Below are positions 1 to 64,000 of a stretch of DNA of 64,000 bases, in pieces. Every line of letters begins with the position of its first letter. Positions within the stretch are counted from its first letter, which is position 1. The notes below the pieces were generated by a model that saw nothing but the letters and a program-made list of their open reading frames with translations, was not told the origin of the DNA and ran no database searches. Position numbers and translations under genes: made by a program. This stretch comes from Watersipora subatra (taxonomy: Eukaryota; Bryozoa; Gymnolaemata; Cheilostomatida; Watersiporidae), in the NCBI RefSeq assembly GCF_963576615.1, contig NC_088715.1:1442001-1506000 (forward strand). The letters run 5' to 3'.

Positions 1-1905
1 TATTGGCAGACAACTTAATAATAGTTATGTTTTGCATAACTATAATGAACTGTTTAGTTAATGAGCTTCAAGCTTGATTATTTTTACGGATGCCATGAAA
101 ATGCTAGCAGGCAATAAAAGCTTGGCTATCGAATTGTAGTGGATTAGATTGCTCGTCTGTATACAGGGAGAATCTGAGATCAAATCATTTGTGAGGCAGA
201 TCTTTTTATTCCTAAATTTTAAATGCAATAACTGGGCTGGCGAGGGTATATAAATATACACTCTTGCAGAACTATGATCAGGCACATTTCATCTAGGTTG
301 TTCAGCTAGCTCTATCATCATCAGCTCATCAATATTCTCCTGAATATGTTATGAATAAGTCAAGTATGTTAGTTTCCAACACATTCACAACCCCAAACAC
401 TAGTTTCCATTTCAGTCGGTGCCTGTGCCACTCCCTATTCATTGGAATGATGTCATTCCCATAAGCCAAAGCTTTCCACAAGCTATTTGCAGTGTTCATG
501 CAGTCACAACCAGCCAAGCTATGTTCAATAATTGTAATATTGTATGCAAGCTTTAAGATCAAAACGATTCAGTTGAAACCTCAAGTTGAGCTGGTTGTTT
601 TGGGAGATGTCAAAACACTTGTCAAACAATATTTTTGTGTTCTTTAGTAGTTGTGGTTTTGTTGTCTCATTCTTCACTCATCAGTTTTAATCTTGACTGT
701 GAGTTTTCATGCTCCTAAAGTCTGATGAGATGAAAGGAGAAACATATCAGTTTATTTTCTAGTCTCAGATTTCCATTGCTTTCTATTATTCAGTTGTCTT
801 CTCTTTATCATCTATTTAGTAAGTTTACCCTGTTCTACTTTTAGACTATCAACACAATAGTCCACGATTGTGGTGTTAAGTCATATGACAGAAACAACAA
901 GTCATCTTATTTGTGTTTGTACTCCTATTTTCAAATTTCAAATTTTCAACTTTTCATTCATTTCAAGCATCTACATACATCTGCGCTCGATGTTTACATT
1001 CTCAGTGCTGGTGCTTGATGCTGCCAGCCATATTATAAAATCAGAGCAAACCATGAACTGATGACTAAGTTTATGCTGACTGTCATTGTAACAGTTTATT
1101 TCTATAATATGCTCAAAGTTCAAGTTTAATCTGTCCCTTTGGTTGATTACAACCTCCAATATGACAGCTGACATCAAAAAGGTCTTTTCATTCTACTGTT
1201 TTTATATTCAGGAGTTATGCGCTCTTCTATGATAAAATAACCTGATTGTTCAGCCTCATTAACTAACAGATGGAATGGAACAATAGTGCAAGAATATCTA
1301 TCATATATTAGGGATACTTGATATTCTATTACATAGACCTGCACATGTCTGTAAATTGGGAGTTACACTCTCTATATGCATATTGCTCTAATGATTGGGA
1401 AATGATCAGTTAGTGACTCTAATAAGAGCATTTGTCACATTCATCAACCATGAATCTTCTATAACAAGCATTTCATTATCATAGCATTTCAGCCTTACCT
1501 ATTTACAGAGATTTGTCATTTGCTCATGACATGTCATTGCTAATATTTATTTTTAAAGAGATTTACTTCTCCACCCCCCCCCCCAAGACTTGCTTATCTC
1601 AACCCATCATTTACCTTGATCATTACAACTAGCTACCATATTTCTTGTGTAGCCTTCTTGTTACCTTTTGTGCTGTTCCCTTCCCGGTTACTCGCTTATT
1701 CTGGCAGTTATATTGTCAGGCCAGATAGGTAAGTGGTTGGCTCCAGTTTCAGCATCCCAGTACTTCCGTTAGAGAAGGCTTAGTCCAATGGCCTCATGTC
1801 CAATAGAAAGCAAGTGTAAGAAATGTTTTAACTCTTTCAGATTTTTTTCGCTTCAAAGATTCTCATTGGGTTAATTTTTTATTTTTAATTTTGTGTATTA
1901 AAATA
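1..1905. other. Gene-free AT-rich stretch
   Basis: I see no exon with convincing splice sites or family resemblance. The short open frames have the composition expected of AT-rich noncoding DNA. An 11-base C run lies at 1574-1584. A Tc1/mariner-like element begins just after this stretch. Confidence 0.5.
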
Positions 1906-1907
1906 TA

Positions 1908-3383
1908 CCGTAAAACCTTTAATTGAATGGCATGGCGCTCTATTTTCCAACCATTTTTTTACCGTGGCGATCAATTAAAGGCGGCATTCAAATAGAGACA
2001 GGCAGTGTGTTTTTTCAAATGGCTCGTCAGAATTCTCGGAAGATAAATCTAGCCATATTACTGGTGAAGCAAATGTCACCTATATTGGGCTCTCTATTCC
2101 GGTGGAGCAATATGAAACTTTTCGGATCCAATAAATCTGCTAACTTGCATAACTTACCAAAGATCTCTTAATAAATATGCATCGAGAAACCAAGAATGAT
2201 CTCTACCAGTTGATATATATTGCTTGCAATGGACCTGTGATTATATTATAGCCTAGGGATGACCAAATGATTTTGGCCATTATCCGTTACAGACAATTCT
2301 GGCAAATGAAAGATCCACAACAATCTGAAGATGTGTATTTTTCTTTTTTATCATGCATAAACATGAAAGTAGTTATCTACATCTTAAACAAGGCGTCAAA
2401 TATGATTTTAGAAATTTTTGCTTGTATACATAATGACTACAAATCAGTGAATATATGTGCTTCAGTAAATATGTCTGATATTAGTGAGAGAAATGAGGAG
2501 TGGGCTTTGACTTCACATTACTATCAGAACGCAGTTTTTTGCTACATACAGCGACTCCTAAAGTTTACGAAGATGAATATTTTACTTTTTATGAATGAAT
2601 TACTTTTTACAAAAATCATTGATGAAAACAAGGAATTCACAAAAATTCTGATATAAGTTTACAAAAAACATTTTTAAAGCAAATTAAAGAAATTACTTCC
2701 AAAGATCCGAATCTGGATCTTGATTCGCCATTTGGCCATAGCTGTTATTGCCTGTGTCCTTTTTTGCATTTTGTTGGCCTTTTAAATTTGTATTTAATTT
2801 TAAATTTGAAGATATATTTTTATTTTATATGTATGTTTCACGGTGTTGCAAAAAAGCTCATTGCATTCATTGATATAGTTGCTACAGTTTGCGTCCAAAA
2901 CTAGCTTTTTATGTTCAATAGAAGTTGAGTTATAGACATCAATCCAATGTAAGCCGTGTTAAGATAGCCACAAGGATGCTATTAAATAATAGGCTATTAA
3001 TCTTCATATTTAGAAGTTATACAAGACAATCTATTAAACGATACAAATGTACATGTATATCCATGAACAAGTGACATAAATGAACTTTACAGAAACAGAT
3101 TTTATCGTTATTTAACAATGAATCGTTTACAACATCAATGATTATTATTAATGTAAACAATTATGAATTAACTTATTATCATTACAATTATGTGGAGGCT
3201 TTTTTCTACCGAACACTTGATATTATGGGTTCAAAAATGTCAAAGATAGTCAAAGCTGCGGTCAAATGCAGGTTACGTTCAATAGAGGGTTGCTATTTAT
3301 TTATCAACCCTTTTCTCATATATAGTTACGGCCAAATAGAAGTGGTGTTCAAATAGAGGGGCATTCAATTGGAGGTTTTACGG
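1908..3383. mobile_element. Tc1/mariner-like non-autonomous DNA transposon, copy 1
   Basis: The left end begins CCGTAAAACCTTTAATTGAA. The right end is its inverse with a few mismatches and finishes AGGTTTTACGG. A TA dinucleotide abuts each end (1906-1907 and 3384-3385), the usual target duplication of Tc1/mariner elements. Words such as TTCAAATAGAG recur inside both ends as sub-terminal repeats. No transposase is visible. A hAT-like element is nested at 2254-2744. A second, diverged copy lies at 9716-10939. Confidence 0.75.
2254..2744. mobile_element. hAT-like MITE nested in the Tc1/mariner-like copy
   Basis: The ends are imperfect inverted repeats: TAGGGATGACCAAATG on the left, and CATTTGGCCATAGCTG on the right, whose complement matches it at about 12 of 16 positions. 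They are flanked by TTATAGCC (2246-2253) and TTATTGCC (2745-2752), an 8-bp duplication with one mismatch, as hAT transposition leaves. The related copy at 9716-10939 has no such insert at the corresponding position. A 129-codon open frame inside (2267-2656) matches no family I know and is probably chance. Confidence 0.6.
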
Positions 3384-3519
3384 TATGTCAGATTTGAATT
3401 CTTTTATGTTATATAGAGAGTATTATTTTAAGATATGAAGGCACTTTTATGTATTACTAGGCAAAGCATCTAGAGATGTTAACAAAATTATCCCTCGCTA
3501 CTTTTGGTCTCCCGTTTAA

Positions 3520-5725
3520 CCCACTCAGGCCTGTTCCCGGTTACTACGGGTTGAATTTTGATTCACTCTATTGCTTAGTTGTTTAGGTACATTGGTCTTA
3601 TTCATTCGCCAAACAAAGTTTAAGAGCCTTGGCATCAATTTGATACCAAATATGTGATTGTTGAATAGATTTTTAACTAACAAATTACGTGATAGATATC
3701 AACTGTTTTGAAAATCTTTTGATCACCATTTTGAGAAAAGTTTATCCGAGCGATGGCAAAAATTTTTAAGTGATTAAAAATTACTACAGACGTGGTAAAT
3801 AGCTCAGGGGAAAAAATAGCAACGAAAGTGATGTTCAAGAAGAAAATGAGAACTTTCTGATGGAAGAAGGCAAGTTTTATGTGGCTATTTATATAATTTT
3901 ACCGACAAAAAACGATGAAAAGCCGAAGCTTTTCTTGTGAATTTCAAACAAACTTTGTTCTAACAGTGCAATATATGGATTTTTTCATGATACACGTGAT
4001 TATAACATTTTCAATCCAAATCAATTTAGATTCTTCTTGAAGCATGAACTCATCACTCTACTACCCCATAATAAATAATAATTTTATGATTTCCTTGTAG
4101 GACTACAAGATAACTAAAATTTCTTATTTCTTTTATATCCAATTATTCAACCCATAGTTAGTCAAGCATAATTATAGTTCTCAACCTCAACATCTACTAT
4201 AAACTAGCCCCAACCACTAGGCTCTAATATTGGTTGATAGGGGACTCTTACCACAGTAATCATCTTCATGACTTTCTGTGTTTATAACTACAGTATCAAA
4301 AAATATTTGCAATTTGTATTACCAGTTTTTAGCTGCAGTAGACTACTTATTTTTCAATTTTTATCAGGTATTTACCATGAAAAGCTACTAAAGCACAATT
4401 TTTTCTAGGCTGTACGAGAAGTTTGAAAGCAAATAGGTTGCTGTCTACCGATCATTTTTGCTACAAGTAGGTGAAGACAGTCAAGGGCTTGTGAGTGATG
4501 ATGCCATTGATGCTGAGCCTAGGGCTTCAACACCAATACCTGATGATAGTGACCTGGATGGTAATTACGACTCACAAGATGCTAACATTTAACCAAGCTC
4601 CGAGTTTAGTTGTGACATTCCTTTGCGTCCAGCTCCATGTTTTAAGTGGTGGCATACCGAGCGGAACTTTTAAAATAATTCTTTCATAAATATATGAGCG
4701 TGTTCATAAATAGTGATGGAACATTTAGAGTTATTTGATGCCAACCAAATATGCATATTTGTTCCCATTATAAAATTATTGGAGCAGCTGATGCAGTATA
4801 TTCTTGGCTTTCAGATAATATAAAATTTATAGGTTTTGAAATAGCAGTGCCAGAGCTATAAAGTGAAACATGTTAAATGATTAGACACTTTTGTGATGTC
4901 TCATCATTTACCAATGTTGCACATCATAGCTCCGGAACTACTATCTTGAAAGCAATAATTTTTATATCATCTGAAAGCTAAGAATATACTACACCAACTA
5001 ACTTAAAATGGCAGCAAATATGCATGTGTAGTTGGCATCAAATAACTCTCACTGTGTCATCATTTTTTATGAACACACCCATATTATACATGTATACTTG
5101 TATATTATTTCGTTTTCATGCATATTCAGTTTTACTGTATTTTTCACAATATATTTTATTGTATTTTAAAACATATTTTCTTTGCTGGTGATTGTCTGTT
5201 AGCTGGTAACTTCAGTATTTTTTATGCATAATATATTCATAATAACCTCTGCAATGCATTTCAATATAAATTAAGAAATTGTTTGACTATATAATTGATA
5301 AAACTGTCAGTGATGTAGTGTTGGTTAGAAGCTCGTAACACCTGTTCTATTGCTTGGAATTGAGAAATATTTTTTTTGTTTGCTGCTGATAAAATTTGCT
5401 ATGAATCTAACATAAGTCCAACAATGTCAGTACAAAAAAACTGCTTGTGAGTTGCTATGAAACTTAAAAAAATAATTTTGATCGAAGAAAAGTTCACGGA
5501 AGTATTAAAAATTGTGGTTAGTAGAATTTGTAAAGGTGCAGAGACATTTGTAGCAAATTGGAGCCTTGAATGTTTTTGTTAAGCTGCAAAAATCAAATCA
5601 AGATTATTTTAAAAAGAATTCCAGTTATACTCAATTTCGTGTAGCTCTGTTTTAATTGTAAGGCTAGTGAAAAATTAATTAGGCTGGGGGGGCAGTCAAC
5701 CCATAACTAATTAGTCCTGAATGGG
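3520..5725. mobile_element. piggyBac-like element flanked by TTAA/ATAA, decayed
   Basis: The left end is TTAA followed by CCCACTCAGGCCTG. The right end read inward is TTAT followed by CCCATTCAGGACTAATTAG. Both carry a GGGTTGA motif a few tens of bases further in. CCC termini beside TTAA are typical of piggyBac elements. Inside, about 4437-4594 encodes an acidic stretch rich in Asp and Ser (for example SDDAIDAEP and PDDSDLDGNYDS) that ends at a TAA; the same frame then continues for another 30 or so codons (to about 4672). This could be the remains of an acidic transposase N-terminus, but no catalytic region is recognisable. Confidence 0.45.
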
Positions 5726-6205
5726 ATAATATCTTCTTGTTCAACAGTAAAAATAGAGCGATACCTCAACATATACGAGCTTAATGAGTTCTAGAACATA
5801 GTTCCTATTTCAATTCTCATATCTCAAAACAATTTTTCTTATGTAATAAATAAATAGGAATTAGTTTATTCCTTCCAGTAGAATAAAGAAGCTAGAGTGG
5901 CTATTACAACGGAAATGTGTTTTTCATTGGTTTAACTCAATACCTGCAGTCACAAAGTAACAAATACCTAATGTATCCAATGGTTATGGTCTGCAATGAA
6001 AGAATATCTTTATATGCTGTACTGTACAGAGTTCTCACCTTTGAGACAGACAGTAGAGGCTAGCGATGGTTCAGGAAATACTTGACTACAACTCAATCTG
6101 AACTCTACACTTTTGTCACGCTACGCAACAGTAAAGAAACTTTACATTTAACCTAAATTTATTTAGCTGACTACGCATACAATTATAAATAAGTTTTTAT
6201 TTTAA
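5726..6205. other. Gene-free spacer
   Basis: A short AT-rich spacer between two TTAA-type elements. I see no coding signal, RNA gene or repeat in it. Confidence 0.4.
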
Positions 6206-8905
6206 GGTTAACTTGCAACAAAATTCACATTACATTTATTTGGTATTAAAAGATTAACCATGTTTTACTCTGTTGTGTTGTAAGTGCCAAATATGTGAAA
6301 ATGGGATTAGAAGCTTTTAAAACCTCAAAAACGAAAAGCGGCCGTTGATTGGAATCTCTTTATTTCGATGACGTAGTCACGAAATTTGGTTATCGGCTTG
6401 CCACGTATTTTCTCACGTGAATTAAAAGGCCAATACACGGCTCAATATAAAACTTATCGTAGTACTAGTTTATGACAAACACTTCGGGTTTTACCGAATA
6501 CCCCGGATCATATATAGATGCTCGCTACTTTACAGGTTTGTTTCGACCTGGTATAATCGGCAAGTTGTAATCTGATCGTGTGACCAAATACTTCGCAAAT
6601 ATTTTCTGCAGCATTTTTCGATTATCACAAGTGACCAACATGCTCGTCATGATTATCAGATAATGATATGTACTCTTTCAAGCTAAGGCCAAAAAATTAA
6701 ACAAATTTTTACGGTAAGTTATCAGATATCACTGGTAAAAGTGACAGCATTACGATGATGATAAAACAGACGCATAAGAACAATAGATATAGTTTTATTG
6801 AATGTGTGAAGTATACCCTACAGGATGAATTTATTTGCGAAGTTATATTTTGCGAAAATTGTCATTTCATGCATATTCACTGATTAATTTATTCGCGGCT
6901 AAAAACTGCTACTCTCTATGAATAGTTAACCCTATTACTTCTACCAATTGAGTTAACCCTACGCAAGTGCGCATTGCGTGTTTCGTTTTCTATATTTAGC
7001 TTACAACTACGGGTGGATCGTGCTGAGGCGGGACAGCTAAGCTATAACTTTTTTGTTGCGTTCAGAGGTTTTTACGAATATTCATAGATTTTGAGACCTT
7101 GGATGAACCAACAACTAGTGGTAAGTAATGAGTTTTATCAAAACCATTTACTAAATTAGTTGAATTTTACTTTGGTTCTTCGGTAAAACGCAATATTTAT
7201 TTTTCTATCCCTACCGCTTCATTATTTGTTTCAGTGTGAGAGAGATTTTTTATCATACACGCAAGCACAATACTGCAAGGGTGGTATATTTCATTCTTAA
7301 AAAATCACGAATCATTCAGGGAAGTCTGGAAATTGAGTTAGAAGTGACCGCAGCTACTTACGAGGAGAATATATATGTTTAAAAAAAGAACAAAATGCCC
7401 TTACAAGCCCAAATCTGTGGCCAACCGGAAGAACTTTGCAATAGTAAGCCACAAGGAGAGTTCTGATGATAACTTCCTTACCAGCCATGTAGTAGCGAAA
7501 TAATTGCCTTTAACATCTACCCAAGACAGTGACAACGATATAGAGCTGCTATTACTAAAATAACTAGTCAGAGAGCACCACTACACGCTAGTATTCACTT
7601 TTCAAGAGGTTCAGTTTAATTTTATTGCTCTAGACAACCGCCATATATACTAAATTGTTTATATTTACTCCATTCATAGTTGGTAAAATAATATTTGTAT
7701 TTGAAATATTTTATTTGGACACTCAAGTTTGTAATAAATTATAATATATTTATACATGAAATGAAATATATAATTTAATCATGTTTGCTGCAGCGATATC
7801 AAGGAGTTGTTGTCGATGAAGGGTCTAGGTGGACTAGTTGCTTCTCTGCCAATATTCCTGCCTTGATGAATATTACTACTTGTCTCTAGTTTTCGTAATC
7901 GGAGTAAGTTGTTTCATTCTCAATCCGCAGTCAACACAAGAAGAAAAAAATATAACTAAGTGTTAAGAAAGTACAAAAACAATTGCTGAAGTATTTAATG
8001 AAAGCGATCAGTTTTTAAACAAACGAATTAACTAATACAGTTAGTTACGGAAAAAAGTATTTGCACTGCAAATTAAATACATACCATAATGTCCAGATCA
8101 GAATCATGGTTGTCCTCAACTTCGAGATTAGCGATTGATGGGGTTGATTTCGAAGTAAAAAGACAAGGAGAGATTTTTTTGCGATGATGAAGCCATGGCG
8201 AATAACTTGTGAAAACGTTGAATAATTTTGTAAAGAGATTTGATGCAATGGCAATAAAAATTGAAGCCTGGTGATGATTTTAAAGAAGTTTTGGAACTCG
8301 GCTACGTTTAGTACTTTTGCCTAGCTGTTATTTTTGCGTTGACGCCATTCTGCCTATCTTGTGACAACCTTGAATCATTTTGTAAAGAAATGTGATGCAC
8401 TGGCAATGGTGTTAACTCAAAGCTCAGGCAATGATTATAAAAATGTTTTGGAACTCAACAATGATTAGTATTTATACTAAAAACAAGCTTAGCGGCTAGT
8501 TTTTAATTTGATGCAGTAGTTATTTTCCCTTGTGATTAAAAATAAAACTAATTATTCATGGAATTTAATAATTTACGAAATTGATTATTCGTGAAATTGC
8601 GAATTTCTATAACAAGCGAATATTTTCATACTGGAGGGCATTTGGGAAATTATTTCAACGAATAAGGTTGGAAAAAAGTGGAAACAAAAACCATCTCTCA
8701 CAACTACATCACATATGAGCTGTTTTAGAAAAGGAATGCAAACTACGGCGGTCTCGTGTGGCTGCGATTTTCTGTTCGTTTTTGAGGTTTTAAAAGCTTG
8801 TAATCACCTTTCCACATATTGTGCACCCACAACACCACAGAGTAAGTCATGGTGAATCTTTTCATATCAAATAACGATAATGTGAATTTTGTTGTGATTC
8901 AACCT
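6206..8905. mobile_element. DNA transposon with long (~140 bp) inverted repeats, TTAA-flanked
   Basis: About 6206-6345 and 8766-8905 are inverted copies of each other; both contain the words CAACAAAATTCACATTA and AAGCTTTTAAAACCTC. TTAA lies at 6202-6205 and 8906-8909, suggesting a TTAA target. A weaker inner pair of inverted segments rich in TTCGCGA-like words lies near 6815-6895 and 8560-8650. The interior has a 42-codon lysine-rich frame (7375-7503) and a tandem duplication (8183-8480). I see no intact transposase, so it is probably non-autonomous. Confidence 0.6.
8183..8480. repeat. Two-copy diverged tandem duplication
   Basis: About 8183-8310 and 8342-8480 align along their length. Shared words include AATTTTGTAAAGA / CATTTTGTAAAGA, TTTGATGCAATGGCAA / TGTGATGCACTGGCAA and TTTTGGAACTC. 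The copies lie inside the 2.7-kb inverted-repeat element and are well diverged. Confidence 0.6.
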
Positions 8906-8909
8906 TTAA

Positions 8910-9713
8910 CCTAGTTTATCAAGGAATGCTAGATAACCTAATTTCTCTGTGGTGATTGCCACAAAATTAAGGAAGAGGTGAGGGTCAGCAATATAGTAGC
9001 CCAGTAAAATTTTGCTTACAAGCTATGTTATATGACAGACAATCTGGTGAATGCCAGCTGGTCACATTGGTTGAGTGCTCTCTTCATTTCCATTCACTGC
9101 TTTAAAATAGCTCAGCATGTAGATTGGGTGGCCTCTCCTTGTGTGGCAATAACTAAAAACTGTCAGTTTGAGTTCAACAATAATCATAGTAAAGTTTAAA
9201 ATACTTTATAACTATCAACTACATGTATAACTAATAATCTGCTTCAACTAGTAATTTATTAATAAAACTATTTATAGCTCTGTTTCTCTTGTTTCTAAAC
9301 AGATAGAGAAGTTGTATCACATGTTTTAGTTCCGTCCTGTATCACACCTGTATTATTTATTAAAGATTTTGTATGTTTATATGAAATTTTTATTCAAGGC
9401 ACATAATGGTGAGTAACAATCATGCTAATTCTTACAGAGCAGTTCTTTTTTCTTTTACAATTTCAGGTCAACATAATAAAACCTTTGATATGAACGAGAG
9501 TTTTATTACTCTTCGATAACTATCTGAGGATTACATACGCCCAACCAAAGGTTGACAATGTATGCTCAGTATACATTGGGATTATTCTGTACTTTGCTCG
9601 TATGAAACTATGTCATCTGCAGAGGAACTTGGGCTGAATGACAAAATAAGCTGACTTGGAGGGTATTTCAGAGGATATTCAGTTTATAATTTAGAATTGT
9701 TTACTACTAAAAT
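8910..9713. other. Gene-free spacer
   Basis: AT-rich sequence between two transposons. No exon, RNA gene or notable repeat is visible. Confidence 0.4.
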
Positions 9714-9715
9714 TA

Positions 9716-10939
9716 CCGCGAAACCTTTATTTGAATGACATTGCATTCTATTTTTAACCTTTCCCCTATCTATAATATCGATCAAATAGAGGGTGTTGTT
9801 GTATTTTGCAAATAGCTCTGTGAATTTTGGAAGATAATTTTTACCATTTTACAGGCGAAGCCAATGTCTTAACCCTTAATGTCATTAACTCTTTTGAATG
9901 CAATAAATCTGCTAACTTGTCGAGGATCTCTAAATAACAAGCATGGGAAGAGGAGCAGTATCCCTGGCAGTTGATATATATTACTTGCAATTAACATGTG
10001 ATGATACTATAACACATGATTCTGTTGCCCCGCCTTGCAATTTGTTAGTGCTTTGAATTTTTTTATTTGTACCAAGTTTGGAGGTATATCTTTATGTTAT
10101 TCTATATTTAAAATTGTTACATAAAAGCTTATTACATTCATTGATAGGTTTGCTACAGTTTGCAGTGAAAACCAACTTTTATATGCGATAGAAGAAGGGT
10201 TATGAAGGTTGATCCATTGTAAGCTGTGTAAGGATAACCGCAAAGGAGCTATTAAATAATATACTATAAATCTGGAATTTTACAAGCTTTATAGTAATAA
10301 TTTATCAGACGTTACAAATGTATACATTCACGAACAAGTGACATAAATGAACCATACTTCTGCAAGTAGTTTTAGTATGTATAAACAAAAATTTATAATT
10401 TTGAAACTGAGTATTTGCTCGTTAGGTTCGTAAATTGCGTTCTGATTGTTGCATTCAATAGAACAAGCAACTTCTGGCTACTCAATACTTTCCATAATAT
10501 TTTCTGACCTCAAATCTTCCTTTGCGTTGCTGAACTAAACGATATTAGCCTCCAAACAATTTTTCGTGCAGAGATAAACACTTACGCGTTGCATTTCACG
10601 CAAATTATAAACCTATAGCTGATTCGCTAAGCCCAACTTTTAGACTAAAACTAGTCGCTTCACATACCCTCGTAAATATAATCCGTTTTTACCTACATCA
10701 AAGTATCAAAACCGCATCAAACAAATGAACTACTATTAGTCTGATACAGTTATTAATCATTTCTACCGTGTTTCTTTCAAAGGTAATTATAATTATTTGT
10801 TATTAATGGAACCGAGTCAGTATTAGTACAATTTTGAGAACAATTTTCTACTGGTCACTCGCTATTATGAGTTTGTAAAGTTAAAAAAATGTCAAAGTGA
10901 TGTTTAAATGGAGATAGCGTTCATTTAAAGGGTTTACAA
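9716..10939. mobile_element. Tc1/mariner-like non-autonomous DNA transposon, copy 2
   Basis: The left end CCGCGAAACCTTTATTTGAA and the right end ATTTAAAGGGTTTACAA are degenerate inverted repeats of the family seen at 1908-3383, with TA at 9714-9715 and 10940-10941. Internal words align with copy 1 in the same order, for example GTTGATATATATTACTTGCA. It lacks copy 1's hAT-like insert but has other private sequence. No coding capacity is visible. Confidence 0.65.
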
Positions 10940-10941
10940 TA

Positions 10942-11868
10942 AGTTTAAACAAATTAAAAATAATTTATCTACTGCTTTTTGATTGCAGCTGCTAGTACCA
11001 AACTATGTCTTTAGAAAAGTTGTAAAAATACTTAAATAGTGTCCACTTACTGCTAGCTTGCCTTGTCACATGACACACTCGCCAAAGATAAAATATCTAA
11101 TTTTATTGATTCAAGCAGGCGTACCTTATCACAACTACGGCCACATTTTCCGATGGGCAGACAAATACTTATTTCAAACAAAACTTTGTGTGTCTTTGAA
11201 AAGTGTTACAAACTATTAAGCATCCTTGACCTCAATGCTGTTTATTATCTGCCCTTAAGCTGAGTGTTTGGTATTTAGGAATTTATCTGAGGAACAGTAG
11301 CCTTAACTAGTAGACCTTGACTAGCACCCGCCACTGGCTATCTTACTATGTGTGGGGGTCCTACCACACTAAGTTGTCGTCAGAATAGTCACTTTTAAAA
11401 TCACTGTTGTCGCTTTTAAAATCACTGTCCTCACCTTTTTTAAGTTGGTGACCAGAACAACATCTTTCTCTTCACATTCCTTATTTTAATACAAATATCC
11501 ATTCTGCTGGTAATGGGTTGCGTTAAAAACATAAAATTTGCTCAGCTTTCAATTCTTCTAATCAAAAGCATGATTAAACCAGCGACCTCAACAAACTTAT
11601 TAATGATGTTTGGGAGCGTTGCTGATTAGTCCGCGAAGAGTGACAGCCATCTTAGGTTTTTAGGGCTACATTTCTTGTACTGAAACTAGACTGAGATTGT
11701 CTTTAATAATCACTGTCAGTCACAGACTTGGAAACGGATTTGCTGTCAATGTCGCGGCATTTGCTGTTTACTTTAATTACCTGGCAGTCTATAAATGCTG
11801 AGCCAGCTGCTTCAAACCAAAACTAGTAAAGTTTCATTTGATCGTGGTGATTTATGGACAAATAATAA
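10942..11868. other. Gene-free stretch
   Basis: Nothing coding is supported here. A short direct repeat of TTTTAAAATCACTGT occurs near 11393-11430. Confidence 0.4.
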
Positions 11869-11876
11869 GTTAGTAA

Positions 11877-12604
11877 TGGTATGGCCACACATAACAAACT
11901 TGTTGTTGGTTCTGACCGAAATCACGAATCGAACGAAACACACAGAATTATTCTGTGCTGTTAGAATCGTGCTAGCAAGAACGATTCTAGCAGTTTTTGC
12001 AATTAGTATAGTCCAAAACATGTATAATGACACACAATAAAAGTATAAGTGCAATTCAACATAGTACACATGATGCAAGTGCTTAGATTGTGCTATTGTA
12101 TGTATTTATTGTTTGAACACTGTTGCTACAAATCATTTATTTTTAATAATAAAAATTTACTTTTTAGCAGCAAAAGTTTTGTGGTAGAAAATGTTGTCAT
12201 CTTTGGCGCAATCAAGTCGGTTGCATCGTATTTACTTCGGTGAATTGATTTAATATTGTTCCTGCGTGTGGCATGATGTTCTCGGACTACATAAATTTTA
12301 AAAGTTGCTAGAGTCGTGCTCACTAACACACAATAGTGCAACTTAAACAGTTACATCGTGTGTACTATGTTGAATTGCCTTCGTACTTTTATTGTGTGTT
12401 GCAATAGGTGTCTTGGACTATACTAATTGTTAAAGCTGCTAGAATCGTGCTCGCTAATAATTTGTTTAGTCTATTAAAAGCGTTTCGTCGACGAATTCGC
12501 TAGGCATGCACAGCTCAGATAATTCTGTGAATTTTGACCAAATAATTCTGTAACTCTGGCCAAAACTCATAACCAGCGAAAAATTTGTTATGTGTAGCCG
12601 TACA
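11877..12604. mobile_element. hAT-like fold-back element
   Basis: The left arm (from TGGTATGGCCACACATAACA) and the right arm (ending TGTTATGTGTAGCCGTACA) are inverted repeats. The similarity runs on deep inside: AACACACAATAAAAGTA on one arm mirrors TACTTTTATTGTGTGTT on the other. GTTAGTAA (11869-11876) and TTTAATAA (12605-12612) match at 6 of 8 positions, compatible with an old hAT duplication. With most of its length in the arms, the element could fold into a large hairpin. A related but diverged copy lies at about 36340-37000. Confidence 0.6.
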
Positions 12605-12629
12605 TTTAATAATCCAACTTACACAATCA

Positions 12630-12654
12630 TCGTCACCTCGTCACCTCGTCACCC
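12630..12654. repeat. Short CGTCACCT tandem repeat
   Basis: CGTCACCT occurs as about three tandem units just outside the fold-back element. Confidence 0.5.
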
Positions 12655-12825
12655 ACATTGATAAATAATCGTTTCGTTCGTCACTTTTTAAATATATTTG
12701 TCGTCGGGTCGTCAGAATCGTCACAAAACATGGGAAGACCTTCATGTGTGACATTTGCTAGCAAGTGTCTATAAGTCATGCACTGTTTTTGCTAGCTCAG
12801 TGTGAGTGGCTGATATGCTGAGATA

Positions 12826-14037
12826 CCCTAGGACACTTATATTTCGCTAGTATTTAGTTTCGTGAGTAGCATGCAGAGTAAAATTTCGCTGGAACTTAAT
12901 TTCGCAGCTCTGATGAGTGCGAAAATATAGTGATGTGAAAATAAATGCAGTGGAACAAACATTAGATTCCTCAAGTCCAGTTCACTGGTACGAAATATTT
13001 TTCAATTTGGGACTACCGTACTGTTTGGACTATAAACCGTTATTCTATATAAGCTACATGTGCTTTATTTTCCAAAAACGATAATAAAACAATACATAAG
13101 CCGCACCTTACTATAAGCCGCAGAACTAAGGACTGCTTTTTAACGCCATTTAAAACGGAAGAGTGCAAAACTGCACAGTTTCGTATTATCCGACGCTTTT
13201 TAACTTAGTGCCTAACAGGACAGTACCGTGAGGCATTGTTTCGTATTTTCTTTCACAGCTAAATGTGCACTAATTGGAGATTCCCGTTAGTGCGCCCTAG
13301 CGGTGAAAGAAAAAGCCATAGAAAATAAGCCACAATGAATAGCCCCAACCTTGTTGGCCTACCTATAAGCCGCTTGGCTCAAATCATCAAAAAAAAATAG
13401 CTGCTAATTGTCCGAAAAGTACGGTAGTTTGTATTTGTGAACCGCAGGTAGAAATGTGTAGACTAGATCCATAATGTAATTTGATCGCTTGCTGCCATTT
13501 GTTTCCTAGACTATCAATGACGTCAAAGCCGCAGTGACTGATCGGTACCAATATTAGAATTCAAGTATTTAAAGCACACGGTGCCGCGGTGGCCATTGCA
13601 CCGGGTTGTTATTGCTTTTGGTTGGTAATAAAATTCATCACCACAATAATAATTATTCAATTTTATGACTATTCCTACCAGACTGTCATCTTCATCAGTT
13701 ACAAATTCATTGACTAAACTAATATCATCATCTTCTTCATTTGTTTAGGCTTTTCCAAAAAAAATTTATTATCTTAATTTGTTTTGCCAAGCTGCTCAGT
13801 CGGTGTATTAGCTATAATGAGTTTAGCAAAACTTGCCCAATGAGCCAACCACACATGAAAATTGCCTGCATTTCTAATATGACGATTTCATTGTGAATAT
13901 CAATGAAGAAAGCCATTTATTTTCGCGTTTTCGTTCGTTCGTTATGATAGTTTAGTTTCGCTCATGAAATCTTCGCGAGGGGCTGTTGCCGCGAAAACGC
14001 GAAAGTTAGATGCCGCGAATACATAAGTGTCCTAGGG
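12826..14037. mobile_element. TA-flanked DNA transposon, CCCTAGGACACTTAT family, copy 1
   Basis: Both ends, read inward, start CCCTAGGACACTTAT, with TA at 12824-12825 and 14038-14039. The right end carries CG-rich words such as CGCGAAAACGCGAAAG. Copies at 32998-34204 and 51999-52417 share both ends. A 409-bp MITE is nested at 13016-13424. I see no transposase, so it is a non-autonomous Tc1/mariner-like family. Confidence 0.75.
13016..13424. mobile_element. Nested MITE with CCGTACT...AGTACGG ends
   Basis: The element starts CCGTACTGTTTGGACTATAA and ends GTCCGAAAAGTACGG, with TA on each side. The sister copy at 32998-34204 has the uninterrupted site (CAACTAGTTTG where this copy has GACTA, the insert, then TAGTTTG), so the insertion point and its TA duplication are visible directly. 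The interior carries several ATAAGCCGC words. Confidence 0.75.
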
Positions 14038-14039
14038 TA

Positions 14040-15047
14040 TTCAACATACATGTACTTACTTGAGTCTTTAAATATTTTCATTAACTATTTACTGTTTGTG
14101 ATTGATTAGTAGTAAAATATAATATAAAGCATTGTATTTAGTACCTATACATGTTAATCAAAAATGGATATTTATCTTGAGTTCTATTTATTTGTAGCAA
14201 CATGAATTGTATAAAGGTTTATTTTATAAAAAATTGCTATTTGTCATATTACTGCCAGTGGTCACGGTGTGAATATTTATAATGCCCGAGGCCATTCTGT
14301 TACTAGTAAAAGTAACATAATGTTTGTTATATTATTATATAAAATTAAGCAGCTAAACTTCACTTTAACTAATAAACAGAAACTAGCCAATTACAAGACT
14401 GTCAAACCAGCCAATTATGAAGCTGCAGTAACAACTAGCTTCTGTTCCTTTATTCAATATCTGATAAATTCATCATGAATCACTGTTTGAGTAACTCTTA
14501 TTCAGCTCAGCCAATCAGGAGACAGATAACATCATTATAACCAGCTACAAGCTAAAAAGAAGCCTGTAGTAGTCAGAGCAGGTCACAAACAAAATAGCAA
14601 CCGGTAAGTATAACTTATATATTATATTAGCATATGTTGATCTTGTACTTACTGGGAATAATTGAGTAGATGAGGAGAGACACTGAGTCAGTTGGATTAT
14701 AATATAACTCTGACCTCCTGAGACTATCACTATCTACCCTGAGGAGACTTATAGAGTCTGTCATGTAGTGAGGTTAAGTTAAGGTCAGGAGGCTCTGGTC
14801 TCATTCCTAAGTTATAATCAGACCAGCAAACACTTCCTACTGCAGATAATTCATGTTTCTCAGCTCTTCCAGAGTCTGACTTTCCTGGCCTTATTTATAT
14901 ACTCTGTAAATATCCAGGGTTCACCTGCAGCCACTCTGTAATGGTTGGCAGCTTTCCAAGTCAGCAATTGAGTCACATTTTGTTCTCATTTCTCTATCAT
15001 ATTTTACTGTATGCAGCAGCTAATAAAGTGCAGTACATATTTTACAG
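14040..15047 (+). other. 5' region and probable 5' UTR intron of the ankyrin gene
   Basis: A strong donor (GGTAAGTATAAC, GT at 14604-14605) and an acceptor (TATTTTACAG, AG at 15046-15047) suggest a noncoding first exon ending at 14603 and an intron of about 444 bp before the coding exon. The start of transcription is not recognisable, and the rest shows no coding signal. Confidence 0.4.
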
Positions 15048-15053
15048 TTAAAC

Positions 15054-15729
15054 ATGGAAGGCCTGCTGAAGGATTATGTTCGAGATAGAAATATAGAGAT
15101 TCAAGGGTTGAAGGTAGCCTTAGAGACTGTCCAACCAGCTGAGCTATTGAGGTTACTGATTACTATAGAGCATGACTCATACTCAGCTATTATGGTGGCT
15201 GTAGAAGGAGGCCACGCAAATATCTGTCGTCTGCTTCTTTCAGCAATTAGAAAAACAGCAGACGAGTTGCTATGGATGAAGAAGGATGGATGGACTGTAC
15301 TACATATTGCTGTAAGGAGGGGATACAGTGAGTGTGTAGAATTACTGATAAACACAGTGAGTGAAGATAGGAAGTACGAGTTTGTAGCTGAGAAGACTAA
15401 ATACGGTAACACAGCTATAGCACTGGCTGCGGGGTGTGGAAGTAGCAAGTGTATAGAGTCTCTCCTCTACACCTTCTCCTCAATACAGAGAGACTCCCTA
15501 TTAAACATACAGAATAACGGCCTCTACACTCCACTACACTATGCAGCATGCAATGGAAATACAACTGCTCTAAAGGTCATGCTAGAATCTATGTCTTTAG
15601 TGACTGTCTCTTCACTCCTTAACATAAAGAATAAATTCAACCGTACTCCATTGGAGGAAGCTCAGTATTGGACGAAGAAGGAGTCATCAAAGCTATTAAA
15701 GAGATGGCAGCTTGGCTCAGTAGTAGAAG
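15054..15729 (+). CDS. Ankyrin-repeat / coiled-coil protein, coding exon 1
   Basis: This exon encodes about 225 residues with five ankyrin-type repeats. A divergent one lies near residues 41-65 (VAVEGGH...CRLLL), followed by 79-102 (GWTVLHIAVRRGY...ELLI), 118-140 (GNTAIALAAGCGS...SLL), 157-179 (YTPLHYAACNGN) and a capping one at 196-216 (NRTPLEEAQ). Ankyrin repeats are protein-binding scaffolds, probably cytosolic here because no signal peptide or membrane segment is visible. I chose the ATG just after a good acceptor at 15047. A donor at 15730 (GAAG then GTAGGATT) leaves a phase-1 end, matching the downstream exons. Reading past the donor gives 18 further residues unlike an ankyrin repeat before a stop, so splicing is more likely. 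The specific function is unknown; the architecture resembles innate-immune or scaffolding proteins only in general outline. Confidence 0.8.
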
Positions 15730-15731
15730 GT

Positions 15732-16964
15732 AGGATTGTTATACAGTGTGATACCAGCTACTCACTTGAACTGTTCTATTGCTAAACACTTCAGTCTCAG
15801 CAACTTTCTACGGAAAATCTAAACTAAATGCTAGTAATTCATTATATACATTTACTGTGGAACCCTGTGACATACCCTGGATAATTGCATCTCTATTTAC
15901 CTGTAAACTCACTGAGTCTTGCATAGAAAGAGTGGTGCTTGTCTCCAGCCTCCATCTGAACAGTTTATAGTCTGAGTATTTAAATTAATATTAATAGTCA
16001 AAACTGGTACGATTGAAGTGATGTTAGCAGCTCTTTAAATATCAACTCCTTGTGGCAGACTCAGCAGTTTGGCTTTCGTGTTCCACACTATTCTGTCTGT
16101 TAAAATTTCTGTATTTTGAAATGTCTGAGATGTGAAAAATTTAACGCAATATTAATGATACTATGATTATTGTATGTAGTGGTAGACTAGTGAGTCATTC
16201 CTTTAAAGTTGGAAGTAAAACATTGCACTCCTTTGTTATGTAAGTCAGCTAATCATGAGTGTCAGCTTTTTTACTACAGCTAATCATCTATGCAGTAGTT
16301 TTTGAGGGGAAGTAGAAAGTATTATCACCATGTTTTACACTGCTGTAGAATATCTACAGAATTTTAATTGTTGAATAGTTTAGGTTTGCTAAGACTCTAT
16401 CGTTTGTCATGTTTAGCAGTAAACTGAATAACAAACCAAAGTAGTGTACATATTGTAGCAGCCTCTTGCTTTAATATTCAGTTGTTAAATCTATAACAAT
16501 AGTAATCTTCGATATAAAAATTAAAATCAATTTAGTTGATTTGCTGTTGTTATGAACTATAAGACAACGTGTGATCGAATTTTCTAAGGCAGAAACAGCT
16601 AGTATGATGTTGAGTTTAGGATAAATTTCATGTTTGCTGATGCTGCTTAAAGAACTTGTTACAAAATAACGGCAACATTTATTTTCATCAGATGCATTCA
16701 ACCTATCTTCCATTAACACCTGTAGGTATGAAATGATGTTTTATTTTTTATTTTTACTGAACAACAAATATTGTGGTATGTTTAAATTGGCTGACAATAA
16801 CTACAAAGTTTTATAACTTTTTAAAGATTTCATGTGTTCTGTACAATCGCGAATGGCTTCTACGCCTGAACCACTAAGTCACATGTGTCAAACTCACAGC
16901 CGGGGGCCACATCCGGGGGCCACATCCGGTCCACCTTGTGATCATATCTTGCCGCAAGATCATT
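15732..16964. other. Intron sequence, left of the retrotransposon
   Basis: AT-rich sequence inside the first coding intron of the ankyrin gene. No coiled-coil-like exon was found here. A hAT-like terminus occurs at 16876-16935. Confidence 0.4.
16876..16935. mobile_element. Possible hAT terminus (orphan end)
   Basis: TGTGTCAAACTCACAGCC followed by GGGGGCCACATCCGG resembles the widespread hAT end in which GTGTCAAACTC is followed by GGGCCACAT. A 14-bp segment (CCGGGGGCCACATC) is tandemly duplicated. I found no matching opposite end on either side of the retrotransposon, so this is a fragment or a chance resemblance. Confidence 0.35.
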
Positions 16965-16977
16965 TATTATTATTATT
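16965..16977. repeat. (ATT)n tract at the 3' end of the non-LTR element
   Basis: Short ATT repeat directly beside the 3' end of the minus-strand retrotransposon. A longer ATT/TAA tract lies at its other end (20393-20434), consistent with insertion into a TAA microsatellite. Confidence 0.7.
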
Positions 16978-17085
16978 GTAAAAGTTTTTCTTCACAGTCG
17001 TGTGGTGGTAGGTGACTGGTTGTAGTCCATGTTGAGTCCGGGTCTTAACAAAAGGCCAAAGGATCAACCATCTTCCTCAACTCCA

Positions 17086-18792
17086 CTAAGAGAGGACCTT
17101 CCTCAAAATGTGAGCCGTTCCTAAGATGGCCGTCTTCTGTATAGTCTCAAAAGACATGTTCACTCCCACCTCCGCCAAGTATGCTACATGCCTCATTGAT
17201 ATTGTTCCAAGTGCACCAATTACTATTGGTATCACTTCGGTCTTCACCTTCCACAGTCTGTTTATCTCGAACCCAAGCTCTTTGTAGTTACCAATCTTCT
17301 CATCTTCCTTCTGTACTACCCTTGTGTCTCCAGGTATTGCTATGTCTATGACCTGGCACAGTTTGGTTTCTTTATTTATAAGTATAAGGTCTGGTCTTCT
17401 AGCTTCAATAACCTTGTCTGTTTGCACATTGAAGTCCCATAACAGCGTAACTTTCTCGTTCTCCAATACAGCTTCTGCACGGTGGTCGTACCATTTTGCT
17501 GTGTGGGGCAACTCATGTTTCTTACATATGCTCCATTGCACTGCACTTGCCACTTTGTCATGCCACCCTTTATATTTTGTCTGTGCGATCTTACTGCATT
17601 CGATGACTATGTGGGACACTGTTTCATCTTTCTGCTTGCACAATCTGCATTTCGGATTGTTTGTTGACTTTTCTATCTTGGCTTTCCTATAGTTGGTTCG
17701 TAATGCTTGATCCTGGGCAGCAATTATCAGGCTTTCAGTCTCTCGTTTGAGACATCCCCTCTTCATCCATTGCCATGTCTCCTTTGCAGCTTGATCTTCT
17801 GTCTGTCTTAGATGTTGTCCGTTTATTGGTTTATCATGCCAGTTTTGCTTTCGTTCAGTTTTCTGATGATTTCTATACTCTTGTCGTCCATCTTCACTGT
17901 TGGTATTTATGATCTTACCTGCTGTTCTTATAAATTCGACTGGGCTGCCTTCTGTGTACTTTTTCAGACTGTGACTTTCGTAATTCACAGTTTCCTCAAC
18001 ACTCATTAATCCCCTTCCTCCTTGGTCTCTTTCAACATATACTCTATCTACATCGGATCTTGGATGAAGACCTTTATGCATTGTCATCAGTTTCCGCGTC
18101 CTTCTGTCCAGTTGCTGTAACTCAGCCTTCGTCCACTGAATAATCCCTGCTCTGTATCTGTAAAAGGACACAGCCCATGTATTGATAGCGGCAATGAGAT
18201 TTCCAGCAGTCAGCTTTGATTTCAGCACTTTCATAAGCCTGTGAATGTATTCCTTCTTGATCTTAGCTTTCATTTCAGATTGTTTTATGTCATCTGCCTC
18301 CATAACTCCTAAATATCTGTAGCTTTCATTATCTTCTAGTTCATGGATTTCTGTTTCATTTGGTAGCATGATATTTCCTCTGCCATTTAATTTCCCTCTT
18401 ACCATGGTGATGGTAGCTCACTTATCTAATCCAAACTCCATACCAATGTCATCCCTGAAGATTCTCACTGTGTGTATCAGTGTCTCAATCTCATTCTTGT
18501 TCTTCCCATACAGTTTCAGGTCATCCATATACTGTAGATGGTTAACTGCACATTTGTTTTTGAGATGGTACGCTGGTTTAACTTTGCGCAGTACAGTTGT
18601 GAGGGGTATCATTGACATCACAAACATCAAAGGAAAAAGACTGCCCCCTGAAAGATACCTCGGTTGATCGATACTTTTCCTAGTTCTTTCCCTCCACTTT
18701 CCAGCTCTGTTTTCCATTGTTTTATACCTGCTGTCATGAACCTCTTGATGTTTTCTGAGATCCCTAACATATCCATTAATTTGATTATCCAT
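17086..18792 (-). pseudogene. Retrotransposon ORF, C-terminal half: RT motifs B-C, zinc knuckle, endonuclease
   Basis: One reading frame, broken by a TGA at 18418-18420. Its upstream part (18421-18792) holds the end of RT motif B (SLFPLMF) and the catalytic YMDD box (about 18520-18531). The downstream 439 residues hold an RT thumb-like region, then CRLC...H...C at residues 253-270 (a CX2CX8HX4C knuckle), then the endonuclease with RRPD at 336-339, IDIAIPGD at 353-360 and a K...NYKEL segment at 370-377. The P-D...D residues expected for this endonuclease are present. The frame ends at 17086, about 100 bp before the TAA tract. Confidence 0.85.
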
Positions 18793-18896
18793 GAGTGGGG
18801 AACCATATCATACGCTTTTCTGTAGTCGATCCATCCCATCATCAAGTTGGTTTTTCTTGCCTTACTGTCTTTCATAACACACTTGTCTATTATCAA
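18627..18896 (-). pseudogene. Retrotransposon ORF, RT motif A segment (shifted frame)
   Basis: This segment is in a different frame from its neighbours. It carries RT motif A (WIDYRKAYD, containing a catalytic aspartate) and the start of motif B (GIFQG). Frameshifts separate it from the upstream segment near 18915 and from the downstream segment inside motif B near 18640. A TAA also interrupts the homologous frame at its upstream edge. Confidence 0.75.
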
Positions 18897-19756
18897 TTAA
18901 TCTTTAGTTCCACGACTTTTCTACCACAGCCCTTCTGTTCCCATGGTAGTAGTTCATTTCTCTCCAGGTGTTCATTAATGCTGTCCGAGAACATTGCAGT
19001 CAGTGCTTTGTACATTATTGGCAGGCAGGTAATCGGTCTATAGTTTGATGGTATGTTGCCTTTGCTTGCATCCTTAAGTATTAGCACCGTTCTTCCTGTT
19101 GTCATCCATAATGTCGGAGTGCCTCTCTTGATAATCTCATTCATCTGATTTACAATTCTTGTGTGAAGAGCTGTGAAGTTTTTGACCCAGTAGCCCTGTA
19201 CTCCATCCGTTCCAGCGGCTTTCCATGGTGACAATCTTCCAAGGGTTCTTTTTAGTCCCACAACGTTGATCTCCATATCAGTTTGTTTCTCTAAATCTTT
19301 GTAGTCATGTTCAGCCTCCTTGATCCATTTGGCATCTTCTTCATGAGTGTGCGGTTTTGCCCATATGTTACTCCAGAACTCTAGAGCAACATTGGGCTCA
19401 GGCGGTGGTATCTGTTTCTGTTGTTTACCTTCTAGGCTTTGATAGAATCGTTTTTGGTCTGTTCCAAATAGATGGTTTGTATGAAACTGATTCACTCTGT
19501 CAGAATATCTCTTAATCTTTGCAGCTGTGGATGTCACTCTCTGTTTAAGTTTCTCAATCACTCGGTCTATTCCTTTTTTCTTCAGCCAATAACCTTGCTC
19601 TAATTCTCTTGTGATGAATTGCCTACCTTCTTTGATGTTATTCATCTTTGCTAGATCTTTACGTGTTTCCTCAAGTTTTCTTTCTAGTCTCATTTTCCAT
19701 GCCGGTATTTGGGTTCTCCTGCCACCGGTTTTCTGTCCTTTCTGTAATCTTTTCAT
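18893..19756 (-). pseudogene. Retrotransposon ORF, N-terminal part of the RT domain
   Basis: About 287 residues: a basic, helical lead-in, then early RT motifs (LSPWKAAGTDGVQGYWVK and SNYRPITCLP). The upstream segment at 19841-20266 is in the same frame, separated only by TGA stops near 19838 and 19769. The segment loses frame near 18915. Confidence 0.8.
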
Positions 19757-19840
19757 TACCAGCCATGCTCATGCATATATCAAGTCGTTTGTACCTCCAA
19801 TATCAGTGGTGTCAATAAACCCGATCGCCTGATTGATCAT

Positions 19841-20266
19841 TCATGTTTCCTTCCTGATCTTATCTTTCGGTATCTTCTTTAATTTTGGCATATTTCGCTT
19901 TTGCTCCAGTCCCTCAATGATGTCTTTGAGGCGATTGATTATCTCTCTCTGTTCTTCACCCGATGTTGGTCTTTCGATTGGCGTCTCTATTCTTTCCATA
20001 GTAATGTCGCTCTCCATTACTTCTTCAACTGCATCAATATGTTCATTTACATTGTTCTGAATCAGAGCGTTTGTTGGTGTCGTTGTTACTCTCTGTCTTA
20101 TCTCTTCTATCTCCAAGTCGGACATCAGTCCGTTTCTTTTGATGACTCTGACTTGATCTGCTATCCTTTGATCTGTTGTGCTGAACCATCCTCGATCTTT
20201 CCATATCTGATGCATCCTTTTCATGTATCCTCTCTTCTCTGGTTGACTTTGGTAGTAGCATTCCAT
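19841..20266 (-). pseudogene. Retrotransposon ORF, N-terminal charged region
   Basis: About 141 residues rich in Glu, Arg, Lys and Ile, including a helical stretch near REIINRLKDIIEGLEQKR. I do not see a clear N-terminal zinc finger. It lies in frame with the RT segment and belongs to the same element by position and orientation. Its true start may lie further upstream, near 20370. Confidence 0.6.
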
Positions 20267-20392
20267 TGCATTGATATTGTTTATATGTGTCCATTCTTTC
20301 CTCTTCTCATTGTGATTAGTTGTCCCAGTAACAGGTTGACGACCGCTCCTTGCCTGGGGGGCACAGGTGAGCTGCTGAGCAAGAGTTGACAG

Positions 20393-20434
20393 TTAATAAT
20401 AATAATAATTATTATTATTATTATTATTATTATT
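20393..20434. repeat. (TAA)n/(ATT)n microsatellite at the 5' end of the non-LTR element
   Basis: TAA units switch to ATT units part way along, so the tract is nearly palindromic. It flanks the element's 5' end and pairs with the shorter ATT tract at 16965-16977. Confidence 0.85.
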
Positions 20435-20435
20435 G

Positions 20436-21566
20436 GTATTCGTTGCCAATCGATATGGAGCACTGTTAGTGGAATGCTGCACAGAACTAAGGATCTCCTA
20501 ATCCATCACTTTAGCTGCCTTTGATGAGTACTTCTTGCGTCAACTTAGCTTGAAGTTTGTTTCAGAGGGATATTCCAGTCTGTTTTTATCCATATTTATG
20601 TTCCAAAAACATTTAGTTTTATTGTGTTCAATAAGTGTTTATCTTGCTCAGCCCGTAACCTAGATGGTGTTTGGATTGTTTTCCCCTTTGACAATTGAGT
20701 TTGAAATTTCTGCACTAGGTGCTATTCCAATGCATCTAGTGTGGTTAGTTGCTATTTGTCTAAAGAAAGAAGCACGCTCTCTTATTGTTCGAATTACAGA
20801 GGGTGTATTGAACCTTTGTCAATAAAATCATCGTCAAGCGACAATCATCGTCAAGTCTTACCTCTCGAGAAGCCCAAGCAAATAAATAGCTTTTGGCTAG
20901 CTGAATAGGTCAGGCGCTACTAATACTTTGCAGGACCTCACCTCTGAAAAAAAGCAGCAAAGCTTAACAGCCGCCTGCCAGCCTTGCTCTCTGCTCGCGT
21001 CTGCTTGCCAGGGGCATCTGTTGGTGCTTGAGTCTGTGTATGCCTGCACCTGGCTGTGTCTTTTCACTACCGAGTTGACTACGATAACTTGCTTTTGCCG
21101 CCTGGCACACAATGGTAGTGCATTCAGGTCGTGAAATTATTGAGTCCATTGCTTTGCCTACAAGCAAGCCTGTCCACTCTTGTCGAGTCAACAAATGATT
21201 ACACTCTTTTGCCGCCAAGTCGTCTACGACGTCACATTTTCTGCAGTCAATTCTTTGCCTCGATTCCGCTCACGTTTAATCTGTCTATCAGCCTGTCTGT
21301 CTCTTTCAGCTAGTTTACGAAAATATCTGCCAGCCAGATAGCCCGTCTGATCAAGCCGGTTTTTAAGCTTGTCTCTCGAGGCTCATGTTTGAGCTCTGCT
21401 GCCCATGCCTGCTGGGCCAGCCTGCTTCTCAGCGTGCCTGCTTCTACACCCCTCTGTCTCTTCACAACTCTGCCTTCACACCCCTTTTCTTTTTGGCCTT
21501 CTACATCTACTCGTGTATCTAAGATTCTACCTACTATCTGCAGGTTCTTTTTTCACTATGTTGTAG
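20436..21566. other. Intron sequence, right of the retrotransposon, with a pyrimidine-rich block
   Basis: About 20940-21540 is richer in G+C and strongly biased to C and T on this strand, with recurring CCTGCT/TGCCTG words. It looks unlike the AT-rich surroundings. Short open frames occur on both strands but none resembles a known protein. It could be an old retroposon or intronic low-complexity sequence. Confidence 0.4.
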
Positions 21567-21629
21567 AGTTGGATGACGCTAAACAACAGATTAAAACACT
21601 GCAAATAAAGACTGAGCAGCAGGCAGGAG
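21567..21629 (+). CDS. Ankyrin/coiled-coil gene, cassette exon 2
   Basis: A 63-nt exon with acceptor TTGTAG and donor GGAG|GTAACT. Read in phase 1 it gives a coiled-coil segment containing LDDAKQQIKTLQIKTEQQ. Both ends are phase 1, so it could be skipped without a frameshift. Its flanking introns and first part are clearly homologous to those of the next exon, showing tandem exon duplication. Confidence 0.7.
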
Positions 21630-21851
21630 GTAACTTCCTATGTAAATGTCTTACTGGTCCATTGTTAGTACAGTACTGATGAAGAAATTAAATCACTTCT
21701 GTAACTGACAACGCATATGATTGCCTTGTTATCAGGTGAATGTGCTAAGGTAATTCTAAGCACCAGTTTGTTCAGCACTTTTTGTGATTGTCAAATGCAA
21801 GCAGTAAAATTGTTGCATATTTATCAGCGGGTTTTTTTCACTTTGTTGTAG

Positions 21852-21980
21852 CATTGGATGTCGCTAGACAACAAATAAAAACACTGCAAGTTGGAAGTGA
21901 CCAGAAACTCTCTGCTCTACAAAGAAATTGTGACCAGAAAGTCTTAGCGCTACAGAGACAAACTCAGCAGCAGGCAGAAG
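21852..21980 (+). CDS. Ankyrin/coiled-coil gene, cassette exon 3
   Basis: A 129-nt exon, phase 1 at both ends (acceptor TTTGTTGTAG, donor GAAG|GTAACT). It starts like exon 2 (LDVARQQIKTLQ). It then has 66 nt more than exon 2, made of two 11-residue units of the form xDQKxxALQRx. An 11-residue (hendecad) period is common in coiled coils. Both splice junctions and downstream intron bases match exon 2 closely. Confidence 0.7.
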
Positions 21981-22169
21981 GTAACTTCCTATGTCATTGT
22001 CTCATTAGCTCATTGTTAGTATAGAACTTAGGGAGAGAAGTCAGTTACTTTTGTAAATGGTTATGCATGTCATGGTCAGAGTAGGCAGATTTATTTACAT
22101 CCAACCACAAATATAAGCAGTAACAGTGTGGCACATGTATCAGAAAGTTTCGCACCCTGACTTTTACAG

Positions 22170-22265
22170 CATTGGTTGAGTCTAGACAGCAAGTTACAAC
22201 ACTACAGGAGGACAGTGAGAGGATGTCGTCATTAGTACAGGAAAAGGCTAGACAGCAGAGAGCAG
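22170..22265 (+). CDS. Ankyrin/coiled-coil gene, cassette exon 4
   Basis: A 96-nt exon, phase 1 at both ends (acceptor CTTTTACAG, donor GCAG|GTACTT). It encodes a coiled-coil segment that begins LVESRQQVTTLQ and contains SSLVQEKARQQ. The opening repeats the pattern of exons 2 and 3 (hydrophobic residue, two variable residues, A/S-R/K-QQ), so it is probably an older duplicate. Confidence 0.65.
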
Positions 22266-22666
22266 GTACTTTTATTTCTTATAAGCCCTATAAGATTATT
22301 TACTCTCCACCTCATATCTTGAATATCTAGTATCACCCAATGCTAGTAACCTATAAAATACCTACTAGTATATATTATACTAGCTGTGGTATTGCTCTGA
22401 TGGTCTGATTCTATAAGGTTGTTGTTGATCAATCATGACTCACTTTTAATAACTTTATGTAGATATGTTAAAGCTGCTTGAGTTACATAGTATGCAAGCA
22501 TTTACTGCATAGATTCATGGTGTTTAATCAGAATGGCAGCATTTTTCATTTTTACACTGCAATCAGCATATGTTGATAGAGATTTTTCATTGAATTCTTC
22601 CTGCTCAGCAGTAAAATTATTTCTCATTTATATAATACTCATAATGAAGAATGTCTGTTTATTCAG

Positions 22667-22723
22667 ATTTGGCTGCTACTCAGCAGAGGCTGGAACAATT
22701 GGCTGCGTACCTACATGCTCCAG
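22667..22723 (+). CDS. Ankyrin/coiled-coil gene, cassette exon 5
   Basis: A 57-nt exon, phase 1 at both ends (acceptor TTATTCAG, donor CCAG|GTGATA). It encodes a helical segment containing DLAATQQRLEQLAAYLHAP; the proline marks the end of the coil. No further exon of this gene could be recognised with confidence, so its 3' end is unknown. A candidate solo LTR starts about 27 bp downstream. Confidence 0.6.
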
Positions 22724-22749
22724 GTGATACGAGTTTGACAGGCAATCAA

Positions 22750-23083
22750 TGTCACGATCCGGACAGTTAACAGTGTAGTAGCCGAAGCTGACAATCTACC
22801 CACTCAGATACTAAAAGTTCTGGGTGACCTACGTTTTAGCCCAACCATACCGGTAAGACGATCCGAACCGACCAATATTCAGCTTGAAGAAAAATGTCTA
22901 GCCGACCATCAAGCTGGAGGTGCCAGCCTATGGTATATAAAGACACACAGGAGCCCCACTACGCAAGCATCATCAAAGTGATCACATGAGGTTGTTCTCT
23001 GTATTGTAATACATCCTGCTTGTATTTTATTTTTTTGATTAAATAAACTTATTCTTTCAACCTTCTCTCTTCATCCATATGCA
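22750..23083 (+). mobile_element. Candidate solo LTR
   Basis: The segment starts TGTCACGATCCGG, has a TATA-like TATATAA at 22934-22940 and an AATAAA at 23042-23047 near its end, the layout of an LTR with promoter and polyadenylation signal. CAATG occurs at both borders (22747-22751 and 23082-23086) but overlaps the TG start, so the exact ends are uncertain. No internal retroelement sequence adjoins it. Confidence 0.45.
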
Positions 23084-23086
23084 ATG

Positions 23087-23817
23087 CACCATTAGACTTT
23101 CTTAAAAAACTACAATATCTAACTAAATCTATTCTTTTAAAATTGATAACTTTGCTACATGAGACAGCAATAATATCGAATTGGTGAACATGAATAATAG
23201 TCCCTAATAGGGTAAAATTAAAAGTAAGTAATTAAGGTAAGTATTAAAATAGCCTTTAGTTCTATAAACCATGAGGAAGTTGTTGTTGACCTGAGGCTAT
23301 GTCAAGGAGTGCCCCATTAGTTATAAGTTACAAAATATCATCTCATATCCAGTAATGTAATCTCTGGCTCCTTTTCAAAGTAATTACAACTTGAAATAAA
23401 TAAACTTTATTTTGTGAAAAAATCCTCCAGATTAACATGGACGGTTTTTTGTAAATTAAATAATCCTGACTGCTGTCACGCTTTCTTAAATTGGGTTAAA
23501 GCTGCTCCTTCCTGTCGCAATGATGAGGTAGAATTATTGACACAAATGGCTCAGATTAAATGTATTAATCTCATTATCTCCTGGTAACAGTCAGCAAGCT
23601 GGTTGTTGCAATTCACATATAAAACTATTATTGTGGATTGTATAGGGGTCACCGGGGGCACCGTTGGCCAAATACCACTTATTTTACTATAGCTTGTGTG
23701 ATAGTAATTACAACTTTCTGAAATTTGGACATACAAGTCAAATATAATTTATGTATTAAAACATATATTTTCAAAAATTTAGCTTATTTTCAAGATACAA
23801 AAACTGCTTATGTCTCC
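23087..23817. other. Gene-free stretch
   Basis: AT-rich sequence without exon-like signals, between the LTR candidate and the TTAA element. Confidence 0.4.
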
Positions 23818-23821
23818 TTAA

Positions 23822-25844
23822 AGATGTAGTTGCGTCAAAATTTAAGTTGATCTTAAAAGAAAGCATTTTTTTTTTCTCTATCAGTTGATATGTTGTTTGT
23901 TGTGTTACGCGATCGCATTGCCAAGATATTTGAAGATTAAACCGGAAAAAATCTGATCGCCGTAAAAACGCTCAGGCCACCAAAACGTGCCCAGACTTGC
24001 CCAAAATGATGTCACGCGTTTGGCAACCTGTCTCTATCTCTCGTATTCACATCGGGTATTTGCGATAAAAGTCTAGTCGTACGCGGCTCTATTGGCATAT
24101 ATCTTATTTTGTATTTGCTCATGTTGGCTAGAATAAAATTTTAAATCCTGCTACAGATGCATTATTATGAATGTTTCAAAGGCCTCAAATAACGAAAATT
24201 GAAAATTTGTTCTACTCACTTTCTCCAAATGTTGTGTAAACATTTGGGTACCGACTACCAATTCTACCGGTCTACGGTAATTCTGTCAAGTCACTATTGT
24301 AGAACGCGGTCTTTGTATCAGCACAGTTCTGCAGCTACCCATACAAATGATATACAGCCTCCCATAAGTCCCGCCCACATTATGTCGCCTATTACCTATT
24401 GCCTACATACTATTTTTTTACTAGTAGTATTCTTAACGAATACTAGATAAGTGAAATAAGCAAGCCACCTCTTTGAAAAAAATATAGACAGGGATAGAGT
24501 TTTAAGGATGAGAATTCTGCTGCAAACTGGATTTGAACTCGCATTCTCCCGTTCTGCGGACACCCATATACCATATCCGATTCACTACAATATTCTGCAA
24601 ATCATGTTTTGCATTATCTTTAACAATATTATTTTATTATATAATTTTTACAAGCAAAAATACTTTCATCTCGGCATAAAGCTTTTATTAAAAGTATTCA
24701 TCAAGTCGTGGCCACTCACATAGTATTAGCTGATACAATAAGACAAATTAATCTACTGCAACAAACTCAAACAAAACATCGTGGCTTATCCAGCACGCAT
24801 TCAAGTCTCGCTTTCTCCTTTATGGCAGTTTCCACACTGACAAAGCTTCTTCGGCTGGTGGGACGACATAAACATTCTGTAATCAGTAAAACAAGTAAAT
24901 GTAAACAAAGTAGATGCAATAAATATGTCATTCATAGATATGTCATTCTAAAGCGTATCTATTGACAGCTTCCAAATTGGGAGTTAAATAGATTGCGAGT
25001 GTAATTTTAAAAACGAATAAACATTTAATAAAGGCACCGGTACGCCAAGCCAACGATTCGAAGCTTTGGTTCTAAAAATTAAAGATTTGCAATGATCATT
25101 CGATTTTACCCACTTCTTACGAGTGAAAATAATTTGTAATCATGACTCTAATTTACCAACGAAAATTCGAAAAAAATATTATAGCTAGGTAAAACGGCAG
25201 ATAAGCTATGAAACGATGATTGGAGATAGCAAAGAATTATCATTTTATTAATTAGTATATGTATTTATGACTATAAAAAATATTACATTTACTAAAGTAT
25301 AGAAGACTCTAAGTTAATTTACCTCCTTTCTGTCTTCTTCTGCAGCAAAACGCTGCTGACGCCTGTCAGCTTTGGCCATTGGCTGTCTACTCTAATATTT
25401 TACTAAAAGTTGCTCAGATAACTCTGAGTAGCGGTCGCTCGAACTTGAAGCCATTTTAAAACTATGTATAACTTAGTAAATGTTGAAACGCGTTGAATCA
25501 GTAACGAATGAGAATGAATTCTCTAATTAGGAGAATCTTCGAGATCACAGACAACGCGTTTTACAAGTGATAACATTTATTACGGCCTATATAAAAATTT
25601 CGCACGCATGATTGGCTAACGAATCGACCTCATATTTATTGCTCGTGGTTTCGTTTCAGATACCTTGCTTGTGACGTCACAAAATAGGCACCCGCTGGAA
25701 CGTGAGCATTTTAAAAGAGGGCCTCATTCAAACGCATATATCTCTGGACAGGGTTGGTCTACAAAGACAAAAATGGCATCAAATTGTAGCTGATGTTTTA
25801 GCCTTTTATGGGTCCTAAATGACCTTTTTGACGCAACTACATCT
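23822..25844 (-). mobile_element. 2-kb TTAA-flanked transposon carrying exon-like segments, copy 1 (inverted)
   Basis: The ends AGATGTAGTTGCGTCAAAA and TTTTTGACGCAACTACATCT are inverted repeats, each bordered by TTAA (23818-23821 and 25845-25848), as piggyBac-type insertion leaves; a TA target cannot be excluded. It is clearly the same sequence as 53411-55396 and 62238-64000, in the opposite orientation. On the minus strand it carries the same CRE-like site, TATA-like box, start codon, in-frame TAG and CQCGNC segment described for copy 2, plus a tRNA-like segment near 24515-24600. No transposase is visible. Confidence 0.8.
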
Positions 25845-25849
25845 TTAAA

Positions 25850-26240
25850 AAAGGATAGCATTAGTACCTGGCAAATGGCCGAAGCTGCCGGTATCCAGGC
25901 AGCTTTGGCCTTTTTCTTTGGCAGCTTTGGACCTTTTTCGTACATATTGTGTCTCCTACATATAGAGCCTAGATGCAAAGAGTTATGGTCATTGAATAAT
26001 AAGATATAAATGGACCATGTAGTCAGCATATGATTCCATTTTATTAAAGCTTTCGTACCAGTCATGGCTATTGACCTTTAATTTAGACTGAGACTACAGA
26101 AAGATATTCATTGTATAAACTATGTACATATGCTCTGTTTACCGCTCCTGACAGCTGTACTCTCCGCATATACCAGGATGGTAATTGTATAACCAAAGAC
26201 AATTATCAGCAAATAATACTAGATAATAAAAAACCCCATT
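25850..26240. other. Gene-free spacer
   Basis: Contains a short run of repeated AGCTTTGG words (25872-25935) but no supported gene. An open frame here runs into the end of the transposon and is not considered coding. Confidence 0.4.
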
Positions 26241-26640
26241 GCCTTGGCTGATTGTTGATTGGTCAGCTAAGAGAAATTTATTGCCTGAATAATCATTTTC
26301 CTCTGTTCATCACTATAAGTATATAATATTATTTACTCTTATAGTGATTTCATTTACTAGACTTCTCTTGACCTAATCTACAAGTATACATTAACAATGC
26401 AGCTGTTATAGCTGAATAGGCTGGCTAGGATGAGAGAAATCAACACCAGACTAACAACAAGTGGTTGCTGGGCCGAGTTTCGATTTATAGTCAAGGAAGA
26501 CAGAGGCAGAGTCACTGACATAATGATTGATGACAGATGCAGTCCTCAACTTCCTTGTATGAATAAATCATTCACTCAGGTCAACACTAAACTAACACTG
26601 ATGCTACATGTGAAGAAGAGGATAGTAGCACTGGATTGAG
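26240..26640 (+). pseudogene. Gene-like duplicated fragment, copy 1
   Basis: This block is homologous to 27455-27850. The shared part contains an AG before CTGAATAGGCTGGCTAGG, a 70-codon open frame (26430-26639) with the segments PQLPCMNKS and QVNTKLTL, and an AATAAA. Conservation of QVNTKLTL...KKRIVA between copies hints at former coding sequence. I do not recognise the protein. It may be a terminal exon of a decayed gene or an unclassified repeat. Confidence 0.35.
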
Positions 26641-27454
26641 GGGCTACCAAGGCCTATTTATAAACCTATATCATCAGCAGTCTTATAAATGCTTATCTTA
26701 TCAATTATATTACAGTGTTACTGGGCATGTGAGTATAAAATATCCATTACGCCTCAAGTACATTTACATAAAACTTGACTTAAAGCAAACTGCATGGAGT
26801 GATAACTCCTTGCAAAATGCCTAAATAACAGATTCTAATGACCAGAAAACAATTATGTAGTATTTTCCTGAAATCAGTTTACAGAGCAGGAACAGTGTAT
26901 TATGAATGACATGATTGCTGTTTAAGTAAGTACATCACTGTGGTAGTCTAATGAGGAGCTCGAAGAGGTTTTTGGGTGTGTCATTCACAACGGCTGCTAA
27001 TTTTGCTAGTATACAAATAAAACATCTCAGTTTTTTGTGTATCACTTATGAAGAGCTCCAACAATCTTCACACATCACTGAAGCAGTACTTTGATCAATA
27101 GATAAACAAGTGTTATTATTTTAACTCTGTTAATCCCCACAGTAGTGTTATTATTGTATTTCTATCTGACTTGTACTCATGGTGTAGCATAGTGTGTAAT
27201 CTAAAATGTCAATATATGTTTAGCATAAAAGCCCTCTGCCACCTCAAACACAGCAATTCACGAACTCTATCATATAGCCACATAGAGTCAACTACTCCAC
27301 ATAAACATTACCCATATATCAATTTTATTAGTTAAATAATGACCATCATTAATTTTGCTTCGCCTTTTAAGAAGGCAATTACTTAACGCTTTTGCAGTTT
27401 TAAACCAGAACTTTACCACTAGGATTTTATTCTATGAAATATTTTTAATCACAT

Positions 27455-27850
27455 TAGCTTATGGCTGATTGGTCAACCATGATAAAGTAGCTGTCCAATT
27501 AATCATTTTTCTATGTTGGTTAATTTAAGCGTAGGTCACTATGATTTACGTTGATCTAGTTTACAAGTATACAGTTTACAAGTAGTCTATCTAGTTTAGC
27601 TCTAATAGCTGGATGGGCTGGCTAGAATAACAGACATCATAGATGACAGACAACAAGTGGTTGCTAGGCTGAGTTTCTATTTATAGTGAAGGGAAACAGG
27701 CATTGTCTCTGACATACTGACTGATGACATATGCAGACATCAACTTCCTTGTATAAATAAATCAGTCACTCAGGTCAACACTAAACTGACACTGTTGCTA
27801 CATGGGAAGAAAAGGATAGTAGCTACAGAAGGAAGGGCTAGCGTAACCAA
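27455..27850 (+). pseudogene. Gene-like duplicated fragment, copy 2
   Basis: Diverged direct copy of 26240-26640. In one frame it reads LARITDIIDDRQQVVARL, coiled-coil-like and faintly similar to the RQQV motif of the ankyrin gene's cassette exons, then hits stop codons. In another frame the QVNTKLTL...KKRIVA stretch continues about 30 codons further than in copy 1. Small indels between the copies shift the frames, so at least one is a pseudogene. Confidence 0.35.
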
Positions 27851-28229
27851 ATTAAACCGCTCTCTAGGAAATGTGTATAGATTTTTAGAGACCTCTATAA
27901 GTATTACTTGAAACACTAGTCTGATGTTCTATTTATAAACTGGACAAGAACTGTGATGGATGGCACAAACATGTCTTGTTCATCTCCTTAATAGAAGACT
28001 ACAGTGATCGTACATAGCAGTCATGTTATACAGAATCAGTTGTTCCAGCTTTGTAAAACAACCTCAGCAAAAGTAGTACGCTTTTTCTGATTATTAGAAT
28101 TTGATAACAACTTATAACGACTGTTGTATTTTATCAAAAGCTGTTTTTGACAGCAGAATACATTTCTAAGGGCTCTTAGTATAATATAAATGTACAAAGT
28201 TCCACTTTACTCACACGATAAACAAAGAT

Positions 28230-28340
28230 TAGCCTGTCTTGACATACTGTTGCTTTTGTGGAGTTGTCACAAAAGCAACAGTCTCGCTCCGCTCAATGGG
28301 GACATTTTTGCAAAAAGCAACAGCTTGTCAAGACAGGCTA
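28230..28340. mobile_element. 111-bp fold-back MITE
   Basis: TAGCCTGTCTTGACA at the left mirrors TGTCAAGACAGGCTA at the right, and the inner GTTGCTTTTGTGG pairs with inverted AGCAACAG words. AACAAAGAT (28221-28229) and AACAAAGAC (28341-28349) form a 9-bp duplication with one mismatch. A GC-richer loop separates the arms. The 9-bp duplication fits Mutator-like elements, but family is unproven. Confidence 0.7.
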
Positions 28341-28740
28341 AACAAAGACTAACACAAATGGTTTTTGTTTGTGTATCAGTGTGTAACTTTGCTTAACAGA
28401 ATTTAAAAGCTTTAGCTTGAATTGCTACTCCCACACACAAAATATTTAAGATTCATGCAATCACTAAGGTTTAACTGCTTAGCTAGGCTTAGAGCTCTTT
28501 AGAGCAACTTCAAGGTGTATGTTTATCTTTGATCACACTCAAAGTCATAATATTTAAGTAGTACTTACTTTAGAAGAGCAAATACTGAGCAGGCCACATG
28601 CAGCCTGTAGTCTGAGTGTTTGAGTATTTCTACTATAGCCATTATTATACTAGATAGCAAACTGGGCAACACACAGTGTAACCTCATCAGAATATAGGGT
28701 TTTCAGATTACTTATGTGCAAATAAGAGATCTATATATAG

Positions 28741-28808
28741 GATGTTGATCAGAGATGTACCTATAGGATGTAAGTCAGAGATGTACATATGAGATGTAAG
28801 TCAGAAAT
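28741..28808. repeat. 26-bp tandem repeat, about 2.6 copies
   Basis: GATGTAAGTCAGAGATGTAC-type units repeat nearly three times. Confidence 0.6.
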
Positions 28809-28809
28809 G

Positions 28810-29050
28810 ATCAAATGTGATGCGAGTATTTATGGGAGCTAAAATAAGTAAGACTCTAAATAATTCATAGACACATTAACCTGTAAAATCCAACTTAATC
28901 AAATACATATTAACTAGAAGATAGTAGAGCTTCCAGTTTATACAGCCACTAACTGGCTGATCACAAATACCATCAAACCTGCTCATAAACATGCAAACCG
29001 AATGTAATGAGAGAGGTCTGCATGTAGGTTACCTGCACCTACCTATAATA
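28810..29050. other. Spacer before the minisatellite
   Basis: No gene or repeat is supported here. Confidence 0.35.
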
Positions 29051-29051
29051 T

Positions 29052-29420
29052 ATGTGACAGAGAACAAGTGACATACCATACAAGCTAGTCATGTGACAGA
29101 AAATGAATGACAATACTATAGTGACTAGTCGTGTGACAGGAAAGGAGTGATACAATCGTAAACACAAGTCATGTGACAGGAAAGAAGAGATAAACCATAG
29201 CCATTAGTCATGTGACAGGAAAGGAGTGATACACCATGGCAACTTTTCATGTGACAGGAAACAAGTGATGAACCATAGAAGCTATTCATGTGACAGGAAA
29301 GGAATGACAATACCATAGTGACTAGTCGTGTGACAGGGAAGGAGTGATACAATTATAAACACCAGTCATGTGACAGGAAAAAAGAGATAAACCATAGCAA
29401 TTAGTCATGTGACAGGAAAG
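29052..29420. repeat. 39/40-bp minisatellite with five-unit higher-order pattern
   Basis: About nine units share AGTCATGTGACAGGAAAG followed by a variable second half. The second halves recur in fixed order (endings CATAGTGACT, then AATCGTAAACAC, then AACCATAGCCATT, then ACCATGGCAACT, then AACCATAGAAGCT) and then begin again, so the higher-order period is five units, about 198 bp. Each unit contains CATGTGAC, an E-box-type word, and GGAA. Open frames across it are incidental. Confidence 0.85.
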
Positions 29421-30211
29421 ATAGTCTGCTTGCATAGGAATGATAAAAGAGTTGTTAGCATCAACTTATTCATTTTACAACAAAAGACAATGAATGCAGT
29501 AGCCAATGACCTGTCCTTAATTTAGCGATGCTTGTGTAATGTGTAATCATCATATACATACAGATACAGACGGATATATAATAAATCGCATCAAATATAT
29601 TAAATATCCGTCATTAGTAAAATACTAAAACTAAAAAGTTTATATATCTGTGGGACTAAAAGTGGGAGCATATAAATTTATTTCTAAAAGCCATGTTACT
29701 GGAATCGGTTTGTTATAAATATTATTCCAAGACCAATTATAAAACAGGTAAAGTGCACTCGCTCAACCGGATGTTTATTCATGACACCATGATAGTCTAA
29801 ATTACCTTCAGCCATAGAACAGTATTTGATACAATCAACTCATTTATTATGTCAATGAGTCCTGCAAACAAAGTATAAGACAGCATAATGATTGGCTTAT
29901 ATGAATGAGATATCTGGCAAGTGCGTACAAGTTGTTCTCCTTGAAAAAGCTTGTTCTACATTGGTTTGGAGTCACGGCCTCGTGTTTTAGATAGAAAACT
30001 GTGAAGTGGTAGCATTGCGACAGAAGACCTGTGGTAAATAAAAATGGTAGATGAAAAGATAAATACAATGAATTTACACAAGTAATAATTAAGAATACCT
30101 CACATCTACCACAATGTACTCTGCAGTAGTCTAACATTTGTTTACATGTTTTCACACTAGGGAAAGGTGAATAGAAGAACAAACTTGAATATTATTTGAA
30201 ATTTATTTCGT
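29421..30211. other. Gene-free stretch
   Basis: AT-rich with no supported exon. Short self-complementary words (CGGATATATAATA / TATTAAATATCCG) occur near 29570-29610. Confidence 0.4.
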
Positions 30212-30215
30212 TTAA

Positions 30216-31445
30216 AGAATAGAAAAAGCATAACATTATTATGCTTTATTAGTTATCTTGAGGTGTTGACTGATGTTCTAGAAAAAGAATCAAGAAGATT
30301 GACCCACTAGAAGCTGAGATATAGCCAGCCAAACACAGGTCTACCTAATAAAGAATCAGAGGAAAACCCTTCGAAAATCCCGACAACTGTGACGTATAAA
30401 ATCGACTTAATGTTCATGTGCCGGAGTTGTGCACCCTTACCGACATTACGTATAATGATTGTTTTGGCTACGAGATGGGAAACGCTTCTCACGATAGTAA
30501 ATAATTTACAGACTAGCTCTGGTTTCTCATGAAAATCAAGCAAACATTGTGTAGTAAAGGCATTTGCCCACAACCCCTCGCCGTGATTTTTCAAAACAGA
30601 AGAGCAGATTTTGACTATTGTGCTTCAAATTTTAACTTGATCTCCACGGATATGCTCCGAAGACCCTCTGTTCAACGAACGGCGCGTGTATAGTCTATAT
30701 GCGACATCCGCGATTGCAGTTCGTTTAGAATAGGAAATGAGAATGTGAATTTTTGTTCATTCATTATTTTTCTATTGTGTATCTACTGCAGCAATTAGTT
30801 GATTTTCATGATTATCGTCACTATTAACAGACTGTAAGTTCACTACAGCCATAATCTTAAAAAAGAATAAATTGACCGTGCTGCTCTTGCTGTAAGAAAA
30901 GAAAACGATAACTTTTGATTTGATTTTTCTGTTGATCTATTATCTTATTTATGATTATTTTTTATGATTAATATAATAATCATGATGCATATTATGCAAA
31001 ATAATAATATAACTGCGTATAGAATAAATGATGTAACTAATATAATTTGTAGAAAGTGATAGCAGAATGTTGCAAAATAATATATGCGTGTAATTATTTT
31101 ATTCTAAAACTAATCTACATGTCAGAAGGACTGGTTCGGAATTCTCAGAGCAATGATTGTTAGGCCCAATTTGATTGTTCTATACTTCCAGGAATTAAAC
31201 CAATTAAAACGCCGTGATCGTTATAGGAGAGCGCATTAGTTGGCTTAATCGACCAATGGCACACAAGTCGATTTCATACGTCATATATTGATGATTACCA
31301 AAACACTTATGTTTTTTTGGGAGACCTGTTTTTTGGCTATATCTCAGCTTCTGGTTGGTCAACCTCCTTGATTCTTTTTTTAGAACATCAGTCAACACCT
31401 CAAGATAAATAATAAAGCATAAAATTATTATGCTTTCTCTATTCT
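30216..31445. mobile_element. TTAA-flanked DNA transposon with >130-bp inverted repeats
   Basis: The left arm (30216-30350) and right arm (about 31312-31445) are inverted copies. Shared words include TCTTGAGGTGTTGACTGATG and AGAAGCTGAGATATAGCCA. TTAA lies at 30212-30215 and 31446-31449. The ends AGAATAGAAAAAGCATAA differ from those of the 2-kb TTAA element, so it is another family. No transposase is recognisable. Confidence 0.75.
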
Positions 31446-31589
31446 TTAACAAAAGTTTACGCTTACTATGAAAAGCCAATAGAGATTAAAGGAAGAGAAA
31501 AGGTGAGGAAGTACATCACAGTGTTCATAACCTACACATATACAATACAGTAGCCTACGACCAAGTACTGTGTATATCAACAGAGACTA

Positions 31590-31760
31590 AGCGGAGAGAT
31601 TATTCAACTATGGTAGCACTTCATGACGGGATCTTCAGAGTGAAACACTGTTGCTGAGGGAAGACAACTTTTATGGCAAAACAAATCTAATATGAAAATA
31701 TTAATAACAAATAGGTTAATCAAGAAAGTAGACCAGCAAGGAAAATTAATAAAAATGAAA
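31590..31760. repeat. Duplicated block, uninterrupted copy
   Basis: This block is homologous to the pieces 32035-32092, 32931-32997 and 34205-34260. Matching words in order include TTCATGACGGGATCTT / TTCATGACAGTATCTT, AAGACAACTT and GTTAATCAAGAAA. It keeps both sites at which the other copy was split by transposons. Confidence 0.7.
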
Positions 31761-31779
31761 GACAAAATCCTCATCCTCA

Positions 31780-31938
31780 TCCTACAATCCTCCATCACCA
31801 GAGGGCCAGACCTCTCATGAAGATGCAGTGAAGACGTTGAAAAGGCTGGAGGAAACAAACACAGGCTTCCGAGAGGAGCGAATTGCCATCCGACAAGAGA
31901 ACCAAGAGGAGCGTCCCCTTTATGCACCGGAAGCCTGA
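31780..31938 (+). pseudogene. Coding-like 3' fragment ending PLYAPEA, copy 1
   Basis: An open frame of about 52 codons reads through SHEDAVKTLKRLEE, a helical RQENQEERP stretch and PLYAPEA before a TGA. A second copy at 34780-34942 aligns along its length (SHEDVVETLRLL; final PLYAPED in a shifted frame). Similarity at protein level in two copies suggests former coding sequence. I cannot assign a family; a host gene 3' exon or a retroelement gag fragment are both possible. Confidence 0.4.
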
Positions 31939-32092
31939 GTCTGGCTTCTGAATAAAATAAGAAGGAGAGGGGACAACCCCAAATTGCGGACAAAACTACA
32001 AATACTAAATACAATGTATATCAATAGAAACTCAAAGGAGAGTTTATTCAACAGTGGTAGTGCTTCATGACAGTATCTTTAGACTGTAACAC

Positions 32093-32930
32093 CAATGATA
32101 TACATCCTCCCCCCCCCCCCCAAGAATAGCCGACGGCTATAATGTGGGCGGGGCTCAATGATCGAGCTCTGTTGGGATGAACCCGAACACGGCACCCAAA
32201 CAAACAAATATGCTGAATAAAGCCACTTATAAATTTGCAAATATTATGAACTATAGTGGTTATTTTACTGATCTGTTCAATTCATTTTGTTGTCAAATAA
32301 ATATAGTATCCCAATATTGTCACCATTGTGATCAGTCAGTTGCCATTCACAAGCATTCGTGATATTAATAGTCACAATTGTAAAATAGCCCAAATTCGGT
32401 TTTGTATTTAGATTTTGAATATGAAAACTACACTGCACAGCTTGGCCTGCTGTCCCATCTTATTGGCCAGGTAAAACAATGTGACAATGGCGAAAGACTT
32501 GGTCATTTTATATTAGGGGTGGCAAAGTATTAATCAAAAACTAGGGAAGAAAGGCCATTGTTCGGGCAATTTTGGGTAAATGATATTCAACTTTAAATAT
32601 ATATTACGAACTTTACCAAATTCAAAATTAGTAAAAGTAGGTAATTTGAAATGTTTTATTTGCCATGGATTCCTTATTTTGGTGAGGTATTCCCCCTGCA
32701 TTGTAGAAACTCAAGGTTTGCTATTGTGAACCGCGGTGTACTGACTGAATAAGTTAATGAAGTGATAACAGCGAGTCGTGTTTTCCAAAACCTAACAAGG
32801 CAACACGACTGCCCCGCGAGAATTAGTGTTAGCTCTGAATCCTAAGTTAGCACAATTCTAACAGAGCTCGATCATTAAACCCCGCCCATATGACAGCCGT
32901 CGGCTATCCTAGGGGGCAGTATATCATTGA
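32093..32930. mobile_element. Non-autonomous element with CAATGATATAC inverted ends
   Basis: The left end starts CAATGATATAC, then a run of 13 C, then AATAGCCGACGGCTATAATG. The right end read inward is TCAATGATATACTGCCCCC then GATAGCCGACGGCTGTCAT. The arms continue through GATCGAGCTCTGTT, about 75 bp in all. TAACAC flanks both sides (32087-32092, 32931-32936). The paralogous block at 31590-31760 shows a corresponding uninterrupted site. No coding capacity is visible. Confidence 0.7.
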
Positions 32931-32997
32931 TAACACTGGATAACACAAGATAAGACAACTTCTGCGGAAAAATAAATTTAACATGAAAATACTAATA

Positions 32998-34204
32998 CCC
33001 TAGGACACTTATATTTTGCTAGTATTTAGTTTCGTGAGTAGATCACAAAGTAAAATTTCGAAGCATCTTAATTTCGCAGCTCTGATGAGTGCGAAAATAT
33101 AGTGATGTGAAAATAAATGCATTGGAACAAACATAATTAGATTCCTCAGGTTCTGTTAACCAATAAAAAAAATTTCAATTTGCAACTAGTTTGTAATTGT
33201 GAACCGCAGGTAGAATGGTGTGGGCAAGGTCGATAATGCAGTTTGATCGCTTTCTGCCATTTGTTTCTTGGACTATCAACAGGCTTGTTTTTTTCTTGGA
33301 CGGCCGACCGGCTGAGCCGCCCCAACTTTTTGGGAATTTTTTACGGTAAGTACAGTCCAACTCGGATAACTCGCACTCGGATAAAATGTAACATTTCATG
33401 TCAAACACAAGATTAACTCGAACGGATTTGTTTGGTCAGTTCCAACGCAATGATAAATTGCTTCAGATAACTCGACCTTAACATCATTTACTCAAAAATT
33501 TATTTGCCCAACGGCCATGAACACGGTTTTTATCGCTGTAGAATATCACTTCATTCCAAGCCATAGAGACAAACATCAACTTCTAGTAGTTCTTAGGCTT
33601 CATTATTATCATCATTAGATGCAAAATATTTTTGTTAACTACTGTTATAAAGGTTTGAAAAATATTAAGTTTTATCAAACACCCGCTTGGCCATGTCCTA
33701 TCGAAAGGGTAAAAGCCTCCGAATAAACTTAAAATAAAATCCGAAAAAATGATCTTCATTAAAATGCTGAAAAGAAAAATATGTCTTTTTTTAGCGTTTT
33801 AACTGCGGTCATGTTTTGCCTATTCTAATTTAAAAGCGTCTCGTCAGTCACATCACCTAAAACAAAACCAATCTCAAAAAATAGAAAAATATTGATACTT
33901 TCCAAGAAAAAAATTTAAAATTGCACACGAAAGGCCCGGCTGAGGGCCTACATGAAAGAAACCTGTTGGGGGCATACACCGCCCCCCTTCCACACCCTAG
34001 GTGTTCATAACTAGTCGCCTAACATTAGCCACCCCAACTTGCAACCAGTGAATACAGGCCTGACCATCAATGAACAAAGCTATTCAGTTTCGCTTTTTCA
34101 CTCGTTTGTTATGGTAGTTTAGCTTCGCACATGAAATTTTCGCGAATGAAAGACACCGCGAAAACGCGAAAGTTAGATGAGGCGAATACATAAGTGTCCT
34201 AGGG
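32998..34204. mobile_element. TA-flanked DNA transposon, CCCTAGGACACTTAT family, copy 2
   Basis: Ends and sub-terminal words match copy 1 (12826-14037), with TA at 32996-32997 and 34205-34206. The paralogous empty site (about 31708-31720, AATATTAATAACAAAT) confirms both borders. The middle differs from copy 1: it contains another Tc1-like segment (near 33355, CAGTCCAACTCGGATAACTC) that may be a further nested or recombined element. Confidence 0.8.
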
Positions 34205-34292
34205 TAACAAAAGGGTTAATCAAGAAAATAGACCAACAAAAAAAATGAAATAAAGCTGGAGGAGCCAAGCAAGGGCTCTGATAAAAAAGGTA

Positions 34293-34713
34293 CTGTAGAT
34301 GCTCCTATAACAAGTTTCAGATAACATAAATAATTTATGTGACGTTTTAATTTTGTACTACAGAAAACTTTTCATATGATGTAAAGTGTCAGGTAGAAAT
34401 TGTTTTTAAGTTCAAATGAAAAAAAAGCCAATCTATGTGAATGAATGTCGACGATGTGCGTTTCTTATCAACTTCTATAAAATGCCTATTCTATTAAAAA
34501 TATTTTAATTCAAGCCAATAATACAGCAATTATGGGGCAGCCCACAAATAAAAAAAGTTCAGTCAAGTTTGTCTATTTTGTATGTCTAAAGGGGTGAGTT
34601 TAAAAAATATTTGAACAGATTAGCTTGTTTACATATACTTTACCGTTCTTTTAACGTAAAATCCTGATAAAATAAATCTTGGGGGAGCAGATTATTTATG
34701 TGGTAGGAGCGAG
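34293..34713. mobile_element. Possible TA-flanked MITE (GCTCCTA ends)
   Basis: CTGTAGATGCTCCTATAAC at the left and GGTAGGAGCGAG at the right are weak inverted repeats, with ACATAAATAAT next to one and its inverse next to the other. TA occurs at both borders. A related word, CAGTAGACGCTCCTACAA, occurs near 51412 without a partner. Confidence 0.35.
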
Positions 34714-34779
34714 TACTCTATTTTGAAGTATCAAGATCAGGTTAAACAGCGAACTACCATTAGCCTGAAACAGTGAATA

Positions 34780-34942
34780 AAATATGATACAATCCTCAAC
34801 CACCACAGGCCCAGCCATCTCATGAAGATGTGGTGGAGACGTTGAGATTGCTGGTGAAGGCCACATGACCGTTTTAGTGGAGCAGATGGCCATCTGAAAA
34901 GAGGACCAAGAGAAGCCTCCACTATATGCACCGGAAGACTGA
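34780..34942 (+). pseudogene. Coding-like 3' fragment ending PLYAPED, copy 2
   Basis: Homologous to 31780-31938. The frame opens with YNPQPPQAQ, passes SHEDVVETLRLL and stops early at a TGA. The conserved C-terminal words reappear in another frame before a TGA at 34940-34942. This copy is decayed. Confidence 0.4.
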
Positions 34943-35053
34943 GCCTGGCTTCTAAAGAAACAAAAGGAGAAGGCGAGGAGACCACACCAACTTGTAGGAT
35001 AAATATGTAGGGCTCTTTCAAATAAAAATGTTTAGCCAAACTATATGTGTTTA

Positions 35054-35097
35054 GTAGAACAACAGGGCCAGTTCTGAAACTGACCCTGTTGTTCTAC
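35054..35097. other. Near-perfect 20-bp stem hairpin
   Basis: GTAGAACAACAGGGCCAGTT is followed by a 4-base spacer and its inverse with one mismatch, ending CCCTGTTGTTCTAC. The loop is too short for a typical pre-miRNA. It may be a fold-back end pair or a cruciform-forming palindrome. Confidence 0.8.
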
Positions 35098-35099
35098 AA

Positions 35100-36335
35100 T
35101 GAAAGCAGACTGAAACCATTGCATGCTTGTCCAGAGGGGCTTGAACAAGCACCAGCTACCATAGAGCCAAGAAGACGGTGCCAACATGAAAGGGGCAAGG
35201 GCTAGGAACCTGAAGGGAGAAGCGGAGCTAGAAATAGCAAAGCCAAAAACAGAAGTTTACACCTTCCCTGCATTCAGCAAAGAGCTGGAAAGCCGGCTTT
35301 AGGAGCTCAGGAAGGTGCCAGGAGCTGGAGAAACTACTAAAACAAGAAAGAAAAAATTCTGGAGAGCCAGGTGAGCCCGCCAAACCAGCACCAGTCCAGC
35401 TTCCTAACCACTTCCAGCTTCCACCAGTCCAGCTGTTTTTGGATCATCAGCTTCAAGTTAAAATATTGCAAAGAGTAAAAGGAACTAAATATTTTTTTAG
35501 ATTAGATTAACAAGAACAATAAATTCCATGAGAGCCAGCTGAGCCCGCGAGTCCAGCACCAGTCCATTTTTCCTAGCTCGGAGAGAAAAACACCTGGGGT
35601 CATTAGGTACAATCTCAGCCAGACTCTGTTACCTAGTCCATTTAGCATAAATTAAATTAACTTTAAATATATTTTTCTTGCTGCATGTTCTATTAAAGTC
35701 ATGCATATCACACATCGTTGAACAGCTGAGAATTAAATATTTCTAAAGATATTAAAACTGCTAACCATAAAACCATTTTCAAGGAGGAAATGGTCTCAGA
35801 GAGTGACTTCAAACTCAACTTCAAAAAATATCCAGTTTCAACTGCTGAAAAAGTTGATATTTTAGATAAATGTTTTCAAAATGTAGAAAATCTTCTGAGG
35901 AATTATTTGCTATGTATATTGTTTGGTCTGGGTAGCACACAGTGGCACTAAAAGAGCAACAAACCTACGGTAATTAATGCCCCATAATGATGAGGGTGTT
36001 AATACTGTGACTACATTTGGTAGAATTACTGGTACTGTATTTGTGAAGATACTGATAGCTAGTTGCTAGTTGTGTTTGATGTGGTACTGCATAGACATCA
36101 ATTAATAGAATAACATGGAGCATCATGTACCTCAGTGAAAGTGATTGATGCTCTGCCAATATTTAGGCAGGTCTTTGTTTTAGTGTTTTGTGAAAAATTA
36201 GCTGTTTTGAGTGATATATAGATACCAACATCCCTGTTCTGGTGGCTGTAAATCATTAAACATCTCAGAAAGTATTATTATGTCTGCTTGTAATAAATAG
36301 AGCAGCAGGTGAATGTTGTAAGAGTTGGTCAGCTA
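35100..36335. other. Gene-free stretch
   Basis: 35110-35640 contains repeated AGCC/CCAG-rich words (for example GAGAGCCAGSTGAGCCCGC twice, with CAGCACCAGTCCA) that look like an old duplicated repeat. No exon is supported. Confidence 0.4.
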
Positions 36336-36339
36336 GAGG

Positions 36340-37000
36340 GCTCAAAGGTCACTATCAATTTTTCATTTTATCGTTGGTTCTGGCTGAAATCACGAATTGA
36401 ATGAAAAACACAAAATTATTCAGCTGAAATTCACAGAATTGTCAAAGCTGCGCAAGCTCGCCAAAATCATAGTCGAAACACTTTTATTTGGCCAAAAATT
36501 TGTAAGTGAGCACGAATATAGCAGTTTTCATCATTTATATATTCCAAGACCCATAACATGACACATGACAAAAATACTAACATGATTTTCCATAGGAAAT
36601 ACGATGCAACAGGTGTGATTGCGCTAAAGATGGCAGCTCTTTTTACAACATATCTTTAGCTGCTAAAAGGAAGGTGTTATTATTTAAAGAGAAACAATTC
36701 ATAGCCATGCAGTCCGACTGATAAAGAATAAAAATAGTGTATTATAGGCAGTTGCATTGTATGTACTATGTTTACGTAATACGTAATACGTGTCTCAGAC
36801 TATACCAATCCCAAAACTGTTAAAATCGTGATCGCTAATAATTTATTCAACCAATTTATTATTTGCGTTTCATCTACGATTTCTGTGTGCAGGTTCAGTG
36901 ACAATTTTGTCAATTTTGACTGAATAATTCTGTTTCTGTCTTTCAAGTCTTGATTTCAGTCAGAACCAACCAAAAATTGTCACAGACGGGCCTTTAGTGG
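36340..37000. mobile_element. Diverged relative of the 11877-12604 fold-back element
   Basis: It shares GTTGGTTCTG(G/A)CTGAAATCA at both ends in inverted orientation, plus internal words (TTATTCAGCTGAAATTCACA, GACTATACCAAT) in the same order as the element at 11877-12604. The outermost bases differ from that copy and I could not fix a target duplication, so the ends are approximate. Confidence 0.5.
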
Positions 37001-39764
37001 CATCACACGGAGTAGGATAATAAATTGACAAACAAAGCTAGTCCCCTTCTTTCCTCAGTGGTTGATCAGAAGTCAGCCAGCCCTTACCAAAGCTTATCAG
37101 ATTGCTAAGATTCTTTGAGAAGTCAGCATGCTTCTTAGCAGACTTCTAATCAATTGCCTCAATCACCTCCACCCGTTAGCTACAATACAGGCTAATAATA
37201 GAGGTCATCTCAGGATAGTCCCTTAAGATTGCTATTAGTGGTTGATGGATAAGACTGACTAATATCACCATCAAGTAACCTGTCAAGATGGATGCTACAG
37301 GATGGTGAACCATCATAATGCATGTTGTAGTGTGATGTAGCAGGTCATAATGTTCATTGTTTATATAGTGATTGTATAGAGGCATAGGATATTATTATGC
37401 TGACCACTATCATACTGGGTTACATTTTGTGACTTACTGTGGTATATATTGCTAAAGTCTCTGTATGGACTGTTGTTATATGGAACATTCAAAATCGATG
37501 AAAGGGATGAGACAAACTGATACAAGCCATTGAGTGTGTCATGGGATAATCACCATACGAGCACTTTTAGGATGAGTTGATATTTGATTTGCCCATGAAC
37601 GAGAGCCCCACTTCACGTGAAAAAGAAGTTGTGTGCACTTGTTCTTTACTTTATAAAATAGTTTTGTCAATATTATCATGCTATTGTTGCTTGTAGTGAC
37701 AATCAAAAGATTAAATTTTCAGTAACCAAAATAAATAGAAGGAACAAAAACACTTTACTATTATCCTAAGAAATAGTGAATGATAATTATAATAAGAAAG
37801 AGTAGAGACGGACAACTCCTTAGATGTACTCTCAGAACACTTCTACATCATTTACATAGCTTAGTGAAAATAAAGAGATGACCTTTACTTTGTAAGACCT
37901 TGTGAATCAGTGGCTTGGTAAGGAGAAGTTTCTGATCTCTTTTTAACTGCTTTCAGACTCATTTAAATGAATACTAATTAGTAGGCCTTCTTATTTCCTT
38001 ATCAACTACCCTCAATTATGGAAACTAAATGTTTTTGATGTGAATTAATCTAACTTAATTATGGCTTTCTCTTTCTGGGCATAAACTTTCTGACAGTTAA
38101 ATTTGGGAAGCGAACTAACATAACAGCTGCTTAAAATTAATATTTATGTCTTTTCATATAAATCTCAATCTGTAGTTCACCTGTGTGGGCATTGTTCTCA
38201 AAATCCAAGGACGATAAGAATTGATTAAAATGGCAGTTGTGTGCTGATACACAGACCAGCAAAGTAAAAACCAAGGACCTCTCAACCACAAACCTCTATT
38301 CACCCTTACGTTATCATCATCCTGCTAACTGAGATTGCATCAGTGCCAGTCGTTAGAAGTACCTCAAGACCCGCTACCAAGATAAAAGCCAGCCTATGGA
38401 CTCTGCACCCAGGCCATGACGGTGTGGTAGGTTCTAGCTGCTGCACAGTCAGCGCCTAGGTGCAGGCTAATTTGTTGGCACTGGCAGATAGTTGTTGCTC
38501 AACAAAGGGTTTCATTTAATTCAAGCTGGTTGAACATGAAGTAGATGTAATCAAATATACTCTATTTCCATTCCTCTGCTAGATTAGATGTGCTTTGACA
38601 CCCTGTTAGAGAGAAAAGACAACCCCTAAATTTTGGGTGCTTGGACATGATTATCGCTTTTGTATTTCTGGTTTTTGTGCGCAACGTCACAATAATCTAT
38701 ATCGAGAGAGCATAACTCCAACGTTTCGTTACTGAATGATATAGATAGCTCACATTGCCAATATATTGTTTTGGCATATGGTGTCATATTGCACAGCAGA
38801 AGGTTCAAACAAATTGGCTGCTCTTTGTTGTTTATATGAACTTAATAAGAATAATAAAGGTTTCTCATTGATGTTTTCCAGCTCATCAGTAAAAGGAATT
38901 TTTTTTTGTATGTAATCTTATCACCTGGCAACAAACTAATAAACCAGCACAAGCATTCCAAGCTTGAATCTAAACGGATTAGCTCTCAAAGCTCGTCAAA
39001 AGCCTCCAGCTCTTCGTAGTATATAAGTCATTCCCGCCCTTTAATTATTTTAAAAGATCCTGATAAATGGACTTATGAGAAAAGGGGCCTGAGGCTACAA
39101 AAATCAATAAAATTAAAAAGAATGCAAAACATATTTCGGTTTTAAACAATTATGCACACAATTGCTCAAGGAGTTACCTACTCTTGCCACATATCACTAT
39201 AAAGATAGCTGGATTAAAACAGTTTCAGTACTGGACTTGTTTTATATGGTTGGATAAGAGTATGCAGATTACAATGTGCTTCTTAGTCTAAACCAGTGAC
39301 TCTCAATTATTTCTTGTCATGTTTCCCCATGACATCATACCGCTGCTCTGTGCACACTGTACATGCTGAGTGCAGACAAAACCTTCATACTGCAAGGCAA
39401 ATGCTTCCTGCAGGGCTTGGAGTTCCTGCCAATGCTTCCCTTCCTGCTTCCTGCATATAATGAGTGAGCCATTGTTCCTTAATATAGTGAAGATGCAATA
39501 GCACTTTATCCATGCACAATAAGAAAACAAAGATGAAAAACATGCAAAGCCTTGCTAGCTACTTAAACAGCAATAAAATATTAAAACATAAATACAATAT
39601 ATATATAATATAATATATAGAGGAAAAAACGAGATTGTTAACTGTTGGTATTGTGATGATTATCAGTAGAATTCATATCATCAGGAGTCTCTAGGTATAT
39701 GATAACTGATTTAGCTTTATCCGCATAGCTGCCACATCTAAATGTATAAATGTTAGATATGAAA
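37001..39764. other. Gene-free stretch
   Basis: No exon-like signal with support. AT microsatellite words (ATATATATAATATAATATA) lie near 39597-39618. Confidence 0.4.
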
Positions 39765-40760
39765 AAAGAATGCTTTTCATGGGATTCGAACTCACTACAT
39801 TCATTTCAGCTGCACAACACACCAATATCCACACTAATTGATCACCTTTCGACATTTAGTAATAATCATGCAGTTAGTTCTTCCCCCCTACAATCTCTCA
39901 CAACACACCAGACTACCAGAATGTTGTTATTAATATAATTAGTAGTGATGAGCTTATATGACAGCCTTTAGTCACATTGATATGACAGATTACTGTTCTA
40001 GTACTAACAGGCCTGATGGTGAAAGTTGGCTAATACCCGGAGTTGCCTTCTGCTACAGTTTTTTAATTTATACCCATAGATGTGCATAATGGTATAGAAG
40101 TCATAAAAGAGAGTCAACCATTGGGCAGTTTGTTAAAGTAGCGACTTATTTTTTAATGAGTTGAAATTTTCAATAAATGAAAAAGGTTTATATATAATAA
40201 CAATGCCAATAAACATAGTACCTTTTTAAAGTTTTAAATCAAACTTAATAACAGATTTTGAAAAAAAAACTATGAATTAAAATATATTGCTCATAGTTTA
40301 CAATTAAAAAATTGTCCTTTGAAGATGATTTGAAATAACAAAATGAATGAAAGCCTCAACTTAAACTCCCAAATAAAAAGAAAGACCCAAATAAATATAA
40401 ATATCTACTAGTAGCCTGACAATCTAAAGTGTAGTGAGAGATCATCAAGTGGTATGATAAAGCACAGACTGGGTAAGTTGATTGGTGCAGGTATTACAGT
40501 GTCTGTCTACTAAGGTAAACATCATGAGTTCAAGTCCTGTGCAAGGTAATTTTTTATCCTGGTCTCAAATCCTGGCTTCAGACATACACTGAATTTGCTA
40601 CAGTAAAGATTTCTGCCTAACTCTTTTGGCAACAAATTAATTTTTTCAAAGAGACATAATTGAATAGGTAAAGCCTAATATCTGACAAGGGTACATATAA
40701 GCTGTCATAACCTTTGAACCATGCCGTCTATAAAAAAGACTTTGATACAAGATTAAAATT
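39765..40760. repeat. Segmental duplication, left copy
   Basis: Collinear with 42150-43135 about 2.38 kb to the right. Long shared words include TACTAACAGGCCTGAT, GAAGATGATTTGAAATAACA and AAATATCTACTAGTAGCCTG. The block includes one minus-strand tRNA-like SINE head (39767-39850) and one plus-strand SINE (40478-40620), each with its counterpart in the right copy. Confidence 0.8.
40478..40620 (+). mobile_element. tRNA-derived SINE
   Basis: A tRNA-like head with a GAGTTCAAGTCC box B is followed by a tail containing CTGGCTTCAGACATACACTG and CTACAGTAAAG. The same head-and-tail pattern recurs at other sites in this window. Confidence 0.65.
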
Positions 40761-40849
40761 TTGAAATTATACATCACAAATACTCTGACAGGGTGGCAGG
40801 CTAGTAAGAGATCAAGCACTCGATAAAGTGTAGACAACAGATTTATGTA

Positions 40850-40935
40850 CAATCGATTAGTGCAGTTGTTAAGGTGTTGTCAACCAGGCAGCATGTTGTG
40901 AGTTCAAATCCTCTACCAGGTAATACTTTATTCCA
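40850..40935 (+). mobile_element. tRNA-like SINE head
   Basis: Contains ATTAGTGCAG (box A-like position) and GTGAGTTCAAATCC (box B). The tail is short and degenerate. It is unlikely to be a functional tRNA because no acceptor stem closes. Confidence 0.45.
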
Positions 40936-41204
40936 ACCTACATAGCGGAATTATAAATACATAAATATATAGCCTATTCTTGTTCAGCATTGCATAAACC
41001 AGTCCAACCAAATTACAGTAATTAACTAGACATGTAATGTAAGCAAGTTATACTATAAGGTAGAATTGAGAAAAGGCTTCTAAATCATAAACAGATATGA
41101 TGCAATGATCACAGACTAGCAACTGTCAGTCTCACCTATGAGAGACCGTCATGTGTAATAAGTATGTGTACAAAAATTCTAACAAGCAACAAGGTGGTCG
41201 AGTT

Positions 41205-41330
41205 GCACAGGTGGTAGATAGCTTAGTTAGGAAGTCGAGTATCTCGGTTTGATTCCCGTGTAGGGAATATTTTTGCATAATGCTTTCAGCATGACCTCAA
41301 AATAATGGACAGACATGGCTCTAGCTATAG
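41205..41330 (+). mobile_element. tRNA-derived SINE
   Basis: GGTAGATAGCTTAGTT...GGTTTGATTCCCG has good box A and box B resemblance, followed by a GGACAGACATGGCTC tail like the other SINEs here. Confidence 0.5.
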
Positions 41331-41805
41331 AACAGATTGATTTGTTGATAAAAGATTTGTTGATAACTTTACTCACTGAAATCTAGTCGCCTTTCCCATG
41401 ATCCTAAGTTGGCCCTAAATGGTCCTGTCACCATTGGCAACTGACAAGTATTAACAGGTACTTATGATGTGATAATCACTGCAGGTGAGCAAGCTTCTTC
41501 ACATTCAGCTTTAGTTCTACAATACAAAGGAACAATTGAAAGTTCCTGGTTTTGATTCAATAGAAGTTGTAGGACCATGACTTGGTTTTAATAAAATGGA
41601 GGACGATTCCAAAAGTGCTCAAAGTTGTTCAAGATCACCAACATCACTCTAATGAACAAATTAAATCTCACTTCTCATTGGAGCAAATCACTATTAGAGT
41701 TTTGATAAGACTACGAAAATCTCTAGACAAAAACTCCTATGCAAAAACTAAAACACAGAGTGTAAGTACATGTGTATTATCAAATATTCAGAGATGTCTG
41801 ACGGC

Positions 41806-41940
41806 AGATGACTGGTGCAGGTGTTGATCTACAAAGTTGGATGTCCAGGGTTCAAGTCATATCTATAGCAGTCTTTTATCCTCACCTCCAACCCTGGATT
41901 CAGACAGACACGACTTTCATTACAGTAAATATTGTATTTG
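41806..41940 (+). mobile_element. tRNA-derived SINE
   Basis: The head contains AGGGTTCAAGTC. The tail has ACCCTGGATTCAGACAGACA then TTACAGTAAATATT, matching the family tail. Confidence 0.6.
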
Positions 41941-42058
41941 TAACACAATCAGTCACCCTAGACTCTCTTACTTTCTATACTAAGAGGCCACTCATTCTTG
42001 CTGATAATATATACCTGCATGTATGTGTATTGTGGTGTCCGTAACACACAATACACAG

Positions 42059-42235
42059 TGTATTCAACAATATTTACTATAATAAAAGCTGTGCCAGTTC
42101 ACCAGTTCACCCGCCCGATTGAAGCCTCACTTAAATGTTACAAAACGATTGCTTCACACGAGATTAGAACTCGCAACACGTAGTTTAGCTGCACCATACG
42201 CTCCTATCTGCACTAATTTACCAACTCAATCAATT
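42059..42235 (-). mobile_element. tRNA-derived SINE (minus)
   Basis: On the minus strand a GCGAGTTCTAATCTCG box B is followed by a tail ending GGCACAGCTTTTATTATAGT. It is the counterpart of the head at 39767-39850 in the segmental duplication. Confidence 0.6.
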
Positions 42236-43135
42236 AGTGATAATCATGCAGCTATTACACATGACAATCTCTCACAACACTCCAGACTGTCAGGGTGTTA
42301 TTTGAAAATATAATTAGTCATGATGAGCCCATATGACAGCCATTAGTCAAATTGATATGACAGTTTACTGTTCTGGTACTAACAGGCCTGATTGTAAAAG
42401 TTTGCTAGTAAAAGGAGTTGTCTTCTGCTGCAGGATGCCAATTTAACTGCATAGATGAATAACTTAGTATTTTATAAGTGTAGATTGAAAAAGCTAGAAG
42501 TCAAAATAAACAGTACACTTTTAGAAATTTTATTAACATAAAAGAATAATAACAACAATAATTTAAAGACATTCATACAAAGATAAAATGGTCAAATAAC
42601 AGATTTTTAATAATATACTTCTGATTGCATTAAAGATTACTCCAAATTAAAACTACTGAAAAAGAAAACCAAAACGCTTCTAGTTTAAAATTTACTCAAA
42701 TATATTCTTTGAAGATGATTTGAAATAACAAAATGAAGGAAAGCCTCAGCTTAAACACCCAAATAAATATAAATATCTACTAGTAGCCTGACAATCTAGA
42801 GTGTAGTGAGGGATCATCAAATGGTATGATAAATCACAGACTGGGCAAACTGATTGGTGCATGTATTACAGTGTCTGCCTACTAAGGTAAACATCATGAG
42901 TTCAAGTACTGTGCAGGGCAACTTTTTATTTTGGTCTCAGGTCCTGGCTTCAGACATACACTGAATTTGTTACAATAAATATTTCTTACCTAACTCTTTT
43001 GTTACCAAATTAATTTCTTTAACGAGACATAATTGCAGAGGTAACACCTTATATTTGATGAAGGTGCGTATACATGTAAACCATCATAAAATTTGAACCA
43101 CACCGTCTGTAAAAAAATTATTTTGATATCAAATT
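42150..43135. repeat. Segmental duplication, right copy
   Basis: Matches 39765-40760 in order and orientation. Includes a SINE at 42855-42995 equivalent to 40478-40620. The copies differ by substitutions and small indels throughout, so the duplication is not recent. Confidence 0.8.
42855..42995 (+). mobile_element. tRNA-derived SINE
   Basis: Duplicate of the SINE at 40478-40620, with CATGAGTTCAAGTACTG as box B and the same tail. Confidence 0.6.
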
Positions 43136-44479
43136 ATTCAGCATAACATTTAACACCGGATGAAGCCATAAAAAAGCCCCAAATGTGTTGCATAATGAGC
43201 TTGGACACATTTTCAGCCATTTCCCCTACTTCTGTGAGCATGTCCAAGTCGAAGAAGTTATCAATATTATTACCGCTAACAGTAAAATAATCCTCCTCTG
43301 TAATACTATTGTTTAATAAAATTCACCCAAAGTCTATCGATCCACAATGAGTGCAACTTTGTAACCGTAATGTGTCTGACACGGCTGGTTGTTGCTAAGA
43401 AGAAAGCATGATAAAAATATGTTTTTGAAGAGTTTAAACAGCAATAAATTTTTACTGATTTCTACCTTGAAACATCTCAGCAGTCAGGCCACGTCAAACA
43501 TCAAAAACATCAAATGAAAGAATAATATTAAAACTGTCTGATAGAATCAACTACAATTTGGTGCAAGTACATCTTCAACTATTTCCTTCTGTTCATGTAC
43601 AGATATGATTGGCTCCTTCTGTTTAAGTACAGATATGATTGGCTAATAAATCAACTCACTAATCAAATACTTTGCACAAAGCCTACTAAAGCTGTACCAT
43701 ATGTGACTCTTGGCCATATGCCAACACTGTGGCAAGTCACACTACTCGGCTTATGGTATACACAGTGGCTCAGCTCATGGTTAAAATAGTTGTTCACTTA
43801 ATAAACTGAGAGTAAATTATAATCTGTAGACAATGTAGATAGCCTCCTAACCATCTCATACATCTGTTCATTTTTAACAAAAAACAGTTATTACGGCGAT
43901 CAGGTAGTCATTGGGACAACATAGATGAACAGACAAGAAATAGCGATTAAACTTACGTGAAACTGTTCTTATTCCATCTGATCTTTTATAACTTAGCTTG
44001 ACACAAACCTTTCCCTTATTAGCCAATAACAGAAAGAATGCCAGACACCCTCCAGACACTGTTGGTTTTATAGGGAATTTACGCTATTCAAATAGCAAAA
44101 CACACGTAAATTGCCTAATATGCGTACACTGCCTCATTCGTCCCAATATATTCCCAAACTCACCCTCTTTGCCATATAAAAGGAAAAAATATACTCCACT
44201 TTTAAAATTGTTGGCTGTATCTTACCTGCAGCATTTTCATATCAATTTCAGTTGTTTTATGATCGCTGTAATTTTACAATAAGTACATTTTTACACCCAA
44301 ATACGACAATCTGTTTATTTTTTGGACATCTACGTCTATTCGGTGAAGTAAAACTAGTAACAAATATTTTACACGTTTACGACAAAGTAAATAAAAGTAT
44401 TTTTCCGCTATAATTAGAATGTTGTGTACCAGTCATTTGACTACCCGTCTCTATTTGTCTCTATTTGTCTATAAAGGTC
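43136..44479. other. Gene-free stretch
   Basis: No supported exon. A short tandem duplication of TTCTGTT(C/T)A(T/A)GTACAGATATG occurs at 43585-43645. Open frames near 43870-44280 on both strands have no recognisable protein features. Confidence 0.4.
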
Positions 44480-44575
44480 CAGATTAAGATAAAAGTTATC
44501 TTGGAATGATACATCGACTTGAAACATTTACATTGATAGACCAACGTGTAATGCCTGCACCTATCCGATGGACTC
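44480..44575 (-). mobile_element. tRNA-like SINE fragment (minus)
   Basis: Read on the minus strand, the head GGTGCAGGCATTACACGTTG and a TTATCTTAATCTGG tail match the family, with a degraded box B. Confidence 0.45.
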
Positions 44576-44796
44576 AAAAGATTTCTGACCAATTGCGGCG
44601 ACTTATTCCCTCTGGTTTGTCGACACATTTGACGATCTATCACAGCAAACAATAATAATTTCATAGAACTTGTATATACTGTATACCATGATGAAGACAA
44701 CCCTATATGTACATTATTTTGTTTTGCAAGGGCGGCAGGAGAAAAAAAGGGGTTTTTAAGGCTAACTACAAGATTATCACTATTTAAATCGGTCTG

Positions 44797-44915
44797 AATC
44801 CATGGTTAGAGGTTAAGATAAAAACTCGCATTGTGCAGGACTAGAACTTCTTACCATCAGGTTACTAGTTTGACTAGTTACTAGTTTAACAGTCTAACAG
44901 CTGTGCTAATCAAAA
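44797..44915 (-). mobile_element. tRNA-derived SINE (minus)
   Basis: On the minus strand GCACAGCTGTTAGAC and GAAGTTCTAGTCCTG are followed by AACCATGGATTCAGACCG. Confidence 0.55.
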
Positions 44916-45726
44916 GCCTATCATTTGTTCAGATTATTTGGACAATTGATTACTTGATGTGCTTTAATGGGTTCATCTGACGATCTCTGACAGAGCACTA
45001 GATGACTAGGGTACAATTTTCTATAAATATTAGAAAAATAAATATTATAGAAATTATAGTAGCCATTTTAAGATTAATTATCGTTTATTATTTTTTAACA
45101 TATTTATTTACCACACTTTCACTCATTACTTCACTAAAGATATTGTCACCCATACCTACTCAACATACCATATTATTTCACAGTTTTGTCATAAACTGGA
45201 GTAAGATTATACATTTCTGTTTTCATCGTAAAAGTGGAGCACTTTTCTCCTGAGTAAAGTAAAGCAACCCATATACCTACAGAAACCTTAGTAATTATCT
45301 ATATTAGAATACAAACACTCTGAGAGTTAATTGAAAATAGATTAAGGGTACCATTGGCCTTCACATGATTGATGTCAATTCTCATTGGTCAATTTATTTG
45401 TCAACACGAAACATAATTTAATAGAGCTGGTGTGTGCAGCCCCAGGCAATACACTCTGCATCTGCCATGCATTTTCCTGGTCTGCGTGCACCAGGGCTTT
45501 TGGCACTATTGAATTATTTTAGCATCTCTTGCTTTTCATTTACTAAAAATTGAAATGTTCATATTAAGCTGAAGGGATCACTGAAAAACGTAATTTCACA
45601 TCTAATCTGCATTGTTATTATAAATCAAGACAAGTTGGTGATTAATTTTAGATATAATTCTGGGCTCACAATTTAATGAATTTTAGCAGGATAAGAGTGT
45701 GTCTGTCTATGCGAGGCTGTACTTAG
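44916..45726. other. Gene-free stretch
   Basis: AT-rich, without supported features. Confidence 0.35.
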
Positions 45727-45734
45727 ACGTAGAT

Positions 45735-47350
45735 TAGTGTTGGGCCGGTAAAAAATTTAGTGCCGGATCGGATATCCTTGCACTTTTTTATCGGTTTTCC
45801 CGGTATCGGTATCTTCGATTTCCTTTGCCTACTAACAACGTTCGGTATTGTTGGTACTGTCGTTCGCTATGTGGTTTTCAGTGTGTGTTTAAACTTTAAA
45901 TGGTTTAAAGTTTAATGGTTTAAACTTTAGGCCATAACTGTCACGAACAACTTTTAGTGTTGTTGCTAGGTAAACCAGACACGCTGATTCGAATTTTGTA
46001 ATCAGAATAAAGATTGGTCAACTAACTTTCAAATTCATAAAGGCTATTTACAGCATTTTAATTTCCGTCTCAGAAACAACACGGTCGGCACAACAAGCTC
46101 CGCCCATAGATATGTGACGTGTCCTAGCTTTTGTAAAATTGGAAGTTGTGAATGTTTAGTCCGATGGCGATGGGTGTCTTAAAATCCATTATTCTCTAAA
46201 TCCAGCCTAAAAATAATCTTAGTATTTGTTGAAAGGTAGATAACCTGTTTAAAATGGCTCGTAGCTTGTTACAGACTGTTTAATGGGCTGAACGCCAAAA
46301 AAATTGAGCTCAACAAAGCGCGATAACAACGCTAGCCTGTGATAAAATCGCGCTTTTTTGGGCTTTCAAATTGTTTTAATGTTTTATCTATCTTTCACAA
46401 AAACTGAGCAGATTTTGAAGGCTGAACTTGGATAAAAATGCGTTTTGAGGCACTCATCTCTATCGTTCCAAATCGGACTAAGTATCTTCAAATTCTGTTA
46501 CTAAAAAGCTAGGTTATGGCATCAACTTTCCCGGTTTGAGTACAATGATTATATGATGTGCAATATGTTTCCAGAGATACTCTTAACACATATCTACGCT
46601 TGGAGGTTGATTGAGATCATGTCCTACCTGTGATAAATACTTCTGACAGAAACTATTAGCTTTTTACTCACTCAATGACTGAACCGAGTATTTTAATTAG
46701 AGAACTAACCAGAAACCTAATCAAAAATTTGGAAGAACATTTAGTAGCCTGTGCAAAAATCATTTTTAGGTCAGCAGTATATTGTAACGGCAAGAGACTC
46801 ATTTTTTAGCAAACCAAAAAAGAAAAGAAAGATGGAAATATAAGTTTCATGATAGATGTTTTTATTGTTTATTTTATTAAAAATATAGTTATTGATACAA
46901 ACGTTATGTTTAATAGAAAACAGATAGATATTAACACACAACAAGCATGTCACTAGGTCATCAGTATAGTCTTTATACATCTTCCCATGTTGGAGAAGAA
47001 CTTCCAAACCTTCGAGGCTGGTGGCATTATCAATGTAACGTAATATAATAGTAGACACGGCAAGCATGGAACTTTGCGTTGAATTCGGTTGCCAATGCGC
47101 GCTGAGTTTAGCATCTTTGTCAAAGAGGCGTTTTTGCAATTAACCAATAACAATCAAAGATTTTCCCGCGCAACAAAATTCTATCCGGATATCCGGATAA
47201 CCATTCACCGATAGGCTTTTACGGATAAATACCGATCATATCAAACCGGCCGCGGATAACTAGCTGTCATCGAAAATGATTGGTTTCCTCGGATACCGAA
47301 AATCCTTCGGTGTCGGTAAGAGCGGATAACCAAATACCGGCCATACACTA
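45735..47350. mobile_element. hAT element, non-autonomous or decayed
   Basis: The left end TAGTGTTGGGCCGGTA and the complement of the right end, TAGTGTATGGCCGGTA, match at 14 of 16 positions. ACGTAGAT (45727-45734) and ACATAAAT (47351-47358) form an 8-bp duplication with two transitions. The ends and 8-bp target are characteristic of hAT. Sub-terminal CGGATA/TATCCG words recur on both sides. A 122-codon minus frame (46771-47139) lacks hAT catalytic motifs I can recognise. Confidence 0.75.
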
Positions 47351-47533
47351 ACATAAATGTAGAGGTGAGATAGTCAATGATTGTCCACTTTATAGTCGCA
47401 CGGCTATAGTGTGGAGGATCGGGACATGCCTGTGTACTATTTACTGCACTCATATATATATCCGCACTATCATTTAACCGTAGCCGACCTCCGCGTCCAT
47501 TTAAACCGATGCCGAGCCACCGGAGGAAGATAG

Positions 47534-47911
47534 GAGCGGGTCCAAAGGCCTTTTCCCCAAGGGTACGTAATCCCAAGGGTAAAGCAGAGGGAAGCGAGAC
47601 TCGTCAATCAGGAAATAAACACACCGCCTAAGGGAGCTGGGACAGAGGTAGCGGGAGAAAGCGAGACTGCCCTGGAGATCCACGTCATTGCGGATGACAT
47701 CGCTGGGGTATACGCTGGAGCCGATGGCAAGACCAAGGAACCTACCAGCAGCAGGGTAACCAGGGCCACCGAGAACACACGGGCCCGGCGAGAAGAGTAC
47801 AACCGTAGAGCGGGAAGAGAAGAGGACCAATACCAACGTTACATCCGGATGGCCGAGGAATGCCGTATAGAAGCTCAGAGGTTGAGAACACAAGGGCGGC
47901 GTTTCCACTGA
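47534..47911 (+). pseudogene. C-terminal remnant of an LTR-retrotransposon polyprotein
   Basis: An open frame of 125 codons ends in a TGA 34 bp before the polypurine tract, where the last ORF of an LTR element should end. Composition differs from the surroundings (GC-rich; Arg- and Glu-rich, for example EYNRRAGREEDQYQRY). I see no catalytic domain; it may be the extreme C-terminus of pol. It has no start codon because of the internal deletion. Confidence 0.5.
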
Positions 47912-47955
47912 GAACACTTAATTGTTCACCCCTGGCCAAACAATTGGGGAGAGAG

Positions 47956-48729
47956 TGTGGAGGACCGGGACATGCCTGTGTACTATTTACTGCACTCATA
48001 TATATATCCGCACTATCATTTAACCGAACCTCTCGAACTTCCCTTATTGCATACTTGAACTGCCTTTTTATTGTTATACAACTGTATTACTGAACTGTCC
48101 TTGTATTACTGAACTGCCTTTTTATTATATAACTGTATCACTGAACTGCCTATTGTTACATAACCATCCTGTTATATCTGGCATATCCTTTGTGATATAA
48201 ATAGATCAGTAGGCGGAGTTAAACGATAGGCGCTGGCTATATAAGCCAGCGCGGTAGACAGACAGAGTGTGCTTGATTCCACTCATACTTGTGCATACTT
48301 GTATTGAAGATATCTATAATAAACTGCTATATACTCATACGAACTGCTTCTATTTACGCCTGCCTGGTTGGCTCGCCGATTGTACAAGCAGGCTCAGTGC
48401 AACCAACAGACGGAACTGCCAGGGTGACTCTAAGAAGGCTAGGAGGCGATCCACGGCCTTGTCTAGACTCGATCGGGTGTGCCATGGCACTAGAGATCCA
48501 GTCTTAAGACCAGCCATTAGTGGATCCAGACTAGCCTGGGATAGAGATCCAGAGGCAGGCCGGGGGTTTGGTTTCGGAGCAAGCCTGACTACTAGATTCT
48601 TGTCTTGGACTGACTTGACCGCCACACGCAGGTCGATCAGGCCCCGGACAAGGTCAGCCAGTAGCCCAGGTTGCGACTCCCTTGTTAGGAAGTAAAGCTG
48701 ACTCAGCTACCGGAGTCAGATCCTTTACA
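47956..48729 (+). repeat. 3' LTR (774 bp)
   Basis: Starts TGTGGAGGACC right after the polypurine tract and ends TTTACA. U3 contains three imperfect copies of ACTG(T)ATTACTGAACTG-type units (about 48060-48150). A TATA box (TATATAAG, 48238-48245) lies within a perfect palindrome. AATAAA at 48318-48323 is a plausible polyadenylation signal. Confidence 0.75.
48230..48252 (+). promoter_or_regulatory. LTR TATA box inside a palindrome
   Basis: Arms GCGCTGGCT and AGCCAGCGC are perfectly complementary around ATATA, placing the presumed TATA box at the loop. Confidence 0.6.
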
Positions 48730-48829
48730 ATAGTAAATTCTATAGCTAAACCCATCGGTTAACAGAAACAAAGTCCTGGGAACCGAACTGAATATAGCTA
48801 TGCAAAACCATGAGTGTCAAAACCTGACT

Positions 48830-48935
48830 GTTTATGTGAGGTCATACCTGAAGGTTAGGAAAAATATTGCTTCCAGATGGAATTCAAACTCTCAACTTTC
48901 AGCATGGTGGACCAACTTTCCATCACCTGCTACAA
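48830..48935 (-). mobile_element. tRNA-like SINE (minus)
   Basis: The minus strand reads GAGAGTTTGAATTCCATC (box B region) after a GTTGGTCCACCATGC head. Confidence 0.45.
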
Positions 48936-50644
48936 CATTTACCTGCTTGACAAGAAATTAGATTCAAAGGAGAATTTGAAATCCTTGATATGAAGGCAGC
49001 TTTTAAAAGCATGTTCAAAGGATTTGGGGTAAAACAGTTGCGGAAAACACAATTTCAATTAAATCAAAGATGAATTCCTCATGAAACAAATTATAGTTCT
49101 TTGCCGTATCTACTGATTCTAAAGGGCCTGAAAGTGAATATAGACTAAGATCCTGAATCAATGTGCTTAGAAATCATATTGACTTCACACTAAAGTTACT
49201 CTTATGTTTATTTACTATGAGAAAAACCAGCCATAAGCATAGACACTTGCTATAACTATAGCAAGTATAGCAACTAGTGAAATCATTGGGGTGCGTATTT
49301 TTCTTCTGACTTTTATATCCGGAATCAAATTTTGTCGATTTTAATCTTGAAACATCCTAGCGGACAAATAACCTCAAACCAAATCAACTGTTTAAATTCA
49401 TCTCTAAAACATTTGAAACCAAATGAAACAGCTGCTGGCAAGTAGCCAACACATTAGGCGCAAGATCTGCTTAGGTGTAAATATCAACTGATTTACAGGC
49501 AGTCGTTCAATGTTAAGTCATTTATTCTTATTTCAAGAACAAAGTGTCAGCAAAAAGGTTCAGTTTCTTATAAAATACAGCCATTTGGTATAAACTGACT
49601 CTGCTGCCAGCAGCTATATCCTATTGTATCATACCAACAGTCCTACTTGTAGCATAACATGTTTATAGCCCTGGCAGCAATCAATATGAAAAAGACATCC
49701 CTGAATATGCCTATTGTTTATACCTCTATTATAAGTAGCATAATTGATATGTGGCAGACAGTTAGTGTTGGTATCAATCCAATTATTCAGTAATCATTTG
49801 CAAAACGTTGAATATTCTCCGTAATTTAATGATCTGGAGACATGAAGTGTATGTCCACATCAATAATGCTCTTAGAGGAGACACTGTACACTGATTCTAG
49901 ATCATGTCCTGTCAAACTCATCACAACATCAATCACGTGCAATAACAGATATGTCTCAATATTAAGAAACCCGATTATGGTGTAGAGAACTTTTTTATTA
50001 TTAGTATAAATGTAAAGACAAATGTCTAGATACAAAATTAATCTGTTGTCAAACTTGCTTTGTATACCAAAACCATTACATGTTTTTATAAAAATACACT
50101 GTTTCAGCTTTTCTATGTTTTACTGCAAAAACACTAATTACAACCAAAATACTTCAGGCAAGAACCTATAACATTAAAAAATACATCAAAAAATACACTA
50201 TTTTTTCACTATACGAAGCTAACCCTGGAAAATAATACAATCATATCCCGAGGGTGCACTGTAATTAGATGCAAAAACTTTTGCTGTAGGCCCGGAGATG
50301 GCTGAAACTTTGTTCAGATTCAATCAGATAGACCGCAGGTAGATGTATCGAGGCAGTATACTCCAGGTGATTACACACAGTATTATAATAAACACATTAC
50401 ATAAAACAATGTATATGTACATAGTACAGTGAGTTGTCAGCTAAAATATATGATATTATATGGATATTATTTCAGGTATTGAAGTATGTCAGCAGTATTT
50501 TAATAGACACATTGTATCAGCAGTCATAGACATAGAGAGTTAATAAAGAAACACAAATATACATGAGTCATACCTAAATGCTAAGTTACTGAGATAAACT
50601 ATTGAGACCAGCCTATGAACATAATATATACTCATTTTGATCTT

Positions 50645-50790
50645 TACTATAATAAATGCCGTGTCCGTTTAAAGTCACGTGAAGTGTATGAAGAAAAAAG
50701 ATTGCACAGCACAGGAATAGAACACAGATATTCAGATTCTTAATATCACAAAGTGTGCACAACTAATACTAATTGTGTGCATAGTTGTTG
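50645..50790 (-). mobile_element. tRNA-derived SINE (minus)
   Basis: The minus strand reads GTGTTCTATTCCTG followed by AACGGACACGGCATTTATTA, the family tail. Confidence 0.5.
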
Positions 50791-51849
50791 CACATGATAA
50801 TCTCTCCCAGTGCACAAAACTGGCAGTATACCTATTCTGCTATTCCGACAGTGGTCAGAATACGTTAGTGTTGTATCGCTGTCTCGATTTGTTTCAGGAT
50901 AAGTGTGCTTAAAAATTCAAATTGTAAGTATTTCCCAGGGGCACAATCGTAAAACAGTTATTATATAGAAAACACAAAACTTGGCCGTCGAGAAACAAAA
51001 GTTATCCTCTCATGTATGCTACATATACCATCACTCCAAATCATCAAATAAATATAAACAAAGCATTTGTGGTCCGCTGACTCGCTAGCAAAATGAACTG
51101 AGTGAGATGTGTTCTAAGTCATACCCATGGAAAGCAAACAGATGCGTGATTGTCACAGCCTTCAAAGGTTACCTAATACCAGGATATCAGGCTACCATTG
51201 GGAGTACTGCACCGGGGAGCCATAGACCTACCCACCATCAGGTAGGTCTCTATATATATGAACCACTCTCCAAGAAATGGATCATATATGATACTACATA
51301 CTATATATACTAAATACATATACTAGTGCTAGGTAGATACCTTAGATCAGTGAAACACAGGGATGGACTGACATCTACCAGAACCAAAAGAAATTGGATC
51401 AGTACAATACAGTAGACGCTCCTACAATGTGACTAATCCATTCCAGGAATGTACATGTTACAGGGATGTTATGTTACCTGAACAGTAAAATACATGTAAA
51501 TAGCCTAAACTGTTTTTAAACATTTTCAAATTCATCCCTTTTGGTCCTTCTAAAAGGGAAACCAGACATAATGTTTTAATTTAATGACTATACCATAACT
51601 GCAGTATTATTGGTGCATATTGACAACTTTCCTCCTTGGTATCAATTTCATCCGATTCATGGTCTATGACTATTGTAATTTAACAACAAATTAAGAGGAG
51701 CTCACACCCTGAATGTCGATTTATACATATTTATTCTCCTTTTTTCTACACAGGAACAGATCTATTTCGTAGCGGAAAGGTACTAAATAATATTTTTTTG
51801 TTTAAAACAAGGTAAAACAAAAATATATCTTTACTTAACTCAGATTGAT

Positions 51850-51985
51850 CTCTATCCGTCTGTCTATCCATCCATCACCGGAGTTTGAAGTTATGATAAA
51901 AGGTAGCTTTTGACAGTATTCCATCTCGTGACATTCAGATTGGTAGACCAACGCTGTAACACCTGCACCCATCGGTTGCCTTCAA
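51850..51985 (-). mobile_element. tRNA-derived SINE (minus)
   Basis: The minus strand reads GGTGCAGGTGTTACAGCG, then GAGATGGAATACTG (degraded box B), then a GGTGATGGATGGATAGAC tail. It abuts the DNA transposon at 51999. Confidence 0.55.
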
Positions 51986-51998
51986 GTCTTTTTGAATA

Positions 51999-52417
51999 TC
52001 CTAGGACACTTATGTATTCGCTTCATCTAACTTTCACAGTTTTGCGGAGTCATCCTCTCGCAAAAATTTCATGAGCGGAACTAAACTATTATAACGAACG
52101 AGAGAAAACGGGGAATTAAATAGCTTTGTTTATTGATAGTCCAAAAAACAAATGGCAGCAAGCGATCAAATTGCAATATCAATCTTAGCAACACAATTCT
52201 ACCTGCCGCTCACAATTGCAAACTTGTCCCAAATTGAATTTTTTTTTCTTACTGATGAACTGAATCTGAGGGATCTAGGTATGTTTGTTCCACTTCATTT
52301 ATTCTCACAACACTACATTTTCGCACTCATCAGAGCGGCGAAATTAAGCTGCAGCAAAATTTTACTCTATATGCTACTCACGAAACTGAATACTAGCAAA
52401 ATATAAGCGTCTTGGGG
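51999..52417. mobile_element. TA-flanked DNA transposon, CCCTAGGACACTTAT family, short copy 3 (inverted)
   Basis: TCCTAGGACACTTATGTATT at the left and TATAAGCGTCTTGGGG at the right are the family ends, with TA on both sides. At 419 bp it lacks the central sequence of copies 1 and 2 and joins their outer parts directly, so it may be the ancestral short form or a deletion product. Confidence 0.75.
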
Positions 52418-52419
52418 TA

Positions 52420-53406
52420 ATTGAGTAGTTGCTTATTCTCTGTGTCGACACAATACACCTGACAATCTCTCATGACAAACTAAACATCCAGGGTAACAGT
52501 CTATATAAAATAAGCACCTTGATAAATAATTGGCACCCCTCGGCCCCCTAGGGAGAACCCTGCATCTCACTAAGATCTATCACAATGCTGAGCGATCTGC
52601 GACTTTTAAATATGACTTCTATCACTTGCGTCATGAGGAGCGTGGATATATCGCCTAAACACACATGAGTCATTCACAAACAGGTGACAACGTGGGCACG
52701 ATAACGTGGGCACACTCACAAACTGCCAATAAAATTACGTATCATTAGCTTCTCAGGCCTATCTCACTCTTTGGATTGTACACTACGAGAAGACAAGAAA
52801 AGACGATTTCTGTATCTTAACAGTAATATTTAATTATTTTTATTTATAGTTTACTTTATAGTAGTTCACCATTCTCAAGATGGTCAACATGTGCAATGAT
52901 TGACTCCAAATGTTGGCCTTCAACTGTTTGTTTGTAATTTTTGTGCGTTATGTCATACATGACTTGGGCAGTTTTATTAAATTCATGAACATTTCAGTGT
53001 TCGTTCTGATGATGTTTCGATCGTAACCAAACTAGCGAAATTTTGCTGCTGTACGTTGGTGAACATAAACAAGAAATAAATACCTGCCATGTTGGATTAT
53101 GGGATCAACCAATAAATATGCACCTCACAAGCGAAAAAGTTGTGATGAGAATGTCTAGTGTTATCGCTCTGCATGAGCTGGCTGAGCGATTTCTAGTGCA
53201 GATTAGCGCCAAGCAGCGTGATATCGCTATAATTATTGCCAAGTGTGGTTGTACCTTTATTCTCACAACAGACTGAATCACCTCTACTACGGACATCAGC
53301 ATCGATTATGGTGAAGGTTGTCAACTACTTCGCTGTCTTCATCATGGTTTGTATGTATTTTCTAATGAATAGTGGCTGGTCAGAGCTCCACATTAGTTGT
53401 ATATAT
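52420..53406. other. Gene-free stretch
   Basis: No supported exon, RNA gene or repeat. Confidence 0.4.
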
Positions 53407-53574
53407 TTAAAGATGTAGTTGCGTCAAAAATGAAATTAGGACCCATAAAAGGCTAAAACATCAGCTACAATTTGATGCCATTTTTGTCTTTGTAGACCAA
53501 CCCTGTCCAGAGATATATGCGTTTGAATGAGGCCCTCTTTTAAAAAGCTCACGTTCCCGCGGGTGGCAATTTCG

Positions 53575-53670
53575 TGACGTCACAAGCTTGTTATCTGAAA
53601 CGAAAACACAAGCGATAAATATGAGGTCGATTCGTTAGCCAATCATGCGTGCAAAATTTTTATATAGGCC
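53575..53670 (+). promoter_or_regulatory. Promoter-like region in the TTAA element
   Basis: A palindromic CRE-type site TGACGTCA (53575-53582) precedes a TATA-like TTATATA (about 53660-53666) and a start codon at 53798. The CRE is also present in the copy at 62238, and in inverted form near 25671-25680. Confidence 0.4.
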
Positions 53671-53797
53671 GTAATAAATGTTATCACTCGTAAAACGCGT
53701 TGTCTGTGATCTCGAAGATTCTCATCATAGAGAATTCATCCTCATCGTTACTGATTCAACGCGTTTCAACAATTACCAAGTTATACATAGTTTTAAA

Positions 53798-54420
53798 ATG
53801 GCTTCAAGTTCGAGCGACCGCTACTCAGAGTTATCTGAGCAACTTTTAGTAAAAGATTAGAGTAGACAGCCTATGGCCAAAGCTGACAGGCGTCAGCAGC
53901 GTTTTGCTGCAGAAGAATACAGAATGGAGGTAAATTAGCTTAGAGTCTTCTATACTTTAATAAATGTAATATTTTTTATAGTCATAAATACATATACTAA
54001 TTAATAAAATGATAATTCTTTGCTATCTCCAATCATCGTTTCAAAGCTTATCTGCCGTTTTACCTAGCTGTAATATATTTTTCGAATTTTCTTTGGTAAA
54101 TTAGAGTCATGATTACAAATTATTTTTACTCGTAGGAAGTGGGTAAAATCGATTGATCATTGCAAATCTTTAATTTCCAGAACCAAAGCTTCGAATCGTT
54201 GGCTTGGCGTACTTGTGCCTTTATTAAATGTTTATTCGTTTTTAAAATTACACTCGCAATCTATTTAACTTCCAATTTGGAAGCTGTCAATAGATACGCT
54301 TTAGAATGACATATATTTATTGCATTTTTTTTACTGATTACAGAATGTTTATGTCGTCCCACCGGCCGAAGAAGCTTTGTCAGTGTGGAAACTGCCATAA
54401 AGTGGAAAGAGAGACTTGAA
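53798..54420 (+). pseudogene. Two-exon gene fragment carried by the TTAA element
   Basis: Segment 1 (53798-53929) begins MASSSSDRYSELSEQLLVKD, meets TAG at 53858-53860, and continues in frame as MAKADRRQQRFAAEE to a donor GAG|GTAAAT. Segment 2 follows an acceptor TTACAG at 54343 and, in one frame, reads PKKLCQCGNCHK; one base-shift further on, ECV follows seven residues after CGNC. A CxCGxC followed about seven residues later by EC(V)CC is typical of the cysteine domain of P2X7-like proteins, so this may be a truncated capture of one. The frame after a simple splice would instead be NVYVVPP and stop. The TAG is present in all three copies. Confidence 0.4.
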
Positions 54421-54630
54421 TGCGTGCTGCATAAGCCATGATGTTTTGTTTGAGTTTGTTGCAGTAGATGAATTTGTCTTATTGTATCAGCTAATACTAT
54501 CTGAGTGGCCACGACTTGATGAATATTTTTAATAAAAGTTTTATGCCGAGATGAAAATATTTTTGTTTGTAAAAATTATATAATAAAATAATATTGTTGA
54601 AGATAATGCAAAACATGATTTGCAGAATAT

Positions 54631-54710
54631 TGTAGTGTATCGGATATGGTATATGGATGTCCGCAGAACTGGAGAATGTGAGTTCAAATCCAGTTTGCAG
54701 CAGACTTCTC
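54631..54710 (+). repeat. tRNA-like segment inside the TTAA element
   Basis: GAATGTGAGTTCAAATCC is a good box B, preceded by a degraded box A region. It occurs at the same place in all three element copies, so it entered before the family spread. It has no closing acceptor stem and is unlikely to be a tRNA gene. Confidence 0.45.
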
Positions 54711-55400
54711 ATTCTTAAAACTCTATCCCTGTCTATATTCTTTTCAAAGAGGTGGCTTGCTTATTTCACTTATCTAGTATTCGGTAAGAATACTACTAGC
54801 AAGAAACAAGTACGTAGGCAGTAGGTGATAGGCGACATAATGTGGGCGGGGCTTATGAGAGGCTGTATATCGTTTGTATGGGTAGATGCAGAACTGTGCT
54901 GATACAAAGACCGCGTTCTACAAAAGTGACTTGACAGAATTACCGTAGACCGGTAGAATTGGTAGTCGGTACCCAAATGTTTACACAACATTTGGAGAAA
55001 GTGAGTAGAACAAATTTTCAATTTTCGTTATTTGAGGCCTTTTAAACATTCATAATAATGCATCTGTAGCAGGATTTAAAATTTTATTCTAGCCAACATG
55101 AGCAAATACAAAATAAGATATATGCCAATAGAGCCGCGTAAGACTAGACTTTTATCGCAAATAGCCGATGTGAATACGAGAGATAGAGACAGGTTGCCAA
55201 ACGCGTGACATCATTTTTGGCGAGGCTGGGCACGTTTTTGTGGCCTGAGCGTTTTTATGGCGATCAGATTTTTTCGGTTTTAATCTTCAAATATCTTGGC
55301 AATGCGATCGCGTAACACAACAAACAACATATCAACTGATAGAGAAAAAAAATGCTTTCTTTTAAGATCAACTTAAATTTTGACGCAACTACATCTTTAA

Positions 55401-56633
55401 AGAGGAGATTTCAGTAGACACAAAGAGCACTGCTGCAAAAACCGAACAGAAAAACTACAGATATTATTTCAAATCCGTGTAACTATGGACTTACCTGCGG
55501 TAAAAACAAAAAGATGCAAAACTATCATTATAATAAAAATTTTAACTAGCAGCTGGACCACAGGCTACTAAAAAAACCAAGCAATGATCAGGCCAGCTAA
55601 CCGGATATGAATCACTCATCCCAGGCTATTTATAGAACAGTGGTACACAGCCAGGACAAGTTAAAAATTAAAACCTGGTTCCCACATCAATTTCGAAACT
55701 TTGGCTATAATAATACGGAGCAAAACGCTTGCGACGCTAGGCTCGGCGGCTTATGTTCACTTAAAGCTTCATCACTAATAACGGCATAAAAATTTACGCT
55801 TGCTATGCCATTTTTATAATGCTGACTTTCACATGTGCAGCGCATTTCAGCTATTTGAGAAATTTGAACCGCGCTAAACTCTTGCTTTGCCGCTGGCAAC
55901 TACCAGCGGTCTTTGGCGGTACCCGGCGCATAGTTTCAAATTTCACTGCTAATAGCATGTGGTGCAGTCGCTGCAGCTTTGTGAGGTATATGGTAACCAG
56001 GTTTTAGATCATTGCATTGATTGGGACAAATGCTTAAGCGCTTATGGATTCTTAGAAAAGCTACAGCAAAAATCACTTCAATGGAACCACAATAGGCCCT
56101 TGCGATACGACATCAATCTGTTCTTGTTTTGGCATCAAAGGGTGAAAATGTCCGAAATAACAACTATTTAATGCAAAACCCTGGAAATAGGCCTTATAAT
56201 TTATACATGTACTGAACATATTAAATATTCATAACAAAATAGTATGTTAACCTTAGTAACTATAGTTGCTTACAATAAATTTAGTGTATTTAGTTGTTAT
56301 GATATGCTCATGGTTACAAGTCTTACTTTTTTCATTTAATTTCGTTATCAACCTTAGGACCCAAGGCTAATGTATTGAAGTTATATATGTAATTAGATGC
56401 ATATAGTTAACCTAGCTAAGTTAAGCTTAGTTAAGTTAGGTACACAGTAATACATGATGACTGAGATTGGATTGGTCTGGTTACAATGGATATGGGGATT
56501 ACATGATGATGAATCAACAAAAGCCATGACCCAGGGACCAAGGTCATTGATACATTAATCACTGCGTCAGTAACATATCACTGAAAGCAGCTTTGGAAAA
56601 TAGCTCTATGGAGGATGGTAGAACTAACCTCTA
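55401..56633. other. Gene-free stretch
   Basis: No supported exon. A short hairpin (GCCGCTGG / CCAGCGGT) lies near 55890-55910. Confidence 0.4.
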
Positions 56634-57215
56634 GCAAGACACTCAAAAAATGACCTCTAGAGCTTGACCCATAGAAACGAACTCTAGCGTTCCACTATAA
56701 CAATGAACTCTAACATTCTACCTTAACAATGACCTCGAGTATGTATAACCATAAAAATGACCTCTAGCAGTTCATCCACAACAATGACCTCTAGTGCTCC
56801 ACCAATAACAATGACTTCTACAACTAAACCAATAACAATGACATCTAACATTCCACCTATAAAAATAGACCTCTAGCGCTATGTATATAACTATTACCTT
56901 AGCGTTCCACCCATAACAATAACCTCTAGCACTCACCCATAACAATAACCTCTAGCGCTACACTGATAACAATAACTTCTAGTGTTCCAACCATAACAAT
57001 GACCTCTAGCGCTCCACCGATAACAATGAACTCTAGCGCTTCACCCATAGCAATGACCTCTAGCGCTCCACCCATAACAATAACGTCTAGCCCTCCACCC
57101 ATAACAATGACCGCTAGCACTCCACCCATAGCAATGACCTCTAGCACTCCACCCAAAACAATAACCTTCAGCGCTCCACCCATAGCAATGACCTCTAGCG
57201 CTCTACCCACAACAA
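56634..57215. repeat. 27-bp minisatellite
   Basis: Units of the form CCACCCATA(A/G)CAATGACC followed by TCTAGCGCT repeat, regular at 56930-57215 and more degenerate with variable spacing to the left. Because 27 is a multiple of three, open frames run through it on both strands; they are not taken as coding. Confidence 0.85.
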
Positions 57216-60200
57216 TAACCTGAATGAAACCTTGGATCTAGCATCCACTCTACTAGTTAACATTAGGTTATATCGTGATAATAAAAGGATATTGTATTTT
57301 TCTTTGACCTGTACCATAGTGAGCACATACATGCAGAATTATTCAATATTATTTCAAGAAACAACGAATCCAATTTAAAAGAAGTTGTTACCCCGCTGTT
57401 AAGTATCGATTATTGCTTAGACAGTTTTGTGTCACATCTCTTTCAACACAAGAAATTATTAAAATATATTGAAGCTTTATCAATTATCCCCATGAAAACA
57501 GGCTGGTATGATACATCAATTGTAAAACATGACATAGAAGTATTTCTGCAATTTCAATGTGAATAGTTTAAATTCTCTCATAGGTGAACTTGTTTACAAT
57601 TGTTGACTTATTGGATTAAAAATTATAATTTAAACAAATTTTTATTATTACCAAAATTATTTAAAATTGGCTAAGGATGCTTTTGTATTCTATAAGAGTG
57701 TTTGTTGCACTCCGGAGTTTGTAAATGAGCCATAGATAAAATAACTCGAGTGTTGATCACAAATCACTGAGAGTAGCAGGAAGAAGATAACTTCAAGTTT
57801 AGGGGTATATAATGGATGACTAAACAAAGGATTTTCACATAGTTTCCTATCTACCCTCTTTATGGTACAGGAGTCGTGCACATAGGGCTAGCAATCCACC
57901 TAGCAGTCTTGATTAGATCAACAAAAATGTTTTAAGAAATCAGCCAAACTGTCGTTTGTACTGGTTCAGTTTACAAATGACTGATCCTCTGTAACAGCCA
58001 ATCAGATCAGATGGATTGAAGTTCTATTATCTCACACAGAACTAGCTAGCATGTGCTAATAACCAATAAAAATAACGACCGTATTTGTGTACGTAACAAC
58101 AGTTGATAGGGTAGATTGTTCCACGTGCTCCTTTACAAAGCTTTCATGAATAAATCAAATTTTATCCTATGTTATCCTTTACAAAGGTTGTGAAAAATAC
58201 TCAAACAGTGGAGGCTGAACAAGAAAGTCTGCCACAATTATATCAAACTCGCACCCAGGCAGCTAGTCTAGTGTGCTGTGAGAAATTATCAGGTGTGATG
58301 ATAGAGCACAAACAATAACTATCTGTGTGATTATTCTGATATTTCAAAGGGTAGTAGATTGGTCGAAGTAGAGTTTCAGTCTACCAAGCTGAATATCAGG
58401 AGTTCAAATCTTGTATGATGTAATCTTTTTTCCAATCTTAACCTGTGGCTACGGATGGACGGACAAGATTACCAATGCATAGATCTAGACTCACCTCAAG
58501 TCTATGTATGGATGATCCATAGAAGTAAAAGTAGAAATCAAGGTAAATACAGCCAAATGTAGAGCAGAAGTGAGACATTTCTACAAATACCCTCAGGTAC
58601 CTATAAATAATAAACATAGGAAATCACTGCACCGTCATAGCTCTGAGAAATTTAAAAGAATAATTTACGAGACAACATTGATAAATTTTTATTAACACGC
58701 AAGGAATTCAACACACAGAATCAGCTATGTAAGGGAGCAAGGGAGTTTGACTATAGAAAACCTGCAGTGCGTCTTCATGATTATGTGACAACCAACTTTT
58801 CTATAGAAACATTGGAGGCCTTCTCAATCACTAGTGTTACATACCATCAATTTTTGACAGGTTTTTTATCTTCGTACCACATCAATGGTTTGAAAAGTGG
58901 AATATTTAATTCTTCGAAGTGATTCAAACCTCCGATTCAAGAAGGGGTATTTTTAAAAACATCATATCAACAACGAGGTACTGCGTATGGTGTAAACATC
59001 GATATTCGTATTATTGCACAAATCTTTGCAACCGGAGGTTGGAGTTTCATCATCTTCATCGATGATGTCCTTACAGCATTTCTACGCAGCTCTGTTTTCA
59101 ACGTGTGTGTTCTAAAAACATTTAAAAACATGTTTATTTTAAAATGTTAAAACACAAACATTTTATAAATATTTCCAAATGCCAAAAGTTGTGGGAAGTT
59201 TTTCTTTTAAATTCAGAGTTATTTTCCAAAATGGTGAACTCTCTGTTCTCAGACAAGTTAGTCATCGCAGAACTCAAAAATGGTTGTATTAAACTTTTTG
59301 TTAACAATAAATAGTCATTGTGAATTGAAAGGGGAAGATTTACATTTGATCTTGAATGCATTTTAATAGTGTCAGCTGTATGTAGTCATTGTGAATTAAC
59401 TGTGTTTTACATCTCAGCTGAATAGATAGTGTCAGCTGCGATGTAAATCATGCGCCCTTCTGTAGCTAAAAGCGCAACAGGCTTATTTAGAAAACTCGGA
59501 CAATTTTTTTGTAGCGTGTGAACTCGTCAGCTACAAACAATTGGGAGTTGTGTGACCACTACTGCGAATCATGTAAGTTCGTCCTCCTCATTCTACGATC
59601 AAAACCAGCATTTTGAAGCTCAAAAATGCAGCATGTAATGTTGGTGATTGTGTCTGGCAACTTCTCAAGGTGTCAGACACAATCCAACCTTCTCAAGCCA
59701 GTTACAGCGCCTCTCACGGCGGTATCTATCTCTATTGGCTACTGGCTAATTAAGTCATTTGGCATGTTGCAATTGACCTCAATTGGTCAATTGGCATTCT
59801 TCCAAAGGATTCCAAGTTTATTCCACTCTAAATGCGTCTCCAAAGGTTGGCTACAGAAAAGACATATTTAGTCTGGCATGTATAAATGCCTTTAAGCACA
59901 CAGAAAATATTGATCCTTATTAAGATATGAATTAGGTACCATACATCCACTCATTTCCTAGCCTTAGTATACAAACATCATATACACTATATACCAATCA
60001 ATATGAGCTAATGAAATAGCCAATTGTTACTATCCACATGGAAGAGGGGAGTTACTAGCACAAGTAGTACCAGTGCTACTAGCCTCCTAGCTACAGCCTC
60101 AAGTACTTTACTATCTGGTATCGAGTATACTTGTCTTCTCTAGGTTCATGGTACACAGGCTAAATTAGAATAGTTGGTTAAAGGTTGCTTTTTGAAAATT

Positions 60201-60499
60201 AATAGTTACTGATTGATTAATAAAAGTTATACATTCTAAGAGAGTAGTTAGTAGTAAGTAGATTATTATGTTGACTATTATAAATACAGTCATATCTCAG
60301 CATACGAGTGTCGACAATATATATATATATATAATACAAGCATGTGAAAGGGTGGTCGAAGCGACCACAAGCTGCCCTAGAAAATGAGAGGAAGCTTTAG
60401 AGAATGGCATTACTCGGTCTATTTTTTCCGATGAGTTTAAGAAAGTTTTTTGAACAAACTGGCTAAGAGTGATACAAAAAGTGCCAAACTGGACAAATG
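57216..60499. other. Gene-free stretch
   Basis: Includes a SINE at 58350-58480, an 11-bp stem hairpin at about 59648-59686 (GATTGTGTCTG / CAGACACAATC) and a (TA)n tract near 60318-60334. No exon is supported. Confidence 0.4.
58350..58480 (+). mobile_element. tRNA-derived SINE
   Basis: Box B-like AGGAGTTCAAATCTTG, then a CTGTGGCTACGGATGGACGG tail. Confidence 0.55.
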
Positions 60500-61060
60500 T
60501 CATACGAGCAGCACATCTATACATGCGAACAGCACATCTATACATGTGAACATTACATCTACATGTATGTATATGATCAGTACATATCTACAACTGAGCA
60601 AGAAAACTTTAGATACAGAATATTTGTACATATGTACTGCTAGACAGTACATATGTAGACAGTATGCTAGACAGTACATACTACAGCAAAAGTATACGTA
60701 TGAACAGCAAAAGTATACATATGAACAGCAAAAGTATACATTTGAACAGCAAAAGTGTACATATGAACAGCAAAAGTATACATATTAACAACATATATGT
60801 ACTTATGAACAGCATGTCTATACATATGACCAGCATGTATATACATATGAACAGCATGTATATACATATGAACAGCATGTATATACATATGAACCACATG
60901 TCTATACGTATTAACAGCATGTCTATACATATGAACAGCATGTCTGTACATATGACCAGCATGTCTATACATATGACCAGCATGTATATACATAAGAACA
61001 GCATATATATACATATGAACAGCATGTCTATACATATTAACAACATACCTATATGTTTGA
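60500..61060. repeat. 21-bp minisatellite
   Basis: Units such as AGCATGTCTATACATATGAAC and AGCAAAAGTATACATATGAAC repeat every 21 bp, with an interruption near 60590-60680. They share the AACAGC..TGTCT.TACA core of the adjoining 17-bp array. Open frames through it are incidental (21 is a multiple of three). Confidence 0.85.
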
Positions 61061-61102
61061 ACAGTATAGCTTTAAATAAAAACGGTAGCACGGCAAATAT
61101 GA

Positions 61103-61643
61103 ACAGCTTGTCTGTACAAACAGCTTGTCTGTACAAACAGCTTGTCTGTACAAACAGCTTGTCTGTACAAACAGCTTGTCTGTACAAACAGCTTGTCTGT
61201 ACAAACAGCTTGTCTGCACAAACAGCTTGTCTGTACAAACAGCTTGTCTGTACAAACAGCTTGTCTGTACAAACAGCTTGTCTGTACAAACAGCTTGTCT
61301 GTACAAACAGCTTGTCTGTACAAACATCTTGTCTGTACAAACAGCTTGTCTGTACAAACAGCTTGTCTGTACAAACAGCATGTCTGTACAGACAGCTTGT
61401 CTGTACAAACAGCTTGTCTGTACAAACAGCTTGTCTGTACAAACAGCTTGTTTGTACAAACAGCTCGTCTGTACAAACAGCTTGTCTGTACAAACAGCTT
61501 GTCTGTACAAACAGCATGTCTGTACAGACAGCTTGTCTGTACAAACAGCTTGTCTGTACAAACAGCTTGTCTGTACAAACAGCTTGTCTGTACAAACAGC
61601 TTGTCTGTACAAACAGCTTGTCTGTACAAACAGCTTGTCTGTA
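61103..61643. repeat. 17-bp minisatellite, about 32 copies
   Basis: The unit AGCTTGTCTGTACAAAC repeats with very few variants, so homogenisation is recent. The unit has no stop codon in any frame on either strand, so long apparent proteins appear in several frames; these are artefacts. A variant pair (AGCATGTCTGTACAGAC) occurs twice, exactly 136 bp (8 units) apart. Each unit is an imperfect palindrome around TGTACA. Confidence 0.95.
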
Positions 61644-62233
61644 ACCTTCAAATAAACTTAAAGAAAAATCAGCAAAATTTATTTTGGTTAAAACACTCGA
61701 GAGAAAAATATATCTTTTTTTCTGAGCATTTTAACAGCGATCAAGTTTTGCCAATTTTAATCTGAAAACATCCTGACAATCATATCACCTAAAACTCCAA
61801 ACTATTTAGAAGACAGATTATGGCATTTGAAAGCGTAAAAAGCTGTTGAGCCAGATGTGAGGAGTTCAAATCCCATGAGCTGCAATGTTTTTTCACAACC
61901 TGCAACCGTGGTTGCAGGGAGACGGACACGGCTCTTATCCTAGTAAAAAAGATTAATATCTATATTAATATAGTACCCAGTATTATATTAACAAACCCCA
62001 CTTTTTCATTAAGTGTGTGTTTGTTGGTCTGCACAAACACCATGCGTTTCCTTGTTTTCCACACTCGAAAGCACATAGATTATGAAGTTTGACTGATTTC
62101 AGCCAAACTTTGTATGTATATGCTCCATGCCTTCCAATATATTACAAGTATATTTAGTCTCATAACCCTGAGTCATTGTTAGTGAGCCAGTCATTAAGTG
62201 ACCATCTCAGACTTTATCTTTTCTCTTGTTTGC
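61644..62233. other. Spacer with a SINE
   Basis: Contains the SINE at 61842-61960 and otherwise no supported feature. Confidence 0.4.
61842..61960 (+). mobile_element. tRNA-derived SINE
   Basis: GAGGAGTTCAAATCCCATG box B, then CAACCGTGGTTGCAGGGAGA and GGACACGGCTCTTATCCTAG. The tail is one of the clearest in the window. Confidence 0.6.
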
Positions 62234-62237
62234 TTAA

Positions 62238-64000
62238 AGATGTAGTGGCGTCAAAAAAGTCAATTAGGACCCATAAAAGGCTAAAACATCAGCTACAATT
62301 TGATGCCATTTTTGTCTTTGTAGACCAACTCTTTCCAGAGATATATGCGTTTGAATGAGGCCCTCTTTTAAAAAGCTCACATTCCAGCGGGTGCCTATTT
62401 CGTGACGTCACAAGCAAGGTATCTGAAACGAAACCACGAGCAATAAATATGAGGTCGATTCGTTAGCCAATCATGCGTGCGAAATTTTTATATAGGCCGT
62501 AATAAATGTTATCACTCGTAAAATGCGTTGTCTGTGATCTCGAAGATTCTCCTAATTAGAGAATCCATTCTCATTACTCGTTACTGATTCAACGCGTTTC
62601 AACAATTACTAAATTATACATAGTTTTAAAATGGCTTCAAGTTCGAGCAACCGCTACTCAGAGTTATCTGAGCAACTTTTAGTAAAAGATTAGAGTAGAC
62701 AGCCTATGGCCAAAGCTGACAGGCGTCAGCAACGTTTTGCTGCAGAAGAAGACAGAATGGAGGTAAATTAACTTAAGAGTTTTCTATACTTTAGTAAATG
62801 TAATATTTTTTATAGTCATAAATACATATACTAATTAATAAAATGATAATTCTTTGCTATCTCCAATCATCGTTTCATAGCTTATCTGCAGTTTTACCTA
62901 GCTATAATATTTTTTTCGAATTTTCTTTGGTAAATTAGAGTCATGATTACAAATTACTTTCACTCGTAGGAAGTGGGTAAAATCGATTGATCATTGCAAA
63001 TCTTTAATTTCCAGAACCAAAGCTTCGAATTGTTGGCTTGGCGTACTTGTGCCTTTATTAAATGTTTATTCGTTTTTAAAATTACACGCGCAATCTATTT
63101 AACTCCAGAACTCCCAATTTGGAAGCCGTCAATAGATACGCTTTCGAATGACATATCTATGAATGACATATTTATTGCATCTACTTTTTTTACGTTTACT
63201 TGTTTTACTGATTACAGAATGTTTATGTCGTCCCACCAGCCGAAGAAACTTTGTCAGTGTGGAAACTGCCATAAAGGAGAAAGCGAGACTCAAATGCGTG
63301 CTGGATAAGCCATGATGTTTTGTTTGAGTTTGTTGCAGTAGATGAATTTGTGAGTGGCCACGACTTGATGAATATTTTTAATAAAAGCTTTATGCCGAGA
63401 TGAAAATATTTTTGCTTGTAAAAATTATATAATAAAATAATATTGTTGAAGATAATGCAAAACATGATTTGCAGAATATTGTAGTGAATTGGATATGGTA
63501 TATGGGTGTCCGCAGAACTGGAGAATGTGAGTTCAAATCCAGTTTGCAGCAGACTTCTCATCCTTAAAACTCTATCCCTGTCTATATTCTTTTCAAAGAG
63601 GTGGCTTGCTTATTTCACTTATCTAGTATTCGGTAAGAATACTACTAGTAAGAAACTAGTACGTAGGCAATTGGTAATAGGCGAAATAATGTGGGCGGGT
63701 CTTATGGGAGGCTGTATATCGTTTGTATGGGTAGCTGCAGAACTGTGCTGATACAAAGACCGCGTTCTACAATAGTGACTTGACAGAAATACCGTAGACC
63801 GGTAGAATTGGTAGTCGGTACCCAAATGTTTACACAACATTTGGAGAAAGTGAGTAGAAAAGATTGTAAATTTTCGTTGTTTGAGGCCTTTGAAACATTC
63901 ATAATAATGTATCTGTAGCAGGATTTAAAATTTTATTCTAGCCAACATGAGCAAATACAAAATAAGATACATGCCAATAGAGCCGCGTAAGACTAGACTT
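62238..64000 (+). mobile_element. 2-kb TTAA-flanked transposon carrying exon-like segments, copy 3 (cut by window end)
   Basis: Starts AGATGTAGTGGCGTCAAAA after TTAA (62234-62237) and is collinear with copy 2 to the end of the window. The CRE-type site, the start codon, the in-frame TAG and the CQCGNC segment (about 63253-63275) are all present. In this copy the second segment reads QPKKLCQCGNCHKGESETQ, one residue past the stop seen in copies 1 and 2. Confidence 0.8.

Follow-up and report, generated by a model that had tools for sequence, protein, structure and literature searches.

What is the function of a gene in which an exon for ankyrin repeats is followed by a series of small exons for a coiled coil, and which of the two parts varies? 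The window in which this gene lies, i.e., the whole stretch of 64,000 nucleotides that was analysed, covers positions 1,442,001-1,506,000 of chromosome 8 of the bryozoan Watersipora subatra, and the searches were carried out in the genome of this one species (783,720,542 bases). An earlier note on this DNA had proposed that four skippable exons would allow a single gene to make coils of different lengths behind a constant ankyrin domain. Our analysis points to another answer. Judged from sequence comparisons, the gene probably belongs to a very large family of germline-encoded recognition proteins with a use in immunity or allorecognition (probability roughly 0.68).

Gene organization

The ankyrin, coil and terminal exons appear, on the grounds of their conservation, to be joined in one gene, largely as described in the earlier note. 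The features of the gene model, with coordinates counted from the first nucleotide of the window, are the following.

14560..14603, plus strand: 3′ end of a probable 5′ UTR exon, with donor GGTAAGTA and GT at 14604 (14560 is an arbitrary start)
15048..15729, plus strand: ankyrin exon, coding from the ATG at 15054, with five ankyrin repeats and a phase-1 end
15730..21566, plus strand: intron 1, containing an antisense LINE-like retrotransposon
16950..20440, minus strand: LINE-like element within intron 1 that does not belong to the gene, with broken reverse-transcriptase frames (ends estimated by eye from TTA/ATT repeats)
21567..21629, plus strand: coil exon 1, 63 nt, symmetric phase 1, without any inserted 11-residue unit
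21852..21980, plus strand: coil exon 2, 129 nt (63 + 2 x 33), symmetric phase 1
22170..22265, plus strand: coil exon 3, 96 nt (63 + 33), symmetric phase 1
22667..22770, plus strand: coding part of the terminal exon, LAATQQRLEQLAAYLHAPGDTSLTGNQCHDPDS, with the stop codon at 22768-22770
23042..23047, plus strand: AATAAA, a possible polyadenylation signal, read from the sequence

The coding segment of the ankyrin exon (15054-15729) comprises 676 nt and ends in phase 1. Its product matches the Pfam model Ank_2 with an E-value of 3.3e-36, as well as four other ankyrin models, all above the curated Pfam cut-offs. In an alignment with the 30 copies that are closest to the window (L009-L038), the GT at the end of the ankyrin exon is present in the same frame in all 30, and the first 150 bp of intron 1 are well conserved. 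The GT donor at 14604 is kept in 24 of the 30 copies; five of the others (L012, L013, L016, L018 and L023) have other sequence at this site and L024 has TT. An in-frame TAG, read from the sequence, lies directly upstream of the junction between the UTR exon and the ATG exon. Much of the length of intron 1 is taken up by the antisense LINE-like element, which contains a zf-RVT match above the Pfam cut-off and two RVT_1 fragments below it.

The four small segments of 63, 129, 96 and 57 nt are each bordered by AG and GT and are all multiples of three. In each of the first three, only phase 1 gives an open frame; the fourth is open in all three frames. Joined to the ankyrin exon, the four segments form a single open frame. 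The 57-nt segment (22667-22723) had been taken for an internal, skippable exon. Its frame, however, crosses the GT to GDTSLTGNQCHDPDS and reaches a stop at 22768-22770, and a closely similar tail ends the other 11 genes that were examined, being one residue longer in L058. Since the terminal exon begins with the 57-nt segment, the number of symmetric internal exons is three and not four. The proposed phase-1 junctions hold for the ankyrin exon and the first three coil segments; the proposal of an internal exon fails for the last. A polyadenylation signal is found at a similar place in two of the three paralogues inspected.

The predicted product of the window gene has 355 residues, and those of the other genes examined reach up to about 500. 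A Pfam search of the predicted 355-residue protein detected no domains other than ankyrin repeats; NACHT and NB-ARC are absent from the matches. By eye, the window protein shows neither a signal peptide nor a membrane segment, and it is probably intracellular. An AlphaFold prediction for the single ankyrin exon of the window gave a mean pLDDT of 52, and the model was set aside.

The modular coiled coil

Phase-1 coil exons followed by a similar terminal exon are present in all 12 genes examined, i.e., the window gene and L049-L059. The genes contain two to six coil exons each, numbers which are minima because three of the stretches (those of L049, L050 and L053) start 3′ of the ankyrin exon. 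Of the 12 genes, L055 and L058 yielded no coil exon of the last type, which has the motif LVxARQQ. The lengths of the coil exons follow a simple rule: 35 out of 38 fit 63 + 33k nt, with k from 0 to 4, where the chance of such a fit is about 1 in 11 because the exon finder accepts multiples of three only. The three exceptions measure 99, 99 and 90 nt, and the 90-nt exon, in L059, is possibly broken. The 33-bp unit encodes 11 residues (for instance SDQKVSALQRE), which by length makes it a hendecad, and each coil exon carries between zero and four such inserted units. Coil length differs between gene copies through the number of exons and the number of 33-bp units. The variable coil length put forward in the earlier note is thereby retained as far as the modular phase-1 coil and its differing lengths are concerned; the evidence for the differences lies between gene copies, not between transcripts.

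The coil modules are under unequal constraint. dN/dS is 0.23 in the last coil exon (7 genes). In a set of 31 coil exons it is 0.34 over the first 14 codons and 0.97 over the last 6, and in the terminal exon it is 0.77 (12 genes). The association of the coil with the ankyrin exon is close to general, as 146 of the 150 coil matches listed (180 were reported) lie at most 20 kb downstream of an ankyrin exon on the same strand. This pairing used 106 of the 150 listed ankyrin places, which can only lower the number of matches. The four unpaired coil matches among those listed are located on contig 174 (one) and at the tip of chromosome 9 (three).

Family size and genomic distribution

A genome search with the ankyrin exon of the window gave 150 matches listed of 658 candidates, and a search with a divergent family member gave 150 listed of 687, of which 119 are close. 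Taken together, the ankyrin-exon family occupies at least 254 distinct places in the genome (150 + 119 - 15 in common), fragments and stop-bearing copies included. Among the matches listed, 79 of the 93 copies with at least 68% identity to the window query are full-length and free of stops, as are 109 of the 119 copies close to the divergent query.

The copies are not evenly distributed. Among the matches listed, 90 of the 93 copies with at least 68% identity are chromosomal, and 84 of these 90 are found no more than 3.2 Mb from a chromosome end, a limit picked after inspection of the data that encloses 9.6% of the sequence. The outermost 0.5 Mb (1.5% of the sequence) holds 36 of the 90. For less similar copies among the matches listed, the numbers within 3.2 Mb are 11 of 28 at 57-68% identity and 1 of 25 below 57%. 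The left end of chromosome 8 carries 23 of the copies listed, all on the plus strand, and the median spacing of copies is about 67 kb both there and on chromosome 9. A second clade is found in a chromosome interior, with 115 of the 119 close copies among the matches listed at 42-58 Mb of chromosome 6. Ten other ORFs of the window, chosen out of 189 ORFs of at least 55 residues outside excluded stretches, have no Pfam match above the cut-off, and scans for Rfam families and tRNAs were empty.

Diversifying selection on the ankyrin domain

The variation of the ankyrin domain was analysed mainly in the 30 copies described above, which are nearest matches and not a random sample; in the codon alignment, L030 and L037 are three codons short at the exon end, and some pairs of sequences are identical. 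Pairwise divergence per 75-bp interval ranges from 0.066 to 0.152 in the ankyrin exon and from 0.028 to 0.068 in the 150 bp on either side, so that, on average, divergence in the exon exceeds that of the adjoining non-coding DNA on both sides. Farther out the order is reversed, the non-coding DNA being the more divergent.

The sites with the most amino-acid change in the 30 copies lie at fixed places within each of the ankyrin repeats, which are spaced 37-39 residues apart. The core of the variable surface was defined as positions 2, 3, 5, 13 and 14 of the five repeats (25 columns), anchored on TPLH-like motifs, the concave face being assigned via repeat position. In the 30 copies the core shows a dN of.407 and a dS of.180, against.080 and.118 in the other columns. 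In 10,000 random draws of 25 columns the core value was never reached, and among 33 register shifts (-16 to +16) the true register gives the highest value. The same pattern is observed in the chromosome 6 clade, for which 21 copies were used (20 of the 119, mostly the closest, plus L061). Here dN and dS amount to.373 and.156 in the core and to.053 and.097 in the other columns, and again 0 of 10,000 random sets match the core; in both clades the dN/dS values, being obtained between paralogues, are open to distortion by gene conversion. Positions 1, 10 and 16 are variable as well. The outer helix (positions 17-25) shows little variation in the 30 copies of the window clade, with dN at most.100, while in the chromosome 6 clade the dN of position 22 reaches.215.

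Near-identical pairs carry no extra weight when changes are counted on trees. By such counts, which are simple parsimony counts, the core of the window clade has 281 nonsynonymous and 19 synonymous changes (omega 2.40, p = 2e-5), with an omega of 0.67 for the rest of the exon. In the chromosome 6 clade the core has 175 and 16 changes, respectively (omega 2.44, p = 1e-4), and the rest has an omega of 0.58. Core codons make up 15 of the 25 most-changed codons in each clade, where 2.8 and 2.7 would be expected. Over the whole exon, omega is 0.93 and 0.87 in the two clades, values not different from 1. Diversifying selection is thus focused on the concave, partner-binding face of the ankyrin domain in two separate clades. 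The ankyrin domain, which had been regarded as the constant part of the gene, is its hypervariable part, with an omega above 2 on the concave face in both clades.

A mutation hotspot was considered as a cause of the variable codons. It is unlikely to be the whole cause, because the core codons differ more at their first and second positions than at their third (.32,.33 and.22 in one clade and.31,.32 and.17 in the other). Synonymous divergence is somewhat higher in the core than elsewhere (.180 vs.118 and.156 vs.097). At four-fold degenerate third positions the results are mixed, with core values of 0 (of 274) vs.064 for the rest in one clade, and.147 (of 701) vs.057 in the other, and for this reason a modest local rise in mutation at the core codons may still contribute.

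The variable repeat positions 2, 3, 5, 10, 13 and 14 are rich in tyrosine (16% and 13.5% of the residues), tryptophan (7% and 6%) and arginine (10% and 15%). Mantel tests between repeats are mostly weak, with p < 0.05 in 5 of 10 pairs in one clade and in 1 of 10 in the other, and do not count here as evidence of recombination.

A candidate recognition repertoire

The presence of at least 250 copies that vary mostly at would-be partner-contact residues suggests a recognition repertoire. Each gene would encode a five-repeat ankyrin domain, a coiled coil assembled from phase 1-1 exons with 11-residue units, and a short conserved tail. Each copy may bind a different or changing protein target via the concave face of its ankyrin domain, and the hendecad coil, which probably mediates oligomerisation, would gather several molecules and so provide avidity. 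Duplication and exchange among clustered copies could feed the repertoire. Such proteins would most likely serve a colonial animal in recognising pathogen proteins or non-self; colonial animals require both self/non-self discrimination and pathogen resistance without antibodies.

Whether the family serves allorecognition in place of defence, marking and reading individuality in colony fusion and rejection, deserves separate consideration. The colonial habit of the animal and the many diversified, linked copies agree with such a role. Proteins of this kind would, however, be expected at the cell surface, a location that the apparent lack of a signal peptide or membrane segment in the window protein argues against, and the role as an exclusive one seems doubtful. 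Searches for literature on bryozoan allorecognition brought up mainly work on tunicates and cnidarians, which is neutral in this respect.

That a single gene skips exons to vary the coil while keeping the ankyrin domain constant is improbable. The three symmetric phase-1 exons do have the phases that skipping needs, but tandem exon duplication needs the same symmetry. Moreover, the fourth exon is terminal and the variable part is the ankyrin domain.

Quite improbable, too, is a model in which the ankyrin exon by itself makes up a coding gene that ends near 15783-15785, with the coil exons belonging to another gene. It draws on the in-frame tail GRIVIQCDTSYSLELFYC and its stop, which most of the 30 copies retain. 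Over the 18 codons of this tail the 30 copies show 12 nonsynonymous and 7 synonymous changes (63% nonsynonymous vs 79% expected at random), which puts the synonymous changes (7 of 19) slightly above chance. On the other hand, conservation beyond the stop is almost as high as in the tail itself, indels occur in the tail of 2 of the 30 copies, and the tail is lost in two (L060 and L063) of the four divergent loci L060-L063. Agreement in phase and an unvarying order of ankyrin exon and coil exons also speak against separate genes. The tail after 15729 is read here as conserved intron, although an isoform may end there; an ankyrin frame that ends near 15783 with no downstream exons is unlikely, judging from these comparisons.

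Finally, a neutral expansion, in which chromosome-end regions copy the gene without any function, is very improbable: the copies are indeed separated by about 67 kb, in the window little else was recognised in the intervening DNA (10 ORFs tested), and 14 of the 93 close copies with at least 68% identity among the matches listed are fragments or stop-bearing, but full frames are kept in the large majority of the copies listed in both searches (79 of 93 and 109 of 119), the coil starts and the scaffold positions are constrained, and omega exceeds 2 on the concave face.

The candidate recognition repertoire would thus remain as the preferred reading. If the family is a true repertoire, ankyrin repeats join the scaffolds that are diversified in the germline of animals, and the copies constitute concrete candidate loci for immunity and allorecognition in bryozoans as well as an ample supply of natural ankyrin variants for structural studies. 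In the literature searched, we found no description of such a role for an ankyrin scaffold in animals, no paper pairing Watersipora with ankyrin, and none combining ankyrin repeat, hendecad and coiled coil; a survey by title of papers on bryozoan ankyrin and immune families yielded nothing on an ankyrin-coil family of Watersipora.

Comparison with known systems

TRIM5-type restriction factors contain a multimerising coiled coil and a fast-evolving binding face. The Watersipora proteins would resemble them in this combination, but differ in that only ankyrin Pfam models are matched by the predicted protein. Other families share the expansion or high diversification of recognition genes, including the SRCR family (PMC10855680) and fester and fuhc of Botryllus (PMC3549757, PMC12065747), as far as the literature entries for them show, while the entry on malaria variant antigens (PMC3747859) concerns diversified antigen genes in subtelomeric positions. 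All of these use other protein folds, and the entries do not mention a scaffold of ankyrin repeats plus coil. The clustering at chromosome ends that is typical of subtelomeric variant families is seen in the window clade, whereas the chromosome 6 clade is interior.

The nearest known case, as judged from the excerpted text, is the selection on the ankyrin repeats of fungal NOD-like receptors (PMC4986451). In the ANK-repeat NOD-like receptors of Podospora anserina, according to this text, positive selection acts at concave-face ankyrin positions (PMC4986451). The likeness thus comprises both concave-face selection and large families, which in the fungus are linked to non-self recognition. The differences are considerable. 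The NACHT or NB-ARC domain that defines the fungal receptors is absent from the predicted Watersipora protein, the Watersipora family has a fixed number of five repeats followed by a variable coil, and its host is an animal.

A match in the choice of residues is offered by engineered ankyrin proteins, the DARPins. Their sixth randomised position is repeat position 26, which is not variable in the Watersipora copies, while position 10 is hypervariable in the Watersipora family in addition to the positions shared with DARPins. The two have in common a conserved scaffold with diversity at repeat positions 2, 3, 5, 13 and 14, as far as can be seen from the excerpted sources (PMC3602593, PMC9611651, PMC8683736, PMC8229355). 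The DARPin contact residues at randomised positions given in the excerpt of one of these, i.e., Tyr46, Leu48, Ala56, His57, Ala78, Ile79, Phe81 and Phe89, correspond to repeat positions 3, 5, 13, 14, 2, 3, 5 and 13, respectively, when our own offset of 43 is applied, with residue 44 as repeat position 1 (PMC3602593). DARPins are engineered, whereas the Watersipora family is natural and germline-encoded and carries a coil and a tail. We tentatively suggest that the family could be the natural equivalent of an engineered library of binders, and as such a class of animal recognition receptor, in which the concave ankyrin face would act as an antibody-like paratope, the modular hendecad coil would set the valency, and more than 250 copies would supply the diversity. 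With a true repertoire of this kind, the residues chosen in the design of DARPins could be tested against a natural example.

Variation in the coil and in the ankyrin copies

In the chromosome 6 clade, the second, interior clade of the ankyrin-exon family, the coil differs at the one locus read (L061:2138-2930, chromosome 6, ~54.55 Mb). Instead of the 11-residue, 33-bp unit of the window gene and its relatives, the coil at this locus is built from a unit of 14 residues, LAQAVNKFTHYVVA, encoded by 42 bp and arranged in tandem. As read from the sequence of this locus, the end of the 42-bp unit resembles a splice acceptor, so that choice among successive acceptors spaced 42 nt apart could set the length of the coil. 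In the same locus a membrane-like hydrophobic stretch is readable 3′ of the donor.

A set of near-identical ankyrin copies is found on chromosomes 8 and 9 (the fetched stretches L012, L013, L016, L018 and L023), and the stretch upstream of these copies is unlike that of the others. To judge from these sequences, the group may indicate that chromosome ends have recently undergone exchange with one another.

Other features of the window

Intron 1 of the ankyrin gene is the site of a LINE-like retrotransposon, and further repeats or probable repeats are present in the window:

16950-20440, minus strand: LINE-like retrotransposon, which carries a zf-RVT motif and whose reverse-transcriptase frames are broken
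24645-24965 (+) and 54261-54575 (-): a pair of related ORFs, oppositely oriented
29052-29420 and 56627-57221: a minisatellite array at each place, with units of ~39 bp and ~27 bp
60693-61643: minisatellites with units of 17 bp and 21 bp, where both strands contain long ORFs

The ORF pair is probably an interspersed repeat, and the long ORFs over the minisatellites at 60693-61643 are probably spurious.

Other ankyrin ORFs in the genome

Long uninterrupted ankyrin ORFs, of ~700 to 2400 residues, are clustered in the W. subatra genome, on chromosome 8 (47.9-49.3 Mb and 59.1 Mb) and on contig C2 (13.2 and 22.5-22.8 Mb). These clusters are another ankyrin expansion within the same genome.
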